Below, piece after piece: positions 1 through 64,000 of a stretch of DNA of 64,000 bases. The notes below the pieces were generated by a model. It did no database searches. It was not told the origin of the DNA and worked only from the letters and a program-made list of their open reading frames with translations. The stretch is from Corynebacterium stationis (GTDB lineage: Bacteria; Actinomycetota; Actinomycetes; Mycobacteriales; Mycobacteriaceae). The stretch spans positions 1,178,001 to 1,242,000 of the forward strand of contig NZ_CP009251.1 of the NCBI RefSeq assembly GCF_001941345.1, given 5' to 3'. The position numbers were made by a program, and so were the translations under genes. Numbering within the stretch: position 1 is the stretch's first letter; the number at the start of each line of letters is the position of its first letter.

Positions 1-109
1 CCGCATGTCCCACCTTGCGAGTACCAAACTCCCTCCGTACGCGGGAGACCACATCATGAGAGGTCATCCCGGCCGGTTTATCCACAACAACAAGTCCTGA
101 GTCAGTCAT
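1..109 (-). CDS. truB: tRNA pseudouridine(55) synthase TruB, N-terminal part (runs off the window)
   Basis: TruB converts uridine 55 of the T-loop of tRNAs to pseudouridine. Only the first 36 codons are inside the window. They read from ATG at 109 leftwards and contain the family's opening motif, [17 protein letters not shown], followed by a basic stretch ending in KVGHA, which normally runs into the GTLDP active-site loop just outside the window. The gene is divergent from ribF, with 45 bp between the two start codons. In actinobacteria truB and ribF are usual neighbours, which supports the call. The C-terminal catalytic and PUA parts cannot be judged here. Confidence 0.9.
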
Positions 110-151
110 GAGGCCATAGTCTAATCGGCAAGCAAATGATCTAGCATGTAA

Positions 152-1171
<1,020 letters not shown>

Positions 1172-1177
1172 AAGCCA

Positions 1178-2104
1178 ATGAAAATGATTTTAGATCTAGA
1201 CACCGGTATCGATGATGCCTTTGCGTTGGCCTATGCCATCGCACACCCGGGTATCGATTTGATTGGTGTCACCGGAACTTATGGCAATGTCACCATTGAA
1301 CAAGGCATGGCCAATACCCAGGCACTGTTGACGCTACTGGGCGCAGCCGATGTGCCCGTATATGCCGGACGCGCTATCGATGGCTTTGAGGTATCTGAAG
1401 CCTCTGCTCGTATTCACGGGCGCAATGGCGTGGGTGAGGTAGATATCGCTGCAGATGATGCGCAATCTGCTGGCGATGCACTTGAATTTTTAAGCGAAGC
1501 AGCGGCGAAATACGGCGATGATTTGGTGATCGTTCCCACCGGCGCGCAAACGACGCTTGCGCGGGCTTTAGAAAAAGATCCTGCATTGCGAGGCATTCGC
1601 ATGGTCAGCATGGGCGGCGCCTTAACCGTCCCGGGAAATGTGTCACCAGCGGCTGAGGCAAATATCTCCCAGGACCCAGTCTCTTCCAACACTGTGTACC
1701 AGTTGGCTGAGGATATGACCATGGTGGGCTTGGATGTCACTATGCAAACACAGCTCACACGTGCTGAGGCGGATTCGTGGCGGGGAACGCCAGCTGGAGA
1801 TGTCTTTGCTGATATGGCCGGCTATTACATCGACGCTTATCAGGAAAATAATCCGCACATGGATGGCTGCGCCTTGCATGACCCGTTGGCCGTGGCGGTT
1901 GCAGCTGATCCTGACTTGGTGGATTGTTTGATTCTTCCCCTGCAGGTCGATACCGAAGGCCCCACCATTGGTCGCACAATTGGACGGTGGGATGGCTCTG
2001 AGGTAGAAACCCGTGTAGCTGTTGGGGTAGACGTGGATAGTTTCGTGCCGGATTTCATCGACAAGCTGGCGCAACTATTTGGACGATTGGTCCAAAACCA
2101 GTAA
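1178..2104 (+). CDS. nucleoside hydrolase, inosine/uridine-preferring family
   Basis: This 308-residue enzyme belongs to the family that cleaves the N-glycosidic bond of ribonucleosides to give ribose and a free base. The calcium-binding N-terminal motif is present as DLDTGIDDAFAL (residues 6-17; the family norm is DTDPGxDDAxA). The ribose-pocket region follows (VTGTYGNVT), and the C-terminal half carries DGCALHDPLAVA, which supplies the conserved His/Asp pair. It starts 6 bp after ribF and probably belongs to the same transcript. Substrate preference (purine, pyrimidine or both) cannot be read from the sequence, so no rih symbol is given. A salvage role for exogenous or recycled nucleosides is the simplest inference. 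Confidence 0.88.
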   Translation: MKMILDLDTGIDDAFALAYAIAHPGIDLIGVTGTYGNVTIEQGMANTQALLTLLGAADVPVYAGRAIDGFEVSEASARIHGRNGVGEVDIAADDAQSAGDALEFLSEAAAKYGDDLVIVPTGAQTTLARALEKDPALRGIRMVSMGGALTVPGNVSPAAEANISQDPVSSNTVYQLAEDMTMVGLDVTMQTQLTRAEADSWRGTPAGDVFADMAGYYIDAYQENNPHMDGCALHDPLAVAVAADPDLVDCLILPLQVDTEGPTIGRTIGRWDGSEVETRVAVGVDVDSFVPDFIDKLAQLFGRLVQNQ

Positions 2105-2145
2105 GATAAGTTATCGCTTTATGACTGCAGTTCGCAGCAGTTGTG

Positions 2146-2170
2146 AAGTAGTGGCGCAAGCTGCTTTTTT
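2146..2170 (+). terminator. weak terminator-like hairpin before rpsO
   Basis: AAGTAGT (2146-2152) can pair with GCTGCTT (2160-2166) through seven pairs, two of them G-U, followed by four more T. It could end the ribF-nucleoside hydrolase transcript or act in the rpsO leader. The stem is weak. Confidence 0.35.
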
Positions 2171-2205
2171 CATGCGGACTGAAATAACTAATAGGAGATA
2201 ATCTC

Positions 2206-2475
2206 ATGGCATTGACCGCTGAGAAGAAGTCCGAAATCCTCAAGGAATTCGGCCTGCACGAGACCGATACTGGTTCCCCAGAAGCACAGGTTGCTTTGTT
2301 GACCTCTCGTATCAACACCTTGACCGAGCACCTGAAGTTCCACAAGCACGATCACCACTCCCGTCGTGGCCTGTTGCTGATGGTTGGTCGTCGTCGTGGC
2401 CTGCTGAAGTACTTGGCTGCTAACAACGTCGACCGCTACCGTGACCTGATTTCCCGTCTGGGTCTGCGTCGCTAA
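2206..2475 (+). CDS. rpsO: 30S ribosomal protein S15
   Basis: S15 binds the central domain of 16S rRNA early in assembly of the small subunit and bridges to the large subunit. The protein is 89 residues, the normal length, and contains the diagnostic [14 protein letters not shown] and [16 protein letters not shown] motifs. AGGAGA at 2192-2197 is the ribosome binding site and fixes the ATG at 2206. Codon choice is strongly biased (for example CGT and CTG) as expected for a highly expressed gene. A strong terminator follows directly, so rpsO is probably a short transcript separate from pnp. The rpsO-pnp order is conserved in many bacteria. Confidence 0.97.
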
Positions 2476-2488
2476 GGTTTAAAGCTTT

Positions 2489-2530
2489 TATCACCGCTAC
2501 TTGGTTCAACTAAGTAGCGGTGATACTTGT
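2489..2530 (+). terminator. rho-independent terminator of rpsO
   Basis: TATCACCGCTACTT (2489-2502) pairs perfectly with AAGTAGCGGTGATA (2512-2525) across a 9-base loop and is followed by a T-rich tail. It lies 13 bp after the rpsO stop codon. Confidence 0.85.
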
Positions 2531-2676
2531 TTTCTAGGGGTACTTCTTCTCACAGTGTATTAGAGCAGCCAGTTTGGTAGACTCTGCAATGTTGTACGTG
2601 AAAAATACGTAATTGAACACTTCTTGATGGCGACACCGATGATCGCCAGATACTCTACGAAGGAGATCCCCTCTTA

Positions 2677-4953
2677 ATGAGTCCACGCAATAGCGGGAAA
2701 GCACAAACCCCAAATAACCAGGTCAGCTTCGCAAAAGATGAAGACTTTGACATCCTCGAGGCAACCGCCGTTTTGGATAATGGTGACTTTGGCACCCGCA
2801 CCATCACTTTTGAAACTGGCCAACTAGCCCGTCAAGCTGATGGATCTGTCACCACTTACTTCGATGATGACACCATGTTGTTGACCACCGTGACTGCATC
2901 GAACCAGCCACGCGAAGGCTTTGACTTCTTCCCACTGACCGTGGATGTGGAAGAGCGCATGTACGCAGCAGGTAAGATTCCTGGCTCTTTCTTCCGCCGT
3001 GAAGCACGTCCTTCAACCGAAGCAATTTTGGCTTGTCGCTTGATTGACCGTCCGCTGCGCCCAACCTTTGTTAAGGGCCTGCGCAACGAAGTTCAGGTCA
3101 TCAACACCGTGTTGAGCCTGGATCCGGCAGAATACTACGACGTCATTGCTATCAATGGCTCGTCCGCAGCAACCCAGCTATCCGGTTTGCCAGTTTCTGG
3201 CCCAGTCGGTGGCGTACGCATGGCGCTGCTGGCTGATGATAAGCACCCAAAGGGACAGTGGGTAGCGTTCCCGAATGCTGAACAGCATGAGCGCGCACTG
3301 TTTGAAATGGTCGTTGCTGGCCGAATTGTTAACCGCAAGCAAAAGGGCAAGAACGTCGATGACGTTGCCATCATGATGGTTGAAGCAGGCGCTGGCGTGC
3401 ACGTGCACGAACGCATTGCGGAAGGGGCACCTGCACCACAGGAATCCACCGTGGCAGAAGGCCTGGAAGCTGCAAAGCCATTCATCAAAACCCTGTGTGA
3501 AGCACAGGCAGGTCTTGCTGAGCGTGTTGGTAAGAAAACCAAGGAATTCCCGCTCTTCCCGGCCTATGCAGATGAAATCTATGATGCGGTGGCACGTAAG
3601 GCCGAAAAGAGGCTTGGCAAGCTGCTCACCATCGCCGCAAAGCAGGAGCGCGACGACGCAACCAATGCACACATGGAAGAAGTAGAAGCGCAGCTTCTGG
3701 AAGTATTTACTGAAGCAGACGCTTCCAAGCAGATCCGCGCAGCTTATAACCAGCTGATGAAGGAAATTGTGCGTGAGAAGATTCTCACCGAAGGTTTCCG
3801 CATCGACGGTCGTGCAGCAGAAGACATTCGCGACCTCGGCGTAGAAATCGGTCTGATCCCGCGCGTCCACGGTTCCGCACTCTTTGAGCGTGGAGAGACC
3901 CAGATTCTGGGCGTAACCACCTTGGATATGCTCAAGATGGAACAGACGATTGATTCTTTGACTCCAGTGGAGTCCAAGCGCTACATCCACCACTACAACT
4001 TCCCGCCATACTCCACCGGTGAGACCGGACGCGTTGGCTCTCCAAAGCGTCGCGAAATTGGTCACGGTGCATTGGCTGAGCGTGCACTGTTGCCAGTTAT
4101 CCCTTCCCGCGAAGACTTCCCGTACACCATTCGCCAGGTCTCTGAGGCACTGGGCTCCAACGGTTCGACTTCGATGGGTTCCGTTTGTGCTTCGACGATG
4201 TCGCTGTACAACGCAGGTGTTCCATTGAAGGCACCTGTGGCTGGTATCGCCATGGGTCTGGTTTCTGGTGAGGTTGAAGGCACGGAGCGCTTCGTAGCCT
4301 TGACTGACATCTTGGGCGCAGAAGATGCATTCGGCGACATGGACTTCAAGGTCGCAGGGACCAGTGACTACATCACCGCACTGCAGCTCGATACCAAGCT
4401 TGACGGTATCCCTTCTGAGGTCCTGGCTAGCGCTTTGTCGCAGGCACGCAATGCCCGTGAAGAGATCCTCGACATCATGGCTGAAGGCATCGACGGCCCA
4501 GATGAGATGTCCTCGCAGGCACCAAAGATTACTTCGATTAAGATTCCAGTATCGAAGATCGGTGAGTTGATTGGCCCTAAGGGCAAGACGATCAACACCA
4601 TCACGGAAGAAACGGGCGCTGATGTCTCTATCGAAGATGACGGTACAGTTTACGTTTCCGCGACTTCCGGTGAAGCAGCGGATGCAGCAATTGAAAAGGT
4701 CAATGCCATTGCTAATCCGCAGCTACCTAAGGTGGGCGAGCGCTTCTTGGGCACGGTAGTCAAGACTGTAGCCTTTGGTGCCTTCGTTTCCATCACCCCG
4801 GGTCGCGACGGCCTGATTCACATCTCTAACCTCGGTGGCGACGAGCGAATCGAAAAGGTTGAGGATGTAGTCAAAGTTGGCGATAAGATACAGATCGAAA
4901 TTGCTGATATTGATAACCGCGGCAAAATCTCCCTGGTTCCAGTTGAGGCTTAA
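2677..4953 (+). CDS. pnp: polyribonucleotide nucleotidyltransferase (PNPase)
   Basis: PNPase is a trimeric 3'-to-5' phosphorolytic exoribonuclease; in bacteria that make ppGpp the actinobacterial form has also been named GpsI. The 758-residue protein shows the full domain order: a first RNase PH domain (about 30-170), an alpha-helical linker, a second catalytic RNase PH domain (about 385-590), a KH domain (about 616-675, with [11 protein letters not shown]) and a C-terminal S1 domain (about 686-757, with GRDGLIHIS). The [15 protein letters not shown] loop appears here as [20 protein letters not shown] at 2660-2666 precedes ATG 2677 at normal spacing. It stands between two terminators and is probably transcribed alone, with leaky read-through from rpsO possible. 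Confidence 0.97.
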
Positions 4954-4968
4954 TTAAACCCTCTTCAT

Positions 4969-5012
4969 AAAATAAAAGCAGTGCTCCTGTGTGGGGCACT
5001 GCTTTTATTTTG
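4969..5012. terminator. bidirectional terminator between pnp and the lipoprotein gene
   Basis: AAAATAAAAGCAGTGC (4969-4984) is a perfect inverted repeat of GCACTGCTTTTATTTT (4996-5011). The A-rich and T-rich outer arms give a U-tract in either direction, so it can end both pnp and the convergent gene on the other strand. Confidence 0.88.
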
Positions 5013-5021
5013 TCTAGGTAT

Positions 5022-5687
5022 CTAATGCAAGATATCGATGACCACGCGGGGTTGATCGTTTAAGAAGGTCACAGAGTACGGGGATTTCTTTTCCAGGCCG
5101 ATGACATATTGCGACTGTGCTTCAAAGGTCGTGACAAATTCCACGCCGGTAACAACACCCGCGCCAGGGACTGTGCCGAAGTCCATGTAGGCCTCTTCTA
5201 GCTCTGGCGTTGAAGGCCAAGGAGTGGATTCCACGCCAATGTTGATGGCTGTTTCACCCTCATACTCAATAGGGAAGCCGGAGGCCTGCTGGGTCGGCTC
5301 AGGGCCTAGTTGGGTAAACCAGCCAGCGGTACCAGTGCCTTCAAAATCTAAGACCACGCGAGTAAAGGAATCATGATCCGCAACGCGTACACCGACGGGG
5401 ACAAGATCAGTTCCTACCCCAGGGCTTTGCTGCTTATCTTCTGTTGTCGGACTACCTAAAGGCGAAAGTGCTTTGGAACCTTCTGTGGTTGCCTCGACGG
5501 TATCAGCAGTCTCAGTGCTGTCAGTACCTTCAGAGTCTGTGGAATCAGATGTTGTCGACTGTGGCGCTGGGTCTACAGCAACGGAAGAGTCAGCTGCTGT
5601 GTCATCAGGAGAAGAGGAACAAGCGGCAAGCAAGGTAGCGGCGGTGAGAATACTTAGGGCAGAGAGGGAAGGGCGTTGCGTTTTCAT
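5022..5687 (-). CDS. secreted lipoprotein with AMIN-like domain
   Basis: This 221-residue protein starts with a charged N-terminus, a hydrophobic stretch and the lipobox LLAAC, so Cys22 is probably lipidated and the protein anchored to the outer face of the membrane. A Ser/Thr/Asp/Glu-rich linker (about 24-90) follows, then a globular region (about 95-221) containing DHDSFTRVVLDFEGTG, which matches the AMIN-like domain found in many actinobacterial lipoproteins. Related AMIN domains localise cell-wall hydrolases, but no catalytic domain is present here. The gene is convergent with pnp and shares its terminator. Its function is unknown. Confidence 0.82.
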   Translation of the reverse strand: MKTQRPSLSALSILTAATLLAACSSSPDDTAADSSVAVDPAPQSTTSDSTDSEGTDSTETADTVEATTEGSKALSPLGSPTTEDKQQSPGVGTDLVPVGVRVADHDSFTRVVLDFEGTGTAGWFTQLGPEPTQQASGFPIEYEGETAINIGVESTPWPSTPELEEAYMDFGTVPGAGVVTGVEFVTTFEAQSQYVIGLEKKSPYSVTFLNDQPRVVIDILH

Positions 5688-5750
5688 AACACCAGTTTAC
5701 CTGTGTTTTAGAGTGACATCTGAGACGATTTGGTAACAGTGAGGTGTCCG

Positions 5751-6137
5751 TTACGGCCTTTTTAATTGGACCAATTGAATGATGTTGCCGCAGGTGTCAT
5801 CGAAAGCTGAGACAACCGAATGCCCATAGTCAGTTGGTTCGGTAACAAACTCCACGCCCTTTTCTTTCAGCGCGGCGGTTTCGGCCGTAACATCCTCGGA
5901 CAAAAATTGGGTGGCTGGGATGCCGTCTGCTCGCAATGCTGCTGTGTAAGCCTGGGCTGCGGGGTGAGCATTTGGCTCGAGTAAAAGCTCCGTGCCACCA
6001 TCTGGATTGGTGACCGTAAGCCACCAGTAGTGCTCATTTTTGACGCTATCTTTGACTACGAAACCGAGCTTATCTACGTAGAAATCATGGGCTTTTTGAA
6101 GGTCATCAACAAATACTGAAGCAATATATATGCGCAC
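5751..6137 (-). CDS. VOC (glyoxalase-like) family protein
   Basis: The product is about 128 residues with the beta-alpha-beta-beta-beta fold of the VOC superfamily: it opens with RIYIASVFVDDLQKAHDFYV, includes GGTELLLEP in the centre and ends with DTCGNIIQLVQL, which carries a likely metal-ligand region. I chose the GTG at 6137 because it places the protein start exactly at the first beta strand; an ATG at 6158 would add seven residues (MRCYGLT) without a ribosome binding site. Members of this family act as dioxygenases, glyoxalases or antibiotic-resistance proteins, and the sequence does not say which. It is divergent from dapB. Confidence 0.8.
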   Translation of the reverse strand: MRIYIASVFVDDLQKAHDFYVDKLGFVVKDSVKNEHYWWLTVTNPDGGTELLLEPNAHPAAQAYTAALRADGIPATQFLSEDVTAETAALKEKGVEFVTEPTDYGHSVVSAFDDTCGNIIQLVQLKRP

Positions 6138-6150
6138 GGTTAAACCATAG

Positions 6151-6969
<819 letters not shown>

Positions 6970-7719
6970 ATGGCCGAGCAAGTACAACTAGATGTACAGC
7001 TGATTGCTGCTACACAATTTCACCATCCACCCCAGCCGGATTGGGAAAGGGATGACGCGGCGACGGATGCGGAAGCACTCGTCGAATTCGCGGGCCGCGC
7101 GTGCTATGACTCCTTTGATAAGCCCAATCCACGTACCCAGACCAATGAGTCATATCTGCGCCACCTGTTAGAAGTTGGCCATGACGCGTTATTAGAGCAC
7201 GCTACGGCCACGCTTTATATTCAAGGTATTTCGCGCTCTGCATGTCATGAATTGGTGCGCCATCGCCATTTTTCCTTCTCGCAGCTTTCGCAGCGCTTTG
7301 TCCATCCTGAGGATGCACAGGTAGTTATTCCCAAAGCTATTGCTGACGATGAGCAGCTTTCTAGGCTTTTGCTGGGGGCAGTAGATGAGACCCGGTTTGT
7401 CTATGATGAGTTGTTGAATGCTCTAGAAGAAAAGCTTGCAGATGAACCCAATGCCATTTTGCGGATGAAACAAGCGCGCCAAGCTGCACGGTCAATTTTG
7501 CCCAATGCCACTGAGTCACGGATTGTCGTTACCGGCAACTACCGCGCGTGGCGGCATTTTATTGCAGCGCGCGCAACAGAGTATGCAGACGTGGAGATTC
7601 GCAGCGTAGCTATTGCATGTTTACGGCTGCTCAAGGCGCAAGCACCAGTGCTTTTCGATGACTTCAATATCTCCACTTTGTCGGATGGCACGGAGATGGC
7701 GTCGTCTCCATATGCCTAG
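6970..7719 (+). CDS. thyX: FAD-dependent thymidylate synthase ThyX
   Basis: ThyX makes dTMP from dUMP using methylene-tetrahydrofolate and reduced FAD, unrelated in structure to ThyA. The 249-residue protein carries the ThyX signature as [14 protein letters not shown] (about residues 97-110; the family form is RHRxxSxNxxSxR, with an F-S replacement at the N position). The C-terminal part has [15 protein letters not shown] and includes the FAD/dUMP site arginines. The start codon touches the dapB stop, so translation is probably coupled. The reason for placing dTMP synthesis inside a lysine cluster is unclear, but the arrangement is common in corynebacteria. Confidence 0.94.
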
Positions 7720-7731
7720 TTAAAGAGGCGA

Positions 7732-7765
7732 TTTTCGGTACACACGGGTAGTGATGTACCGAAAA
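7732..7765. repeat. 11-bp inverted repeat between thyX and dapA
   Basis: TTTTCGGTACA (7732-7742) is a perfect inverted repeat of TGTACCGAAAA (7755-7765) with a 12-base spacer. It has no T-run, so it may be an operator or an RNA processing/stability hairpin rather than a terminator. It ends 28 bp before the dapA start. Confidence 0.6.
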
Positions 7766-7793
7766 GTGCACGCAACAGGTAATCTTGGTAGCC

Positions 7794-8708
7794 ATGAGCA
7801 CAGGTATGACAGCAAGGACAGGTGTCGAGTACTTTGGCCGCGTCGGTGTCGCGATGGTTACTCCTTTTGATAGTAACGGCGCATTCGACGTCAAGAAGGC
7901 TCGGCAGCTAGCCGCACACCTGGTGGACAACGGCATTGATTCGCTAATCTTGTCGGGCACCACCGGAGAATCACCCACGACTACCGTGGATGAGAAGCTG
8001 GAATTGCTCAAAGCTGTAAAGGACGAAGTAGGCGACCGCGCTAAGCTCACCGCCGGAGCAGGTACGAATAACACCGCAAGCTCAATTGAGCTAGCCAAGG
8101 CGAGTGCTGAGGCGGGCGCGGATGCCCTTTTGATTGTGACGCCGTACTATTCAAAGCCCTCACAAGAAGGCGTCTACGCGCACTTTGCAGCGATAGCTAA
8201 TGCCACAGACTTACCTATCTGTGTCTATGACATCCCGGGCCGCTCAGCGATCCCTGTTGAAACAGAAACTTTGCTGCGGCTGTCAGAACTTCCCACCGTG
8301 AAAGGCGTAAAAGACGCAAAGGGCGACTTTGCAGCAGCTTCGCGTCTTATCGCAGAAACTGACCTGGCGTGGTACTCCGGTGATGACCCTCTCAACCTTC
8401 CTTGGTTGTCTGTCGGCGCATCCGGATTCATTTCAGTAGTTGGCCATGCAGCTCCACGCGAGCTAGCAGAACTGTGGGATGCTTTTGACCGTGGTGATAT
8501 TGAGCGCGCACGGGAAATTAACGCACAAACTCTTATCCCTCTGGCGGAGCAACAAGCTCGTCTCGGAGGCGTAACACTTGCCAAGGAAGCCCTGCGGATG
8601 CAGGGCATTGAAGTTGGAGATCCTCGATTGCCAGTACTCGGCGCAGATGCCGACGAGCTTGAGGGTCTTCGTGAGACGATGAAGAAGGCTGGAGTCCTTA
8701 AAGAATGA
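7794..8708 (+). CDS. dapA: 4-hydroxy-tetrahydrodipicolinate synthase
   Basis: DapA condenses pyruvate with aspartate semialdehyde, the first committed step towards diaminopimelate and lysine. The 304-residue TIM-barrel protein shows [10 protein letters not shown] (substrate-binding loop), [12 protein letters not shown] (catalytic Tyr) and [11 protein letters not shown] with the Schiff-base lysine. ATG 7794 gives [15 protein letters not shown], which lines up with the known corynebacterial start. A TAATCT sequence (7781-7786) is only 8 bp upstream, so a leaderless transcript is possible; no good ribosome binding site is seen. The stop codon overlaps the start of rnj (ATGA), indicating coupled translation. 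Confidence 0.96.
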
Positions 8709-10807
8709 ATGAATCCCGAAACCGCCCCCGTAAGGTAACCCGAAAGGCGGGTCCACCTGCGGAGGCGCAGGAAACCGCTTCGAATGAGGCGGCTTCGCCT
8801 GTTTTCCAGGCACCGGACAACTCTGCAACTGATTCTGCAGTGCAGAAGAACGAAAATTCCGGTAACTCCGAGAAGAGCTCGGAGAATAAAAACCAGGGTG
8901 AGAACACCAATCGTCGCAACCGCTCCCGCGGCTCCCGCGGACGCGGCCATGGCGGAAACAATGGCCAAAACAACCAGGGCGACGGAAACCAGGGCGGACG
9001 CAACAACCGTCGTGGCGGCAACAATAACAATCGCCGCAATGTTCCAAAGTCCATGCAGGGCGCGGATCTGACCAAGCGTCTTCCACAGCCACCAAAGCAG
9101 GCCAAGGGATCCCTGCGTATTTATGCACTGGGCGGCATTTCTGAAATTGGCCGCAACATGACCGTCTTCGAATACGACGGCAAGCTTTTAGTCATCGACT
9201 GTGGTGTGCTGTTCCCATCCTCCGGTGAGCCTGGCGTTGACCTGATCCTGCCTGACTTCGGTCCGATCGAGAACAAGCTCGACAAGATCGAAGCACTGAT
9301 CATCACCCACGCCCACGAGGACCACATTGGTGCTATCCCATGGCTGTTGAAGCTGCGTTCTGACATCCCAATTGTTGCTTCGCGCTTTACCATTGCTTTG
9401 ATCGCTGCAAAGTGTAAAGAACACCGTCAGCGTCCAAAGTTCATTGAAGTTAACGAAAAGTCGGACGTCAGCTACGGTCCATTCCGTGCACGCTTCTGGG
9501 CAGTGAACCACTCCGTTCCAGACGCGCTTGGCGTCATGCTGGGCACCCCAGCAGGCAATGTCATCCACACTGGTGATATCAAGCTGGATCAGACTCCACT
9601 GGATGGCCGTCCAACTGACTTGCCAGCGCTTTCTCGTTACGGCGATGAGGGCGTTGACCTCATGCTGTGTGACTCGACGAATGCAAATATCCCAGGCGTT
9701 TCTGCATCTGAAGGTGATATCCCAGCTACCTTCAACCGTTTGGTTGCTAGTGCTCGTCAGCGCGTAATTATCGCGTCCTTTGCATCGAATGTTTACCGCG
9801 TGCAGGCTGCCATCGATGCCGCTGTAAATGCCGGCCGTAAGGTTGCTTTCAACGGTCGTTCGATGATGCGCAACATGGAAATCGCAGAGAAGATGGGCTT
9901 CTTGCGAGTTCCACGCGGCACCATTGTGTCGATTGAAGACGCTGCGAAGATGGCTCCGCACAAGGTTGTACTGATTACGACCGGTACACAGGGTGAGCCA
10001 ATGGCTGCGCTGTCGCGTATGGCACGTCGTGAGCACCGTCAAATCACGGTTCGTGATGGCGACATGATTGTCTTCTCTTCCTCCCTGATTCCAGGTAACG
10101 AAGAAGCTGTCTATGGCGTCATGAACATGCTTTCGCAAATCGGTGCTGAAGTCATTACCAATAAGGAAGCTAAGGTTCACTCCTCTGGTCACGGCTATGG
10201 CGGCGAACTGCTCTTCCTGTACAACGCAGCGCGTCCTAAGAATGCCATGCCTGTCCACGGCGAATGGCGCCACTTGCGTGCGAACAAAGAATTGGCAATC
10301 TCCACCGGTGTCGACCGCGATCGCGTAGTTCTGGCACAAAACGGTGTGGTTGTTGACCTCCAAAATGGTCGCGCACAGGTAGTCGGACAGCTGACCGTCG
10401 GCCACCTCTACGTCGATGGTGTCAACATGGGTGAAGTGGATGCGGATACTCTCGCGGACCGTACCAACCTGGGTTCCGGCGGCGTGGTTTCCATTACCTG
10501 TGTCATTGATAACCGCACCTCTCGTCTGCTTGAGCACCCATCGGTAGCAACCACGGGCTTTAGCGATGACGACCGCGGAATCGTTCCAGAGGTCGCTGAG
10601 ATGGTGGAAAACACCATGAACGACCTAGCATCCGAAGGCGAAAACGACACTTACCGCATGGTTCAGCGTCTACGCCGCAAGGTATCTAAGCTGATGGATT
10701 CTAAGTACAAGCGTGAGCCAGTTATCTTGCCAACGATTATTGCGACTTCCGGTGAAGTCCTCGTGGCTGACGAAGATGACGTAAAGGCAACGCGTCCTTC
10801 CCAGTAG
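8705..10807 (+). CDS. rnj: ribonuclease J
   Basis: RNase J is a metallo-beta-lactamase-fold ribonuclease with endonuclease and 5'-to-3' exonuclease activity, used in rRNA maturation and mRNA decay. The 700-residue protein has the zinc motif HAHEDH (about residues 202-207), [10 protein letters not shown], and the beta-CASP features SSGHGYGGE and PVHGEWRHL. The first ~130 residues are an unusual low-complexity tail, acidic/Ser-rich then Arg/Gly/Asn-rich, before the catalytic core begins at [10 protein letters not shown]. Similar long basic tails occur in actinobacterial RNase J. ATG 8705 overlaps the dapA stop codon. It may cooperate with PNPase, encoded earlier in the window. Confidence 0.95.
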
Positions 10808-10832
10808 TCTTTCAAGACTATTTCAGCTTCTT

Positions 10833-10860
10833 GTCCCTCAGCATCGCTATGCTGGGGGAC
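10833..10860 (+). promoter_or_regulatory. hairpin covering the Shine-Dalgarno region of the next gene
   Basis: GTCCCTCAGCAT (10833-10844) pairs with ATGCTGGGGGAC (10849-10860) over 12 pairs (one T-G) with a 4-base loop. The GGGGGA that would serve as ribosome binding site lies inside the stem, and the ATG follows immediately at 10861. It could be the end of the rnj transcript or a block on translation. Confidence 0.6.
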
Positions 10861-11472
10861 ATGACTTTTTCTGCCGCACAACGAAATAAGCTCGCGCAAC
10901 TTCTCATTGAACTCGGTCCGGACGCGCCAACCCTGTGCGAAGGTTGGGAAACTAAAGATATGGCGGCGCATTTGTGGATCCGCGAGAACCGCTTAGACGC
11001 TGCAGCTGGAATGTTTATCTCGAAGCTACAAAACCGCTTAGAGAATCTCACCCAGGAGACGCTGTCCCGTAATTATGAAGATGTCGTTAATGAATGGGCA
11101 GCTGGCCCACCTCGTTGGCTCAAGGGTATTGATACCAAGATGAACACGATGGAACACTTCATTCACTATGAAGATGTTCGTCGCGCCAATGGCATGACTG
11201 AGCCACAGCCTTTGTCCGATGCAGCAAATAAACAGCTTTATTCTGCATTGAAGATGTTGGCTTCTTCTGCGCTCCGCAAATCCGCAAGTCCGGTGGTGCT
11301 TCACCCACGTGGGTTTGATCGGATTGTTACCGCAGATAAAAAGGGAATTTCCGCAAATGGTGGTGATGTCATCCGCGTCAGCGGCGAAGTAGGGGAGTTG
11401 TTGTTGTGGGCCTCTGGCCGTGATGTTGCAGATATTACGATCAACGGGGATGCTTCCAAGGTTGCACGATAA
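10861..11472 (+). CDS. TIGR03085-type metal-binding (DinB/mycothiol-dependent isomerase fold) protein
   Basis: The 203-residue protein resembles the actinobacterial TIGR03085 family, part of the DinB-like superfamily that includes mycothiol-dependent maleylpyruvate isomerase. The start of the family is clear: GPDAPTLCEGWETKDMAAHL, where the His at the end is a predicted metal ligand, and MEHFIHYEDVRRANG supplies the other two His positions. The ATG at 10861 sits directly after a strong hairpin; a TTG 30 bp upstream is less likely because it adds residues with no homology. The substrate is unknown. It follows rnj in the same orientation by 53 bp and precedes ftsK. Confidence 0.78.
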   Translation: MTFSAAQRNKLAQLLIELGPDAPTLCEGWETKDMAAHLWIRENRLDAAAGMFISKLQNRLENLTQETLSRNYEDVVNEWAAGPPRWLKGIDTKMNTMEHFIHYEDVRRANGMTEPQPLSDAANKQLYSALKMLASSALRKSASPVVLHPRGFDRIVTADKKGISANGGDVIRVSGEVGELLLWASGRDVADITINGDASKVAR

Positions 11473-11573
11473 CCACTCGGCACTACTTCCATGGCGAAAG
11501 TAATTGACAAAAATCTCCTTTTTCATGTGTGGCTAATGTGACGAGAGGGTTTGTTGCGGCTAAAGTTACAAGC

Positions 11574-14500
11574 ATGTCTGTCAAGAATGCTTCCCGCTCG
11601 TCACGTCGGCCACGTTCAGGCACCAAGAGTGCGAACCGGTCTCGGCCTGCCCGCGCGCGAAGCGGTTCTGCTACAGAAACCAAGTTGCAGGTGACACCAA
11701 GCGCTACCAACTCGCACCAGCGAACTGGTAGTGCCTTTGGTGCTGTGGGCAAAGGCCTTACCAAGGCTGCCGGTGCAACTGCCCGTGGTTTAGGAAGCGT
11801 AACTCGCTCCTTGGGGGCCGGGATGGCAAGCTTGAAACCGTCATCGGATTATGACGGAGATAATGATCGGGATTTACACGACGATCAACTAGAACATGAA
11901 AAGGAGTTCGACGACATTACCGACAAGCCGACCCCGCGCAAGCGCCGCAAATCAAGCGTGACTTCAAGGGCGCGTCAGCAACCCGTGCAAGAAGAGCTTT
12001 CTTTGGATGACTTAGACGATGTTGAAGAAGTAGAAGACGATATCGACGAGCCTGATTCTTCAGGCTGGAAGGTATCAAATCCCGATGCTGTCGGCCTCAT
12101 CCTTTTGGGGCTTGCGGCCATCGTGGGTGCATCGGTATGGCTCGACATTGCCGGACCTATTGGCGCTGCTCTGGCGCAAGGTATCCACTTGGTAATTGGC
12201 GCCGGTGCATTGGTACTGCCAATCGCGTTGATTGCTTTGGCTCTAGTCCTGATGCTTGATTTAAGCGCTCCAGAACGTGGCATCCCCGTGCGAGTGGTCA
12301 TTGGAACCACCATGATTATCGTGGCGATGCTCGGATTGATTCACCTATTTGCAGGCAATCCTGGTGAATGGGCCGATCGAATTGCAGCAGGCGGCGCAGT
12401 CGGTGCGTGGACGGGTGGCCTGCTGGCAGCTGGTTTCTCTTCCTATGTTGCGGTTCCACTTCTGCTTTTAGTCATTGTGTATGGTGCTTTGCGCGTAACC
12501 GGGATTACCGTGCGTGAAGCAGCCGACTTTATTAGCGCACGCATTAAGGCGCTGATTAATGGCGAAAAGACCGAAGAAGACTTCGATGATGAAGACGAAG
12601 ATCTTTATGGCTCAGTCAGCAATGACATCGAAGACATTGAAAGAGGACGTGAGCGCCCACGGACTGCAAGGATTACCCCTCGCGTTAGTCCTCGTCCTGC
12701 ACCACGCAGCCCTATGGATGCATATCCAACTCCTGCGCCGGAGCCTGGCCGTTACCCTGTCGATGAAAAGCCATCAGAAACCGATACTCAGGTTTTGCCC
12801 GCGATGGCTACGCCGGCTAAAACACCAAAGCCTGCTGCGCCAGTTTCTCCTGCGACTCCGGAGCCGACGCAGGTGATCAATAAATCCGAGCCTGCTCCTG
12901 CTGAAGCCGAATCTGATTCCAGCGATGTTGTTTCCTCCTCGCAAGAAGCTATGCGCCAAGCTATCTTGGCGCGCTCTGGTGTGGATCCAGTTACCGGAAA
13001 ACCATCAGCTGAGCCAGAGGCGGAAGATGACGCAGCGACTGCTGGCAGTGACTCGGTTGCCTTTGAAGCACCGGATTATGACATCCCAGAAACGAACCTT
13101 TTGACTCCAGGCTCGCCATCGAAGGAACGCACCGAGGTCAACGATCGCACCATTGAGGCGATCACCGATGTGTTTGCGGAATTTAAGATCGATGCCGCTG
13201 TCACTGGTTTCAGCCGTGGTCCTACAGTCACACGCTATGAAATTGAGCTGGGCCCTGGTGTGAAGGTTTCGAAGATTACGAACCTCCAGTCGAACCTGGC
13301 ATATGCCGTAGCTACTGAAAATGTCCGTCTTCTCACGCCTATTCCAGGTAAATCGGCGGTGGGTATTGAGGTACCTAACCCAGACCGTGAAATGGTACGT
13401 CTGCGTGAGGTGCTCGAAGCTCCTGCCACGATCTCGGATCATGATCCGATGCTTATCGGTCTGGGCAAGGATATCGAAGGTGAGTTCATCTCGGCTTCCG
13501 TGCAGAAGATGCCACACCTCCTGGTTGCGGGTGCTACGGGTTCGGGTAAGTCAGCATTCGTTAACTCGATGTTGGTCTCTTTGCTAACGCGCGCCACGCC
13601 AGAAGATGTTCGCATGATTTTGGTGGACCCGAAGATGGTGGAGTTGACACCATATGAGGGAATCCCACACCTGATTACGCCAATTATCACCCAACCAAAG
13701 AAGGCAACAGCTGCCCTGCAGTGGTTGGTAGAAGAGATGGAACAGCGCTACATGGACATGAAGTCCGCGCGCGTGCGTCACATCAAGGACTTCAACCGCA
13801 AGGTGCGTTCTGGTGAGCTGACGGCACCTCCTGGATCACAACGCGAGATGCGGCCATACCCATTCATTGTCTGTGTCGTTGATGAGTTGGCGGACTTGAT
13901 GATGACTGCACCGAAGGAAATTGAAGATTCCATCGTGCGTATTACCCAGAAGGCTCGTGCCGCAGGTATTCACTTGGTACTGGCAACCCAGCGACCCTCC
14001 GTCGACGTTGTTACTGGTTTGATCAAGACGAACGTGCCTTCGCGTTTGGCTTTTGCTACCTCGTCGCTGACTGACTCTCGAGTTATCTTGGACCAGGGCG
14101 GTGCGGAAAAGCTTATCGGTATGGGCGATGCCTTGTTCATCCCGCAGGGCGGACGTCCTGTGCGTGTCCAGGGTGCATTCGTCTCCGATGAGGAAGTCCA
14201 GGCCGTTGTCGAAGCCGCGAAGACGCAGGCACAGCCCAACTACACCGAGGGTGTGACTGAGGAGAAGGCATCGGCAGCCAAGAAGGAAATCGATGACGAC
14301 ATCGGCAAGGATATGGATGACTTGCTCGAGGCAGTTGACTTGGTAGTTACCTCGCAGCTGGGTTCGACTTCGATGCTGCAGCGAAAGTTGCGCATCGGAT
14401 TTGCGAAGGCTGGTCGTTTGATGGACTTGATGGAATCGCGCGGAGTGGTTGGGCCTTCCGAAGGTTCGAAGGCACGTGAGGTGCTAGTTAAACCGGAAGA

Positions 14501-14660
14501 GCTGGAAACCATTGTTTGGATGATTAAGGGAGCAGACCCTGCTGAAGCTCCGAAGGAAGTCCAAGAGGAGATGGCGGCTGAAGCCGAGGCATCATCTGAC
14601 GATGAACCAGATACGAACACGGTTCAAGCTACATATAACCCGACCTCAGGTGCTTTCTAG
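11574..14660 (+). CDS. ftsK: DNA translocase FtsK
   Basis: FtsK is a membrane-anchored septal ATPase that pumps chromosomal DNA and helps resolve dimers during division. The 1028-residue form contains a basic N-terminal region, about four membrane segments (about residues 165-330), an acidic and Pro/Ala-rich linker (about 335-520), the motor with Walker A GATGSGKS (about 653) and Walker [10 protein letters not shown], and a C-terminal gamma winged helix ([18 protein letters not shown]) that reads polar DNA sequences. ATG 11574 gives [10 protein letters not shown]; an in-frame GTG at 11529 would add 15 residues and cannot be excluded. The gene ends with a terminator and is the last gene of the dapB-to-ftsK group. 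Confidence 0.95.
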
Positions 14661-14670
14661 CTGAAATCTG

Positions 14671-14720
14671 CACGAGCCCCACCCATCAACCTGACACGTT
14701 GATTAGGTGGGGCTTTCGTG
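14671..14720 (+). terminator. ftsK terminator, containing a promoter -35 box
   Basis: CACGAGCCCCACC (14671-14683) faces GGTGGGGCTTTCGTG (14706-14720), with an inner ATCAAC/GTTGAT stem (14685-14690 / 14698-14703). The last part holds TTGATT (14699-14704), the likely -35 element of the next transcript. Confidence 0.75.
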
Positions 14721-14726
14721 TAAGAT
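14699..14726 (+). promoter_or_regulatory. promoter of the riboswitch-terC transcript
   Basis: TTGATT (14699-14704), a 16-bp spacer and TAAGAT (14721-14726) form a plausible housekeeping promoter. Transcription would start near 14733, directly at the 5' end of the riboswitch aptamer. Confidence 0.6.
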
Positions 14727-14734
14727 GTGACAAG

Positions 14735-14893
14735 TATTGGAGGGGAGTACCCCATAAATCGGCACTGATCGTCAGCACGGAAGCATTGATCCACATCACC
14801 GTTGATGTGTTCTATTTGCTCCCGGTCGTGTCGGCCCACTGAAGTGGGCGGGGGAGACCTCCGGTCAATTTAAGCTTTTCACAAGACCGGAGG
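14735..14893 (+). promoter_or_regulatory. yybP-ykoY (manganese) riboswitch with SD-sequestering platform
   Basis: The leader carries the hallmarks of the yybP-ykoY class, whose members sense Mn2+ and often control TerC/Alx-type proteins: GGGGAGTA near the 5' end (14742-14749), GATCGTCAGCAC (14767-14778) and GGGGAGACCTCC near the 3' end. Helix P1 would pair 14736-14743 with 14858-14865. The same 3' strand, CCTCCGGTC (14858-14866), is a perfect complement of GACCGGAGG (14885-14893), which includes the ribosome binding site of the following ATG at 14902. Forming P1 therefore frees the ribosome binding site, so metal should switch translation on. The class assignment is from pattern recognition, not a covariance search. 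Confidence 0.8.
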
Positions 14894-14901
14894 ATAAAAC
14901 C

Positions 14902-16026
14902 ATGGGTGTACCTTTGTGGATCTGGCTGATAACCGGTGCGGTTATCGCAGGATTTTTCATTTTCGACTTTTATTCGCACGTAAAGACGCCGCACGAGCCA
15001 TCCCTGAAAGAATCAGGTACGTGGACTGTCTTCTACGTTGCCATCGCTCTGCTCTTTGGCCTTTTGGTGTGGGGCCTGTGGGATCATGAGCACGCACTGC
15101 AGTACTACACGGGTTATGTGACAGAGAAGGCTCTGTCGGTAGATAACCTCTTTGTCTTCGCCCTGATTATGGGTGCGTTTAAGATTCCGCGTAAGTACCA
15201 GCAAAAGGTGCTACTGATCGGCATCGTTTTGGCGCTGGTGTTCCGCCTCGTATTCATTTTGCTTGGCGCAGCAGTCATCGCTGCATGGTCTGATGTATTC
15301 TACCTCTTCGCGGTGTTCCTGCTGTTTACCGCTATCAAGCTCGTCATTGATGAGATTCGTGATGCAGAAGAGACCGACCCTAACGACATGTTGATCATCA
15401 AGTGGTTGTGCAAGGTTATCCACGTAACCCCGCGCTACCACAGCGACAAGCTGACTCACCGCGAAGAATCTGGCCCGCAGAAGGGCAAGCTGGCCCTAAC
15501 GCCATTGTTCATCGCTTTGGTCGCTATTGGCTTGATTGACATCATGTTCGCGTTTGACTCCATCCCAGCTATTTACGGTATTACCTCGGAAGCATTCCTG
15601 GTCTTCACCACCAATGCTTTCTCCTTGATGGGTCTGCGTCAGATGTACTTCTTGCTCGACGGTCTGCTGGACCGCTTGGTGTACCTGTCTTACGGCCTTG
15701 GCATCATCCTGGGATTCATCGGTGTGAAGCTGCTGTTGCACGCATTGCACGAAAATAACCTGCCATTTATCAATGGTGGTGAGAACGTGACCGTCCCAGA
15801 GGTCGGCACGGTTACTTCCTTGCTCGTCATCGTCGGTGTCTTGGTCATTACCGTCGTCGCGTCTGTCATCAAGAACAAGCGCGATGAGGCCCAGGGCGGC
15901 ATCCAAATCTCTCACAACCACTATGACTGGGACGATGAGGGTAATCGGATCGTGCGCAACAAGAAGGGTGACCTGGTTGGTTATGCTTCTGAGCTTCCTG
16001 AGAGCGAATTACCAAGCACCAAGTAG
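14902..16026 (+). CDS. TerC-family integral membrane protein (probable Mn2+ exporter, Alx/YkoY-like)
   Basis: The 374-residue protein is a polytopic membrane protein of the TerC family with around nine hydrophobic segments and the conserved acidic motifs EKALSVDNLFVF and FAFDSIPAIYGI. Family members Alx (Escherichia coli) and YkoY (Bacillus subtilis) have been linked to manganese export or metalation of secreted enzymes. The hydrophilic C-terminal tail (about 330-374) is cytoplasmic or exposed and lacks known motifs. GGAGG at 14889-14893 is an ideal ribosome binding site for ATG 14902 and is controlled by the upstream riboswitch, which strongly supports a role in manganese homeostasis. A terminator follows, so the gene is monocistronic. 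Confidence 0.88.
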   Translation: MGVPLWIWLITGAVIAGFFIFDFYSHVKTPHEPSLKESGTWTVFYVAIALLFGLLVWGLWDHEHALQYYTGYVTEKALSVDNLFVFALIMGAFKIPRKYQQKVLLIGIVLALVFRLVFILLGAAVIAAWSDVFYLFAVFLLFTAIKLVIDEIRDAEETDPNDMLIIKWLCKVIHVTPRYHSDKLTHREESGPQKGKLALTPLFIALVAIGLIDIMFAFDSIPAIYGITSEAFLVFTTNAFSLMGLRQMYFLLDGLLDRLVYLSYGLGIILGFIGVKLLLHALHENNLPFINGGENVTVPEVGTVTSLLVIVGVLVITVVASVIKNKRDEAQGGIQISHNHYDWDDEGNRIVRNKKGDLVGYASELPESELPSTK

Positions 16027-16051
16027 ATTGGTCGCTTTAGGGCTTTAAACT

Positions 16052-16097
16052 AAAAAGTCGGACACTATTGCACGCTGCAGTAGTGTCCGACTTTTTC
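16052..16097. terminator. bidirectional terminator after terC
   Basis: AAAAAGTCGGACACTA (16052-16067) and TAGTGTCCGACTTTTT (16081-16096) form a perfect 16-bp stem with A- and T-tracts at the ends. It separates the TerC gene from the convergent YciI gene. Confidence 0.88.
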
Positions 16098-16139
16098 TAT
16101 GTTGGTGAGGCTCTAGTCTTGGGAAGATAGCGTGTCGTC

Positions 16140-16433
16140 TTAGATTTCAAACGACGCGGTAACAGGGCCCCACTCGCGAATCTCGCGCTTGTGCACAATT
16201 TCCTCGGTCCAGAAAGGGTCACCGTCCATGATGGTGACGGCATCTTCGACCGTGGAACCTTCAGCAAGTTTGACGATGATGAGCGCCCCGCGCTTGGAAT
16301 CGGTAAAAGGACCGGAGCCCAGGATCTGTTCTTGGCTGTGCAAGACTTCAATAAATTCACGGTGTGCAGGTCGCACATCAGCGAGGCGAGGATGGTTTGC
16401 GTTGTATTCATAAAGCACTGCGAAGTATTTCAT
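16140..16433 (-). CDS. YciI family protein
   Basis: This is a small (97-residue) ferredoxin-like alpha-beta protein of the YciI family. It opens with MKYFAVLYEYNANHP and contains DVRPAHREFI with the conserved His, SGPFTDSKRGALIIV, and DPFWTEEIVHKREIREW, the usual tail with His/Asp residues at the putative active site. ATG 16433 is chosen because family members begin at this strand; an ATG 9 bp upstream is also possible. Members are involved in ring-cleavage or chlorocatechol-type reactions in a few cases, but most, like this one, have no assigned reaction. It is convergent with terC and divergent from pgsA. Confidence 0.8.
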   Translation of the reverse strand: MKYFAVLYEYNANHPRLADVRPAHREFIEVLHSQEQILGSGPFTDSKRGALIIVKLAEGSTVEDAVTIMDGDPFWTEEIVHKREIREWGPVTASFEI

Positions 16434-16502
16434 CTGTCTCATTGTACGGAAAACCGGCCAGATTTCGGTGGGATCGTTCATGAATAATTCGAGCACGCTA
16501 TT

Positions 16503-17081
16503 ATGTCTTGTGTGGGCATTTCAAAAGATAGCGTGAATTCAAGTTCCGGGGCAGCGAAACCTTCCAACTGGAACCTGCCTAATGTTTTGACCAGTTTGCG
16601 TATCTTATTCATCCCCGTTTTCGTGTGGCTGGTGCTCGCTGAACACCAGTGGTGGGCCTTTGGCCTTTTTGCTGTACTGATGGCCACAGACAAACTTGAC
16701 GGCGACATCGCACGTGCACGCGGGCTTATCACTGACTTTGGCAAGATTGCGGATCCTATCGCGGATAAAGCGTTGATGACTGCGGCGCTGGTGTCTTTAA
16801 ATATCATCGGCGCCCTGCCAATTTGGATTACCGTGGTCATCTTGGTTCGCGAATTCGGCATTACCTTGTGGCGCATGTGGATGTTGCGCAACGGCAAGGT
16901 GGTGCCAGCGTCCAAGGGCGGCAAGCTGAAGACTGTCCTGCAATCACTCGCGGTTGCGCTTTATCTGTGTCCGCTGCCCGGTTGGATGGATATCCCATCG
17001 TATGTAGTCATGCTCGTTGCAGTGGCCGTTACGGTCGTCACTGGCGTGCAGTACTTGCTGGATGCCAGAAAGCACAATTAG
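16503..17081 (+). CDS. pgsA: CDP-diacylglycerol-glycerol-3-phosphate 3-phosphatidyltransferase
   Basis: PgsA makes phosphatidylglycerol phosphate from CDP-diacylglycerol and glycerol 3-phosphate, the committed step to phosphatidylglycerol and cardiolipin. The 192-residue membrane protein has the CDP-alcohol phosphotransferase motif (DGxxAR...G...D...D) in the stretch DGDIARARG through ADPIADK. About five hydrophobic segments follow the NLPNVLTSLRI opening typical of PgsA. ATG 16503 is used; GTG at 16533 would remove ten residues and is an alternative. The cinA-like gene starts directly after its stop codon, so the two are translationally linked. Confidence 0.92.
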   Translation: MSCVGISKDSVNSSSGAAKPSNWNLPNVLTSLRILFIPVFVWLVLAEHQWWAFGLFAVLMATDKLDGDIARARGLITDFGKIADPIADKALMTAALVSLNIIGALPIWITVVILVREFGITLWRMWMLRNGKVVPASKGGKLKTVLQSLAVALYLCPLPGWMDIPSYVVMLVAVAVTVVTGVQYLLDARKHN

Positions 17082-17561
17082 ATGCTTGCTACGAAGGTCG
17101 TTCAGCAGTTATCTTCACGCGGGGAGACCCTTGCCTTTTGTGAGTCGCTTTCAGCGGGGCTGGCCAGTGCCACTATCGCGCAAGTGCCAGGTGCATCGGC
17201 GGTTTTGCGCGGTGGGCTAATAACGTATGCAACAGATCTCAAGGTGGCTTTAGCTCGTGTGCCGCAAGAGCTTGTCGATGAATACGGGGTGGTCTCACCA
17301 GAGACCGCTGTTGCCATGGCGAAAGGCACTCGCTGGGTCTGCAATGCAACGTGGGCGGTGTCATTGACTGGAGTTGCCGGGCCAGATTCCCAAGAAGGAC
17401 ATCCGGTGGGGGAAGTCTTTATTGCGTGTGCAGGACCCGACGGTGTCGGAGTAATCCGTGCGCAGCATTCCGATGGTCAGGAATTGCTTCATGGCGACCG
17501 CAATGAGATTCGCGCACAGGCTGTCGATTGTGCTCTGGAATTATTATTGAACTGCCTTTGA
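17082..17561 (+). CDS. cinA: CinA family protein (nicotinamide-nucleotide amidohydrolase domain)
   Basis: The 159-residue protein is the stand-alone C-terminal domain of CinA, which in several bacteria deamidates nicotinamide mononucleotide in pyridine nucleotide recycling. Signature parts are FCESLSAGLASATIAQVPGAS, GGLITYATDLK, and VSLTGVAGPDSQEGHPVGEV. The N-terminal molybdopterin-binding-like domain of full-length CinA is absent, as is normal for actinobacteria. The gene abuts pgsA and lies upstream of clgR. In this neighbourhood (pgsA-cinA-clgR-pspA-recA) it is often co-inherited with recA, although a link to competence is not shown. Confidence 0.88.
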   Translation: MLATKVVQQLSSRGETLAFCESLSAGLASATIAQVPGASAVLRGGLITYATDLKVALARVPQELVDEYGVVSPETAVAMAKGTRWVCNATWAVSLTGVAGPDSQEGHPVGEVFIACAGPDGVGVIRAQHSDGQELLHGDRNEIRAQAVDCALELLLNCL

Positions 17562-17591
17562 CCTCGGTGAAGGTTAAATTTTTATAGACAT

Positions 17592-17620
17592 GGGAACAAA
17601 TAGAAGTTAAGCATCGTTGG
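17592..17620 (+). promoter_or_regulatory. SigH-type promoter of clgR
   Basis: GGGAAC (17592-17597) and CGTTGG (17615-17620) match the GGAA/GTT elements of actinobacterial SigH promoters, with 18 bp between GGAAC and GTT. Transcription would begin about at the ATG (17629), giving a leaderless mRNA. SigH control of clgR is known in Corynebacterium glutamicum. Confidence 0.55.
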
Positions 17621-17628
17621 AACAAGTA

Positions 17629-17994
17629 ATGAACACTACAACTGCACTCCTCGAAAAAACTACTGGTTCCCATGCAGCTTCCGCATCACACAGTGCTCGT
17701 GTTCGTCATCCCGAGCCCCTGTTGCGCGAAGCACTTGGACTAACCCTGCGTGCCTTCCGCGCTGATAAAGGCGTGACCTTACGTGAGCTCGCTGCAAGCG
17801 CGCACGTGTCCCCAGGCTATCTCTCTGAGCTGGAACGTGGCCGCAAGGAAGTCTCCTCTGAGATGCTTGCTGCGGTGTGCCATGCGCTAGAAGCTTCGGT
17901 CTCGGATGTTCTCATTGAAGCAGCTGGCAATATGGCGCTGCCGACTGTCAATGAAGAATTGGCTTCGACTGCTCCTGCTGCTTCTGAGGCCTAA
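17629..17994 (+). CDS. clgR: transcriptional regulator ClgR
   Basis: ClgR is a Cro/CI-type helix-turn-helix activator of protease genes (clpP1P2, clpC) and stress genes in actinobacteria and is itself a Clp substrate. The 121-residue protein has the HTH in the middle: GLTLRAFRADKGVTLRELAA followed by SAHVSPGYLSELERGRKEVS. The C-terminus ends in the hydrophobic/Ala-rich PAASEA. I use ATG 17629 rather than the upstream TTG at 17617, because the SigH-type promoter lies so close that TTG would fall in the -10 region. pspA follows downstream, matching the clgR-pspA module of mycobacteria, where it serves envelope-stress defence. Confidence 0.9.
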   Translation: MNTTTALLEKTTGSHAASASHSARVRHPEPLLREALGLTLRAFRADKGVTLRELAASAHVSPGYLSELERGRKEVSSEMLAAVCHALEASVSDVLIEAAGNMALPTVNEELASTAPAASEA

Positions 17995-18086
17995 GATTTA
18001 CTTTGTGATGGAACTTAAACCTGATTTACACGGCACTGGCAGTAAGATTTAGCTACCATTGTGCCTGTAGAATTCTAAGGTAGTTT

Positions 18087-18124
18087 TAGACTTAGTAGAC
18101 TTAAAGTAAACAGAAGTAAACAGA
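18087..18124 (+). repeat. iterated short repeats upstream of pspA
   Basis: TAGACTTA occurs at 18087-18094 and again at 18096-18103 (9-bp step), followed directly by two tandem copies of AGTAAACAGA (18105-18114 and 18115-18124). The block ends 41 bp before the pspA start and may be a multi-site operator. Confidence 0.6.
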
Positions 18125-18165
18125 CAATCTGAATCTAGAAGATTTTTAATGAAAGGCCTGGGACT

Positions 18166-19008
18166 ATGGCTAACCCGTTCGTGAAGGCGTGGAACTACCT
18201 CATGGCGTTGTTTGACTCCAAGATTGAGGAGCACGCTGACCCTAAGGTACAGATCGAGCAAGCAATTCAAGACGCACAGCGTCAGCACCAGGAATTGTCC
18301 CAGCAGGCAGCAGCAGTTATTGGTAACCAGCGTCAGCTGGAGATGCAGCTCAACCGCCGCTTAGGCGAGATTGAGAAGCTGCAGGGCAATACTCGTCAGG
18401 CACTGGAGCTGGCTGACAAAGCTCGCGCTGATGGCGATGAGAGCAAGGCTGTTGAGTACGAGAACGCAGCTGAAGCATTCGCTGCACAGCTAGTTACCGC
18501 AGAACAGGCAGTTGAAGATTCCAAGCGTCTGCACGACCAGGCGCTGCAGCAGGCAGATCAGGCGAAGAAAGCAGTTGAACGTAACGCTGGCACCCTGCGC
18601 GAGAAGGTCGCTGAGCGCTCGAAGCTGCTGAGCCAGCTGGAGCAGGCGAAGATGCAGGAGAAGGTATCTGATTCGCTGTCGAGCATGAACGAGCTAACCA
18701 ACACCTCCGGTCCTTCTTTGGACTCTGTGCGTGACAAGATTGAGCGTCGTTATTCGAAGGCTTTGGGTCAGGCGGAATTGGCATCTAACTCCGTGGAAGG
18801 GCGCATGGCTGAGGTTCAGCAAGCTGGTATCCAGATGGCCGGTCACTCACGCTTGGAGCAGATCCGAGCTGAGATGAACTCCAACAACGCAGTGGAGACT
18901 GGTTCTTCCGCATCCAACAAGTCGATTGAAGCGGGCGCTAATGATGCAGCTCCTTCAGCTTCTGATGACGCAGTTCAAGCTCGTCTGCGTGAACTACGCG
19001 GTGAGTAG
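18166..19008 (+). CDS. pspA: PspA/IM30 family phage-shock protein
   Basis: PspA is a peripheral membrane protein that assembles into ESCRT-III-like rods on stressed membranes. The 280-residue product begins with the amphipathic-helix region [20 protein letters not shown] and continues as a long Gln/Glu/Ala-rich coiled coil (about 25-220) with the family phrase [20 protein letters not shown]. The C-terminal part (about 225-280) is Ser/Ala-rich and ends in [11 protein letters not shown]. In actinobacteria the clgR-pspA pair is a stress-response unit; here the two are separated by 171 bp with iterated repeats, so pspA likely has its own promoter as well. A strong terminator follows. Confidence 0.92.
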
Positions 19009-19028
19009 AATCTAAGTTCTGCATAAAT

Positions 19029-19065
19029 AAAAAGGCGGTGTCGTTAATCGACATCGCCTTTTTCG
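19029..19065 (+). terminator. pspA terminator
   Basis: AAAAAGGCGGTGTCG (19029-19043) pairs with CGACATCGCCTTTTT (19049-19063), with one G-T pair and a 5-base loop, ending in a T-tract. Confidence 0.85.
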
Positions 19066-19071
19066 TGTTCA

Positions 19072-19268
19072 ATGGGGGTCATGACGACAACGCAGACTTG
19101 GCCTATTACCTGTACAGGCAGTGGTCGCGGACCAGCTTTGACCAACCTCGCACTCGCTGCTGGCCACCAAATAGTAGCAACTACACGTTAAGGCACACTT
19201 CCCATCGGAGACCCACGTTTTGTTCAGATTCAGCTCGATCCGGCCGATATGCAAGATTGCAGGTCAGG
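19072..19268 (+). pseudogene. short-chain dehydrogenase remnant, N-terminal piece
   Basis: Reading from ATG 19072 or 19081, the frame gives MTTTQTWPITCTGSGRGPAL then NLALAAGHQIVATTR, which is the Rossmann start (TGxxxGxG and the following helix and strand) of a short-chain dehydrogenase/reductase. A TAA stop at 19189-19191 interrupts it. The same frame then continues with DPRFVQIQLDPADMQD, the next beta strand of the family. Homology fades near 19268, where GC-rich island DNA begins. The first Gly of the cofactor motif is replaced by Cys, so it had decayed. The matching C-terminal piece is at 24680-24994 on the same strand, beyond the ars island. Confidence 0.7.
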
Positions 19269-19394
19269 AAGATGTGGAACACTTTTCGATCCCCGGCGGA
19301 TGAAGTGCCGGTGTTTTCCTGCAGCGATCGAAACTCCACTCATCTCGTTGTGCTGACGACAGAATGTCCTTCGGGGTTGCCGGCCAGGCGGGGG

Positions 19395-20390
19395 TTACTT
19401 GACGGTCATGCCGAATGAGTCCGAGATGGACCGGGCGGTCTGCTTGGCGTAGAGGCCTACCCCGGTGAGTGTGGCGGATCCGGGGCCGGTCCAGTCGCCA
19501 TAACCGACCAGGTGCAGGCCCGGGTATTTCGGGGTGGTGCCGTCCAGGAGCCGGCGCACCGGCCCGAGGGACGGCCGAAACCCGGTACACCAGATCAGAT
19601 GATTGGCCCGTACTTCGTTGAGGGAGCTGAACATCGGCGTCGCCGCCAACCATCCGGCGTCGCGGGCAGCGCGCACCTCAGGCAGCACGACAATGTCGCC
19701 GAGCTCCGAGTCGGCCCCCGGATCGGTCTCGCCGCGCTGGACGGCCAGGGCGCGTTGTCGGTTCCGGCGAAACAGCACCCGTCCGTCGACATCATCGGGC
19801 ATCCACCGTGGTGGATGGCGGGTATACCAGGTGACTTCGGCAACACCGGTGAGTTCGGCGGAGATCTGCGCGGCGGAGTTCGCCGCCCCCACCACCGCCA
19901 CGGACGACCCCCGGAAGGGGCCCGCCCCGGGATAGTTCGCCGAATGCCACTGCGTGCCGGTAAACAATCCCGGGTAGGCCGGGACGAAGGGAGTAGACCA
20001 GGTACCGGTGGCGGCTACGACATGGGGAGCCGTCCACGACCGATCACCGGCGTGGAGGCGGTAGCCTCCATCCTCCCGCTCGACGCGGTCCACGTGCACG
20101 GGGCGCTCGACGGGGATCCGGTAGCGCTGCTCATAGTCGGCAAGGTAGTCGATGACATGGTCCGACGGTGGGAATCCCTCGTAGGCTGGCATAGGCTTGC
20201 CCGGCAGGCTGGAGAACTCCGCGGTGGAAAACAACGTCATTGATGGCCACACATGCCGCCACGCCCCACCGGCATCCTCCTGATCGTCGAGGACCAGGGT
20301 GTCCACGCCTGCTCGCAGCAGGTAGTAGGCGGTGGCGAGCCCCGCCTGGCCACCGCCAATAATGATCGCCTCGAAGTGTTTGCTGGTCAC
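19395..20390 (-). CDS. arsO: flavin-dependent monooxygenase of the ArsO type
   Basis: The 331-residue protein has an N-terminal FAD fold (IIIGGGQAGLATAYYLL), a second dinucleotide motif for NADPH (VVGAANSAAQISAEL, with Ala replacing the usual middle Gly) and the closing FAD contact GDWTGPGSATLTG. This layout is that of ArsO and related flavoprotein monooxygenases found in ars operons; their proposed role is oxidising arsenic compounds, but the reaction is not well established. The start is GTG 20390; AGGAGA lies 12 bp upstream, a rather long spacing. It follows arsR on the same strand by 33 bp and probably shares its arsenite-inducible promoter. Codons are GC-rich compared with flanking chromosomal genes. 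Confidence 0.78.
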   Translation of the reverse strand: MTSKHFEAIIIGGGQAGLATAYYLLRAGVDTLVLDDQEDAGGAWRHVWPSMTLFSTAEFSSLPGKPMPAYEGFPPSDHVIDYLADYEQRYRIPVERPVHVDRVEREDGGYRLHAGDRSWTAPHVVAATGTWSTPFVPAYPGLFTGTQWHSANYPGAGPFRGSSVAVVGAANSAAQISAELTGVAEVTWYTRHPPRWMPDDVDGRVLFRRNRQRALAVQRGETDPGADSELGDIVVLPEVRAARDAGWLAATPMFSSLNEVRANHLIWCTGFRPSLGPVRRLLDGTTPKYPGLHLVGYGDWTGPGSATLTGVGLYAKQTARSISDSFGMTVK

Positions 20391-20423
20391 GTGTGTGATC
20401 GTCTCCTGCTCGTCGGTGGTGGT

Positions 20424-20771
20424 TCAGTCCATCTGCAACACGGTGCGCAGCTCCGCGAACAGCTCCGGGCGCACCTGATGGGTCACCGTCCGGCCGACCC
20501 GGACCTTGTCCAATAACCCAGCCTCGGTCAGCCGCTTCAGGTGGTGCGACACGGTCGGCTGACTCAACCCCGACGTCTCTGTCAGCTCTCCGACGCTGAC
20601 CGGGCCGCAGCCTTCGGCCGCTAACTGCGATAGCAAACGCAGGCGGGCGGGATCGGCCAACACCTTGAACAATGTGGCGTAGCGTTCGGCCTCACCACTG
20701 GTCAAGGGGCCAGCGCCCAGTGAGCAACAGGCGGATAAGTCCGCCAGCGGGAGAGTCTGCGAGAGTGTCAT
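20424..20771 (-). CDS. arsR: arsenite-responsive repressor ArsR
   Basis: This 115-residue winged-helix repressor has the ArsR/SmtB recognition helix GLSQPTVSHHLKRLTEAGLL. With the ATG at 20771, Cys15 and Cys16 (SACCSLG) and Cys55 (EGCGPVSV) fall exactly at the positions reported as the arsenite-binding triad of C. glutamicum ArsR, a site distinct from the classical ELCVCDL metal site, which is absent. That agreement is why I prefer this start to an ATG 9 bp upstream. The gene is divergent from the ACR3 gene across an 80-bp region that holds a large inverted repeat, the likely operator. It probably represses both directions until As(III) binds. Confidence 0.92.
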   Translation of the reverse strand: MTLSQTLPLADLSACCSLGAGPLTSGEAERYATLFKVLADPARLRLLSQLAAEGCGPVSVGELTETSGLSQPTVSHHLKRLTEAGLLDKVRVGRTVTHQVRPELFAELRTVLQMD

Positions 20772-20784
20772 ACCAACCATCCTA

Positions 20785-20836
20785 TATTGACAAGCATCGA
20801 TATCAAGGCTACTTTTTGTATTGATGCTTGTCAATA
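20785..20836. promoter_or_regulatory. divergent ArsR operator (inverted repeat)
   Basis: TATTGACAAGCATC (20785-20798) is a perfect inverted repeat of GATGCTTGTCAATA (20823-20836). The similarity extends inward with a few mismatches (TTGATATC against TTTGTATT). Each arm contains a TTGACA-like sequence and could be an ArsR site overlapping the divergent promoters. Confidence 0.72.
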
Positions 20837-20851
20837 CTGCGAAAGGCTCGT

Positions 20852-21970
20852 ATGAATTCTGACCACCGCCCACGCATGACCTTTTTAGATCGCTTCTTGC
20901 CGGTCTGGATCATTCTTGCCATGGCCGCTGGCCTGCTCATCGGCCGGGTCGTCCCCGGTATCGGTGACGCCCTGGGCGCTTTAGAGGCCGGTGGGATTTC
21001 CCTGCCGATAGCACTTGGCCTGCTGGTGATGATGTATCCGCCGCTGGCGAAGGTTCGCTACGACAAGGCCGGTGAGATTGCCGCTGACAAACGCCTAATG
21101 ACCGTGTCCTTAGTGCTCAACTGGCTGGTCGGTCCGGCTTTCATGTTTGCCTTGGCCTGGATCTTCCTGCCGGATCAGCCGGAACTGCGCACCGGATTGA
21201 TCATCGTCGGCCTGGCTCGGTGTATTGCGATGGTGCTCGTCTGGAGTGATCTGTCGTGTGGTGACCGGGAGGCCACGGCCGTGCTGGTGGCGATCAACTC
21301 GGTGTTCCAAGTCATCATGTTCGGCGTACTCGGCTGGTTCTACCTCCAGGTCCTGCCAGCCTGGCTGGGCCTGGCGACTACCTCGGCGGAATTTTCCTTC
21401 TGGTCGATCGTGGTTTCCGTGCTCGTATTCCTCGGCATCCCGCTGGCCGCCGGCGTGGCCTCCCGAATCATCGGTGAAAAAACCAAGGGCCGTGCCTGGT
21501 ACGAAAACACCTACCTGCCGAAGATCTCCCCGCTGGCACTGATCGGCCTGCTCTATACCATCGTGCTGCTGTTTTCCCTGCAGGGGGAGCAGATTACCTC
21601 CCAACCGTGGACCGTGGCCCGCCTGGCTGTGCCGCTGCTGGCCTACTTCGTCGGCATGTTCGCCATCGCACTGATTGCCGCGAAGGCGTCGGGAATGAAT
21701 TACGCTCAGTCGGCGTCGGTGTCGTTTACGGCCGCGGGCAATAACTTCGAGCTGGCCATCGCCGTGGCCATCGGCACCTTCGGGGCGACCTCCGCACAGG
21801 CGCTGGCCGGCACGATCGGCCCGTTGATCGAGATCCCAGTGCTTGTCGGCCTGGTCTACACCATGCTGTGGCTGGGGCCGAAACTCTTCCCCCAGGATCC
21901 GACCCTACCTGTATCCTCGACACCGTCCCCGCAGACTGCTGTATCCGAGAAGGAGAACTTCACCTCATGA
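20852..21970 (+). CDS. acr3: arsenite efflux transporter ACR3
   Basis: ACR3 (also called ArsB or arsC-linked Acr3) exports arsenite with the proton gradient. The 372-residue protein has about ten membrane segments and the family's two conserved features: the catalytic-cysteine region ([17 protein letters not shown]) and the downstream [16 protein letters not shown] segment. ATG 20852 with GAAAGG just upstream is preferred over TTG 20828. The gene is divergent from arsR, and its stop overlaps the arsC start (ATGA), so the pump and reductase are translationally coupled. Confidence 0.95.
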
Positions 21971-22386
21971 GCACCCACCCAACAGTCCTGTTCGTCTGCG
22001 TCGGTAACGGCGGCAAGTCCCAGATGGCCGCAGCCCTGGCCGCTAAGCACGCCGGTGACCAGATCGAGATCCACTCCGCCGGCACGACACCCGGCACGAA
22101 GCTCAACCCCCAGTCCGTCGAGGTTATCGCCGAGGCCGGTGCCGACATGTCCGCAGGCCACCCTAAGGGTGTAGATCCACAGCTGTTGCGCGAGGTCGAC
22201 CGCGTGATCATCCTGGGAGGTGATGCCCAGCTGGAGCTACCCGACGATGCCCGCGGTACGTGCGAGCGGTGGGTGACTGACGAGCCGTCCCAGCGTGGGA
22301 TCGAGGTCCTGGAGCGCATGCGTCTAGTCCGTGACGACATTGACACCCGGGTGCGCAGGCTCCTCGCCGAGCTGCTCGAGAACTGA
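21967..22386 (+). CDS. arsC: arsenate reductase, mycothiol-dependent LMW-phosphatase type
   Basis: The 139-residue protein is of the low-molecular-weight phosphatase fold. It shows the oxyanion loop [15 protein letters not shown], where the usual Arg is replaced as in the corynebacterial single-cysteine enzymes (Cg_ArsC1/2), and VTDEPS as the acid loop. There is no second redox Cys pair, which fits the mechanism in which mycothiol forms an adduct with arsenate and mycoredoxin reduces it. It makes As(III) for the ACR3 pump encoded just upstream; the 4-bp overlap couples both. A strong GC-rich hairpin follows the stop codon. Confidence 0.93.
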
Positions 22387-22403
22387 CCACCCCACCTGAC
22401 ACC

Positions 22404-22442
22404 ACCAACGACCCCGCGCGATTCCCGCGCGGGGTCGTTGGT
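22404..22442 (+). terminator. GC-rich terminator after arsC
   Basis: ACCAACGACCCCGCGCG (22404-22420) pairs perfectly with CGCGCGGGGTCGTTGGT (22426-22442) with a 5-base loop. It lacks a long T-tract but lies 17 bp after the arsC stop, where a terminator is expected. Confidence 0.7.
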
Positions 22443-22510
22443 GTCTGCACCGGCTGTCAGCGTCCTCGTCCGGGAGCCGGACACGCTGGTAGAGACCGGG
22501 ATGTGTCGGG

Positions 22511-22648
22511 TTAGGACGTAGCCTGCGGGTGCTGCTCCTCCTGGTCACTGGTGGTCTCAGTGGTGTCGGTGTCGTCGTCGGCGACGATCTCGACCCCGCA
22601 GCAGTCGGAGGTGGAGTTTTTCTTGGTAAACAGGTCCTTGAAACCCAT
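22511..22648 (-). CDS. small Cys-pair protein linked to the ArsP-like permease
   Basis: The 45-residue protein begins MGFKDLFTKKN, continues with SDCCGVEIVADDD and ends in a Thr/Glu/Gln-rich acidic tail. Its ATG (22648) is preceded by AAAGGA. Small proteins of this type, with a positively charged N-terminal helix and a CC pair, are often encoded next to DUF318/ArsP-type permeases and are described as putative metal-binding proteins. It is the last gene of the arsR2-permease group, starting 32 bp after the permease stop codon. A role as an arsenic or metal chaperone, or as a permease partner, is inference. Because of its size it would be missed by common gene callers. Confidence 0.7.
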   Translation of the reverse strand: MGFKDLFTKKNSTSDCCGVEIVADDDTDTTETTSDQEEQHPQATS

Positions 22649-22680
22649 GAGAGTGTGTCCTTTCGGTAGGGGTACGTGGT

Positions 22681-23574
22681 TTAGAGGATGATCGTCATCG
22701 CGTAGCCGGCCAGCATGGCCGCCAGCAGAATCGTGATCACGAAGGTGGCCAACAGTTTTGGCTTGAACACCGCCGCCAACATGGAGACCTCCGGCGGAGA
22801 GGCCCCCGCCCCGCCGATCATCATCGCGAAGATCGGGCCGATGGCCACCCCGGCACCCGATAAAGCCAGGGCGACCGGCAGCATCGTCTCCAGTCGGACA
22901 TACAGCGGGATACCGATCACCGCAGCTAGTGGAATCAGCCACCAGACGTTTCCACCGGCCATAAATCCCAGGCCGTCTTCGGGCACGCCCCCGTAGATGA
23001 ATGCACCGATGGACACGCCGATGATCATCGGAAGGAGCATGGGGCGAAGATCGTCCCATGCCTGACGGATCGCTGCCGGGGTTTCTTGTTTGATTCCACG
23101 CCACGGGGTCCCGTCCAGCTGGCGACCGCCCTTGACCTTGACCTTGCGCAGCTGGTCTTCCATGCCCAGCGCGGTCCAGGCCCAGGGTGCTCCCAGCGAC
23201 AGCAGCACCATGATCACCGCGTAGCTGATCGCGACCTGCCAGGTAAAGATCAGCCAGATCCCGCCGACGATAACCGGGTTGAGCAGCGGCGAAGCGATCA
23301 GGTAGGTCACGGTGGTACGAAAGGCCACCCCGGCTTTGAGCATGCTGACAAACATCGGGATCGTCGAACAGGAACAAAACGGAGTGATCGCCCCCAATGC
23401 CAGTCCTTTGACCTGGCCGGGAACCGCTCCACCAGCCATCCAGCTCTGCAACCGCTCCGGGCCGAAGCGCCGGTTGATCAGCGCGACCGCATAGGAGATC
23501 ACCAGAAACAGCAGGAGCAGTTCGACCAGGAGGATAGTGAACGTGCCGAGCGCGCTAATCAGCATCAACGACAT
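22681..23574 (-). CDS. ArsP-like (DUF318) permease
   Basis: The 297-residue membrane protein has around eight hydrophobic segments and the family signature GAITPFCSCSTIPMF, in which the CSC pair is the likely substrate thiolate site. ArsP members export trivalent organoarsenicals, and others have been linked to different metals. The second half shows SPLLNPVIVGG and MMIGGAGASPPEVSML, typical of the DUF318 family. ATG 23574 overlaps the end of arsR2 by 20 bp; a second ATG at 23565 is possible. It is encoded with an ArsR-type repressor and a small Cys-pair protein, making a separate regulated unit inside the ars island. Confidence 0.85.
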   Translation of the reverse strand: MSLMLISALGTFTILLVELLLLFLVISYAVALINRRFGPERLQSWMAGGAVPGQVKGLALGAITPFCSCSTIPMFVSMLKAGVAFRTTVTYLIASPLLNPVIVGGIWLIFTWQVAISYAVIMVLLSLGAPWAWTALGMEDQLRKVKVKGGRQLDGTPWRGIKQETPAAIRQAWDDLRPMLLPMIIGVSIGAFIYGGVPEDGLGFMAGGNVWWLIPLAAVIGIPLYVRLETMLPVALALSGAGVAIGPIFAMMIGGAGASPPEVSMLAAVFKPKLLATFVITILLAAMLAGYAMTIIL

Positions 23575-23944
23575 CGTTTCTCAGGGAGGTGTCCGTGCAG
23601 CAGGCGCGTTGTCCCTCCGGGGTCAACGTCGCCAGGTGCGCCAGCCAGCGCACCGGATCAGCCAGCTGAGCACAACACACCGAATTCAGCGTGGCACGAC
23701 CCCTCGGCTCCGAGTCCACCAGTCCGGCCTTGCGCAGGGCAGCCAGATGATGGCTGACCAACGCCTGACTCATCCCGGTGACCTCATGGAGCTGGCGGTT
23801 GGTCATCGACGTCTCCGCCAAGGTGAGCAGGATCGTCAACCGGTTTTCATCCGACAGCGCGGCCAGTGTGGGTACGAGTAACTGGGCCCGCTCGGCGGGA
23901 CTGAGATCCGACGCGGGGATGGATAAGGAAATCTCTGTAAGCAC
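23555..23944 (-). CDS. ArsR-family repressor of the permease unit
   Basis: The 129-residue protein is a winged-helix ArsR/SmtB regulator with the recognition helix MSQALVSHHLAALRKAGLV. Its only cysteines are two pairs near the C-terminus, NSVCCAQL and GQRACCTDT, unlike the Cys15/Cys16/Cys55 site of the other ArsR in this island. This suggests that it senses a different ligand, for example a methylated or aromatic arsenical or another soft metal. The start is GTG 23944. It overlaps the permease gene by 20 bp. An imperfect palindrome with TAACAAG and CTTGTA arms lies just upstream and is the likely operator. Confidence 0.85.
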   Translation of the reverse strand: MLTEISLSIPASDLSPAERAQLLVPTLAALSDENRLTILLTLAETSMTNRQLHEVTGMSQALVSHHLAALRKAGLVDSEPRGRATLNSVCCAQLADPVRWLAHLATLTPEGQRACCTDTSLRNDVVDAD

Positions 23945-23950
23945 ACTCCG

Positions 23951-23976
23951 ATATTAACAAGCGAGTACTTGTATTT
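23951..23976. promoter_or_regulatory. operator-like palindrome of the second arsR
   Basis: ACAAG (23957-23961) and CTTGT (23968-23972) form an imperfect palindrome in an AT-rich context immediately upstream of the GTG start at 23944. It resembles the ArsR box before the first arsR (shared CAAG/CTTG halves). Confidence 0.5.
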
Positions 23977-23995
23977 CAAGCAATGGTTTGAACAT

Positions 23996-24025
23996 CGGGA
24001 AAGGGGTTCCTTCCGGCCTTTCCCG
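23996..24025. terminator. hairpin between the ars genes and the resolvase
   Basis: CGGGAAAGG (23996-24004) pairs with CCTTTCCCG (24017-24025). It could insulate the ars unit from the resolvase region or belong to a recombination site; no U-tract follows. Confidence 0.4.
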
Positions 24026-24026
24026 A

Positions 24027-24140
24027 GCGTCTCACTTTCAAGGAAGTGGGACACCATCAATGACAATGGATTGAAAATACACAGTCCCAGGAGGAGCATG
24101 TCCCACAAGTCATGCCACAGCCATGTCCCATAATGTCCGC
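24027..24140. other. possible res-type recombination site upstream of the resolvase
   Basis: This AT-richer stretch holds several copies of a TGTCCCA/TGGGACA word: GTGGGACA at 24047-24054, GTCCCA at 24084-24089, TGTCCCAC at 24099-24106, TGTCCCA at 24124-24130 and TGTCC at 24134-24138. Repeated inverted half-sites directly upstream of a serine resolvase gene are typical of res sites. The exact dyads were not defined. Confidence 0.4.
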
Positions 24141-24171
24141 TACAGAATGGACTTCCGGCACTATTCTGGTT

Positions 24172-24672
24172 ATGGATACTGGCTACGCCCGGGTGTCGAC
24201 CGCGAAACAGGACCTTGACCGACAGATCGGCGCTCTGCGCCAGGAAGGTATTGCCAGCAAATACATTTACGTTGATAAGAAATCCGGATCCACCACCAAC
24301 CGCCCCGGACTGCACAAGGCACTGGATCAGGCCCGTGAAGGCGACGTCATTGTCGTCCACACGCTCGACCGGTTGGGGCGCACGGTGCGGGATACGTTGA
24401 ATCTGATCCATGATCTTCAGGAGCGTAACGTCGGGGTGCGCACCCTGGCTGATCCCATGCCAGTTGATTCTTCGAACCCGGATGACCCGATGGCCCAGTT
24501 GGCGGTGGTGATCCTCTCAATGTTCGGACAGATGGAGCGCACTTACGTTAGTGAGTGCGCAGCGCATGCTCGGATCGTGGCGGAATCCAAGGGTAAACGA
24601 GCCGGCTGGCCCTGCGTGGTCGACCCCGACAAGCTCTGCTACGTGGAACACGTCTGTGCAGATGGCTTCTGA
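24172..24672 (+). pseudogene. serine recombinase (resolvase/invertase), C-terminally truncated
   Basis: The reading frame encodes about 166 residues of a resolvase/invertase-type serine recombinase. It has the catalytic start GYARVSTAKQDLDRQI with the nucleophilic Ser, DRLGRTVRDTLNLI with the active-site Arg residues, and MERTYVSECAAHARIV leading to the long E helix. Full-length relatives continue with a C-terminal HTH domain of 40 or so residues, which is missing: the frame breaks off after VVDPDKLCYVEHVCADGF. The end coincides with the junction to the dehydrogenase remnant, so the gene was probably cut when the island landed or was later trimmed. Without the DNA-binding domain, activity is unlikely. 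Confidence 0.75.
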
Positions 24673-24679
24673 CATCTGA

Positions 24680-24994
24680 GTAAACGCCTTCTGGGAATCA
24701 CAGTGGGCAACCTCAGAAATTCAGTTCAGCAGACCGAACCGCGACTATGATGAACTGCGCGAACAAGTCTTAGGGACAGCGGCGGTTCCATGACCCAGTG
24801 AACCGGGAGCAACTGGTGGAGGAATTAGTCCGGAGGATATCGTGCGCAGCATCTGCACGCACGTTTCCGCAGATAGCGGACCACTACGTCTTGTCTTAGG
24901 TGACGGAGCTGCGGAACAGAGCACGATGGTGCTCGAAAATAGGAGACAGTACTACTCGAACAAACTGGATCGAGAGCCCAAGCCGCATAGCTAG
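24680..24994 (+). pseudogene. short-chain dehydrogenase remnant, C-terminal piece
   Basis: The frame from 24680 to the TAG at 24992-24994 reads VNAFWESQW, then RPNRDYDELREQVLG, a TGA stop at 24791-24793, and ISPEDIVRSICTHV followed by SGPLRLVLGDGAAEQ. This is the layout of the C-terminal third of classical short-chain dehydrogenases, where a Pro-Leu-Arg-Leu-(V/L)-L-G-(D) motif follows the substrate-loop helices. It is in the same orientation as the N-terminal remnant at 19072-19268 and probably belonged to the same gene. About 110 central codons are missing, replaced by the ars island. Its last codons overlap the end of the convergent bioN gene. Confidence 0.65.
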
Positions 24995-25608
24995 TCACCA
25001 AAGCCGCGGGCTTGAAGAGCTTCGCCGATAGCGCGTGCGCGTCTAATAGAGCGAATCAACACTGGGGTACCAAAGGCCGAGATAGAAAAGCCGGCGCCGC
25101 GTGCTTTGCGGGCATCGAGTACTTCACCCACGGTGGCAAACATTAATGGAATCAGCCGTATCGTCAATGACATCGCTAAGGTGACGTTTTCTACAGGAAA
25201 GCCAAAGCGACCAAGCGGTGCCAGTGAGGTCTCAACAGAGTCCATGATTTCATCGACCGTCGACGTCAAGGTCAATAAGAAGGCAATGAGGATGGCAGAG
25301 AAAATAGACAAGAACATGGTCAGCGCATAGTCCAAGTCTTTTGCCCACCATTGAAAAGCCGCTAATGGGATCACGATAATCAACGGGGGCCACAGCTGCG
25401 ATAAAGCTACGCGCGGCGGAATAGCAGCGAGAAAATAGAATGCCACGGCGATGCCACAAGCTAGCAACCCACGCAGTGGGGTTGTCGCTAGTAGGGAGGT
25501 AGTGATAACAAAGACGATGATAAAGAGCAGTTTCCAGCTGGCACGCAGGCGGTGAACGGGGGTGTCTTTATCAACATAGACAGCTAGCGGGATGTTTTTG
25601 GTCTTCAT
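24991..25608 (-). CDS. bioN: biotin ECF transporter T component BioN
   Basis: BioN is the energy-coupling transmembrane T component of the biotin ECF transporter; it links the ATPase to the substrate-binding BioY. The 205-residue protein has about five hydrophobic segments and, near the C-terminus, the two coupling helices with ALDARKARGAG-like (LDARKARGAGF) and AIGEALQARGFGD sequences that contact the ATPases. It overlaps bioM by 4 bp. In C. glutamicum the order bioY-bioM-bioN is the same, and the operon is repressed by BioQ and induced on biotin limitation. The organism probably cannot make enough biotin and depends on uptake. Confidence 0.93.
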   Translation of the reverse strand: MKTKNIPLAVYVDKDTPVHRLRASWKLLFIIVFVITTSLLATTPLRGLLACGIAVAFYFLAAIPPRVALSQLWPPLIIVIPLAAFQWWAKDLDYALTMFLSIFSAILIAFLLTLTSTVDEIMDSVETSLAPLGRFGFPVENVTLAMSLTIRLIPLMFATVGEVLDARKARGAGFSISAFGTPVLIRSIRRARAIGEALQARGFGD

Positions 25609-26300
25609 CGCAGTGCTCGTTGTTCCATCAACTCGGTGTAGAAGCTAATTGCATCCGTGGGCAAGCCATCATAAGCAATCGAGTGATTATCAATGCAGAT
25701 TACGCGGTCGAAATCCGAAATGAAGTCCAAGTCGTGGGTCACCACGATGACTTGCTGCTCAAGGGCTGCGAATTCACGTCGAATGCGGTTGCGATTAATC
25801 AGATCTAATAAGGTCGTCGGCTCATCAGCCAGAATGAGAATCGGTTCAATCACAAGCACCGCTGCCATCGCCAGCATCTGCTTTTGTCCGCCCGAAAGCG
25901 TGTGCGGGGAGTGATCGGCAAGGTCGGTGAGTTGAAAGCGCGCCAGGGCTGCATCGACAAGCTCATTGCGACGTTGCTTCGACATCTTGAAACGCCGCAA
26001 GGAAAACGCCACGTCATCGCGAACATTGGGCATCACGATCTGGTTTTCTGCATCCGAGAAGATAAACCCGATCTTCTTGCGAAGTTCCTTGGCATGTTCT
26101 GCAACATCGAAACCGTCGACTGACACCGAGCCTGAAGTCGGTTCACCTAGACCATTAATCAGCCTGGTAATGGTTGATTTTCCCGAACCATTAGCCCCAA
26201 TGATACCGATGCGGTGCTCGTGCAGATCTAAATTGATGTCTTTGAGCACCGGGGTGTCATCGAATGCGACATCAACGTGCTCGAACTTGATATGCGGCAC
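25605..26300 (-). CDS. bioM: biotin ECF transporter ATPase BioM
   Basis: BioM is the ABC ATPase of the biotin energy-coupling-factor transporter. The 231-residue protein carries Walker A (GANGSGKST), the ABC signature (LSGGQKQMLAMA), Walker B (ILILADEPTTLLD) and the H-loop histidine in VVTHDLDFI. Stop and start codons overlap with bioN on one side; on the other it starts exactly where bioY stops. The arrangement marks bioYMN as a single transcription unit. Confidence 0.95.
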   Translation of the reverse strand: MPHIKFEHVDVAFDDTPVLKDINLDLHEHRIGIIGANGSGKSTITRLINGLGEPTSGSVSVDGFDVAEHAKELRKKIGFIFSDAENQIVMPNVRDDVAFSLRRFKMSKQRRNELVDAALARFQLTDLADHSPHTLSGGQKQMLAMAAVLVIEPILILADEPTTLLDLINRNRIRREFAALEQQVIVVTHDLDFISDFDRVICIDNHSIAYDGLPTDAISFYTELMEQRALR

Positions 26301-26869
26301 TACGCGGTCTTTCTCTTTCGGGAAATAAGGTCAGGAAACGCTGCATGAACGCCAAGCGCAATAATAATTGCGACAACAATCTTCGCGCTATCAGGCAGCA
26401 AGAAAGGAATCTGGGCCGCAAATGCTGGCGCGAGTTCCAAACCTGAGCGGATCATCAAGCCGAAGGAACCGCAGATGTATTGCACCGCGAGACCCACAAA
26501 CGCTGCGATGATAAAGGTGATGGCCATTCCGGCCTTTTTACGTGGCGCACGGTAGGCAATGAGACCAGCAATAGCAGGGGAGAGAACATAGCCGATGATG
26601 TAGCCGGCCGTGGGACCCGCGAGTGCGCGTAGAGTGGTGCCACCACCGGCAAGTACCGGAAGGGCTAAGCCGAGGACGAGAAAGAGCAGGCCAACATACA
26701 GGCCGCGGCGTCCACCGAGTACAAGTCCTGCCAGGATGAGCGCAGCATTTTGCATGACGATGGGCACGCCAGCGGTGCCGATAGGGATGGAGACAAACGC
26801 AAGGACAATAACGAGTGCTGTGAAGACCGCTACGTACGCTAGGTCTGTCGCTAGGGATTTCTGTTTCAT
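26300..26869 (-). CDS. bioY: biotin transporter substrate-binding component BioY
   Basis: BioY is the membrane S component that captures biotin. The 189-residue protein has six hydrophobic segments and the BioY signature AGPTAGYIIGYVLSP. It is first in the bioYMN operon, transcribed leftwards. The ATG at 26869 is used. Upstream there is a TAGAACAAAGTTAT sequence and a TGAACAGTGTTTA sequence that resemble the palindrome bound by the BioQ repressor in C. glutamicum, suggesting control by biotin status. Confidence 0.94.
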   Translation of the reverse strand: MKQKSLATDLAYVAVFTALVIVLAFVSIPIGTAGVPIVMQNAALILAGLVLGGRRGLYVGLLFLVLGLALPVLAGGGTTLRALAGPTAGYIIGYVLSPAIAGLIAYRAPRKKAGMAITFIIAAFVGLAVQYICGSFGLMIRSGLELAPAFAAQIPFLLPDSAKIVVAIIIALGVHAAFPDLISRKRKTA

Positions 26870-26880
26870 GCAAGTTACTG

Positions 26881-26929
26881 TAGAACAAAGTTATTATTGC
26901 TGGCAAACCCATCTTTTGAACAGTGTTTA
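26881..26929 (-). promoter_or_regulatory. BioQ-like operators of bioYMN
   Basis: TGAACAGTGTTTA (26917-26929) and TAGAACAAAGTTAT (26881-26894) resemble the GAAC-N3-GTT(A) palindrome reported for BioQ in C. glutamicum; each differs at one or two positions. They flank the region where a bioY promoter is expected. Confidence 0.4.
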
Positions 26930-26965
26930 AGCAGGCGCTTTATCGCGCTACGCTATGATGTCCCC

Positions 26966-27181
26966 ATGCGATTAACGGAGTTTGAGCAACTGCTGCAGGA
27001 TGTATTTGGTTCCCCGCAGGGCAGGTGGATAGCGCACTCACATGTGGTGTCGACCTTGGGTGAAACTCCCGATAACTTGATCGAAAATGGATACGATTTG
27101 GCCCAGGTGTGGCGCGAGCTATGTGATGACTTCTCGGTGCCAGAAGCTGACCGCCTAGGCATAGATCGCCCTGGAAAATAG
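26966..27181 (+). CDS. DUF3046 domain-containing protein
   Basis: The 71-residue protein is a small conserved actinobacterial protein, recognisable by MRLTEFEQLLQDVFG, then ARSH-like IAHSHVVSTLG and the end of the fold, AQVWRELCDDFSVPEADR. DUF3046 genes almost always lie just upstream of recA, as here. Its function is unknown. ATG 26966 is preceded by a weak ribosome binding site. A promoter may lie between this gene and bioY because the two are divergent. Being so close to recA (227 bp), it may also respond to DNA damage, but the SOS box found is downstream of it. Confidence 0.85.
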   Translation: MRLTEFEQLLQDVFGSPQGRWIAHSHVVSTLGETPDNLIENGYDLAQVWRELCDDFSVPEADRLGIDRPGK

Positions 27182-27222
27182 AGGATTATCCGAAGGTGCA
27201 CTTCTTGCGCGACTTGCCGTAT

Positions 27223-27238
27223 TCGAATGTGCAATCGA
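27223..27238. promoter_or_regulatory. SOS (LexA) box candidate upstream of recA
   Basis: TCGAATGTGCAATCGA has the TCGAA...TCGA outer halves and 16-bp length of the actinobacterial LexA operator (TCGAACANNTGTTCGA) but departs from it in the centre. It lies 171 bp before the recA start. Confidence 0.5.
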
Positions 27239-27408
27239 ATAAAAAGATGTGTAGGATTCGAAATGTCGAAGGCAAAAGATAGTCTCAACCGCGTAATAAT
27301 CTTCAACGTGGGAACTAAATGTCACTCGCTGGAGTCTAGAAACTACAGTGGGTAATAATCAGTGGGAATTTAATACCCCGCACGTGAATTTAACTTTAAG
27401 GAATACAC

Positions 27409-28554
27409 ATGGCTGCAAAGAAGAAAGCAACGGCAACCAAGCCCGGGGATGACCGCAAGAAGGCCCTAGATGCCGCAATGTCCATGATTGAAAAGGACTT
27501 CGGCAAGGGCGCTGTTATGCGTCTGGGCGAAGAAAATCGCCCGCCGATTCAGGCCATTTCTTCTGGCAACACTGCGATCGACATTGCCTTAGGCATTGGT
27601 GGTTTCCCGCGCGGTCGTGTGGTTGAAGTCTACGGCCCAGAGTCTTCCGGTAAGACCACAGTGGCGCTGCATGCTATTGCTGAAGCTCAAAAGGCAGGCG
27701 GCATTGCGGCGTTCATCGACGCTGAGCACGCATTGGATCCAGAATATGCACGTCTTTTGGGCGTAGATACTGATAACTTGTTGGTCTCACAGCCTGACAC
27801 TGGTGAACAGGCACTGGAGATTGCAGACATGTTGGTGCGCTCAGGTGCTATCGACATTATCGTTATTGACTCGGTTGCGGCGTTGACGCCAAAGGCTGAA
27901 ATTGAAGGTGAAATGGGTGACTCGCACGTGGGTCTCCAGGCACGTCTGATGTCCCAGGCACTGCGTAAGATGACCGGTGCACTGTACAACTCCGGCACCA
28001 CGGCTATCTTCATTAACCAGCTGCGTGAGAAGATCGGCGTGATGTTCGGTTCTCCTGAAACCACCACTGGTGGTAAGGCACTGAAGTTCTACGCTTCGGT
28101 GCGTTGTGACATCCGCCGTATCCAGACCCTTAAGGACGGCCAGGACGCAATTGGTAACCGTACCCGCATCAAGATCGTAAAGAATAAGGTCTCCCCGCCA
28201 TTTAAGATTGCGGAGTTCGACATCATGTACGGTGAGGGAATCTCGCGTGAATCTTCCATTATCGACTTAGGCGTGGAACACGGCTTCATCAAGAAGTCCG
28301 GCTCCTGGTTTACTTATGAAGGTGACCAGCTGGGCCAGGGTAAAGAAAAAGCCCGCAACTTCCTCAAGAGCAATCCAGAGCTGGCAGATGAGATTGAAAA
28401 GAAGATCTTCCAAAAGCTCGGCGTTGGTGAATATGCCAAGACCACCGATGACGATGGTGCAGCCATGGATGTTCCTGGTGCAGAAGACCCATTGACTGAT
28501 GATCCAGCAGGCTTTGTACCGAATGTTGATTTTGATGACGAAGATGAAGAGTAG
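27409..28554 (+). CDS. recA: recombinase RecA
   Basis: RecA forms filaments on single-stranded DNA, drives strand exchange and triggers LexA self-cleavage. The 381-residue protein shows Walker [10 protein letters not shown], the L1/L2 loop regions, [28 protein letters not shown], and an acidic C-terminal tail (DFDDEDEE) that modulates DNA binding. No intein is present, unlike in some mycobacteria. ATG 27409 has AAGGA upstream. recX follows after a hairpin, an arrangement that limits RecX relative to RecA. SOS control is expected (a LexA-like box at 27223). Confidence 0.98.
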
Positions 28555-28575
28555 AAATATCTAGCTCCCACGATG

Positions 28576-28615
28576 TGCGCGGAAGTCAGTTTTTAAACTG
28601 GCTCCGCGCATTTTT
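28576..28615 (+). terminator. hairpin between recA and recX
   Basis: TGCGCGG...AGTCAGTT pairs with AACTGGC...CCGCGCA across 28576-28610 with small mismatches and ends in TTTTT. It would reduce read-through into recX, a known way of keeping RecX low. Confidence 0.7.
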
Positions 28616-28646
28616 CTAGGCTGAGTTTGATGAGCGCAAATAGGGG

Positions 28647-29264
28647 ATGAATGTGACGGCACAGGAGCCCAGTGCAGAGAAGCTGGCGAAGCTGCGCCAG
28701 GCATTAGAAGACTACGCAGAAGGCGCTGTAGACAATCCGCTTTTTGACCATGAAGCGGAGGAAATTAAAGCCGAGGTACGCTCGCGTGCCCTGCGCTTGC
28801 TGGATGAGCGCGCAAGGTCCCGACATGAACTTTGTGAACGGCTGGTGAAGCTGGAGTTCGCTAAGCCAGTCATCGAGGATGTCTTAGACGATCTGGCGTC
28901 GGTTGGGCTCATTAATGATGAGCTGTTTGCCTCAGAATGGGTTAGGCAGCGTCATGCACGCCGCGGAAAGTCCGCGCGGGCGTTGAACCAGGAGCTTATT
29001 CGCAAAGGTATTTCTTCGTCAGTGCGCGCGCAGGCGTTGGAGCAAATCGATGACGATGATGAAGAAGCTATGGCGTGGACGCTCGCGGTAAAGAAAGCGA
29101 AGTCGATTAAACATCCGCCAGCGGACCGGGCAGAACGCGATAAAGCCCTGCGGCGCATTGTCGGGGTGCTTGCGCGCAGGGGCTTTAACGAAGGAATGTC
29201 CCTCAACCTTGCACGCCGTGCCCTAGAGCAGCGGTGTGAAGAGTTGGGGACATCACAGGAGTAG
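28647..29264 (+). CDS. recX: regulatory protein RecX
   Basis: RecX caps and inhibits RecA filaments. The 205-residue protein has the three-helix repeat pattern of the family: ALRLLDERARSRHELCERL, VIEDVLDDLASVGLINDELF with SEWVRQR, and a final repeat with RRGFNEGMSLNLARRAL. It follows recA by 92 bp with an intervening terminator-like hairpin. ATG 28647 gives MNVTAQEPS; a GTG two codons later is an alternative. Convergent with gluD. Confidence 0.92.
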   Translation: MNVTAQEPSAEKLAKLRQALEDYAEGAVDNPLFDHEAEEIKAEVRSRALRLLDERARSRHELCERLVKLEFAKPVIEDVLDDLASVGLINDELFASEWVRQRHARRGKSARALNQELIRKGISSSVRAQALEQIDDDDEEAMAWTLAVKKAKSIKHPPADRAERDKALRRIVGVLARRGFNEGMSLNLARRALEQRCEELGTSQE

Positions 29265-29272
29265 CTGGTTAT

Positions 29273-30211
29273 TTACTCCGAGGGGTTAGTAATTTCCTTA
29301 TATCCAGGAGCACGCCAGTCAACGTTGGCATTGTCTTTGGTGTCAATGCCTTGGTCTGGCTGCTCTGGCACTTTGGCGATGATATTGCGCCGCGCACGTC
29401 CAGCCCGTAGCTGACGTTCGATGCGCTGTGCCAAAGTGGTAAGTCCCCAGTTGATGAGCACCATGATGATGCCGACGATAACCAGCGAGGCCAGGAAGTT
29501 CTGGTTGTAAGAAGCAGACTGAATACCAGAACGCACGATTTCGACGTAGCCAATCTGGTAGCCCAAAGCCGAGTCCTTGAGAGCAATGACCATCTGTGCA
29601 ATCAATGCTGGAAGCATCGAAGCGATTGCCTGCGGGAGCAAGACCCGGTACATCGTCAGGCGATGCGACAGGCCCAAAGCCTTAGCTGCTTCGGTCTGAC
29701 CCTTTGGCAAGGAACGGATACCGGAGCGGAGGATTTCCGCGATGACGGAACCGTTGTACAAGGTCAATGCGAAAACCACGGCAGAAAATGCCAGTTGCTG
29801 CGATGGAACGAGATCGTAGACAGCGAAGAGCTGGTACGCGAAAATCATCAGCAACAGCACGGGAATGGCGCGGAAAAATTCCACGATGATGCCGCAGATC
29901 CAGCGCACGAAACGGCTTTCCGAGAGACGGCCCAAGCCCAAGACCACGCCGAAGATACAAGCAAGAACAATTGAGGCAAAGGCCGAGAACAACGTGCCGC
30001 GAAGACCAGGTAGCAGGTAGGTGGTCCACGTTTGGCTTTGGAGGAACGGAGTCCACAGGCGGCCTTCAAATTGGCCATTGTTGTTTAGAGTCCAGGCAAC
30101 CCACCCTATGATAGCGAGGAAGATTAACCCGGCAATGACGGAGTAGAGACGATTATTGCGACGGCCCTTAGGCCCCGGTGCGTCATAAAGGACGGTAGCG
30201 CGTACAGCCAT
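29273..30211 (-). CDS. gluD: glutamate ABC transporter permease GluD
   Basis: GluD is one of two permease subunits of the corynebacterial glutamate importer. The 312-residue protein has an N-terminal anchor, about five more membrane segments and the EAA loop ([19 protein letters not shown]) that contacts the ATPase. A hydrophilic C-terminal tail (about 275-312) is specific to this subunit and has no known motif. It lies directly after gluC with zero spacing (both touch 30211), in the order gluA-gluB-gluC-gluD on the minus strand. Confidence 0.93.
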
Positions 30212-30897
30212 TACTTCTTCACCGCCATTCTTTCAGAAAGTTTGCCTAACCCAAGGCCCATGGGCAGGGTGAGGATGATGAAACCAAGCGCGAATACGAA
30301 GAAGATGATAAAGAGCTGATTCGCGTGGTTTTCGATTGTCGACTTCATTAACAGAGACGCTTCTGCGACACCGATTGTTGAAGCAATGGTGGTGTTCTTT
30401 GTCAACGCGATAAGCGTGTTTCCCAAAGGCACGATAGCCGCGCGAACTGCTTGTGGGAAGACAATCTTTCTGAACATGTCAGAAAAGCTCAATCCCAGCG
30501 AGCGGGCTGCTTCTGCTTGGCCAAAGTCGACGGTGTTGATACCAGAACGCAAGGACTCGGCGACAAAGGCTGAGGTGTAAAGGATAAAGCCCACTATAGC
30601 GAGGCGGAAGTTATTATCTACCAGGAAACTAGCGGATTCGCGGCTAGCTAGAGCCATTCCCAGGTTCTGATAGAGACCAAAGGAACAGAATAGGACGATG
30701 AGCGTCAGGGGAGTATTGCGAACCACAGAAATATAGAACGTGGATATGGTGCGCAAAATCGCAACCGGGGAGACGCGCATGGCGGTGAGGATGGTTCCGA
30801 GGATTGTCGAACCAATCGCCGACCAAAAAGTCAGTTGGATGGTGAGCCAAAATGCTGGCCATAAGCCAGGTAATAGCTGATCCCACATGGCGTTCAT
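30211..30897 (-). CDS. gluC: glutamate ABC transporter permease GluC
   Basis: GluC is the second permease of the glutamate importer. The 228-residue protein has five hydrophobic segments and the EAA motif in [27 protein letters not shown]-like AGGAGAAC lies just upstream of ATG 30897. Between gluB and gluC there is a hairpin that could lower permease expression relative to the binding protein. It forms one operon with gluA, gluB and gluD. Confidence 0.93.
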
Positions 30898-30945
30898 AGT
30901 TCTCCTTGCATACTTATCAAACGCTTATTGTGAATAGTGGGTGCA

Positions 30946-30980
30946 AAAGCCCCGCGGAATAATGCTTATCGCGGGGCTTT
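30946..30980 (-). terminator. intercistronic hairpin between gluB and gluC
   Basis: AAAGCCCCGCG (30946-30956) pairs perfectly with CGCGGGGCTTT (30970-30980), read on the minus strand after the gluB stop codon and followed by a short T-run. It probably acts as an attenuating terminator or a 3' stabilising element for gluAB mRNA. Confidence 0.75.
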
Positions 30981-31012
30981 CGCTAGGTATTCGTGGGCCT
31001 CAACAGATGAAT

Positions 31013-31888
31013 TTATTCATCCATGAAGGACAGGTCGCCTGGGGTGCCCTTGGTGATTGCTTCACCTTCGCCGAGGTTGTCAGAGATGAACTTGTCGAAG
31101 GAGCCGTCTTCAAACATTGCTTCGAGAGCAGTGTTGATGGCGTCAGTGCCTTCAGTGTCATCCTTGGCCAGACCAATGCCGTAGTACTCATTGGTGAATG
31201 GCTCGCCATCCTTTTCCAGCTCAACGACGCGGAAGTTGCCAGGGGACTGAGCCGCGTAGCCATTAAGAATGGTTGCGTCAGTGGTCATGGCGTCGACATT
31301 GCCCTGACGCAGTGCCTCAGTACAGCTGGAGTAGGTGTCGTATTCCTGCAGCTGAACGGTAGGCAGTGCTTCCTTGACCTTCTGTGCCGGGGTAGAACCG
31401 GTTACCGAGCACAAGATCTTGCCTTCAAGGTCATCCAAACCGTTGATTTCGTTGTTGGAGTCCTGAACCAAAAGCGCCTGGTGGGTCAGCAGGTACGGAC
31501 CACCGAAGTTAACGGACTCGGAACGACCCGGGTTAATCGAGTAAGTCGCGGTAATCATGTCGACTTCGCCGTTTTGAATCAAAGTCTCACGCTGAGCCGA
31601 TGGGGTTTCGCGCCAGTCGATGGAAGGCTCATCCCAACCATTTTCAGCGGCAATGGAATTGACCACGTAGGTTGCAACTTCGACGTCTAGACCGGTCATG
31701 GATCCGTCTGGTTCACGAAGGCCCAGACCAGGCTGGTCGAACTTGGTGCCCAAGGTGACGTTGCCGGACTCGATGGAGCTGAGTAGGCTATCAGAGTCTC
31801 CGGAGGAGCCACCACAAGCGGCAAGCAGGCTGCCCGAGACAGCTACGGTTCCGATGATGGCTGCGATACGAGTGATAGAGCGTGACAT
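31013..31888 (-). CDS. gluB: glutamate-binding lipoprotein GluB
   Basis: GluB is the extracellular solute-binding lipoprotein of the glutamate importer. The 291-residue protein has a signal peptide ending in the lipobox LLAAC (Cys27) and the periplasmic-binding fold with GLDVEVATYVVNSIAAENG, an early ligand site (TATYSINPGRSESVNFGGPY) and a Cys pair in the second lobe (ILCSVTGS and YSSCTEAL). The start at ATG 31888 follows AGGAGAACAC. It follows gluA by 43 bp in the same operon and precedes the attenuating hairpin. Confidence 0.94.
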   Translation of the reverse strand: MSRSITRIAAIIGTVAVSGSLLAACGGSSGDSDSLLSSIESGNVTLGTKFDQPGLGLREPDGSMTGLDVEVATYVVNSIAAENGWDEPSIDWRETPSAQRETLIQNGEVDMITATYSINPGRSESVNFGGPYLLTHQALLVQDSNNEINGLDDLEGKILCSVTGSTPAQKVKEALPTVQLQEYDTYSSCTEALRQGNVDAMTTDATILNGYAAQSPGNFRVVELEKDGEPFTNEYYGIGLAKDDTEGTDAINTALEAMFEDGSFDKFISDNLGEGEAITKGTPGDLSFMDE

Positions 31889-31931
31889 GTGTTCTCCTTT
31901 AAATAAAAGATAGGGACGTAGATTTTTGAAT

Positions 31932-32675
31932 CTAGTGAGAAAGGATTTTGCCCAGGAAGTCTTTGGCGCGGTCCGTTTGTGGATTATCAAAGAAGCTTGA
32001 TGGATCGGTGTCTTCGACGATTTCTCCATCAGCCATGAACAGGATTCGGTCAGCGGCACGGCGGGCAAAGCCCATCTCGTGGGTAACCACGACCATGGTC
32101 ATGCCTTCTTTAACCAGCGAAGCCATAACATCGAGCACCTCGTTGACCATTTCTGGGTCAAGCGCCGACGTTGGCTCATCGAAAAGCATGATCTTTGGGT
32201 TCATAGCCAATGCACGAGCGATAGCAACGCGCTGCTGCTGACCGCCTGAAAGCTGTGCTGGATACTTTGAAGCCTGATTGCCGATGCCCACGCGGTCAAG
32301 AAGCTGCATTGCGCGTTCTTCGGCAGCAGACTTCTTCATCTTGCGGACTTTGTTCGGACCCAAAGTGACGTTGTCCAAAATGGTCAGGTGGGGAAACAGG
32401 TTGAATTGCTGGAATACCATTCCCACATCAGCGCGCAGCTTAGCTAGTTGGCTGCCTTCTTCGGGGAGAACGGAGCCATCGATTTCGATGGTTCCTTCTT
32501 CAATTGTTTCCAGTCTGTTGATGGTTCGGCAGAGCGTTGACTTACCGGAGCCAGAAGGCCCTAGGACTACTACAACTTCGCCGTGTGCAACCTCTAAGTC
32601 AATATCTTTGAGCGCCTGGAAGTCATCAAAATACTTCTGGACGCCGCTCATGCGAATCATCGGAGTGTCTGTCAC
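31932..32675 (-). CDS. gluA: glutamate ABC transporter ATPase GluA
   Basis: GluA powers the glutamate importer. The 247-residue ATPase shows Walker A (GPSGSGKST), the polar-amino-acid signature motif [16 protein letters not shown], Walker B ([12 protein letters not shown]) and the H-loop in [11 protein letters not shown] use GTG 32675 because GGAG lies 8 bp upstream; the open frame extends further but without homology. It is the first gene of gluABCD. The upstream region to miaB contains a palindrome (CCTTTGCA...TGCAAAGG) and may carry nitrogen or carbon control. Confidence 0.94.
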
Positions 32676-33001
32676 TTCACTTTCTCCTTTCGCCTGTGTT
32701 TTGCAACATATAAGAAACTTTAGGCGGTAATCTTCGCTTGTATGCAAAGCTTGAAGTAACAAATTGATAACCTTTGCAGCTTTTGCAAAGGATTTCGAAA
32801 AGTTTCGTTAAGTAGCGCCAGATAGAAGTTGGTTTCATGTACTTTCGCAAATGAAGCCAATTTCTGCGAACCGGTTTCTTACGTTGTTGAAATAGCCCCC
32901 AGTGTTGCCCTCTCATACCGTTTTCGCTATGTGCACGGGCGCTTTCTTGGGAATTTTATATGGTTAGGCGCTGGTGCATAGCGCCACTACAATGACTCCA
33001 C
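32676..33001. promoter_or_regulatory. divergent gluA-miaB promoter region
   Basis: This 326-bp AT-rich stretch contains no gene that I can support. CCTTTGCA (32771-32778) and TGCAAAGG (32784-32791) form an inverted repeat about 100 bp before gluA, and TTTGCA/TGCAAA words recur nearby. No match to the AmtR consensus was seen. Confidence 0.5.
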
Positions 33002-34573
33002 GTGGAAACCAAGCGCGAATACCCCAATGAAAACTCAAATGCAGCCGCCCCTGCTGCAGTAGTAGAAAATGCCCGTACCTATGAGGTGCGGACTTTCGGT
33101 TGTCAGATGAATGTTCATGACTCTGAGCGCATCTCCGGCCTATTGGAAGAAGCCGGTTACGTCGCAGCGGAGCAGGAATCTGAACCCGATCTTGTCGTAT
33201 TTAATACCTGTGCTGTGCGTGAAAATGCGGATAAGCGTCTTTATGGCTCACTTGGTGCATTGAAAAAGACCAAAGAAAACCATCCTGGAATGCAGATTGC
33301 CGTTGGTGGTTGCTTGGCGCAAAAAGATAAAGACACCGTGATCTCCAACGCCCCATGGGTTGACGCAGTCTTTGGCACGCACAATATGGCAGCATTGCCT
33401 ACTTTGCTGGAGCGCGCGCGTCACAATGACAAGGCACAGATTGAGATTGTGGATTCATTGGAAGCATTCCCTTCGGTGCTTCCGGCGAAGCGTGAATCTT
33501 CCTATGCAGGCTGGGTTTCAATCTCTGTCGGCTGCAATAACACCTGTACGTTCTGCATTGTCCCTTCCTTGCGTGGCAAGGAAGAAGACCGTCGCCCTGG
33601 CGATATCTTGGCGGAAGTGCAGGCGTTGGTGGACCAAGGTGTTACTGAAGTAACCCTGTTGGGCCAAAACGTAAACTCCTATGGCGTGAATTTTGCAGAC
33701 CCCGATCTGCCACGCGACAAGTTTGCCTTCTCTAAGCTTTTGCGTGCTGTGGGCGCGATCGAAGGATTGGAACGTCTGCGTTTTACCTCGCCACACCCAG
33801 CGGAATTTACCTCTGACGTTATCGACGCAATGGCAGAGACCCCAGCGGTGTGCCCACAGTTGCACATGCCCTTGCAGTCCGGTTCAGACAAGATTCTCAA
33901 GGATATGCGTCGTTCTTACCGCACGAAGAAGTTCTTAAGCATTCTTGATGAAGTCCGTGAAAAGATGCCGCACGCGGCCATCACCACGGATATCATCGTT
34001 GGCTTCCCAGGAGAGACTGAAGAAGATTTCCAGGGCACCATGGATATTGTGCGCCGTGCGCGCTTCGCGGCGGCTTATACCTTCCAATATTCCCCGCGCC
34101 CAGGCACCCCTGCGGCAACTATGGAAAATCAACTGCCAAAGCATGTCGTGCAGGATCGTTTTGAGCGCCTTGTGAAGCTGCAAGATGACATCGGTGCAGA
34201 AGAGAACGCGAAGCTGGTGGGCACGGATGTAGAACTACTTGTGCAGGCTGATGGTCGTAAAAATAGCGAGACCCACCGTATTAGTGGTCGCGCCCGCGAC
34301 GGACGCCTGGTGCACTTTACCCCGGTCATGAATGGCGAAGATATCACTTCCCAGATCCGTCCCGGCGATATTGTGCACACCACCGTGACAGATTCGGGTT
34401 CCTTCTTCCTCATTGCTGATGAAGGTGTGACATCTCATCGCCGCACTAAGGCAGGAGATATGTCGGCAGCGGGGCAGACCCCAACCACCCAGCCCATTGG
34501 TGTGGGCTTGGGCCTTCCACGCATCGGTAAGCCAGCGGAAGAACCAGCCCCAGCGCCAGCGTGTGGTCTCTAA
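33002..34573 (+). CDS. miaB: tRNA-2-methylthio-N6-dimethylallyladenosine synthase
   Basis: MiaB adds the 2-methylthio group to i6A37 in tRNAs that read U-starting codons. The 523-residue radical-SAM enzyme has N-terminal cluster cysteines in [18 protein letters not shown] and GGCLAQKD, the SAM cluster motif [11 protein letters not shown], and a C-terminal TRAM domain (about 390-460). The C-terminus extends about 60 Pro/Ala-rich residues past the usual end. GTG 33002 is the likely start. miaA, encoded 5.5 kb downstream, makes the substrate i6A. Confidence 0.95.
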
Positions 34574-34610
34574 GACCCCCGAAAATTTGAAACGACTATG
34601 CTAGGTAATT

Positions 34611-35246
34611 GTGTCTAAGCAGCAAGAAAACCCAATCCAAGCGGAGCGCCGCAGTGCGCGAACCATGGATTTAAGAAACCAAGTTATTCCACTCATTGTC
34701 GCGGTCGTGTTCTACGTTGCGTGGCTAATCTTGCCGCATTCGGCGGGGATCCGCGGTTTTGAAATCATTACCTTTAGCTCCGACGCACGAGAGACCATGT
34801 CGATTGCGGAGTTCGTCTTCGCCATTCTTGCAACTTTGGGCGTTGGCGTGTGCACGACCTTGACCCTGGTAACCCGCCGCGCGATATGTGGACTCATCGG
34901 CTGGATGCTCGTTACCGTAGGCTTTGCCTATTCGTTGTTTATGGTGTGGATGCGCGGCGCACGTGCAGATAGCGCGGAAATTGGCCTATGGTGCGGCATT
35001 GTTGCTGTAGCTATTGCCACCGTGTCTTTTTCCTTGGTGGCATTGCGCCGTAGCCCTGAGCAGATGGAAGCGGCACGGCAGGCACGTGAGGCGGCCTCGC
35101 AGCTCGATGCAGTCGGCCAAGCTCAAATGGATATTCGCCGCGAAGCAGCACCGAAGGATAATCCTTTGCTCGTCGACGACCGTCGCGCTCGCGCGGCGCG
35201 ACGCCACCGCAATACCGGTCAGGCTAACCAGCCACCACAGGACTAA
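34611..35246 (+). CDS. conserved four-helix membrane protein
   Basis: The 211-residue protein has four hydrophobic segments (about 24-42, 65-85, 90-110 and 122-142) and a long hydrophilic, Arg/Ala/Gln-rich C-terminal tail (about 148-211). No catalytic motif is visible and I cannot name a family. It begins with GTG 34611, 38 bp after miaB, so probably a miaB operon member, an arrangement also seen in other corynebacteria. Its stop codon overlaps that of the convergent next gene by 3-4 bp. Function unknown; the N-terminal basic segment suggests a cytoplasmic start. Confidence 0.75.
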   Translation: MSKQQENPIQAERRSARTMDLRNQVIPLIVAVVFYVAWLILPHSAGIRGFEIITFSSDARETMSIAEFVFAILATLGVGVCTTLTLVTRRAICGLIGWMLVTVGFAYSLFMVWMRGARADSAEIGLWCGIVAVAIATVSFSLVALRRSPEQMEAARQAREAASQLDAVGQAQMDIRREAAPKDNPLLVDDRRARAARRHRNTGQANQPPQD

Positions 35247-36397
35247 AGCCGCAACTCCCACGACTCGGAGCGCGAAATGCCTTGGGCTCCAAGCTCGTCG
35301 AAGATACGATTCATAGCGACATCACCGGCTCCGATAGAGGCGTAGGTTCGCTCCACATCGGGCCAGCACTCACGCAATGCAGTCAACGCTAAAAGCTTGA
35401 CCTTGCTAGCCAGCTGCTGTTCCCGATGCTCACGCGTGGTAACCGTTAACGTCCACTCAGCAACTTCCGGGTCAGAGCCAGCATGGCGCCCGAGTTCCGT
35501 CAAGGACACAACCTGGTAGGTAGTGTCATCAATCAGCGCCACCATGAGCGTATGCGCCTTGCGTGCGCGCAGCTTAGCATGTGCTTCATTCAGGCGAGAG
35601 CGGTTCCACTTGATGGGCTCCACGCTTAAATCGCCCGTGAGTGAATCTTCCGAGACGACGGTAAGAAGATCGATCACATCATCCAGATATTGCTCTGGGA
35701 TGCCGTAGTCAAGCCACGTTTCGGTGCTTAGACCTGCTGGAACTAGAACCGTCGCTGGTTGCTCAGGTACATCTATCTTAATTTGGCGTTCAGCATTTTT
35801 AATTGCAAAGCCTGCTTTTTGATAGGCGCTGGAAAAGGGATCCGCTTCCGCAGCAGTGTCATCGGAATGCAAAGAACTAACCTGACACGTGGTGCGGCCT
35901 AATTTCTTTGCCAACTCTAAACCGTGGTTCACTAGGGTCGTCGCAACGCTGCGGGTTTCTGCATCCACCGGTTCGCCCGGCAGCGGAAGATATCCCACAT
36001 CGAGGATGAAATCTATATCAGCAGTCTCTTTTTCTTCCAGTAGTGCGACGCTAAGTTGGATAAAACCCGCATAGTCATAGTCAGGACACTCACCGGTGGA
36101 AGGGATAAGCGGTAGCCCCAGAGAAGAGACTTCACCCAGTGGGGAAGCTCCTTCAATGAGGGCAAAAATATAGGTCTGTGATTCATTGGATCCGCGTAGT
36201 CGATAGAGCACGCGTTCGGGGGAGGCGGATGCAGCCGGGTCACCACTGACTTCTTGCGCATAAAGATTGGCCATAAACGCAAAGGTGCGAACGGCATCAG
36301 AAGGCGTAGGAGACAATCCCTCCGTCCTAGCTGCGGTGGCAGCAGGTCCGGAGGGAAAGTGTGGTGGTGCAAGCTGCGCGAGGTGCAGATTATCCAC
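35243..36397 (-). CDS. GNAT-fold protein, probably tandem acetyltransferase domains
   Basis: The 384-residue protein has two halves. The second (about 205-384) ends with ATTR-HREQQLASKVKLLAL and then TYASIGAGDVAMNRIFDELG, the pattern of GNAT motif A and the Asn-containing segment that follows. The first half (about 40-190) has a similar alpha/beta pattern and looks like a degenerate GNAT domain. The substrate is unknown. Start is GTG 36397; no clear ribosome binding site is seen. The gene follows the DUF349 gene in the same orientation by 18 bp, which makes an operon likely. The 3' end overlaps the convergent membrane-protein gene. Confidence 0.7.
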   Translation of the reverse strand: MDNLHLAQLAPPHFPSGPAATAARTEGLSPTPSDAVRTFAFMANLYAQEVSGDPAASASPERVLYRLRGSNESQTYIFALIEGASPLGEVSSLGLPLIPSTGECPDYDYAGFIQLSVALLEEKETADIDFILDVGYLPLPGEPVDAETRSVATTLVNHGLELAKKLGRTTCQVSSLHSDDTAAEADPFSSAYQKAGFAIKNAERQIKIDVPEQPATVLVPAGLSTETWLDYGIPEQYLDDVIDLLTVVSEDSLTGDLSVEPIKWNRSRLNEAHAKLRARKAHTLMVALIDDTTYQVVSLTELGRHAGSDPEVAEWTLTVTTREHREQQLASKVKLLALTALRECWPDVERTYASIGAGDVAMNRIFDELGAQGISRSESWELRL

Positions 36398-36415
36398 GTG
36401 AGGTAACTTTAATCC

Positions 36416-37747
36416 TTAGCTTTCTACAGCAGCTTCTGCGGTCTTGGCCCATTCAGCCCATTGCGCAGCCTGCTCGCGCAACTTCTCGGCCGCTGCGGTC
36501 TTGCCCTTAGCTTGGGCAGCCTCAGCCTGTGCGTTGAACTCGTCAACTTTGGCTTTGAACTGGTCTACGCGGGCCTGGACTTCTGGATCGGTACGGCGCC
36601 AATTGGACTCTTCGGCATCGGCCACGCGTTTTTCCAGGGCAGCAATCTTGTCCTCGTACTGGCGAACCTGGTCGCGCGGAACGAAGCCAATCTCTTCCCA
36701 CTTATCCTGCAACTCACGCAGCTTGGCTTTAGCAGCCTCGACGTTCTTGGCAGGATCGATTTGCGAGTCATATTCGGCAATAAGAGCGTCTTTGGCTTTC
36801 GCATTCTCAGCGAATTCTTGGTCACGCTCGTTATTGACGGCATCACGGGCAGCAAAGAAGTGGTCTTGAGCACCACGGAATGCCGCCCATAGATTGTCAT
36901 CGACTTCGCGCGGGGCTCTGCCAGCAGCTTTCCATTCCGCCATCAGATCGCGGTAGGCGCGCGCAGTAGCACCCCAATCGGTAGAAGTCTTTAAAGCTTC
37001 CGCACGCTCAACTAGCTCTTCCTTCTTCTTACGTGCGGCAGCACGCCCACGGTCTAGCTCAGCAAAGTGTGCACCACGGCGCCGGTTGAAAGCATCACGT
37101 GCACGGGAGTAACGCTTCCACAGACCATCATCGGTCTTACGGTCGATGCCCTTGATCTTCTTCCACTCGTTCAAGATTTCGCGGATGCGGTCACCGGCGA
37201 CTTTCCACTCGGTGGAGTTCTCGGCGATTTCTTCTGCCTCGGCAGCCAGCTTTTCCTTAGCGGCGATGGCCTCTTCACGGCGACGTGCCTTATCAGCAGC
37301 CGCTTGTTCACCAGCTTTGACGGAGTGTTCTTGAATGGCCTCGAGGCGCTGTTCTAATGCAGCGAGATCGCCCACGACCGCCGCGGTAGGTACCGTCTGC
37401 TTCAATTCAGCAGCCGTATTCTTAATAGCCTCAGCTTCATCAGGATGTGCTTTCAGACGAGCTTCCAAAAGCTCCACTTCGGTCGCGAGGTCATCATAGC
37501 GGGCACCAAAATGCGCAAGGCCTTCTTCGGGGGTGCCTGCCTGCCAGCTGCCGACTTCGCGCTCGCCATCAGCTGTGCGGACGAAAACCGTACCTTGTTC
37601 ATCAACGCGGCCCCACTTGGCTGGATCTGATTTAACTGGGGCATTCATCGTCACCACAGCCGGTTGTGCAGGCGCAGCCTGCGGCTGTGCTCCGGGCCGT
37701 GGGCCTGGCTTGGGCATATTAGCAGGGGAGGGGGTAGAAGTAGCCAT
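36416..37747 (-). CDS. DUF349 domain-containing protein
   Basis: The 443-residue protein has a Pro/Ala-rich N-terminus, then a mostly helical, highly charged coiled-coil-rich body. The WK(x)AG-type repeats of DUF349 are visible at least three times: STEWKVAGDRIREILNEWKK, DWGATARAYRDLMAEWKAAG and the less clear LQDKWEEIGFVPRDQ, each followed by W(x)RF-like segments. DUF349 proteins are conserved in actinobacteria, but the role is unknown; a nucleic-acid or ribosome link has been suggested for distant relatives only. ATG 37747 has AAGGACGGAG upstream. The GNAT gene follows directly. Confidence 0.85.
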   Translation of the reverse strand: MATSTPSPANMPKPGPRPGAQPQAAPAQPAVVTMNAPVKSDPAKWGRVDEQGTVFVRTADGEREVGSWQAGTPEEGLAHFGARYDDLATEVELLEARLKAHPDEAEAIKNTAAELKQTVPTAAVVGDLAALEQRLEAIQEHSVKAGEQAAADKARRREEAIAAKEKLAAEAEEIAENSTEWKVAGDRIREILNEWKKIKGIDRKTDDGLWKRYSRARDAFNRRRGAHFAELDRGRAAARKKKEELVERAEALKTSTDWGATARAYRDLMAEWKAAGRAPREVDDNLWAAFRGAQDHFFAARDAVNNERDQEFAENAKAKDALIAEYDSQIDPAKNVEAAKAKLRELQDKWEEIGFVPRDQVRQYEDKIAALEKRVADAEESNWRRTDPEVQARVDQFKAKVDEFNAQAEAAQAKGKTAAAEKLREQAAQWAEWAKTAEAAVES

Positions 37748-37929
37748 GAGATGAACTCCGTCCTTAAAGTGAAGGCTGTGCCGCGCGACACGGCTGCCGA
37801 GAAATTAACTAAACAGCGCACCGTTTTTAGCAATGCGCACGTGTCTTGTTACACAATAGCGCGATATGACCATCATTGTCAGGGTTAAAGACACGAATTT
37901 CTAAGTGCAGGCTTAGGATGGAATACACA

Positions 37930-38538
37930 ATGAACAATGTCGTCTTTCTCCCCGGCTCGCCAGCTCTAGTTACCGAGCTATCGCCAAGTGATGAACCATC
38001 CCAAAGGCTGCTCAATTCAGCTACTCAGCTGCTGACACCTTTGATTAAACAGCACAACGGGCCAATCCATGTAGTCTTTTCCCAGGACAAGCGCTGGTAT
38101 ACCGCGCATGACGGAAGTTTTCGGGCGTGGGGAGCGCCCCAGGTTAACGTCGCTAAGGGACATTTTCTAGGTGAGTTGGTAGCTCGTTATATTTTGCAGG
38201 CTGCGGGCGCTCCTGCAGAAAGTGTTACCGAGTGCCGGGCAAATATTGGCCACATAGATCCCCTAGCTTTAACCGTCGTTGTCCTCGATGGCAGTGCGGG
38301 GTTGACGCAGCGCGCACCGCTGGCCTTGCTTGATACCGCAGAGTCGGCTCATCAGTGGTGTTCGCAGGTATTGCAGGGCCACGCTGGTCCGATGGACGCG
38401 CATAAGCTTATCGATGCCGGTGTGATCGAGCCAGGGCTGTGGTTGGAATTGGCACAGCTTGCCCCCGAAGAAGCGCAACTGGTTGATTTTGATGCAACCC
38501 TTGGGGTTGGCCGCTTTATTGCCGCTTGGAAGGTGTAG
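37930..38538 (+). CDS. conserved actinobacterial protein upstream of miaA (Rv2728c-like)
   Basis: The 202-residue protein matches by context and overall sequence the conserved mycobacterial gene upstream of miaA (Rv2728c), which has been compared to class III extradiol dioxygenase folds. Recognisable parts are NNVVFLPGSPALVTEL, RAWGAPQVNVAKGHFLGEL and LDGSAGLTQRAPLALLD. ATG 37930 with AGGA upstream is preferred over ATG 37918. miaA starts right at its stop codon, so it is the first gene of a miaA-dapF operon. No enzymatic role can be claimed, and metal ligands are not obvious. Confidence 0.72.
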   Translation: MNNVVFLPGSPALVTELSPSDEPSQRLLNSATQLLTPLIKQHNGPIHVVFSQDKRWYTAHDGSFRAWGAPQVNVAKGHFLGELVARYILQAAGAPAESVTECRANIGHIDPLALTVVVLDGSAGLTQRAPLALLDTAESAHQWCSQVLQGHAGPMDAHKLIDAGVIEPGLWLELAQLAPEEAQLVDFDATLGVGRFIAAWKV

Positions 38539-39462
38539 ATGGTGAAAGATAAAGATTTAAGGCCCATCGTGGTGGTTGGCCCAACTGCATCGGGCAAGTC
38601 AGCGCTGTCTTTAGAGCTCGCGCATCACTTCGACGGTGAAATAGTCAATTGTGATTCCATGCAGCTGTACCGTGGCATGGATATTGGTACTGCGAAATTG
38701 ACCATCGCTGAGCGCCAAGGCATCCCGCATCATCAACTAGACGTATGGGATATAACTGAGACTGCCTCAGTCGCGCGTTATCAAGAGGATGCCGTCGCCG
38801 ATGTTGAAGACATCGCAGCGCGCGGCAAAAGGCCCATCATCGTTGGCGGTTCCATGATGTATGTGCAGTCTTTGGTTGATGCGTGGGCTTTCCCGCCGAC
38901 GGATGCGGACGTCCGTGCTAGATATGAAGCGCAACTGCACGAGGTTGGGGTAGCCGCGATGCACGCCAAACTTGCAAAGATCGATCCGCAAGCTGCGTCG
39001 ATTATTGAAGACAATGACCCGCGGCGAACCGTGCGAGCATTGGAGGTCATTGAATTGACCGGCAAACCCTTTCAAGCAAGCCAGCCGCCTAAGGATGCTC
39101 CACCGCGGTGGAATGCACACTTAGTAGGCCTGGAAACAAACTCTGATTGGCTGAACCCGCGCATTAAGCTGCGCACGAAAATGATGTTCGAGCAAGGTCT
39201 CGTGGAGGAAGTCGAGGCCTTATTAGAAAAAGGCCTGGTACGCGACTCCACTGCTGGCCGAGCGATTGGCTACGCGCAAGTACTCCAAGCCATGGATGGC
39301 GAATTAGGGTGGGATGAGGCCCTAGAGCGAACGAACATCGGGACACGGCGCTATGTCCGCCGGCAGCGCTCATGGTTTCACCGCGATAAGAGAATTTCGT
39401 GGATTGATGCAGCGCAGCAAACCCTGCCGCAAGTACTGAGTTTGCTTGAGGCTATAGAATAG
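38539..39462 (+). CDS. miaA: tRNA dimethylallyltransferase
   Basis: MiaA transfers a dimethylallyl group to N6 of adenosine 37 in tRNA, the step before MiaB. The 307-residue protein has the P-loop [12 protein letters not shown], the [15 protein letters not shown] motif and the tRNA-binding insertion (about 160-200, with GKPF). It ends in [16 protein letters not shown], the typical arginine-rich C-terminal motif. It starts directly after the upstream gene's stop and lies 5 bp before dapF. Confidence 0.97.
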
Positions 39463-39467
39463 AAGGC

Positions 39468-40364
39468 ATGTCTAATATTTCCACTGGTTCGCTGCCCTTT
39501 GCCAAGGGGCATGGCACTGAAAATGATTTCCTTATCATCAATGACCCGGATGGTGATTTATCGCTTGACCCATCGCGTGTTGCTGCATTGTGCGATCGTC
39601 GAGCGGGCCTTGGGGCAGATGGCCTCTTGCGCGTCATTCGTGCCCAGGCGCTGGTGGATAACGGAGAGCTAGACAAGCTAGCGGACGGCATCGACGGCGA
39701 TGACTGGTTTATGGACTACCGCAACGCAGATGGCTCGATTGCTGAAATGTGTGGCAATGGCACCCGCGTATTTGCCCACTGGGTAATTGCTCAAGGCCTG
39801 ATTCCAATTCCGCCCCAAGGTCTAACCGGAGAAGGAATTTCTTTCACCGTGGGTACTCGCGCTGGCGCTAAGCCAGTTATCGTGCATGCCTTTGATGCCC
39901 GCCACGCAGATGTCAGCGTTGAAATGGGAGCACCTGAAGTCATAGGGCTTTCTACCGCGAAGATGGCCGGACAGTCTTATGCTGGCTTGGGAGTAGACAT
40001 GGGCAATCCTCACCTAGCGGCCACCATTCCAGGATTAGATTCGCAAGCACTTGCACAGTTGGACTTCGAGCAGCCGGAGTTTGATTCGGAATTTTTCCCG
40101 AATGGATTGAACCTCGAAGTGGTTACCCCACTCGAGAACGGCGAAGTACACATGCGTGTCTTCGAGCGCGGAGTAGGAGAGACCCGTTCCTGTGGCACGG
40201 GAACCGTCGCTGCCGCAGTATCAGCATTAGCTGATGCGGGCACGGTAACCGGCGAGGTTCAAGTCAACGTACCTGGTGGTCAGGTGAAAGTAGAAGTACG
40301 CGAAGATGGTTCTACTTTGCGTGGTCCTTCTGAGATTATCGCAACTGGGCTTGCGGCCCTTTAA
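39468..40364 (+). CDS. dapF: diaminopimelate epimerase
   Basis: DapF interconverts LL- and meso-diaminopimelate for lysine and peptidoglycan synthesis. The 298-residue protein has both catalytic cysteines: [11 protein letters not shown] and [12 protein letters not shown], plus [11 protein letters not shown] at the N-terminus. ATG 39468 lies 5 bp after miaA. It completes the diaminopimelate genes of the window (dapA and dapB upstream), although the intermediate steps are encoded elsewhere. The stop codon overlaps the end of the convergent hypothetical gene. Confidence 0.97.
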
Positions 40365-40909
40365 TCGCGAGAATTTGGATCATATTTCGGCCCGAGCGCC
40401 AATGCGGAGCGACGGGCTGCAAGCCACGACTCTTTGAGTTCAAAGGCGCGCTGATCCGTAATCTTCAAAAGCTGTTCAATCTCGCTGGTTTCCATATTTG
40501 GCTTAGCCAACCGAGCGTCTAAACGGCGCACAAAACGCTTGGCAGTTGAGAGTTCATAATGGAATTTCTCAATTGCGGGGTCTTCGCATTCGGGGTCAAG
40601 CAGCGCTGGTCGATGCAGCGTGCGATCCGCAATTGCTTCCGCCTCTGGGGAATGAGCGAAGTGCTCATATTCCTCGACGACATCTTCAATATCGTCTGCC
40701 GATAAAGAAATTGATGACTTCAAGGTCTTTTGCTCAGAAGCATCAGGGCGTGAATACAGCATAAACAGCGCGAGCGGAAGGATGATGAGGCAGATTATCA
40801 GTCCGGTAAAACGCAGCGCGCTGAGCACGACAAAGACCGCAGCCACAATGGCGATGACGCCAAAAATGGTGCGTTGTCGTGCTGAAAATCCCTTAGTGCT
40901 CCACTGCAT
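40361..40909 (-). CDS. conserved membrane-anchored hypothetical protein
   Basis: The 182-residue protein has two adjacent N-terminal membrane helices (about 13-31 and 33-52) followed by a charged, helical cytoplasmic domain with many Glu and Arg residues. No motif is recognised. ATG 40909 lies 2 bp after the stop codon of the upstream Cys-tailed protein gene, so the two are almost surely co-transcribed. A fold or partner function cannot be assigned. Confidence 0.72.
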
Positions 40910-40911
40910 AA

Positions 40912-41685
40912 TTAATGTCCGCCGCAGCCGCCTGAGCCACATGCACAGCCGCCACCCGAGCCGCAGCCGCCCGACATAGGGGTCAAAACGCTGGCGGTCA
41001 TCAACGCGGTACCTGCAAGCACTGAATCCTTGGCAGGAAGGTCCCCGAAGGATTCAGGAAGGCATAGATCGAAGGGGAATGCGCCATCAAGCACAACGTG
41101 GATAAAGCGCTTGCCGCTGAGCTGGTTATGACGCCAACCAGATTCCAAAACGCGTGCTGCAAAGCGCGCGCCAGGAGTCGGGGCTGCTGCGCCGCTTCCA
41201 GAGTTAACGATTTCCGCACCTTCGGATTCAAAGAGTGCTGGGAAGACGCCTTCAGATTCCTCGAAAGCATCGGTTGATTCATAAGACTGCACCGCAAGAC
41301 CCATCGCAGTGATGCCGACTTGCTGCCACTGTTGCTCTTCAACTTCAGCCAGCAGCGGTCCTTGTGCGAGGTTTGCAGTGATTTCCGAAATCGTGTCACC
41401 GGTTGGGGTGATGATGTTCATGTAGCTTAAGACATCGTTGACCATCGACACGTGTGCAAAGGCTTGGGTGATACCTTCAAAGCCGATGTAGGTCGAGAAT
41501 GGTTCCACAGCAAGGATGTTCAGCTGTGCGCCGGAAGCATCGGCAAACTGAATCAGCTGGCCACCACGGATTTCACCAGTCACGGTGAGCTGGTTGGTGG
41601 CGATGGCTGCTTCCACAACGTCTTGCCATTGTTCGAAATCGAATCCGATCGCAAGCATTTCTGAGTGGGTTTGGGCGGTAGTCAT
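40912..41685 (-). CDS. conserved hypothetical protein with Gly/Cys-rich C-terminal tail
   Basis: The 257-residue protein has an acidic, mostly alpha/beta globular part (about 1-235) with two similar halves suggested by hydrophobic spacing. It ends with GGCGSGGGCACGSGGCGGH, a tail containing four cysteines and a terminal histidine among glycines. Such a tail could bind a metal or an iron-sulfur cluster or be a modification substrate, and no family name is clear to me. ATG 41685 is used; there are 104 bp between it and hflX, which is divergent. A membrane protein gene follows by 2 bp, making a two-gene operon. Confidence 0.75.
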   Translation of the reverse strand: MTTAQTHSEMLAIGFDFEQWQDVVEAAIATNQLTVTGEIRGGQLIQFADASGAQLNILAVEPFSTYIGFEGITQAFAHVSMVNDVLSYMNIITPTGDTISEITANLAQGPLLAEVEEQQWQQVGITAMGLAVQSYESTDAFEESEGVFPALFESEGAEIVNSGSGAAAPTPGARFAARVLESGWRHNQLSGKRFIHVVLDGAFPFDLCLPESFGDLPAKDSVLAGTALMTASVLTPMSGGCGSGGGCACGSGGCGGH

Positions 41686-41789
41686 GGATTTGATTCTAGA
41701 CCCTATAGTGCGTTAGGGAAAATGTGTCAGTGTCTTTTACCTGTGACTTCTAGCCAAGGGTGGTTAGTTCATGCGATACTGGGAGGACA

Positions 41790-43385
41790 ATGACAGATTT
41801 TTCAAAACGATTTGATAGTGAAAAAGAACGCGACGAACTTTTGGCACGCGCTTTTTCAGACCATACTCCGCAGCCCTTGGCAGGACATTCGTCTGCAGGT
41901 GAGCGCGACAATGAAGAAGATCTCACTCTCGGCGAGCTCGAACTTGCCGAAAGAAATGCATTCCGTCGGGTTACCCACCGCACGGAGATTAGACACACAG
42001 ATGCTGAAGACATCTATGAGGTTGAGTACCGAAAGCTGCGCCTAGAGCGCGTTATCTTGGTCGGCGTGTGGATCGAAGGCACCATCGCTGAAGTAGAGGC
42101 AGCCATGTCGGAGCTCGCAGCTCTGACGGAAACTGCCGGCGCTGAGATCGTAGAGATGCTCTATCAAAAGCGCGATAAGCCCGATGCCGGAACCTTTATT
42201 GGCTCAGGCAAGGTCAAAGAGCTTAAGAGCACTATTGAGGCAACCGGTGCTGACACTGTGGTTTGTGATGGTGAGCTAACTCCGGGTCAGCTCAACGCCC
42301 TAGAGCGCGAGCTCAATACCAAGGTTATTGACCGCACCATGCTGGTTCTCGATATCTTTGCTCAGCACGCGAAGTCCAAAGAGGGTAAAGCTCAGGTTTC
42401 GCTCGCGCAGCTGGAATACCTCTATACACATACCCGTGGTTGGGGCGGTAACTTGTCGCGTCAGGCAGGTGGCCGTGCTGGCTCCAATGGTGGTGTGGGT
42501 CTTCGTGGTCCAGGTGAGACCAAGATTGAGACGGATCGTCGCCGTATTCGTACAGAGATGGCGCGTCTGCGTAAAGAATTAAAGGGCATGCAGACCGCGC
42601 GTGATGTTAAGCGCGCCAATCGGCAACGCTCTACCATCCCGCAAATCGCGATTGCTGGCTATACCAACGCTGGTAAGTCTTCGTTGATTAATGCGTTGAC
42701 TGGCGCGGGTGTCTTGGTCGAAGACGCGCTTTTTGCGACGTTAGATCCGACAACCCGCAAGGCCGAATTAGGCGATGGCCGAAACGTAGTGCTAACAGAT
42801 ACGGTTGGATTTGTTCGCCACCTGCCGACTCAATTGGTGGAAGCCTTCAAATCCACGCTGGAAGAAGTATTCAATGCCGATTTGATGCTGCACGTCGTCG
42901 ATGGCGCTGACCCTTTCCCACTCAAGCAAATTGAGGCGGTTAATAAGGTCATCTACGAAATTGCTAAGGAAATGGGGGAGACCCCACCACCAGAAATCAT
43001 CGTTGTTAACAAGATTGATGCGGCTGATCCTTTGGCACTAGCGGAGATTCGCCACGTCCTTGATCGCGAAAACGTCGTTTATGTTTCCGCGGCAACTGGG
43101 GAGGGCATTAGTGAGCTCACCACGCGTGTTGAACTCTTTTTGAATTCTTTGGATTCGCACGTGCAGCTCTTGGTGCCATTTACGCGTGGTGAAGTTATTG
43201 CACGTGTGCATGAGGTAGGCACTGTGCTCGAAGAGTCTTACCGGGCAGAGGGCACCTATGTGGATGTCCGCTTGCCAGCACAGATAGCGGGTGAGCTCGC
43301 AGAATTCATTCTGGATGAAGACCAGGTCAAAGAAATTCTTGACCAGGACCCAGAAGATGAAGGCTCGAAGCGCAGCGAGTCTTAA
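41790..43385 (+). CDS. hflX: GTPase HflX
   Basis: HflX is a ribosome-associated GTPase that rescues or splits stalled 50S/70S ribosomes under stress. The 531-residue protein has the N-terminal HflX domain (GSGKVKELKSTIEATGADTVV), the glycine-rich segment GGRAGSNGGVGLRGPGETK, and G1 (AGYTNAGKSSLIN), G3 (DTVGFVRHLP) and G4 (VVNKID) motifs. The C-terminal region (about 440-531) is the usual extension. GGGAGGA at 41781-41787 fixes ATG 41790. It is conserved next to dapF in corynebacteria and mycobacteria. Confidence 0.95.
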   Translation: MTDFSKRFDSEKERDELLARAFSDHTPQPLAGHSSAGERDNEEDLTLGELELAERNAFRRVTHRTEIRHTDAEDIYEVEYRKLRLERVILVGVWIEGTIAEVEAAMSELAALTETAGAEIVEMLYQKRDKPDAGTFIGSGKVKELKSTIEATGADTVVCDGELTPGQLNALERELNTKVIDRTMLVLDIFAQHAKSKEGKAQVSLAQLEYLYTHTRGWGGNLSRQAGGRAGSNGGVGLRGPGETKIETDRRRIRTEMARLRKELKGMQTARDVKRANRQRSTIPQIAIAGYTNAGKSSLINALTGAGVLVEDALFATLDPTTRKAELGDGRNVVLTDTVGFVRHLPTQLVEAFKSTLEEVFNADLMLHVVDGADPFPLKQIEAVNKVIYEIAKEMGETPPPEIIVVNKIDAADPLALAEIRHVLDRENVVYVSAATGEGISELTTRVELFLNSLDSHVQLLVPFTRGEVIARVHEVGTVLEESYRAEGTYVDVRLPAQIAGELAEFILDEDQVKEILDQDPEDEGSKRSES

Positions 43386-43458
43386 GTTCCTGAAATATTA
43401 ATGAGTGAAGCATGTAAGTTAGCTTCGCGTTTGGTTAGGTGAAAAGGCGTGCGTGCGA

Positions 43459-43472
43459 CATAATAGAATTTC
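43459..43472 (+). promoter_or_regulatory. promoter -10 region close to the uracil permease start
   Basis: CATAAT (43459-43464) lies 9 bp before the GTG at 43473, suggesting that the transcript starts about at the start codon (leaderless). Confidence 0.35.
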
Positions 43473-44756
43473 GTGAGCTCATTGATTGGCTGGAAAATAC
43501 ACGGCGACGGTAAAAAGATTCAACCTGGGGCAGTAGTTGCTCCCGAAGAGCGCCTTAATTGGCCGCGGACCATTGGTATCGGCATGCAGCATGTCATTGC
43601 CATGTTTGGTGCCACTTTGTTGGTGCCCACCTTAACTGGCTTCCCGGTCAATACGACTTTGCTATTTTCCGGCATTGGCACCATCTTATTCTTGCTGATT
43701 ACTCGCAATCGGCTGCCATCGTATCTCGGATCCTCCTTTGCCTTCATCGCGCCTTTAGCGGCTTCTGAACAGTACGGCATCGGTGCACAGGCCGGATCCA
43801 TTTTGGTTACTGGCGTGTGTTTGATGGTCATCGGATTCATTGTCAAAATGGCCGGGCGCAAGGTCGTTGATGCCGTCATGCCACCTGCTGTCACCGGCGC
43901 CATTGTGGCTTTAATCGGGCTAAATCTCGCGCCGACGGCCGCTTCGAATTTCCAAACCCAGCCTGTGGTTGCAGCGGTAACCTTGCTCGCTATTGTGCTG
44001 TGCACCATTGCTGGCCGCGGCATGATTTCGCGCTTGGGTATTCTCATTGGCGTCATCATCGGGTGGATATTTGCGGCAGTGACCGGCAATCTCAGCGAAG
44101 GTGCGGCCGAGTCAATCGCTGATGCCGCGTGGATTGGTTTGCCAGATTTCCACACTCCCGAGTTTAATTTCTCCGCCATTGCAGTAGCTTTGCCAGTCCT
44201 GGTGGTGCTTATAGCGGAAAATGTTGGCCACGTTAAAGCTGTTAGTGAGATGACCAAGCATGACTTGGATGACTTGGCTGGCGACGCCTTGGTAGCTGAC
44301 GGCTTGGCCACGACCTTGGCCGGTGGCATGGGTGGTTCGGCAACGACGACTTATGCGGAAAATATCGGCGTTATGGCAGCCACGCGCGTATACTCCACCG
44401 CGGCGTATTGGGTTGCAGCTGCAACCGCTATTGCGTTGGCCTTTATCCCGAAGTTCGGCGCGCTGATTTTCACCATTCCTTCCGGTGTTCTCGGGGGCGC
44501 GACGCTGGTGCTCTACGGTCTCATCGGCATGCTGGGCATTCGCATCTGGATGGATAATCGTGTCAATTTCAACAACCCTGTGAACTTGACCTGCGCTGCC
44601 ATCGCCTTGGTAGCCGGCATCGGTAACCTCACACTCACGGTCTTTGGCATCACCTTGGAAGGTATCGCATGGGGTTCGGTAGGCATCATCATTGCCTACC
44701 CAATTTTGAAGCAGCTATATGAAACCCTCGGTGAAGGCCAGCAGGCAAAACACTAA
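43473..44756 (+). CDS. uracil/xanthine permease, NCS2 family
   Basis: The 427-residue membrane protein belongs to the nucleobase:cation symporter-2 family and imports uracil or a related base with a cation. About 14 hydrophobic segments are seen. The family signature is present as AENVGHVKAVSEMTK, and the paired GGMGGSATTTYAENIG segment lies downstream. A UraA-like annotation (uracil) is likely from overall similarity, but xanthine use is not excluded. The start is GTG 43473 with no ribosome binding site, fitting a leaderless transcript. It follows hflX on the same strand by 87 bp. Confidence 0.9.
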   Translation: MSSLIGWKIHGDGKKIQPGAVVAPEERLNWPRTIGIGMQHVIAMFGATLLVPTLTGFPVNTTLLFSGIGTILFLLITRNRLPSYLGSSFAFIAPLAASEQYGIGAQAGSILVTGVCLMVIGFIVKMAGRKVVDAVMPPAVTGAIVALIGLNLAPTAASNFQTQPVVAAVTLLAIVLCTIAGRGMISRLGILIGVIIGWIFAAVTGNLSEGAAESIADAAWIGLPDFHTPEFNFSAIAVALPVLVVLIAENVGHVKAVSEMTKHDLDDLAGDALVADGLATTLAGGMGGSATTTYAENIGVMAATRVYSTAAYWVAAATAIALAFIPKFGALIFTIPSGVLGGATLVLYGLIGMLGIRIWMDNRVNFNNPVNLTCAAIALVAGIGNLTLTVFGITLEGIAWGSVGIIIAYPILKQLYETLGEGQQAKH

Positions 44757-44823
44757 GTACAACAGGTGGCAACATTAAGAGCTGCGTCATACTTTCTAGG
44801 CCTAGCTTTAATGAGTGCTAGCC

Positions 44824-45323
44824 ATGAAGTTCGACCTTGTTACTGTCCCCAGCCCTACTATTTTCTGTATTCGCACTACGGTTCCATTGACTAAGATTGC
44901 ACCGTTTCTCCAACCCAGTTATGAGCGTTTGGAACAGGTTCTTAAAGACCTCAACGTAGAATCCGTCGCAGGACGTGCCGACACGTATGCGATTTCTCCG
45001 GATGATATAGATATCACCGCAGCACTAGTCATCGCAGAAAAAGGCCGTGATACTGTGCGCGATGCCATTGAAAAGCACAGCAAAACAACCCTGATGGCAG
45101 TGCTGATGACCTTGATTTAATCACCTTTGAGGAAGGTCCTGCCGCACGCGCTACCCACCACGCCAGCTACAACACACTGGGTAATTCTTGGGATGCGTTT
45201 TCTCAAGAGCTCGACAGCCAAAGTGTAAAAGTTGCAGCACCTGCTTTTGAAGATTATGTCGATCGCGGTGGCGAGAATAGTTCTTCAGCAGCGACCGATT
45301 TATATTGGTATCTCGAACGCTAA
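44824..45323 (+). pseudogene. GyrI-like/effector-binding domain protein, frameshifted
   Basis: The first frame from ATG 44824 reads MKFDLVTVPSPTIFCIRTTV, the start of a GyrI-like (AraC effector-binding) domain, and ends at a TAA at 45118-45120. The next frame, from about 45085, continues the domain as NNPDGSADDLDLITFEEGPA, RATHHASYNTLGNSWDAF and ends at TAA 45321-45323 after DLYWYLER. The break lies at the AAAA run before 45085; one added A restores a single frame. It is either a decayed gene or a sequencing error. The domain would bind small effectors or multidrug ligands. Confidence 0.65.
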
Positions 45324-45333
45324 GCCATGATCC

Positions 45334-45381
45334 CTTAAAGGGCTGTGGACCTTCCTCCCGGAAGAACCACAGCCCTTTAAG
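45334..45381. terminator. bidirectional terminator before ptsH
   Basis: CTTAAAGGGCTGTGG (45334-45348) and CCACAGCCCTTTAAG (45367-45381) form a 15-bp perfect stem with an additional inner CTTCC/GGAAG pair. It separates the GyrI-like remnant from ptsH. Confidence 0.85.
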
Positions 45382-45402
45382 TTGTTTTAAACGCCTTAGC
45401 GC

Positions 45403-45669
45403 TTAAGCATCCAGGTCTTGTTCAATCAACGCTGCAATCTTTTCTACAGCTTCTGCGTTCTCAGAGGTAACGGTGACCTCATCGCCTTGTTCAGCTCCGA
45501 GTGCCATGATCATCAAAGAAGATGCCGCATCGGTTTCATCGTCGTCTTCTTCGCCAACCAGAGCCAGGAAGATATCTTCATCAAACTCTGCTGCTGCATC
45601 AGCGATGATGGATGCTGGTCGAGCATGCAGCCCGACGGAGGAGCCGACCTTTACAGTCTTAGACGCCAT
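45403..45669 (-). CDS. ptsH: phosphocarrier protein HPr
   Basis: HPr passes the phosphoryl group from enzyme I to the sugar-specific EIIA domains. The 88-residue protein has the active His15 in SSVGLHARPAS and the regulatory helix region with Ser50/Ser51 (AASSLMIMALGA). An acidic loop (GEEDDDETD, residues 39-47) is longer than in Bacillus HPr, as in other corynebacteria. It is transcribed leftwards, 113 bp after ptsF, with its own ribosome binding site (AAAGGAT). A terminator follows it. Confidence 0.96.
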   Translation of the reverse strand: MASKTVKVGSSVGLHARPASIIADAAAEFDEDIFLALVGEEDDDETDAASSLMIMALGAEQGDEVTVTSENAEAVEKIAALIEQDLDA

Positions 45670-45735
45670 GATAAATAAATCCTTTCAAAGATTAAAAGTA
45701 CTCACACCAGTTTAAAGTCGAATCCGAAACTTAGC

Positions 45736-45757
45736 CACGAAAGGTTCTACTTTCGTG
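45736..45757 (-). terminator. hairpin between ptsF and ptsH
   Basis: CACGAAAG (45736-45743) pairs with CTTTCGTG (45750-45757). Read on the minus strand after ptsF, it could partially terminate transcription before ptsH. Confidence 0.5.
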
Positions 45758-45782
45758 CGAAGTCCCCGGAGCTTATCAGCAT

Positions 45783-47879
45783 TTAAGCAGCTGCGAGGGC
45801 TGATTTTTCTCGTGCATCTTTTGCTGCTGCTTCCTGGATGGTCTTATTTGGCCAGAATTGCTTCAAAGCGATGACGGCGACAGCCGCAACCAAAGTACCG
45901 ACCAGGATGGCAACGATGTAGCCCCAGATAGGTTCGATAGCAAAGAGCACGAAGATACCACCGTGCGGAGCACGTGAGCCCACACCGAGTGCCATGATGA
46001 GCGCACCGGTAGTGGCGCCACCAGCCATCATCGCTGGAATGACGCGGAATGGGTCGGCAGCAGCGAATGGAATCGCGCCCTCGGAGACAAAGGCCAGACC
46101 CATCAGCCAGGAAGACTTGCCGTTTTCTTGCTCCGCAGGGGTAAAGAGGTTCTTGCGCACGATGGTTGCAATCGACAAAGCAATTGGTGGAACCATACCG
46201 GAGGCCATGATCGCTGCCATGATTTCCAGGGATGCTTGATCACCGGTGGAAAGCCCTGCGGTACCGAAGAGGTAGGCAGCCTTATTAATTGGGCCACCCA
46301 GGTCAGAACACATCATTAGGCCCAGCACGATGCCCAGCACCACGGCAGAAGAACCAGACATGCCACCAAGCATGTTTTGCAGGCCAGTCATCAACGCTTC
46401 CAGCGGTGCGCCCAGCACGAAGTACATTGCGAGACCAACCACCAAAGTGGTCAACAGCGGAATGAGCATCACTGGCATCAAAGAGTTCATCCAGCGCGGC
46501 ACCTTCCAGGAGCCGATCCACATTGCGATAAGACCTGCGAGTAGACCTGTGACCAGACCACCGATGAAGCCAGCGCCGACAGTGACAGCGATTGCGCCGC
46601 CAGCAAAGCCCGGCGCGATACCAGGGCGCCCAGCCAAAGCGTAAGCAATATAGCCAGATAGGGCAGAGACGATAAAGCCCATGGAGGCTTGGCCGGTGGC
46701 AAAGAGCACCGCGCCGATATATAGCAGGAGTCCAGAGCGTTCAAAGCTGAGGAGCTCACCGTCGACGTCGACCTCGTGCCCCGGCAGGTTGGTCAGTGAA
46801 TACTGGGTAGAGATGGCCTGCCAGCCATTGGCCATATCGGCGCCTCCGAATAAAAAGCCCAGTGCTAGTAGCAAACCGCCAGCGGCTACGAAGGGCACCA
46901 TGTAGGACACACCGGTCATTACGGCCTGCTGGATGCGCTTGCCCCAGCTGAGCTGGCTAGCGGTATCCTCCGTGCCAGAAGAGATTGCTGCGCTACCGCT
47001 AACCTTGTGTGAGTTAGGGTTTTGCGCCGCAGCAACGGCTTCGTTCAGCATGACATCAGGTTCGTTGATAGCGCGTTTTACACCGGATTCGATGACGGGT
47101 TTTCCAGCGAAGCGTTCGCGGTCGCGTACTCCCACATCGGTAGCGAAGATTACGGCATCAGCGGCGTCGATGACCGATTGTGCAACCGGGGTGTTATTGG
47201 ACGAGCCTTGGGTTTCTACCGTGAGTTTGATGTCATCGCGCTTTTCTGCGGTTTGGCTCAGGGCGTCGGCAGCCATGTAGGTGTGAGCAATACCTGTGGG
47301 GCAGGCGGTGACAGCAACAATGTTCAAAGCTTTCGCAGTGCTTGTCGATGCTTCGCTTGTCGATGCCTCGTTCGTCGACGCCCCCTCTGTTGGACCTGAG
47401 CTTGCACTGGTCGGTGCTTTCTTTTCGGCGCTGACGACATCGCTAACTAAAGCGACGATTTCTTCTTCTGAGCTTGCAGTACGAAGCGCGTCGAGGAAAT
47501 CCTGGCGCACCAGTGCACGCGCAAGCTTGGAAAGAATCTTCAGGTGCGCTTTGCCGCCGCCTTCCGGGGCAGCGATCAGAAATACCAACTCGGCATTGCC
47601 ATCAGGACCTGCGAAATCTACCGCTTGAGAAAGTCGCGCAAAAGCCAAGGTTGGCTCGCTCACCGCTGCGGAACGGCAGTGCGGGATTGCTACCTTGCCA
47701 GGCACTCCGGTGCCAGCTTGGGCCTCACGCTCAATTGCGGGACGCGCTAATTCTTCCACGTTGCTGGCGCGACCAGCGTCGTGAACTAACGTGGCTAGTT
47801 GGGTAATTACTGATTCAACTGAGGTGCCTAAGTCTGCGTCTAAAGCGACTAAGTCAGTTCTAATAATATCGGATGCCAT
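45783..47879 (-). CDS. ptsF: fructose-specific PTS EIIABC
   Basis: The protein imports fructose and releases fructose 1-phosphate. The 698 residues carry the domains in order: EIIA (about 1-150, His in VAIPHCRS), a Ser/Thr-rich linker (about 155-185, GASTNEASTSEASTSTAK), EIIB (about 188-290, active Cys in VAVTACPTGIAHTY) and EIIC (about 315-680, with several membrane segments and the GGPINKAAYLFG loop). ATG 47879 is used with AGGAGA upstream. fruK is directly upstream in the same orientation. Together with fruK, ptsH and ptsI it forms the complete fructose route. Confidence 0.95.
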   Translation of the reverse strand: MASDIIRTDLVALDADLGTSVESVITQLATLVHDAGRASNVEELARPAIEREAQAGTGVPGKVAIPHCRSAAVSEPTLAFARLSQAVDFAGPDGNAELVFLIAAPEGGGKAHLKILSKLARALVRQDFLDALRTASSEEEIVALVSDVVSAEKKAPTSASSGPTEGASTNEASTSEASTSTAKALNIVAVTACPTGIAHTYMAADALSQTAEKRDDIKLTVETQGSSNNTPVAQSVIDAADAVIFATDVGVRDRERFAGKPVIESGVKRAINEPDVMLNEAVAAAQNPNSHKVSGSAAISSGTEDTASQLSWGKRIQQAVMTGVSYMVPFVAAGGLLLALGFLFGGADMANGWQAISTQYSLTNLPGHEVDVDGELLSFERSGLLLYIGAVLFATGQASMGFIVSALSGYIAYALAGRPGIAPGFAGGAIAVTVGAGFIGGLVTGLLAGLIAMWIGSWKVPRWMNSLMPVMLIPLLTTLVVGLAMYFVLGAPLEALMTGLQNMLGGMSGSSAVVLGIVLGLMMCSDLGGPINKAAYLFGTAGLSTGDQASLEIMAAIMASGMVPPIALSIATIVRKNLFTPAEQENGKSSWLMGLAFVSEGAIPFAAADPFRVIPAMMAGGATTGALIMALGVGSRAPHGGIFVLFAIEPIWGYIVAILVGTLVAAVAVIALKQFWPNKTIQEAAAKDAREKSALAAA

Positions 47880-47922
47880 GACAGGACTCTCCTTGATTTA
47901 AGAAGGGGAAAAAGGGGGCGAA

Positions 47923-48888
47923 TTAATTCAGTTGACGCACATTTGTCTCAGCTAAGTTCAGCATATCCGGAGTCGGAATGGTTGTGCCCGGCAAGGATGT
48001 TGCCGCTGAGCCATAAGCAACGGAGTAACGCAGAGATTCAGCAAGGTCATTACCTGCTTCTTGGGCGAGTAAGAACCCGGCTAAAGAACTATCGCCAGCG
48101 CCGACGGTAGAGGCAACTTCAATCGGTGGGGGGCTAGCAATCCAAGCCCCAGTCTCGGTAACCAACAAGGCACCGGCTGCGCCGAGCGTTACCAGCACAT
48201 AGCCCACACCCTGGGCGTTGACCTTGCGAGCAGCTGCAATAACACCGGAGTAATCGCCACCTTCTGCAGCAGCTTCCAAAGCCAAGCCGTCTTCGCCGAC
48301 TAATTGGCCAAGCTCCAGCCCATTGGGCTTGATGAGATCTGGAGCTGCGGTCGACAGGTTCTTCGCAATCTCCTCCATGGGCTTATCAGAGGTATCAAGG
48401 GCAATCTTGACCTGTGGCGCAGATTTCCGTAGGGCGTTTATGGCCGTGACATAGAAATCAACGGGCACTGCATTAGGCAAAGAACCCGCCATCACCACCC
48501 ACGAGGCGTTGGCAGCAGCGTGGCAGGTAGCATCGATAAGCTGGCTTTGAGCCTGGCTATCTACCGCTGGGCCTTTGCCGTTGAGCTTGGTAGTACGTCC
48601 AGAAGTTTCCGTCACCGTGGTGTTGGTGCGGATATTTTCTGCAATTTCAACGGTCGAGATATCGACATTGATGTCATTGACCAAGGAAATGAAAGGATCA
48701 TTTTCTGCAGCTGGGATGACAGCTACAGCGGATTCTCCCGCCAAAGTCACAGCGTGTGCGACATTGATGCCCTTTCCGCCTGCGGCATTGGTCATACTGG
48801 CAGCACGATGAACCGTGCCGGGGGTTAGTGGGGAATCCAAAGCGATCGTCGCATCGATGCTCGGATTTGGAGTCAGGGTCACAATCAT
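47923..48888 (-). CDS. fruK: 1-phosphofructokinase
   Basis: FruK phosphorylates fructose 1-phosphate to fructose 1,6-bisphosphate. The 321-residue PfkB-family protein starts with MIVTLTPNPSIDATI, has the GGKGINVAHAVTLAGE substrate motif and the C-terminal PfkB signature with the catalytic Asp in STVGAGDSSLAGFL. ATG 48888 is chosen at the first strand; the open frame extends 40 residues upstream without homology. No good ribosome binding site is visible, so the transcript may be leaderless. ptsF follows by 43 bp. Confidence 0.94.
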   Translation of the reverse strand: MIVTLTPNPSIDATIALDSPLTPGTVHRAASMTNAAGGKGINVAHAVTLAGESAVAVIPAAENDPFISLVNDINVDISTVEIAENIRTNTTVTETSGRTTKLNGKGPAVDSQAQSQLIDATCHAAANASWVVMAGSLPNAVPVDFYVTAINALRKSAPQVKIALDTSDKPMEEIAKNLSTAAPDLIKPNGLELGQLVGEDGLALEAAAEGGDYSGVIAAARKVNAQGVGYVLVTLGAAGALLVTETGAWIASPPPIEVASTVGAGDSSLAGFLLAQEAGNDLAESLRYSVAYGSAATSLPGTTIPTPDMLNLAETNVRQLN

Positions 48889-49201
48889 AAGGCGCGGGGT
48901 TCTCCAAAAGTTAGCTATATTGGGTGCAAAGCTATGGACAAAAGCCAAAAAGCTTGAGTTTCCGAATATATGGCGAATACTTGGGGTAATACTCGAGAAA
49001 ATACTCAATAATATTGATTGTTGCCCGAATGTGTCCGGTTGTCAATGATATTGTGTGGTTAGTTTGTGGGATACACCATTAAAACCCACATATTTAACTT
49101 CACATCTCTAATCCGCATCACCTGTTCGCATTGCACACTCATGCGCCTTCAAGGCGCAGTAGGTGTGCAGGGCGCACAAAGACAAGGGAGAAGAACACAC
49201 C
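48889..49201. promoter_or_regulatory. divergent fruK-ptsI control region
   Basis: No gene is supported in this 313-bp AT-rich stretch. AATACT occurs three times at an exact 12-bp step (48976, 48988, 49000). GCGCCTT (49143-49149) and AAGGCGC (49151-49157) form a small hairpin in the ptsI leader. A CGGTTGTCA sequence near 49034-49044 resembles no site that I can name with certainty, though SugR and FruR sites are expected here. Confidence 0.55.
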
Positions 49202-50881
49202 ATGTCAAAGTCCATTAACGGTACTGGCGTTGTTGCCGGCGTTGCCTATGCTCCGGCTGTGTGGGTACGTCCACGACCGGAATTACCTCAACCTGGCGCT
49301 TCAATTGCTGAAGATGCACGGGACAGCGAATTCGAGCGCTTCAAGCAAGCCGCCGAAGTCGTCGCCGACCGGCTGACTACGCGTGCGGAAGTTGCTGACG
49401 GCCACGCTAAAGAAGTGCTCATCGCTACCGCGGGAATGGCCAAAGACCGCGGCTGGCACAAGGCAGTAAAGAAAAATATTGCCGGTGGACACAACGCTGA
49501 ATACGCAGTGGTCGGTGCAACCGATAAATTCGTCGCCATGTTTGAAGCCGCCGGGGGAGTAATGGCGGAGCGCACCACCGACTTGCGCGATGTGCGCGAC
49601 CGCGTGATTGCGCAACTCCGTGGGGAAGATGAACCCGGCTTGCCACATATTGAGGGCGAGGCCGTCCTTTTTGCCGATGACCTAGCCCCAGCCGATACCG
49701 CCACTTTGGACACCAATCACGTCAAAGCTCTGGTGACCGAACTAGGTGGTCCTACCAGCCACACGGCAATCATTGCCCGCCAGCTGGATATTCCATGCAT
49801 CGTTGCCGTGGGCAAATCGCTGCGCGACATCGAATCATCCACCGTCGTCTTTATCGATGGCGCAGTGGGAACCGTGACCACGGATGCCGATGAAGCAGAA
49901 GCACACAAGGCCGTCGCCGACTACAAAGTGCGTGCGGAAAAGGTAGCTCAGTGGACAGGTCCTGCTCAAACCAAAGACGGGCATGCAATCCAAGTACTTG
50001 CCAATGTGGCTGATGGCAACGCTGCACGTCTAGCAGCGCAGTCCCAAGCAGAAGGTATTGGCCTTTACCGCACCGAACTATCCTTCCTGTCTGCCAGTAG
50101 TGAGCCTTCTGTCGATGAGCAGGCCAAGATTTACGGCAAGGTCTTTGATGCGTTCCCAGATTCCAAGGTGGTAGTTCGCACCCTTGATGCTGGTTCGGAT
50201 AAGCCAATTTCTTATGCGACTTTAGACGATGAAGAAAACCCCGCCCTCGGTGTGCGCGGCCTGCGTATCGCGCGGGATAATGAATCACTGCTTACGCGCC
50301 AGCTGGATGCCATTGCCCAAGCAGCAGCACAGCGCAATGAAAAGGCTCAAACCTGGGTCATGGCTCCGATGGTCGCAACCTCGACAGAAGCACAATGGTT
50401 TGCTGAACTATGCCGCGAACGTGGTCTGGTGCCTGGCGCGATGGTGGAAGTACCGGCTGCAGCCTTGATGGCCGATACCATCATGCCACACCTAGATTTT
50501 GTCTCCATTGGTACCAATGACTTAACCCAGTACACGATGGCGGCTGACCGACTGTCGCCACAGCTGGCCTATCTGACTGACCCCTGGCAGCCAGCAGTGT
50601 TGCGTTTGATCCAGCACACCTGCATTGGCGGCGCAGATAACAACGTGCCAGTCGGAGTGTGCGGTGAAGCAGCAGCCGATCCTATCTTGGCCTGCGTGCT
50701 TGTGGGCCTGGGCGTGAACTCACTATCGGCAGCATCCACCGCCATAGCCGGTGTGGGTGCACAACTGGCTGAAGTAACCCTTGAGCAGTGCCAGGAAATG
50801 GCCGAAGCGGCCATTATGGCTCCCGGTGCACCAGAAGCACGCGAAGCAGTTCGCGCGCTGTTAGACGGCTACGCCTCTTAA
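49202..50881 (+). CDS. ptsI: phosphoenolpyruvate-protein phosphotransferase (enzyme I)
   Basis: Enzyme I takes phosphate from PEP and passes it to HPr, serving all PTS sugars. The 559-residue protein has the swivelling domain with the active His in LGGPTSHTAIIARQL (about residue 190), the PEP-binding barrel with GIGLYRTELSFL and GTNDLTQYTMAADR, and the catalytic Cys in VGVCGEAAAD. AGGGAGAAGA just upstream sets ATG 49202, in preference to the in-frame ATG at 49163. It is divergent from fruK and convergent with sugR, whose product represses it in the absence of sugars in C. glutamicum. Confidence 0.95.
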   Translation: MSKSINGTGVVAGVAYAPAVWVRPRPELPQPGASIAEDARDSEFERFKQAAEVVADRLTTRAEVADGHAKEVLIATAGMAKDRGWHKAVKKNIAGGHNAEYAVVGATDKFVAMFEAAGGVMAERTTDLRDVRDRVIAQLRGEDEPGLPHIEGEAVLFADDLAPADTATLDTNHVKALVTELGGPTSHTAIIARQLDIPCIVAVGKSLRDIESSTVVFIDGAVGTVTTDADEAEAHKAVADYKVRAEKVAQWTGPAQTKDGHAIQVLANVADGNAARLAAQSQAEGIGLYRTELSFLSASSEPSVDEQAKIYGKVFDAFPDSKVVVRTLDAGSDKPISYATLDDEENPALGVRGLRIARDNESLLTRQLDAIAQAAAQRNEKAQTWVMAPMVATSTEAQWFAELCRERGLVPGAMVEVPAAALMADTIMPHLDFVSIGTNDLTQYTMAADRLSPQLAYLTDPWQPAVLRLIQHTCIGGADNNVPVGVCGEAAADPILACVLVGLGVNSLSAASTAIAGVGAQLAEVTLEQCQEMAEAAIMAPGAPEAREAVRALLDGYAS

Positions 50882-50892
50882 GAAAGATTTAA

Positions 50893-50921
50893 GCAAGCAG
50901 GCATCGGGGGAGCCTGCTTGC
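50893..50921. terminator. hairpin between ptsI and sugR
   Basis: GCAAGCAGGC (50893-50902) pairs with GCCTGCTTGC (50912-50921) with a 9-base loop. It lies in the gap of two convergent genes and may end both. Confidence 0.7.
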
Positions 50922-50933
50922 CAAGTTACTGAC

Positions 50934-51728
50934 TTAGCTACGCGCTAGGTCATCTACGACAACAACATCGATCTCGCGATCCCGTAGTGAATTTAAAAAT
51001 ATCTCTGAGGCACCGCTATCAGTGATGACAACATCAATCTCTGACAAGGAAGCGAAACTGACTAGGTAATCAGTTCCCAACTTGGAAGAGTCACACAGCA
51101 CCACAACCTTGTGTGCATTGGTGACAAAAGCTGATTTAATCGCGGCCTCTTGCGCATCTGCAGTAGACAAACCGTGATCGAGCGTCAAAGCATTGGTGCC
51201 GATAAAAGCCACATCAGCGCGCAGCAGAGCCATGGTGCGCAGCGCAGTATCACCGACGACAGCCTGCGTTATGGCGCGAACCGTACCTCCGAGCAACTGC
51301 ACATATTGCACCCCATTATTGGCCAAAGACAAAGCGATGGGCAGGCTATTAGAGACAATGGACAGCTGGTGTGCTGCCGGGGTTTGGCCAATGAGGTCAG
51401 CCACGGCGCTGGTGGTAGTACCCGCATCTAAAAAGATGCTGCCGGTGCCCTGCGGTAAAAACTCCATCGCTGCCCGGGCAATCGCCATCTTGGCAGTAGT
51501 AGCAGAACGCAGCCGAGAATCAAGGGTCAGCTCCGAGGTCTGGAAAGACTGGGAGGCAACAGCACCGCCGTGGACGCGATGCACAACGCCCTCACGGTCC
51601 AGCACGGCTAAATCACGACGAATAGTCTCTGCCGTAACGTCGAAGCGCTCGGACAACTCGGTGACGTTGACGCGGCCTTCAACTGCAGTCATTGAAGCAA
51701 TCTGTCGGCGTCGCTCCTCAGCGTACAT
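50934..51728 (-). CDS. sugR: DeoR-family sugar regulator SugR
   Basis: SugR represses ptsG, ptsF, ptsI and ptsH in C. glutamicum and is released by sugar phosphates. The 264-residue protein starts MYAEERRRQIASMTAVEGRV, followed by the DeoR recognition helix in FDVTAETIRRDLAVLDREGVV; the C-terminal ISOCOT-like sensor domain contains LFLDAGTT-like IFLDAGTTTSAVADL and GTNALTLDHGLSTAD, which binds the sugar phosphate. It is convergent with ptsI. The promoter lies in the 430-bp gap to lexA. Confidence 0.93.
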   Translation of the reverse strand: MYAEERRRQIASMTAVEGRVNVTELSERFDVTAETIRRDLAVLDREGVVHRVHGGAVASQSFQTSELTLDSRLRSATTAKMAIARAAMEFLPQGTGSIFLDAGTTTSAVADLIGQTPAAHQLSIVSNSLPIALSLANNGVQYVQLLGGTVRAITQAVVGDTALRTMALLRADVAFIGTNALTLDHGLSTADAQEAAIKSAFVTNAHKVVVLCDSSKLGTDYLVSFASLSEIDVVITDSGASEIFLNSLRDREIDVVVVDDLARS

Positions 51729-52054
51729 TTAGCATCCCTTCCCGCATTGGGCAATAGTCAATTGAAAACTAGGTCACATCGAGCCGTATCGGTATTAAAC
51801 CCACGTCATGTCTACTCGGTTGGGGTGTAAGAGAGTAAGGCAAAAGCAAATGTGGATTCTTGTCCCAATTGGGGCAGTGTTGTCTCCAGAATGCCATGAA
51901 ATTCAGAACTAAACACAGATCGTGCACTGTCGCCATGTCACTAATTAGAGCTATAGCCAGTACAGACGCCGGCATTCTTAACGGTCAGCGCGCTAACAGT
52001 CACCAAAGCAATGTGGGATTGTCTGTGAATGAGAGCAGAAGCAAACAACCCATT

Positions 52055-52069
52055 CGGGGGGGGGGGGGG
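52055..52069 (+). repeat. homopolymeric G15 tract
   Basis: Fifteen consecutive G residues lie between a TTC and CGTGACATG context, flanked by a 10-bp inverted repeat at 52010-52019 and 52082-52091. Tracts of this length are unstable in replication and sequencing. Confidence 0.9.
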
Positions 52070-52102
52070 CGTGACATGTCTATCCCACATTTGCCGTCAA
52101 TA

Positions 52103-52140
52103 AAAAAAGACCGTATCCCCACTTTCGTGGAAATACGGTC
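52103..52140 (-). terminator. lexA terminator
   Basis: GACCGTAT (52109-52116) pairs with ATACGGTC (52133-52140), with inner CCAC/GTGG pairs and, on the minus strand, a run of seven T beyond the stem. It lies 17 bp after the lexA stop codon. Confidence 0.88.
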
Positions 52141-52157
52141 AAAGATCTGCCCAAAAG

Positions 52158-52865
52158 CTAGATCTTGCGGATAACAGAGACGACCTTGCCCATAATCTTG
52201 GCATCATCACCTGGAATGGGGGCAAAAGCCTCATTGTGCGGAAGCAGCCACACGCCACTGGAGTCCTGGTGGAATTCCTTCACGGTGGCTTCTTCGTTGT
52301 CTAGCAAAGCTGCAACAAAGTCACCAGATTCAGCTGTTGGCTGGGAGCGGATAATGACCCAGTCGCCGTCCAAGATTGCTGCATCCTTCATGGATTCACC
52401 AACTACCTTGAGCATGTAGAGCTCACCCTTGCCTACGATGTCATCGGGCAGTGGGTAGTATGCGTCAACATTCTCTTCCGCGGTAATAGGTGCGCCAGCC
52501 GCAATACGTCCAACCACGGGAATGTAACTCACGCTGGAAGCGGTCTCGGGCAAGGCATCTTCAACTACGGGCTCTGCAGCAGGCTTGCGGCCTGGCTTCG
52601 ATTCATCATCCATAGCAAATTGGCGAAGATCGACAGCGCGAGGCTTATTGGGGTCACGGCGCAAGAAGCCCTTTTGTTCGAGCTGGTTGAGCTGGTAAGC
52701 AACCGACGAAGTTGACTGCAGTCCAACCGCATCTCCGATTTCGCGAATGCTTGGTGGATATCCGCGCAGTACGACCGCGTCTTTGATGACTTCGAGAATT
52801 CGACGTTGGCGTGGTGAAAGTTCGGAAATGTCGGGCCGGGGAGTAATACCTCGGGGTTTAGCCAT
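52158..52865 (-). CDS. lexA: SOS repressor LexA
   Basis: LexA represses DNA-damage genes and cleaves itself when RecA filaments form. The 235-residue protein has the N-terminal winged HTH ([20 protein letters not shown], then [19 protein letters not shown]), a linker rich in Pro/Glu/Ala, the cleavage site Ala-Gly in GRIAAGAPI, the catalytic Ser in VGESMKDA and the catalytic Lys in TVKEF. ATG 52865 follows AAGGAG. The divergent DivS-like gene shares its upstream region, which holds LexA-box candidates, so lexA is probably autoregulated. Confidence 0.96.
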
Positions 52866-53168
52866 TTTAGCTCCTTGGATATCTAAGCCGGTATCCAAAA
52901 TCTTGGGTACTGGCCGGCTTAGCTCGATTGAACTTAGAACAGTGACTGCGAGATTTTGGTAGACGGTGAAACTTGCCTGTTTTAATCGATACTCCATTTG
53001 TATCACGTTTTGCACCCATGTTCGACTATTTCGCGCCCGGTGTGGACAAAGTTTCGAAATCCTGTTATAAATCGAACATAGATAAATAATCGAACAGTTG
53101 CGCGAATAGACATCTGGAGTGTCTAGGAAGTTAGATAGTGTCACTTGCGTAACCGAAAGGATAACATC
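52866..53168. promoter_or_regulatory. divergent lexA-divS control region
   Basis: This region holds a long imperfect hairpin in the lexA leader (CTAAGCCGG at 52883-52891 with CCGGCTTAG at 52914-52922 and further inner pairing), SOS-box candidates near 53070-53105, and the ribosome binding site AAAGGA for the small leader ORF at 53169. No further gene is supported. Confidence 0.6.
53090..53105. promoter_or_regulatory. LexA (SOS) box
   Basis: TCGAACAGTTGCGCGA matches the actinobacterial consensus TCGAACANNTGTTCGA at 12 of the 14 defined positions. An additional half site, ATCGAACATA, lies just to its left (53071-53080). Confidence 0.65.
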
Positions 53169-53219
53169 ATGGCTATTGCTCTTAATCGCGGAATGCTCAT
53201 TCAACTCGTTCTTCCTTGA
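53169..53219 (+). CDS. possible 16-residue leader peptide before the DivS-like gene
   Basis: ATG 53169 has a good ribosome binding site (AAAGGA, 53157-53162) and encodes [16 protein letters not shown], ending at TGA 53217-53219. Its stop codon overlaps the TTG start of the DivS-like frame (TTGA). It may couple translation or be the true 5' end of the gene joined by frameshifting. Short and without homologues that I recognise. Confidence 0.35.
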
Positions 53220-53554
53220 AGTCAATCACACGCGCGGGACAAACTCCTGCTGCATCTGTGTGGGAGCCTGCAGTGCGCGAACCGCGCGTCAACCGAGTCC
53301 GAACTCTCGACTCAGTCGCTAGAACACCACAACGAAACGCTTTCGAACAGGCGCGTTCTTTCGAGTCTGTTGAGGCTTCTGAATCTATGAGTCGCTGGGA
53401 AAGCGTTCGAAGCAACCTGGCTCTCGGTGCTGTGTTCGGTGCGGCAGTATTTTCTAGCATTTTATTCGCTGGCTTTAATGCCTCAGATGAGCCAGTAACC
53501 CCTGCACCAACCGTTAGTTCTTCGTCTTTTTCCCACAGCGTGCAAACTCGCTAA
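53216..53554 (+). CDS. divS: DivS-like SOS-induced cell-division suppressor (putative)
   Basis: The 112-residue product is encoded exactly where C. glutamicum has divS, the SOS-induced cell division suppressor, divergent from lexA and behind an SOS box. It has a basic, Arg/Thr/Ser-rich N-terminal half, a membrane helix (about 67-85, [20 protein letters not shown]) and a Ser/Thr/Pro-rich external tail. A LysM domain, present in longer relatives, is absent. The start is uncertain: TTG 53216 overlaps the stop of a well-initiated 16-codon leader frame, and ATG 53388 would give a 55-residue protein that keeps the helix. The assignment rests mostly on context. Confidence 0.55.
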
Positions 53555-53700
53555 AAGCTTTCCTACACCCGGGCCACATCCCAAACTGATAGACCATTTG
53601 GGTAGTCCGTAGTGGATTCGGACAGGGCAGTACACTAGTTCTAGTATTAAAACCCCTCGCACGGTTAGTACGTGTTGGGAATTCTACGTAAGGACGCTTG

Positions 53701-54156
53701 GTGTACTGCCCATTTTGTCATCATGAACAATCCCGTGTCATTGACTCTCGTGTCATCGATGCCGGCTCATCAATCCGCCGGCGCCGCGAATGCGCATCAT
53801 GTCGCGGTCGATTTACCACCATTGAAAAAGCCATCCTTCTAGTGGTCAAACGCAATGGCTTAGCAGAGCCCTTTAGCAGCGATAAACTTATCCGCGGTGT
53901 TCGCCGAGCATGCCAGGGTCGCGATGTTAGCGATGATGCGCTCAAGCGCTTAGCGCAAGAAGTAGAAGAGCGCGTGCGCAGTCACGGCAGTTCCCAGGTC
54001 AATGCCAACGACATTGGTTTAGCGATCTTGGATCCACTGCGTGACCTCGATGAGGTTGCTTACCTGCGCTTTGCATCTGTGTATAAATCTTTCGACAGCG
54101 CCGATGATTTCGAATCTGAAATTCGACTTATGCGTCGGCGTGAGCGCGACGTCTAA
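53701..54156 (+). CDS. nrdR: transcriptional repressor NrdR
   Basis: NrdR is a zinc-ribbon, ATP-cone regulator that represses ribonucleotide reductase genes when dATP is high. The 151-residue protein has the zinc ribbon ([14 protein letters not shown] with CASCRGRF) and the ATP-cone ([25 protein letters not shown]), and ends in RFASVYKSF as in the family. GTG 53701 is preferred, with AAGGA upstream; a TTG directly before it is also in frame. The location next to lexA/divS is typical of corynebacteria. Convergent with hrpA. Confidence 0.95.
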
Positions 54157-54172
54157 GCCGAATCGGGATTTC

Positions 54173-57100
54173 TTAGAGTTTGTCTACAGCCTTTTGAATC
54201 CGCCGCAGGGATACGGCATGCGCAGTGCCAAGGCGCTGCGCAAAAAGGGAGACACGCAGCTCTTGTATCATCCAGCGAATAGCTTTGACCTCGCGTGAGC
54301 GGGCTCGACCAGCTGGCAGATTACGCAGCTTATTGTCCAAGTAGGCATTGGCACTGTCGATCTCTGCCTGACGGTCAGCATCCTTGTCTGGGTCATGGCC
54401 CATTTCTTCCAAGCGGATGAGCATTGCTTGCAAATAGCGGGGGAGATGCCGCAAGTGCTCAATGCCGTGAATAGTCACTGCATGCTTCGGTAGCAGAAAT
54501 TCTATTTGTTTGACCATGTCATCAATTGCAGGCCCAGTCCACTTCTTCAGCTCATCGGCTACGCGTGAGTATTGCACCATCGCAGGCGCTAAAGCAACGA
54601 TGGATTGCCGTACACGCCCAGGCACCTGTGGCTTAACCTTTTCTTTTAAAGCCTTGAACTTATCAGGAGAGCGAACAGGTCCGCCGGCGTCCATCATGAC
54701 ATCGCGAATTGCGGCAACGCGCGCATCATTGACCAACTCCTCAGCGCCATAGTTATCGATGGCCACACGCTGCTGTAGAGGCAAACCCTTGATCATCTGC
54801 GATGTGTTCACGGAGATTTCACGCATGAGCAAAGTCAGCGTGGTTGTTATCATCGCGGAGTCAGCTGCGGCTTTCGTCGCGTGGACTTTAACGGCAATTC
54901 CATCTGGTGTGGTCACTAGTGCCGGGTATGCGACAACCTCGTGGCCATCGACCACGGTGGCGACTTCTTCGTCCACGCTGCCTAGAGTCTCTTCTGTCCA
55001 TTCGTTAACAGCAGCAGACTCTTGGGCACGGCCGAGCTGCGATACTGAAGAACTAATGGATCCTGCTTGGCGCTTGACCAGCTGAGCTAAGTCCCTATCC
55101 GAGTCAATAACCTTGCCCTTTTTGTCCACTGCAGCGAAGTTGAACTTCAAGTGTGCGGGCAAAGCCTCAGGCCGGAAGTCGGAAGCAGAGATTCCTGAAC
55201 CGCCTAAATCGCGCAAGACATCAGCTAATTGCTGCACTAAGCGTCCTTGATAAGGGATCAACTTATCCAAAGCCCGGCGCGCAAATTCTGGCACGGGTAC
55301 CACGGAGCGGCGCAAAGCCTTCGGCAATGTGCGCATCAACTCTGTGACAAGTTCTTCTCGCAAGCCCGGCACGAGCCAATCGAAGCCCTCTTTGTCTAAG
55401 CCCGCTAATAGTGGCACGGGCACCATTAAGGTGACGCCGTCCATGACGTCGCCTGGTTCGAAGCGATAGGTCAACTCCAAGTCAATGGAGCCTTGCTTCC
55501 AATGATCAGGAAAGGCATCCTCGGTAACTGCTGAATCGTCGTTGAGTAGTTCTTCGGGGTCAAAGTCTAAGAGCGAGGGATTTTTGTGGCGTTCCTTCTT
55601 CCACCATGAGTCGAAGTAGCGCCCAGTTGTAATCTTGGCCGGCAGGCGCTTGTCGTAGAACTCAAAGAGCGTATCTTCGTCGACAACAATGCCGCGTCGG
55701 CGTGCTTTTTCCTCATACTGGCTTGCATCATCAAGCTTCTTGACGTTGTCGTGGAAGAAGTGGTGGTGGGTATTCCAGTTGCCACCAATCAGTGCTTCTC
55801 GAATAAACATATCGCGAGCAGCCACCGGATCGATGCGGTGATACGGCACAAGGCGGTCAGCTACGACCGTGACGCCGTAGAGCGTAGAGCGCTGCGTTGC
55901 CATGGCGGCTGCACGTTTAGTGGACCACGTTGGTTCGGAATAGTTGTGACGCAGGAGATTCCCAGCCAAAGACTCCACCCATGCCGGGTCAATCTTGGCT
56001 ACATCGCGTGCCCAGAGACGTGAAGTCTCCACGAGCTCTGCAGCCATAATGAACTCTGGTGGCTTCTTTGCAAGAGCCGAACCAGGGAAGATTAAGAACT
56101 TTGTATTACGTGCGCCATAGAATTCCTTGGAATTGCCATCGCGGGCACCGATATTAGACAACAGACCCGAAAGCAAGGACTGGTGGATTTGGTCATCGCG
56201 GCGATTGGTCTCTGTAGCAGTCCAGCCCATCTGCTTGGTAACCCCTTGCAGCTGGCGCACCAAGTCGAACCATTCTCGGATGCGCATGTAGTGCAAAAAT
56301 TCTTTTTTCATGCGCTTACGGAAGGCATTGCCCGACATTTCATCGCGAGAATCCTGGATGTAATCCCACAGCTTAAGTATGGACAGGAAATCAGAGGTTT
56401 TATCTTTAAAGCGCGCGTGCGCCTGATCCGCTTGTGCCTGGAATTCAAGGGGACGCTCGCGCACATCCTGGATGGTCATGGCAGCGACGATCACCATGAC
56501 ATCGTTAAGCACTCCCAGCTTGTGAGCTTCGACCAGCATGCGTGCCATGCGCGGATCAACCGGGATGCGTGCCAGGTCTTTGCCCACGGTGGTCAGCTTT
56601 GGCAGCCCATCCTGCTCCTCGTCTTCTAGGGCCGATAGCTCGTGCAAAACCATCAGGCCATCGCGAATAGCTTTGGGCTCAGGGGGTTGGACAAAGGGGA
56701 ATTTCTCGATCGCGCCCAAACGCAGCGAGACCATTTGCAAGATGACACTCGCTAGGTTGGTGCGCAAGATCTCCGGGTCCGTAAATTCAGGACGCGATGA
56801 GAAGTCTTCTTCGGAGTAAAGACGAATGGCGATGCCGTCGGCGACACGGCCACAGCGGCCCGAGCGCTGATTGGCTGAAGCTTGTGAAATCGGTTCAATG
56901 GGCAGGCGTTGAACCTTCGTGCGCGTGGAGTAGCGAGAGATACGCGCGGTGCCAGTATCCACGACATAGTGAATGCCGGGGACCGTCAGAGAAGTTTCAG
57001 CGATATTGGTTGCTAAGACAATGCGGCGGGAAGAATGCGGGCTAAAGACGCGGTGCTGTTCTTGGTTAGACAAGCGCCCATACAGGGGAGTGACTTCCAC

Positions 57101-58078
57101 CGCGCGCCAGTGGCGTGCCTCAATAGCCTCCATGGCGTCGCGGATATCACGCTCTCCTGGGAAGAAACAGAGGATATCTCCACTGCCTTCTTTCATAAGC
57201 TCAGCGATCGCCTCACACAATCCATCGAGTGGATCTTGATCGACTAACTTGCCCTCGTGCTCAAACTGCAAGGGGCGATAGCGAATCTCGACAGGGTACG
57301 TACGCCCCGATACCTCAATGATTGGAGCTGGTTTGCCTTCTTGATCGGCAAAGTGCTCAGCAAAGCGCTCCGGGTCAATGGTTGCAGAGGTAATGATGAC
57401 TTTCAGATCTGGCCGACGCGGCAAAAGCCTCTTGAGGTAGCCCAGAAGAAAGTCGATATTTAAAGAGCGTTCATGCGCTTCATCGATGATGATCGTGTCA
57501 TAGGCTTTCAGGAAACGATCCCTTTGCATCTCCGCCAACAAGATACCGTCGGTCATCAGCTTTACAGCAGTGGTATCTGTTACTCGGTCATCAAAACGAA
57601 TCGCATAACCGACCGATTCGCCCACATTTTGGCCTAGTTCATCAGCGATACGCTCAGCGACGGTGCGCGCAGCTAGTCGACGGGGCTGCGTGTGCCCGAT
57701 TAAGCCGCGACGTCCGCGACCGAGTTCTAAACAAATCTTCGGGATCTGCGTGGTTTTGCCTGAACCGGTTTCACCAGCGATGATGACCACTTGATTTTTA
57801 GCAATCGCTTCTGCAATGTCATCTTTACGGGCACTAACCGGCAAAGCTTCGGGATATTCAATGGCTGGCACGTGGGCATCGATAAGCTCAACGCGTCCGA
57901 CCGCTTTATCGATATCCGCGCCAATGGCTGCAAGTGCCTGTGGAGCACGTGCTTTGCTTAAGCGACGGCGAAAAGAGCGCTCATCCGTCAAAGGGACTTG
58001 CGCTAAACGCTCATACAACTGGTTACGGGTTGGAGCGCTGGAAGATTTAGGGGAATTACCGCTTCGTGAGTTACTCAT
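54173..58078 (-). CDS. hrpA: ATP-dependent RNA helicase HrpA
   Basis: HrpA is a large DEAH-box RNA helicase, in E. coli a ribosome-associated factor that resolves collided or stalled ribosomes. The 1301-residue protein has the full set of helicase motifs: Walker A GETGSGKTTQ, DEAH-box (IIIDEAHERSLN), SAT (ITSATIDPERFA), QRSGRCGRV in motif VI, the OB-fold/HA2 region (about 440-560) and the long C-terminal extension (about 650-1301) specific to HrpA, which includes DUF3418. ATG 58078 (MSNSRSGNSP) is used; an in-frame extension further upstream has no homology. Convergent with nrdR. Confidence 0.94.
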   Translation of the reverse strand: MSNSRSGNSPKSSSAPTRNQLYERLAQVPLTDERSFRRRLSKARAPQALAAIGADIDKAVGRVELIDAHVPAIEYPEALPVSARKDDIAEAIAKNQVVIIAGETGSGKTTQIPKICLELGRGRRGLIGHTQPRRLAARTVAERIADELGQNVGESVGYAIRFDDRVTDTTAVKLMTDGILLAEMQRDRFLKAYDTIIIDEAHERSLNIDFLLGYLKRLLPRRPDLKVIITSATIDPERFAEHFADQEGKPAPIIEVSGRTYPVEIRYRPLQFEHEGKLVDQDPLDGLCEAIAELMKEGSGDILCFFPGERDIRDAMEAIEARHWRAVEVTPLYGRLSNQEQHRVFSPHSSRRIVLATNIAETSLTVPGIHYVVDTGTARISRYSTRTKVQRLPIEPISQASANQRSGRCGRVADGIAIRLYSEEDFSSRPEFTDPEILRTNLASVILQMVSLRLGAIEKFPFVQPPEPKAIRDGLMVLHELSALEDEEQDGLPKLTTVGKDLARIPVDPRMARMLVEAHKLGVLNDVMVIVAAMTIQDVRERPLEFQAQADQAHARFKDKTSDFLSILKLWDYIQDSRDEMSGNAFRKRMKKEFLHYMRIREWFDLVRQLQGVTKQMGWTATETNRRDDQIHQSLLSGLLSNIGARDGNSKEFYGARNTKFLIFPGSALAKKPPEFIMAAELVETSRLWARDVAKIDPAWVESLAGNLLRHNYSEPTWSTKRAAAMATQRSTLYGVTVVADRLVPYHRIDPVAARDMFIREALIGGNWNTHHHFFHDNVKKLDDASQYEEKARRRGIVVDEDTLFEFYDKRLPAKITTGRYFDSWWKKERHKNPSLLDFDPEELLNDDSAVTEDAFPDHWKQGSIDLELTYRFEPGDVMDGVTLMVPVPLLAGLDKEGFDWLVPGLREELVTELMRTLPKALRRSVVPVPEFARRALDKLIPYQGRLVQQLADVLRDLGGSGISASDFRPEALPAHLKFNFAAVDKKGKVIDSDRDLAQLVKRQAGSISSSVSQLGRAQESAAVNEWTEETLGSVDEEVATVVDGHEVVAYPALVTTPDGIAVKVHATKAAADSAMITTTLTLLMREISVNTSQMIKGLPLQQRVAIDNYGAEELVNDARVAAIRDVMMDAGGPVRSPDKFKALKEKVKPQVPGRVRQSIVALAPAMVQYSRVADELKKWTGPAIDDMVKQIEFLLPKHAVTIHGIEHLRHLPRYLQAMLIRLEEMGHDPDKDADRQAEIDSANAYLDNKLRNLPAGRARSREVKAIRWMIQELRVSLFAQRLGTAHAVSLRRIQKAVDKL

Positions 58079-58254
58079 GGCTAGTGGGAAATGATACCCG
58101 CAATTAGATTCTTTCCCCACTTGCTAAAAGCACAGGGGAGCGTTCCAGAAAGTTCCGTGTATGAAACAATTAGAAATATGCTGAGGCGGTAGCGTGGGAG
58201 GAAAGCGCCGCACAGGCAACGCAAAAGAGACAATCGAGGGAGTAGGAGTAGAAA

Positions 58255-59301
58255 TTGAGCACTCCATATAACGGTGGGAACAACGACCACGGCAATGAGC
58301 CTGATGGTAACGGCGATGACGGATTTGGGGATCTGCCGCGCTACGGTGCAACCAACCACCCTGAGGACCAACCTGGGTACGGAAAATCAGAGCCCAACTA
58401 TTCCTCCGGCTATGACTCCGCCTACGGCACAAATGGCTATAGCGGCGCCCAATTCGGTGGCCCAGGCTATTCAGGCCAGCCTGAAAATGCTGCTGGCTAT
58501 TCCAACAACCTCGTGCAAACCAATGGCCAACTACAGATTTTCAGCGCCATTGGCTTCGGATTCAAGCGTACATTCTCTAACGGCAAGCTGTGGTTGTTGG
58601 GAGCGCTAGCTTTCCTTGCCTTGTCTGTAGTCCTAGGTTTCATCGCCGGTGCCTTCAACGCACCTGTATCAACTAATGGCAGCATGCAAATCGGGACGGA
58701 TATTGCGAGCAATATCGTCGGATTGCTCACTTTGCTGCTGATGCCTTTCCTCTACCGCCTAGCAACCCATGAAGTTGATACCCGTGCGACCGGATGGTCC
58801 TCCATTGGCAAAGACGTCCATTACTGGCCAGCAATCGCCATTACCGTAATTTTGTGGCTAATTAGCCTGGTAATCACGTTCCTCTTCATCGACCAAGCAT
58901 TCAATGACTTTATCGCCCAAGTAGAAGCTGCGGGCACAGATGAACAAGCAGTTATCAACGCAGTGAATGAGAATGTGGGTAGCTTGCTTGGCCTATCTGC
59001 CCTGTTACTCTTTGGCACTTTGTTGCTCACCCCGCTGTATCAGCTGATGGTCTGGTATGCCGCTGATGGGCGCGCCGGGTTCGGTCAAGCAATTGTCCAA
59101 GGGTTTAAAGCAGGCGCTTCGAACTACCTGCGCTTGCTTGGCTTTAACGTAGTCATGGGCATTATTATGTTCTTCATCATTATGGCCACCTTCGGCATCG
59201 GCACCATCATTGCGCTGCCGGTATATCTCCTTGCGCAAGCACACGCCTACCGCCAAATTGCGGGCGGACCAGTTCCCGACGACAGCATCGTGCGCCGGTA
59301 A
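58255..59301 (+). CDS. conserved membrane protein with disordered Gly/Asn/Tyr-rich N-terminus
   Basis: The 348-residue protein starts with about 90 residues of Gly/Asn/Tyr/Ser/Pro-rich low-complexity sequence (NDHGNEPDGNG, GYSGAQFGGPGYSG), followed by about six membrane helices between residues 110 and 335. The membrane part recalls the glycerophosphoryl-diester/DUF975-like families of actinobacterial membrane proteins, but I cannot assign one. The TTG start at 58255 is supported by GGAGTAG a few bases upstream. It is divergent from hrpA. A terminator follows. The function is unknown; cell-envelope or division roles would fit a protein with such a tail. Confidence 0.75.
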   Translation: MSTPYNGGNNDHGNEPDGNGDDGFGDLPRYGATNHPEDQPGYGKSEPNYSSGYDSAYGTNGYSGAQFGGPGYSGQPENAAGYSNNLVQTNGQLQIFSAIGFGFKRTFSNGKLWLLGALAFLALSVVLGFIAGAFNAPVSTNGSMQIGTDIASNIVGLLTLLLMPFLYRLATHEVDTRATGWSSIGKDVHYWPAIAITVILWLISLVITFLFIDQAFNDFIAQVEAAGTDEQAVINAVNENVGSLLGLSALLLFGTLLLTPLYQLMVWYAADGRAGFGQAIVQGFKAGASNYLRLLGFNVVMGIIMFFIIMATFGIGTIIALPVYLLAQAHAYRQIAGGPVPDDSIVRR

Positions 59302-59335
59302 TAATGGTCAAGTAGAAATAGGCGCATAAACAAAC

Positions 59336-59369
59336 GCACTGTGGATTCGAATTCCACAGTGCTTTTTAT
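59336..59369. terminator. terminator shared by the membrane-protein gene and oxyR
   Basis: GCACTGTGGA (59336-59345) pairs with TCCACAGTGC (59352-59361), followed by TTTTTATTT on the plus strand. oxyR ends 36 bp to the right on the opposite strand, where the upstream A-rich flank could also serve. Confidence 0.8.
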
Positions 59370-59396
59370 TTGCTCGGCGTGATTAAGATATCTGGC

Positions 59397-60362
59397 TTAA
59401 CCGATTTTTTCTGCCAAGACTTTGCGGGAGCGCGCAACGGCTGCCTCGAAGGCCTGGACAACAAGCTCCCCAAAGTGGCGGAATTCTTCGCTCCGCGCTG
59501 CAGATGCGCGAAAGACCAAGCCGATTTCACGCTCGGCAACAACATCATCCCTAAATGTTGCGAGGCTGAGTTTATCGTTGGTGTACTCCGTCGCAATCGC
59601 AGATTCTGGCAAGAGAGTAGAGCCAAGTCCGCCCAGAACCAACTGGATAATCGTGGTCAATGATGACGCACGGGTAATGGAGTTGGTGGCATCAGATGGG
59701 TTGAGATCCGCGCGGCGGCACAAGTCCATGATTTGGTCTCGCAAGCAATGGCCATCATCGAGAAGCAATAGCTCTAAATCTTTAATCTGGGACAAAGTCA
59801 CATCAGTATGACCGGATAGAGGATGACCTTCCGGAAGCACAATTGAAAAACGCTCACGGTACAAAGGCACAGAGACCAACCCAGAGCCTTCTGCCGGCAA
59901 GGCAATGATAGCCATATCCAGCTGCCCGTCACGAAGCTTCTGCGTTAGGTGAGTGGTTTGTTCCTCGACAATGCGAGGCTCAAGATCAGGAAACTGCGTC
60001 TTGATATCAGTCAAGATTTGTGGCAAGACATAGGGAGTAACCGTCGGGATCATGCCGATGGTCAACGGGCCCGCGAGTTCTCCATGAGTACCGCGCGCAT
60101 GCGTGAGGAAGATATCAGCTGCTTCCAACGTAGCTTTCGCATAAGGCAAAAGGCGCTCCCCAGCAGAAGTGACGATAACCTTGCGAGTTGAGCGCTCAAT
60201 GAGCTGAATTTCGAGTCCTTGCTCAAGCGCGACCAAAGCTTGGGAGAGGGAAGGCTGAGAAATCCTCAGCTTCTGAGCGGCCGTACCAAAGTGCTTATTC
60301 TCCGCAATGGTAACGAAGGTCCGCAGCTGCGCCAGGGTAGGACGGTACTCTTTATCGAACAT
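59397..60362 (-). CDS. oxyR: hydrogen-peroxide sensor OxyR
   Basis: OxyR is a LysR-type regulator of peroxide-defence genes. The 321-residue protein has the N-terminal winged HTH (TLAQLRTFVTIAENKHFGTA, then RISQPSLSQALVALEQGL) and the sensor domain with the redox pair Cys206 and Cys215 in GHCLRDQIMDLCRRA, the exact spacing of E. coli OxyR Cys199/Cys208. ATG 60362 (MFDKEYRPT) is used. It is divergent from an ahpD-like gene across 155 bp with repeats. In C. glutamicum OxyR represses katA and other genes. Both cysteines are intact, so the sensor should work. Confidence 0.95.
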   Translation of the reverse strand: MFDKEYRPTLAQLRTFVTIAENKHFGTAAQKLRISQPSLSQALVALEQGLEIQLIERSTRKVIVTSAGERLLPYAKATLEAADIFLTHARGTHGELAGPLTIGMIPTVTPYVLPQILTDIKTQFPDLEPRIVEEQTTHLTQKLRDGQLDMAIIALPAEGSGLVSVPLYRERFSIVLPEGHPLSGHTDVTLSQIKDLELLLLDDGHCLRDQIMDLCRRADLNPSDATNSITRASSLTTIIQLVLGGLGSTLLPESAIATEYTNDKLSLATFRDDVVAEREIGLVFRASAARSEEFRHFGELVVQAFEAAVARSRKVLAEKIG

Positions 60363-60517
60363 GCCTATAACTCTACACGAGCAGCATATGCAAACTATAA
60401 ATGCAGGTGCTATTGATAATGGTTTCAACTATATGCAGGTTAAGTGGAGATAAATTTCATACACGTGATTAGTATTGGGTAAAAAATTTTTAAGAATTGA
60501 TAAAGGCGGCGAATATA
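60363..60517. promoter_or_regulatory. divergent oxyR-ahpD control region
   Basis: ACTATAAATGCAGG (60394-60407) and ACTATATGCAGG (60428-60439) are near-repeats, and GCATATGC (60384-60391) is a palindrome. ATAG/CTAT halves are characteristic of OxyR sites, which are expected here. The AAAGG of ahpD lies at 60502-60506. Confidence 0.5.
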
Positions 60518-61057
60518 ATGGAAAATCCAGAACTGCGGGATTTGAAACAAAGAATTCCCCACTATGCCAAAAGCCAACAGCGCAACTTAAAAGTGTTGCT
60601 CAATTCTTCGGTGCTTACGCCGCGGCAAAAGTGGGGATGCTTGCTTGTATCCGCGGCGCTATCCAAAAACGCCTATTTGCTCAAGACTATCGATGCCCAA
60701 TCCCAGAAGTTTCTAAGCGATACGGCCAAAGAAGCTGCTCTGGCATGTATCGCCACAATGACGTTGAACAATTGCGGGTTTAGAGCCAAGCACTGGTTGG
60801 GCACCGATTTTGAAGACGTGAGATTTGGGCTGCGCAACACCGTGGATTTAAAGCCAGGTATCAGCCAGGCAGACTACGAAGTCTGGGCAATCGCAGCTTC
60901 CGCGATAAATGACTGTGAACAGTGCATTCAAGCTCACAGTCAAACCGGTCAGGACGAAGGCCTAAAAATTGAACAATTATGGGAAGCCGTCAAGATTGCT
61001 TCTGTTATTAGCTCGCTTGCGCAAATCTTGCACGTTCACGAGGTAATAGATAACTAG
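60518..61057 (+). CDS. ahpD: AhpD-like alkylhydroperoxidase
   Basis: AhpD is a thiol peroxidase/reductase that in mycobacteria links AhpC to lipoamide-containing enzymes. The 179-residue helical protein has the active motif CEQCIQAHS (Cys133 and Cys136 with the following His) and DYEVWAIAASAIND, the proton-relay region. ATG 60518 has AAAGG at 11 bp distance; a TTG at 60497 is less likely. No ahpC gene lies beside it, which differs from M. tuberculosis, where ahpC and ahpD are next to oxyR. Its stop codon overlaps the end of the convergent helicase gene. Confidence 0.88.
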   Translation: MENPELRDLKQRIPHYAKSQQRNLKVLLNSSVLTPRQKWGCLLVSAALSKNAYLLKTIDAQSQKFLSDTAKEAALACIATMTLNNCGFRAKHWLGTDFEDVRFGLRNTVDLKPGISQADYEVWAIAASAINDCEQCIQAHSQTGQDEGLKIEQLWEAVKIASVISSLAQILHVHEVIDN

Positions 61058-63597
61058 TACTCGATTCTTAGGCTGGATAGACGAACTTCACCGGCTTCAT
61101 CAGAAGCATCCAAATCAACGGTCGCTACCAACTGATATCCATGATCGCCTGCTGGATCTTTGATAATCTGGCGTACCTCCCAAGCCCTGCCTGAGGTATC
61201 TCCCAGTCTGAAGAATTCCTTTCCGCGTGCTTCCGGGCCGGTTTCCATGTCGTCATACTCATCGAAGTAATCATCCAAGGCAGCTCCGAAATCAGGGATG
61301 TCCTCAAGATAATCCAGCATCTCTTCCAGACGGTCTTCTTTTTCGAAGGCAAAAAGCTGCACGATGCGGAAGAGATAGTTGCGAACCATGATCGTAAAAG
61401 CGCGGCGGTTGGACGTTAATAGCGTCGGGTCCTCGACGCCGAAAGCTAGCTCGCGGTCGAGCGTTTCTTGAGAAATCGGGGAGTCTTCCCCGGTCATCTC
61501 TGCCCACTCATCGACCAGCGAGGAGTCCACTTGGCGGATAAGCTCTCCCAGCCAAGTGATGACATCGGATAGCTCCTCAGTCATGTACTCATCCGGAATT
61601 GATTGACGCAAGGTCCGCCACGCATCGGTGAGATAGCGCAAGATTACGCCTTCCGAACGGGCCAGCCCATAGCTAGCCACCAGATCGGAGAAAGTCATTG
61701 CGCTTTCGAGCATGTCACGAACGACAGACTTAGGCGCTAGCTCAAATTCCTTTACCCACGGATTCGACTCTGCAAAGGTGTCATAGGCTTGCTCTAGCAA
61801 TTCTTCTAGCGGCTTTGGCCAGGTGATATCTTCTACGATCGCCATGCGTTCGGTGTAGTCAACGCCGTCAGCTTTGAGCGCAGCGATTTCTTCGCCACGT
61901 CGCTGCGACTGTTGAGCTTGTAAGACCTGGCGCGGATTATCCAGAATCGATTCGAAGACAGAGATGACGTCGAGATAAAAAGTCGGTGACTCCTTATCCA
62001 ACAACGACAGTGCAGCGAGCGCAAACGGCGACAGCGGCTGATTTAACGCAAAGTCACGCGGAAGCTCACGCACTAGGTGGTAGGGGCGTCCGTAGATATC
62101 CAAGCCCTTGGTAGAACGCTGCACAAGCCCTGCGTTCAGCAAGCCACGGAAGAGATCCAGTGCAGTCAAAATATGCTTGTTTTGCTGCACGCGGGTGTCA
62201 TGGTTAGTGCGCAGCAAATGTTTCATGTGCTCATAGCCATCACCATGACGGGCTAAGACATTGAGCAGCATGGAGTTAGAGACTCGAAACTGCGAGGTCA
62301 ATTGCTCAGGCTCTGCATGAATGATGCGATCAAAAGTTTTCTCTGACCACGTCACTGTGCCATCACGCGGGGCCTTCTTCTTCAGCTTTTTCAACTTGGC
62401 AGGGTCAGAAGAGAGACGCTGGCGAGCTTTCGCATTTTCAATCTCATGCTCGGGTGCTTCTACAACCACGGTGCCTTCCGTGTCATAGCCTGCACGACCC
62501 GCACGACCCGCAATCTGGTGGAACTCGCGGGACTTCAAGATCCGTTCGCGACGACCATCGTATTTTGCCAGGCCAGTCATAAGCACTGTGCGGATGGGAA
62601 CGTTAATACCCACGCCGAGAGTATCCGTACCGCAGATTACTTTGAGCAGGCCTTTTTGTGCCAGACGCTCGACCAAACGGCGATATTTAGGCAGCATGCC
62701 AGCATGGTGAACACCAATGCCGCGACGCACCAACTTGGATAAATCCTTGCCAAAAGCGGTGGTGAAACGGAAAGTGCCAATCTCTTCTGCGATGCGCTGC
62801 TTTTCTTCCGGAGTTATCAGCCCAGATAGGGAAGTAAGCGCCTGTGCACGCTCAGAAGCCTCGCGCTGAGAGAAATGCACAATATAGATAGGGGCCTTTC
62901 CAGCATCCAAAAGCTCTTGCACAGTTTCATGAACTGCCAAGAAGGTATAGGAGAAATCCAATGGAACTGGGCGAGTGGTGCCACCTACGAAAGTGGTTTT
63001 GCGCCCAGTTCGTTGGGTGAGATCTTTTTCTAGCCACTCGGTATTGCCCAAGGTTGCGGACATTAGCAAAAATTGCGCCTTGGGCAGCTCCAGCAAGGGA
63101 ACTTGCCATGCCCAGCCGCGGTCCGGCTCGGAGTAGTAGTGAAATTCATCCATTACTACTTGGTCGATTTTTGCTTCTGCACCATCACGCAGCGCGATAT
63201 TGGCAACGATTTCGGCAGTGGCGGCGATAATGGGCGCATTCCCGTTGACCGTGGCATCACCGGTCATCATGCCGACATTCTCTGGGCCAAAGATTTCACA
63301 CAGGGCAAAGAATTTTTCGCTCACCAAAGCTTTAATCGGCGCAGTATAAAAGGACCGCTGGCCGCGTGCCATCGCAATAAAGTGCGCGGCATTGGCCACC
63401 ATGGATTTACCGGAGCCAGTCGGAGTTGCGAGGATGACGTTATCGCCGGCTAACAGTGCAAGCGATGCTTCTTCCTGGGCGGGGTAGAGAGAAATCCCTC
63501 GCTGATCGGTCCACGAGACAAATGTGTCCCAAACCGCGTCATCAACGAGGGATTCAGGTACTTCTTGCAAGTCAGGCAGCATCTGGGAGAGGTTCAC
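61054..63597 (-). CDS. DUF3516-containing DEAD/DEAH-type RNA helicase
   Basis: The 847-residue protein has two RecA-like domains with Walker A (ATPTGSGKSMVA), DEFH-type motif II (VVMDEFHYYSE), SAT (LLMSATLGNTEWL) and QIAGRAGRAGYD in motif VI, followed by a C-terminal half (about 430-847) of the DUF3516 type, rich in acidic residues near the end. It belongs to the Ski2-like superfamily seen in actinobacteria; its RNA substrate is unknown, and mRNA decay or rRNA processing is plausible. The start is GTG 63597. It is downstream of the PAC2-family gene, with 26 bp between them, and convergent with ahpD. Confidence 0.9.
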   Translation of the reverse strand: MNLSQMLPDLQEVPESLVDDAVWDTFVSWTDQRGISLYPAQEEASLALLAGDNVILATPTGSGKSMVANAAHFIAMARGQRSFYTAPIKALVSEKFFALCEIFGPENVGMMTGDATVNGNAPIIAATAEIVANIALRDGAEAKIDQVVMDEFHYYSEPDRGWAWQVPLLELPKAQFLLMSATLGNTEWLEKDLTQRTGRKTTFVGGTTRPVPLDFSYTFLAVHETVQELLDAGKAPIYIVHFSQREASERAQALTSLSGLITPEEKQRIAEEIGTFRFTTAFGKDLSKLVRRGIGVHHAGMLPKYRRLVERLAQKGLLKVICGTDTLGVGINVPIRTVLMTGLAKYDGRRERILKSREFHQIAGRAGRAGYDTEGTVVVEAPEHEIENAKARQRLSSDPAKLKKLKKKAPRDGTVTWSEKTFDRIIHAEPEQLTSQFRVSNSMLLNVLARHGDGYEHMKHLLRTNHDTRVQQNKHILTALDLFRGLLNAGLVQRSTKGLDIYGRPYHLVRELPRDFALNQPLSPFALAALSLLDKESPTFYLDVISVFESILDNPRQVLQAQQSQRRGEEIAALKADGVDYTERMAIVEDITWPKPLEELLEQAYDTFAESNPWVKEFELAPKSVVRDMLESAMTFSDLVASYGLARSEGVILRYLTDAWRTLRQSIPDEYMTEELSDVITWLGELIRQVDSSLVDEWAEMTGEDSPISQETLDRELAFGVEDPTLLTSNRRAFTIMVRNYLFRIVQLFAFEKEDRLEEMLDYLEDIPDFGAALDDYFDEYDDMETGPEARGKEFFRLGDTSGRAWEVRQIIKDPAGDHGYQLVATVDLDASDEAGEVRLSSLRIEY

Positions 63598-63623
63598 CCA
63601 TCCCAGCTTAGCTACGTCCCTTG

Positions 63624-64000
63624 TTAGAAGTCATCCTCAGGGTCGGAGTCCTTGCCGTCTTCAGAATCATTTTCTAAGAAATCATCCGCGGTGTCTATAT
63701 CCGCGAGGAAACGTTGGAACTCTGCTCCAAGCTCTTCACCACTTGGCACATGCTGCTCGCCCGGCATGATCGCCTGTGGATGTTCATTGCGGTAACGCTC
63801 CATATAAGCGTCATATTGATCCTCTAAGGAGTGAACGACCTGAACAATTTCCTCAGAATCATTGACCTGCTCTTCAAGCTGGATATTAACCCGTTCAATG
63901 TCATGCTCTAAGGACTTCAATGGCAGGTTCAGCCCTGCTGCCTCAGATACCGCGTCCAATAGCTGGTGAGTGGCATGTGGATATGGGGACGAGGACAAGT
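63624..64000 (-). CDS. PAC2-family protein, C-terminal part (runs off the window)
   Basis: About 125 residues of the C-terminus are in the window. The text HATHQLLDAVSEAAGLNLPL, an acidic coiled-coil (DIERVNIQLEEQVNDSEEIV) and SLEDQYDAYMERY match the end of the actinobacterial PAC2 (proteasome assembly chaperone-like) family, which lies next to this helicase in related genomes. It ends in a highly acidic tail (DSEDGKDSDPEDDF). The start is outside the window. A role in proteasome assembly is not demonstrated; corynebacteria lack a 20S proteasome, so the family probably does something else here. Confidence 0.7.
   Translation of the reverse strand, partial: LSSSPYPHATHQLLDAVSEAAGLNLPLKSLEHDIERVNIQLEEQVNDSEEIVQVVHSLEDQYDAYMERYRNEHPQAIMPGEQHVPSGEELGAEFQRFLADIDTADDFLENDSEDGKDSDPEDDF

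Follow-up and report, generated by a model that had tools for sequence, protein, structure and literature searches.

The breaking of a dispensable gene by a resistance island is a well-known phenomenon, and the locus described here is an unremarkable, if clear-cut, example. The described systems with which it can be compared are the ACR3-type arsR-acr3-arsC operons and the Tn3-type transposons. We analyzed a stretch of 64,000 nucleotides of Corynebacterium stationis DNA (the window; positions 1178001-1242000 of a 2.81-Mb contig), the nearest named relative of this genome being Corynebacterium sp. J010B-136. The window carries a 5.4-kb ars island (19259..24693; G+C content of 0.62) whose gene content is like that of arsR-acr3-arsC operons. 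An ACR3 arsenite efflux transporter (20828..21970, plus strand; TIGR00832, 415.7 bits, cut-off 282.8) and two arsR-type regulators (20424..20786 and 23555..23944, both on the minus strand; PF01022, 52.4 and 55.4 bits, cut-off 22) scored above their cut-offs, and an ArsC-type low-molecular-weight phosphatase, likely an arsenate reductase (21967..22386, plus strand), scored 60.1 bits for PF01451 (cut-off 23.2) while falling under the NCBIfam arsC cut-offs. Unlike those operons, the island adds an arsO-type flavin monooxygenase (19395..20390, minus strand; NF040505, 434.9 bits, cut-off 425) and an ArsP-like permease (22681..23574, minus strand; PF03773, 141.5 bits, cut-off 32.3) as well as the second arsR.

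Among the components of a Tn3-type transposon, we found a serine resolvase of 169 amino acids that has lost its C-terminal part (24163..24672, plus strand; PF00239, 118.5 bits), its relatives at loci L120 and L121 having 200 amino acids. A second serine-resolvase gene is represented by a fragment at the left end of the island (19259..19345, minus strand), of which 19268-19338 is 76% identical to the L121 resolvase gene (Pfam Resolvase). None of the seven island genes submitted to Pfam had a transposase match, and no intact transposon terminus was recognized by eye, both island ends being truncated. The right end consists of a 38-bp resolvase-associated motif of the GTCAGAAG type (24656..24693; 86.8% identical to L120 7420-7457), which recurs near resolvases and is at most a candidate transposon inverted repeat.

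The left chromosomal neighbor (18166..19008, plus strand; G+C content of 0.555) is a pspA-like gene, which we call pspA after the first-pass annotation, and the right neighbor is a bioN-like gene (24991..25608, minus strand; 0.521), whose name also comes from that annotation; neither had an NCBIfam match at an E value of ≤1e-10. A bioN homologue was present at E ≤1e-30 in 231 of 242 Corynebacterium genomes. Between the two neighbors lie, in this order, an N-terminal piece of a short-chain dehydrogenase (SDR) gene, the ars island, and a C-terminal SDR piece. A terminator-like hairpin with a T-run stands 3' of pspA (19029..19063, plus strand), and the SDR homology starts inside the T-run, at 19061.

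Together the pieces represent the start and the end of a single classical SDR gene broken by the ars island, as the first-pass annotation had proposed for two plus-strand fragments flanking GC-rich ars genes. That annotation had assigned the N-terminal piece to the right gene but had placed it at 19072-19268; the remnant occupies 19061..19263 on the plus strand and comprises a conserved leader of about 20 bp, an ATG at 19081, and residues 1 to 60. Its frame gives MTTTQTWPITCTGSGRGPALTNLALAAGHQIVATTR from 19081 and meets a TAA at 19189. The C-terminal remnant (24694..24994, plus strand) covers the protein from about residue 179 onward; read from 24680, to which its frame is open, it passes through a TGA at 24791 and ends with a TAG at 24992-24994, reaching the stop of bioN. 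The in-frame stops at 19189 and 24791 had both been reported before and were seen again here.

When each piece was searched separately against the 242 genomes, the same gene was returned from the same four genomes, and the outcome that had been named as contrary, namely, matches to different genes, was not found. The C-terminal piece matched four genomes at E <1e-30 (its own, J010B-136 at 4.7e-53, C. suranareeae [G241] at 4.1e-42, and G079 at 8.0e-31), with the next-best match at 5.2e-4, and the N-terminal piece gave the identical four of 242 at E ≤1e-9. Both pieces aligned to the intact SDR gene of C. suranareeae with strand and order unchanged, 19061-19263 with 68% DNA identity (E value = 4e-25) and 24694-24970 with 78% (E value = 2e-60), corresponding to protein identities of 65% and 76%, respectively. 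The SDR gene of G079 was 67% and 77% identical in DNA to the N- and C-terminal pieces, which were again colinear within one gene on one strand; this G079 gene has an uninterrupted reading frame whose last part deviates from the family. Among the best 120 of 530 related proteins (8,000 candidates scored), 120 were matched by the N-terminal piece and 119 by the C-terminal piece. Pfam searches with either short piece gave no family above threshold, and the protein of the intact C. suranareeae gene matched adh_short (PF00106, E value = 4.7e-40).

The pieces aligned to residues 1 to 60 and 179 to 268 of the best relative, with residues 61 to 178 absent. The central codons had thus been correctly described as replaced by the island, although their number is 118 and not about 110. 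The catalytic residues of SDRs (Ser and Tyr-x-x-x-Lys) sit in the central segment. Since the remnant is without this part, no active SDR is possible, and the window copy, which is colinear with the C. suranareeae gene at both ends yet lacks residues 61 to 178 and has two stops, is an SDR pseudogene. The expectation that the site and the size of the deletion could be pinpointed was borne out for the site, both junctions having been placed; the size is measured against non-locus relatives, because the SDRs of C. suranareeae and G079 lie at other loci.

At the right junction, the 38-bp motif runs directly into the SDR. At the left junction (19259..19263), the window reads GCAGG, where the C. suranareeae SDR and the other island copies read GCCGG and the G079 SDR reads GCCGA; this short resemblance is possibly a trace of microhomology joining. 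The island recurs, whole or in part, at 95 to 97.5% identity at different sites in further Corynebacterium genomes as well as on plasmid pLEW279a, and it was found at 96% or more in seven of the 242 genomes (its own included) and on one plasmid. The site and both junctions are fixed here for an ars island found in 7/242 Corynebacterium genomes. The six copies outside this locus (G063, G010, G116, G105, G215, and pLEW279a) differ in extent: all match from 19259 except G215, which matches only from 19353, and most of the island length is matched only in G063, G105, and G215. G010 and pLEW279a are without inner parts of the island, and G116 matches 19259-20659 only. On the right, the copies end at 24373 (pLEW279a, G063, and G010), 24499 (G105), or 24300 (G215). 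To the left of 19259, pLEW279a, G063, G010, G116, and G105 have at least 24 more identical bases in common, as has an additional, collapsed copy in G063; the left end is therefore missing from the window copy. That 19259 might be a natural end of the element, given that four copies align only from this position, was ruled out because five of the six copies extend farther left.

In J010B-136, the island stands at the identical locus with both junctions identical. This independent genome rules out an assembly artifact as the source of the split, and the pair of genomes with identical junctions allows the spread and decay of the island to be followed. Compared with the window, the J010B-136 island was found to be without roughly half of arsP, arsR2, and the N-terminal 100 residues of its resolvase. 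Neither of the window stops (19189 and 24791) is present in J010B-136, which has a frameshift of its own in the N-terminal piece. With the split shared and the stops not shared, the stops are later than the split, in agreement with one of the two first-pass suggestions, decay since the insertion rather than before it; in the case of the TAA at 19189, the conclusion depends on a common history of the junction and the outer part of the N-terminal piece.

We then considered the same interval in other genomes, surveying 36 loci that represent 28 distinct other genomes (five named loci and L065 to L067 being repeats). The earlier view of pspA and bioN as syntenic was upheld, the two genes adjoining each other in 27 of the 28; the exception, G170, has no pspA near bioN. 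The spacing between them, taken from alignment ends, was 74 to 133 bp in 26 genomes and 822 bp in G083. The related view of the SDR as part of this syntenic chromosome failed: SDR and ars genes were absent between pspA and bioN in all 28 other genomes and likewise in G079, in which the two genes are neighbors. It had been proposed to look for an intact dehydrogenase at this place in relatives without ars genes, and none was found (0/28 and G079). At a laxer limit (1e-3), L062 gave a single weak match to arsO, 65 residues with 29% identity, which was discounted; it falls within the bioY region. In C. suranareeae and G079, the SDR is 403 kb and 1.26 Mb, respectively, from bioN. The absence of the SDR from this locus in other genomes indicates that it is not conserved chromosome but a later, lineage-specific addition, and its ancestral membership of the pspA-bioN region is not supported. 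It arrived either intact or with the island already inside. In G083, a second bioY-like gene, 75% identical to that of the window, lies between pspA and bioN (L058, 7714-8280), which shows that the interval took other insertions. Just before the start of the G079 SDR (L069, complement, ~10720-10740), we observed an inverted repeat, AACGAGACG / CGTCTCGTT, possibly the operator of the divergent gene that it adjoins, which appears TetR-like by eye.

The reading we prefer, at a probability of roughly 0.75, is that the SDR was added at this locus, that a mobile ars segment then entered it, and that the remnant decayed separately in two lineages. The pspA-bioN interval would have gained the SDR gene in the lineage of the window genome and J010B-136, and the gene would then have been entered by the ars segment, which in Corynebacterium moves together with resolvase genes and is also carried by a plasmid. 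The left end of the island, lying inside a resolvase gene, would have been lost and SDR codons 61 to 178 replaced, in the same event or in a following deletion; either the insertion itself or a later one-sided deletion may have removed the 118 codons. After the split, the SDR ends would have gathered separate lesions in the two lineages. Because no intact SDR was found between pspA and bioN in the genomes examined, we infer, rather than observe, that the SDR came first. The converse order, in which the SDR had been broken by the island on a plasmid or another chromosome before the two moved in as a unit, appears unlikely to us. It would fit the 28 other genomes in which the locus is without the SDR, the rarity of this SDR group in the genus (4/242 genomes, at other sites in C. 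suranareeae and G079), and the presence of the island at several places. It is opposed by the flanks of the other copies, since no SDR sequence was found beside the six outside copies, the collapsed G063 copy, or a 77% relative on pCmaris1 in the stretches examined (about 750 bp for the left flank of G105), and, weakly, by the distal C-terminal SDR of J010B-136, which looks recently selected. Among 995 matching plasmid records (E limit of 1e-40), no SDR reached 60% identity to this one. As SDRs are numerous in bacteria, two unrelated SDR-like fragments could also have come to flank the island by chance; the return of the same rare gene from the same genomes in separate searches and the colinearity in C. 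suranareeae and G079 rule this out, and we give it a negligible probability.

Counting against the preferred reading, the window and J010B-136 differ patchily in their SDR ends, a pattern not explained by one insertion followed by even decay. Beside the right junction, 4 of 119 SDR sites differ, compared with 42 of 178 farther out (Fisher test, P value = 5e-7). With C. suranareeae as the outgroup and nine ambiguous sites omitted, the distal changes at codon positions one, two, and three number 5, 7, and 3 in the window and 2, 3, and 13 in J010B-136 (Fisher test, P value = 0.005, to be read lightly because several contrasts were examined), as if the J010B-136 distal SDR had perhaps been under selection for longer than that of the window. 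Third positions also differ less in four island genes (42/974) than in eleven chromosomal genes (218/2464; P value = 3e-6). These patterns fit a refinement in which one lineage first received the island in its SDR and the other acquired it afterward by homologous recombination through the SDR flanks, its own SDR being functional until then; they hint, without proof, that J010B-136 acquired its island later in this way. We hold this refinement only tentatively. No comparable contrast appears in the N-terminal piece (5, 2, and 2 versus 5, 0, and 3), which also carries a frameshift in J010B-136, and the first of the 11 chromosomal genes has an island-like third-position rate (0.048). At the protein level, the distal family-conserved positions changed in 7 of 32 cases in the window and 2 of 32 in J010B-136, which is not significant (P value = 0.15), with 5 of 23 changed in both beside the junction and 10 of 34 versus 8 of 34 in the N-terminal piece. 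Island trees show no clear donor: they place the window and J010B-136 together for arsO only (support of 0.56) and apart in the three other segments tried. With no clear sister relationship between the two islands, either recombination has since affected the island or its history is more complex. The fuller form of the idea, that the broken SDR served as a shared landing pad by which the island crossed two Corynebacterium lineages through short SDR flanks, without transposition in that step, and replaced the middle of a working SDR in the second, strikes us as conceivable but slightly more doubtful still.

Several observations concern the island copies themselves. Three copies (L114, L115, and L002) have the resolvase cut at the same point, 24373, and remain nearly identical for about 36 more bases before diverging, a form that the window copy does not have. 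The collapsed copy in G063 (L119, G063:C1:551000-558000, at 2901-3359) consists of 129 bp of the left end joined to arsR2, with the interior gone. The 3' part of arsP in J010B-136 (L060, ~10077-10549; window 22681-23313) is 15 to 17% diverged from five other compared copies, and arsO of the same genome is just 2.1 to 3.4% diverged from seven close copies. Among the papers listed in literature searches, none dealt with this locus; pLEW279b is named in PMC3350403, and a term search of that text gave no mention of arsenic. Plasmid pLEW279a (Corynebacterium sp. L2-79-05, NC_009128) shares arsO, the permease, arsR, and the start of the resolvase with the window at 96 to 97% identity. In contrast to the window copy, which keeps acr3, arsC, and arsR1 but is cut at 19259, the plasmid copy extends further left and is without acr3, arsC, and part of arsR1. 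The breakpoints of this loss fall at 9085-9098 of the plasmid (L002), corresponding to window positions 20592 and 22454, and an 8-bp repeat, CTGTCAGC, read by eye at 20579 and 22454 of the window, stands at both of them, which suggests that acr3 and arsC were lost from pLEW279a by a repeat-mediated deletion.
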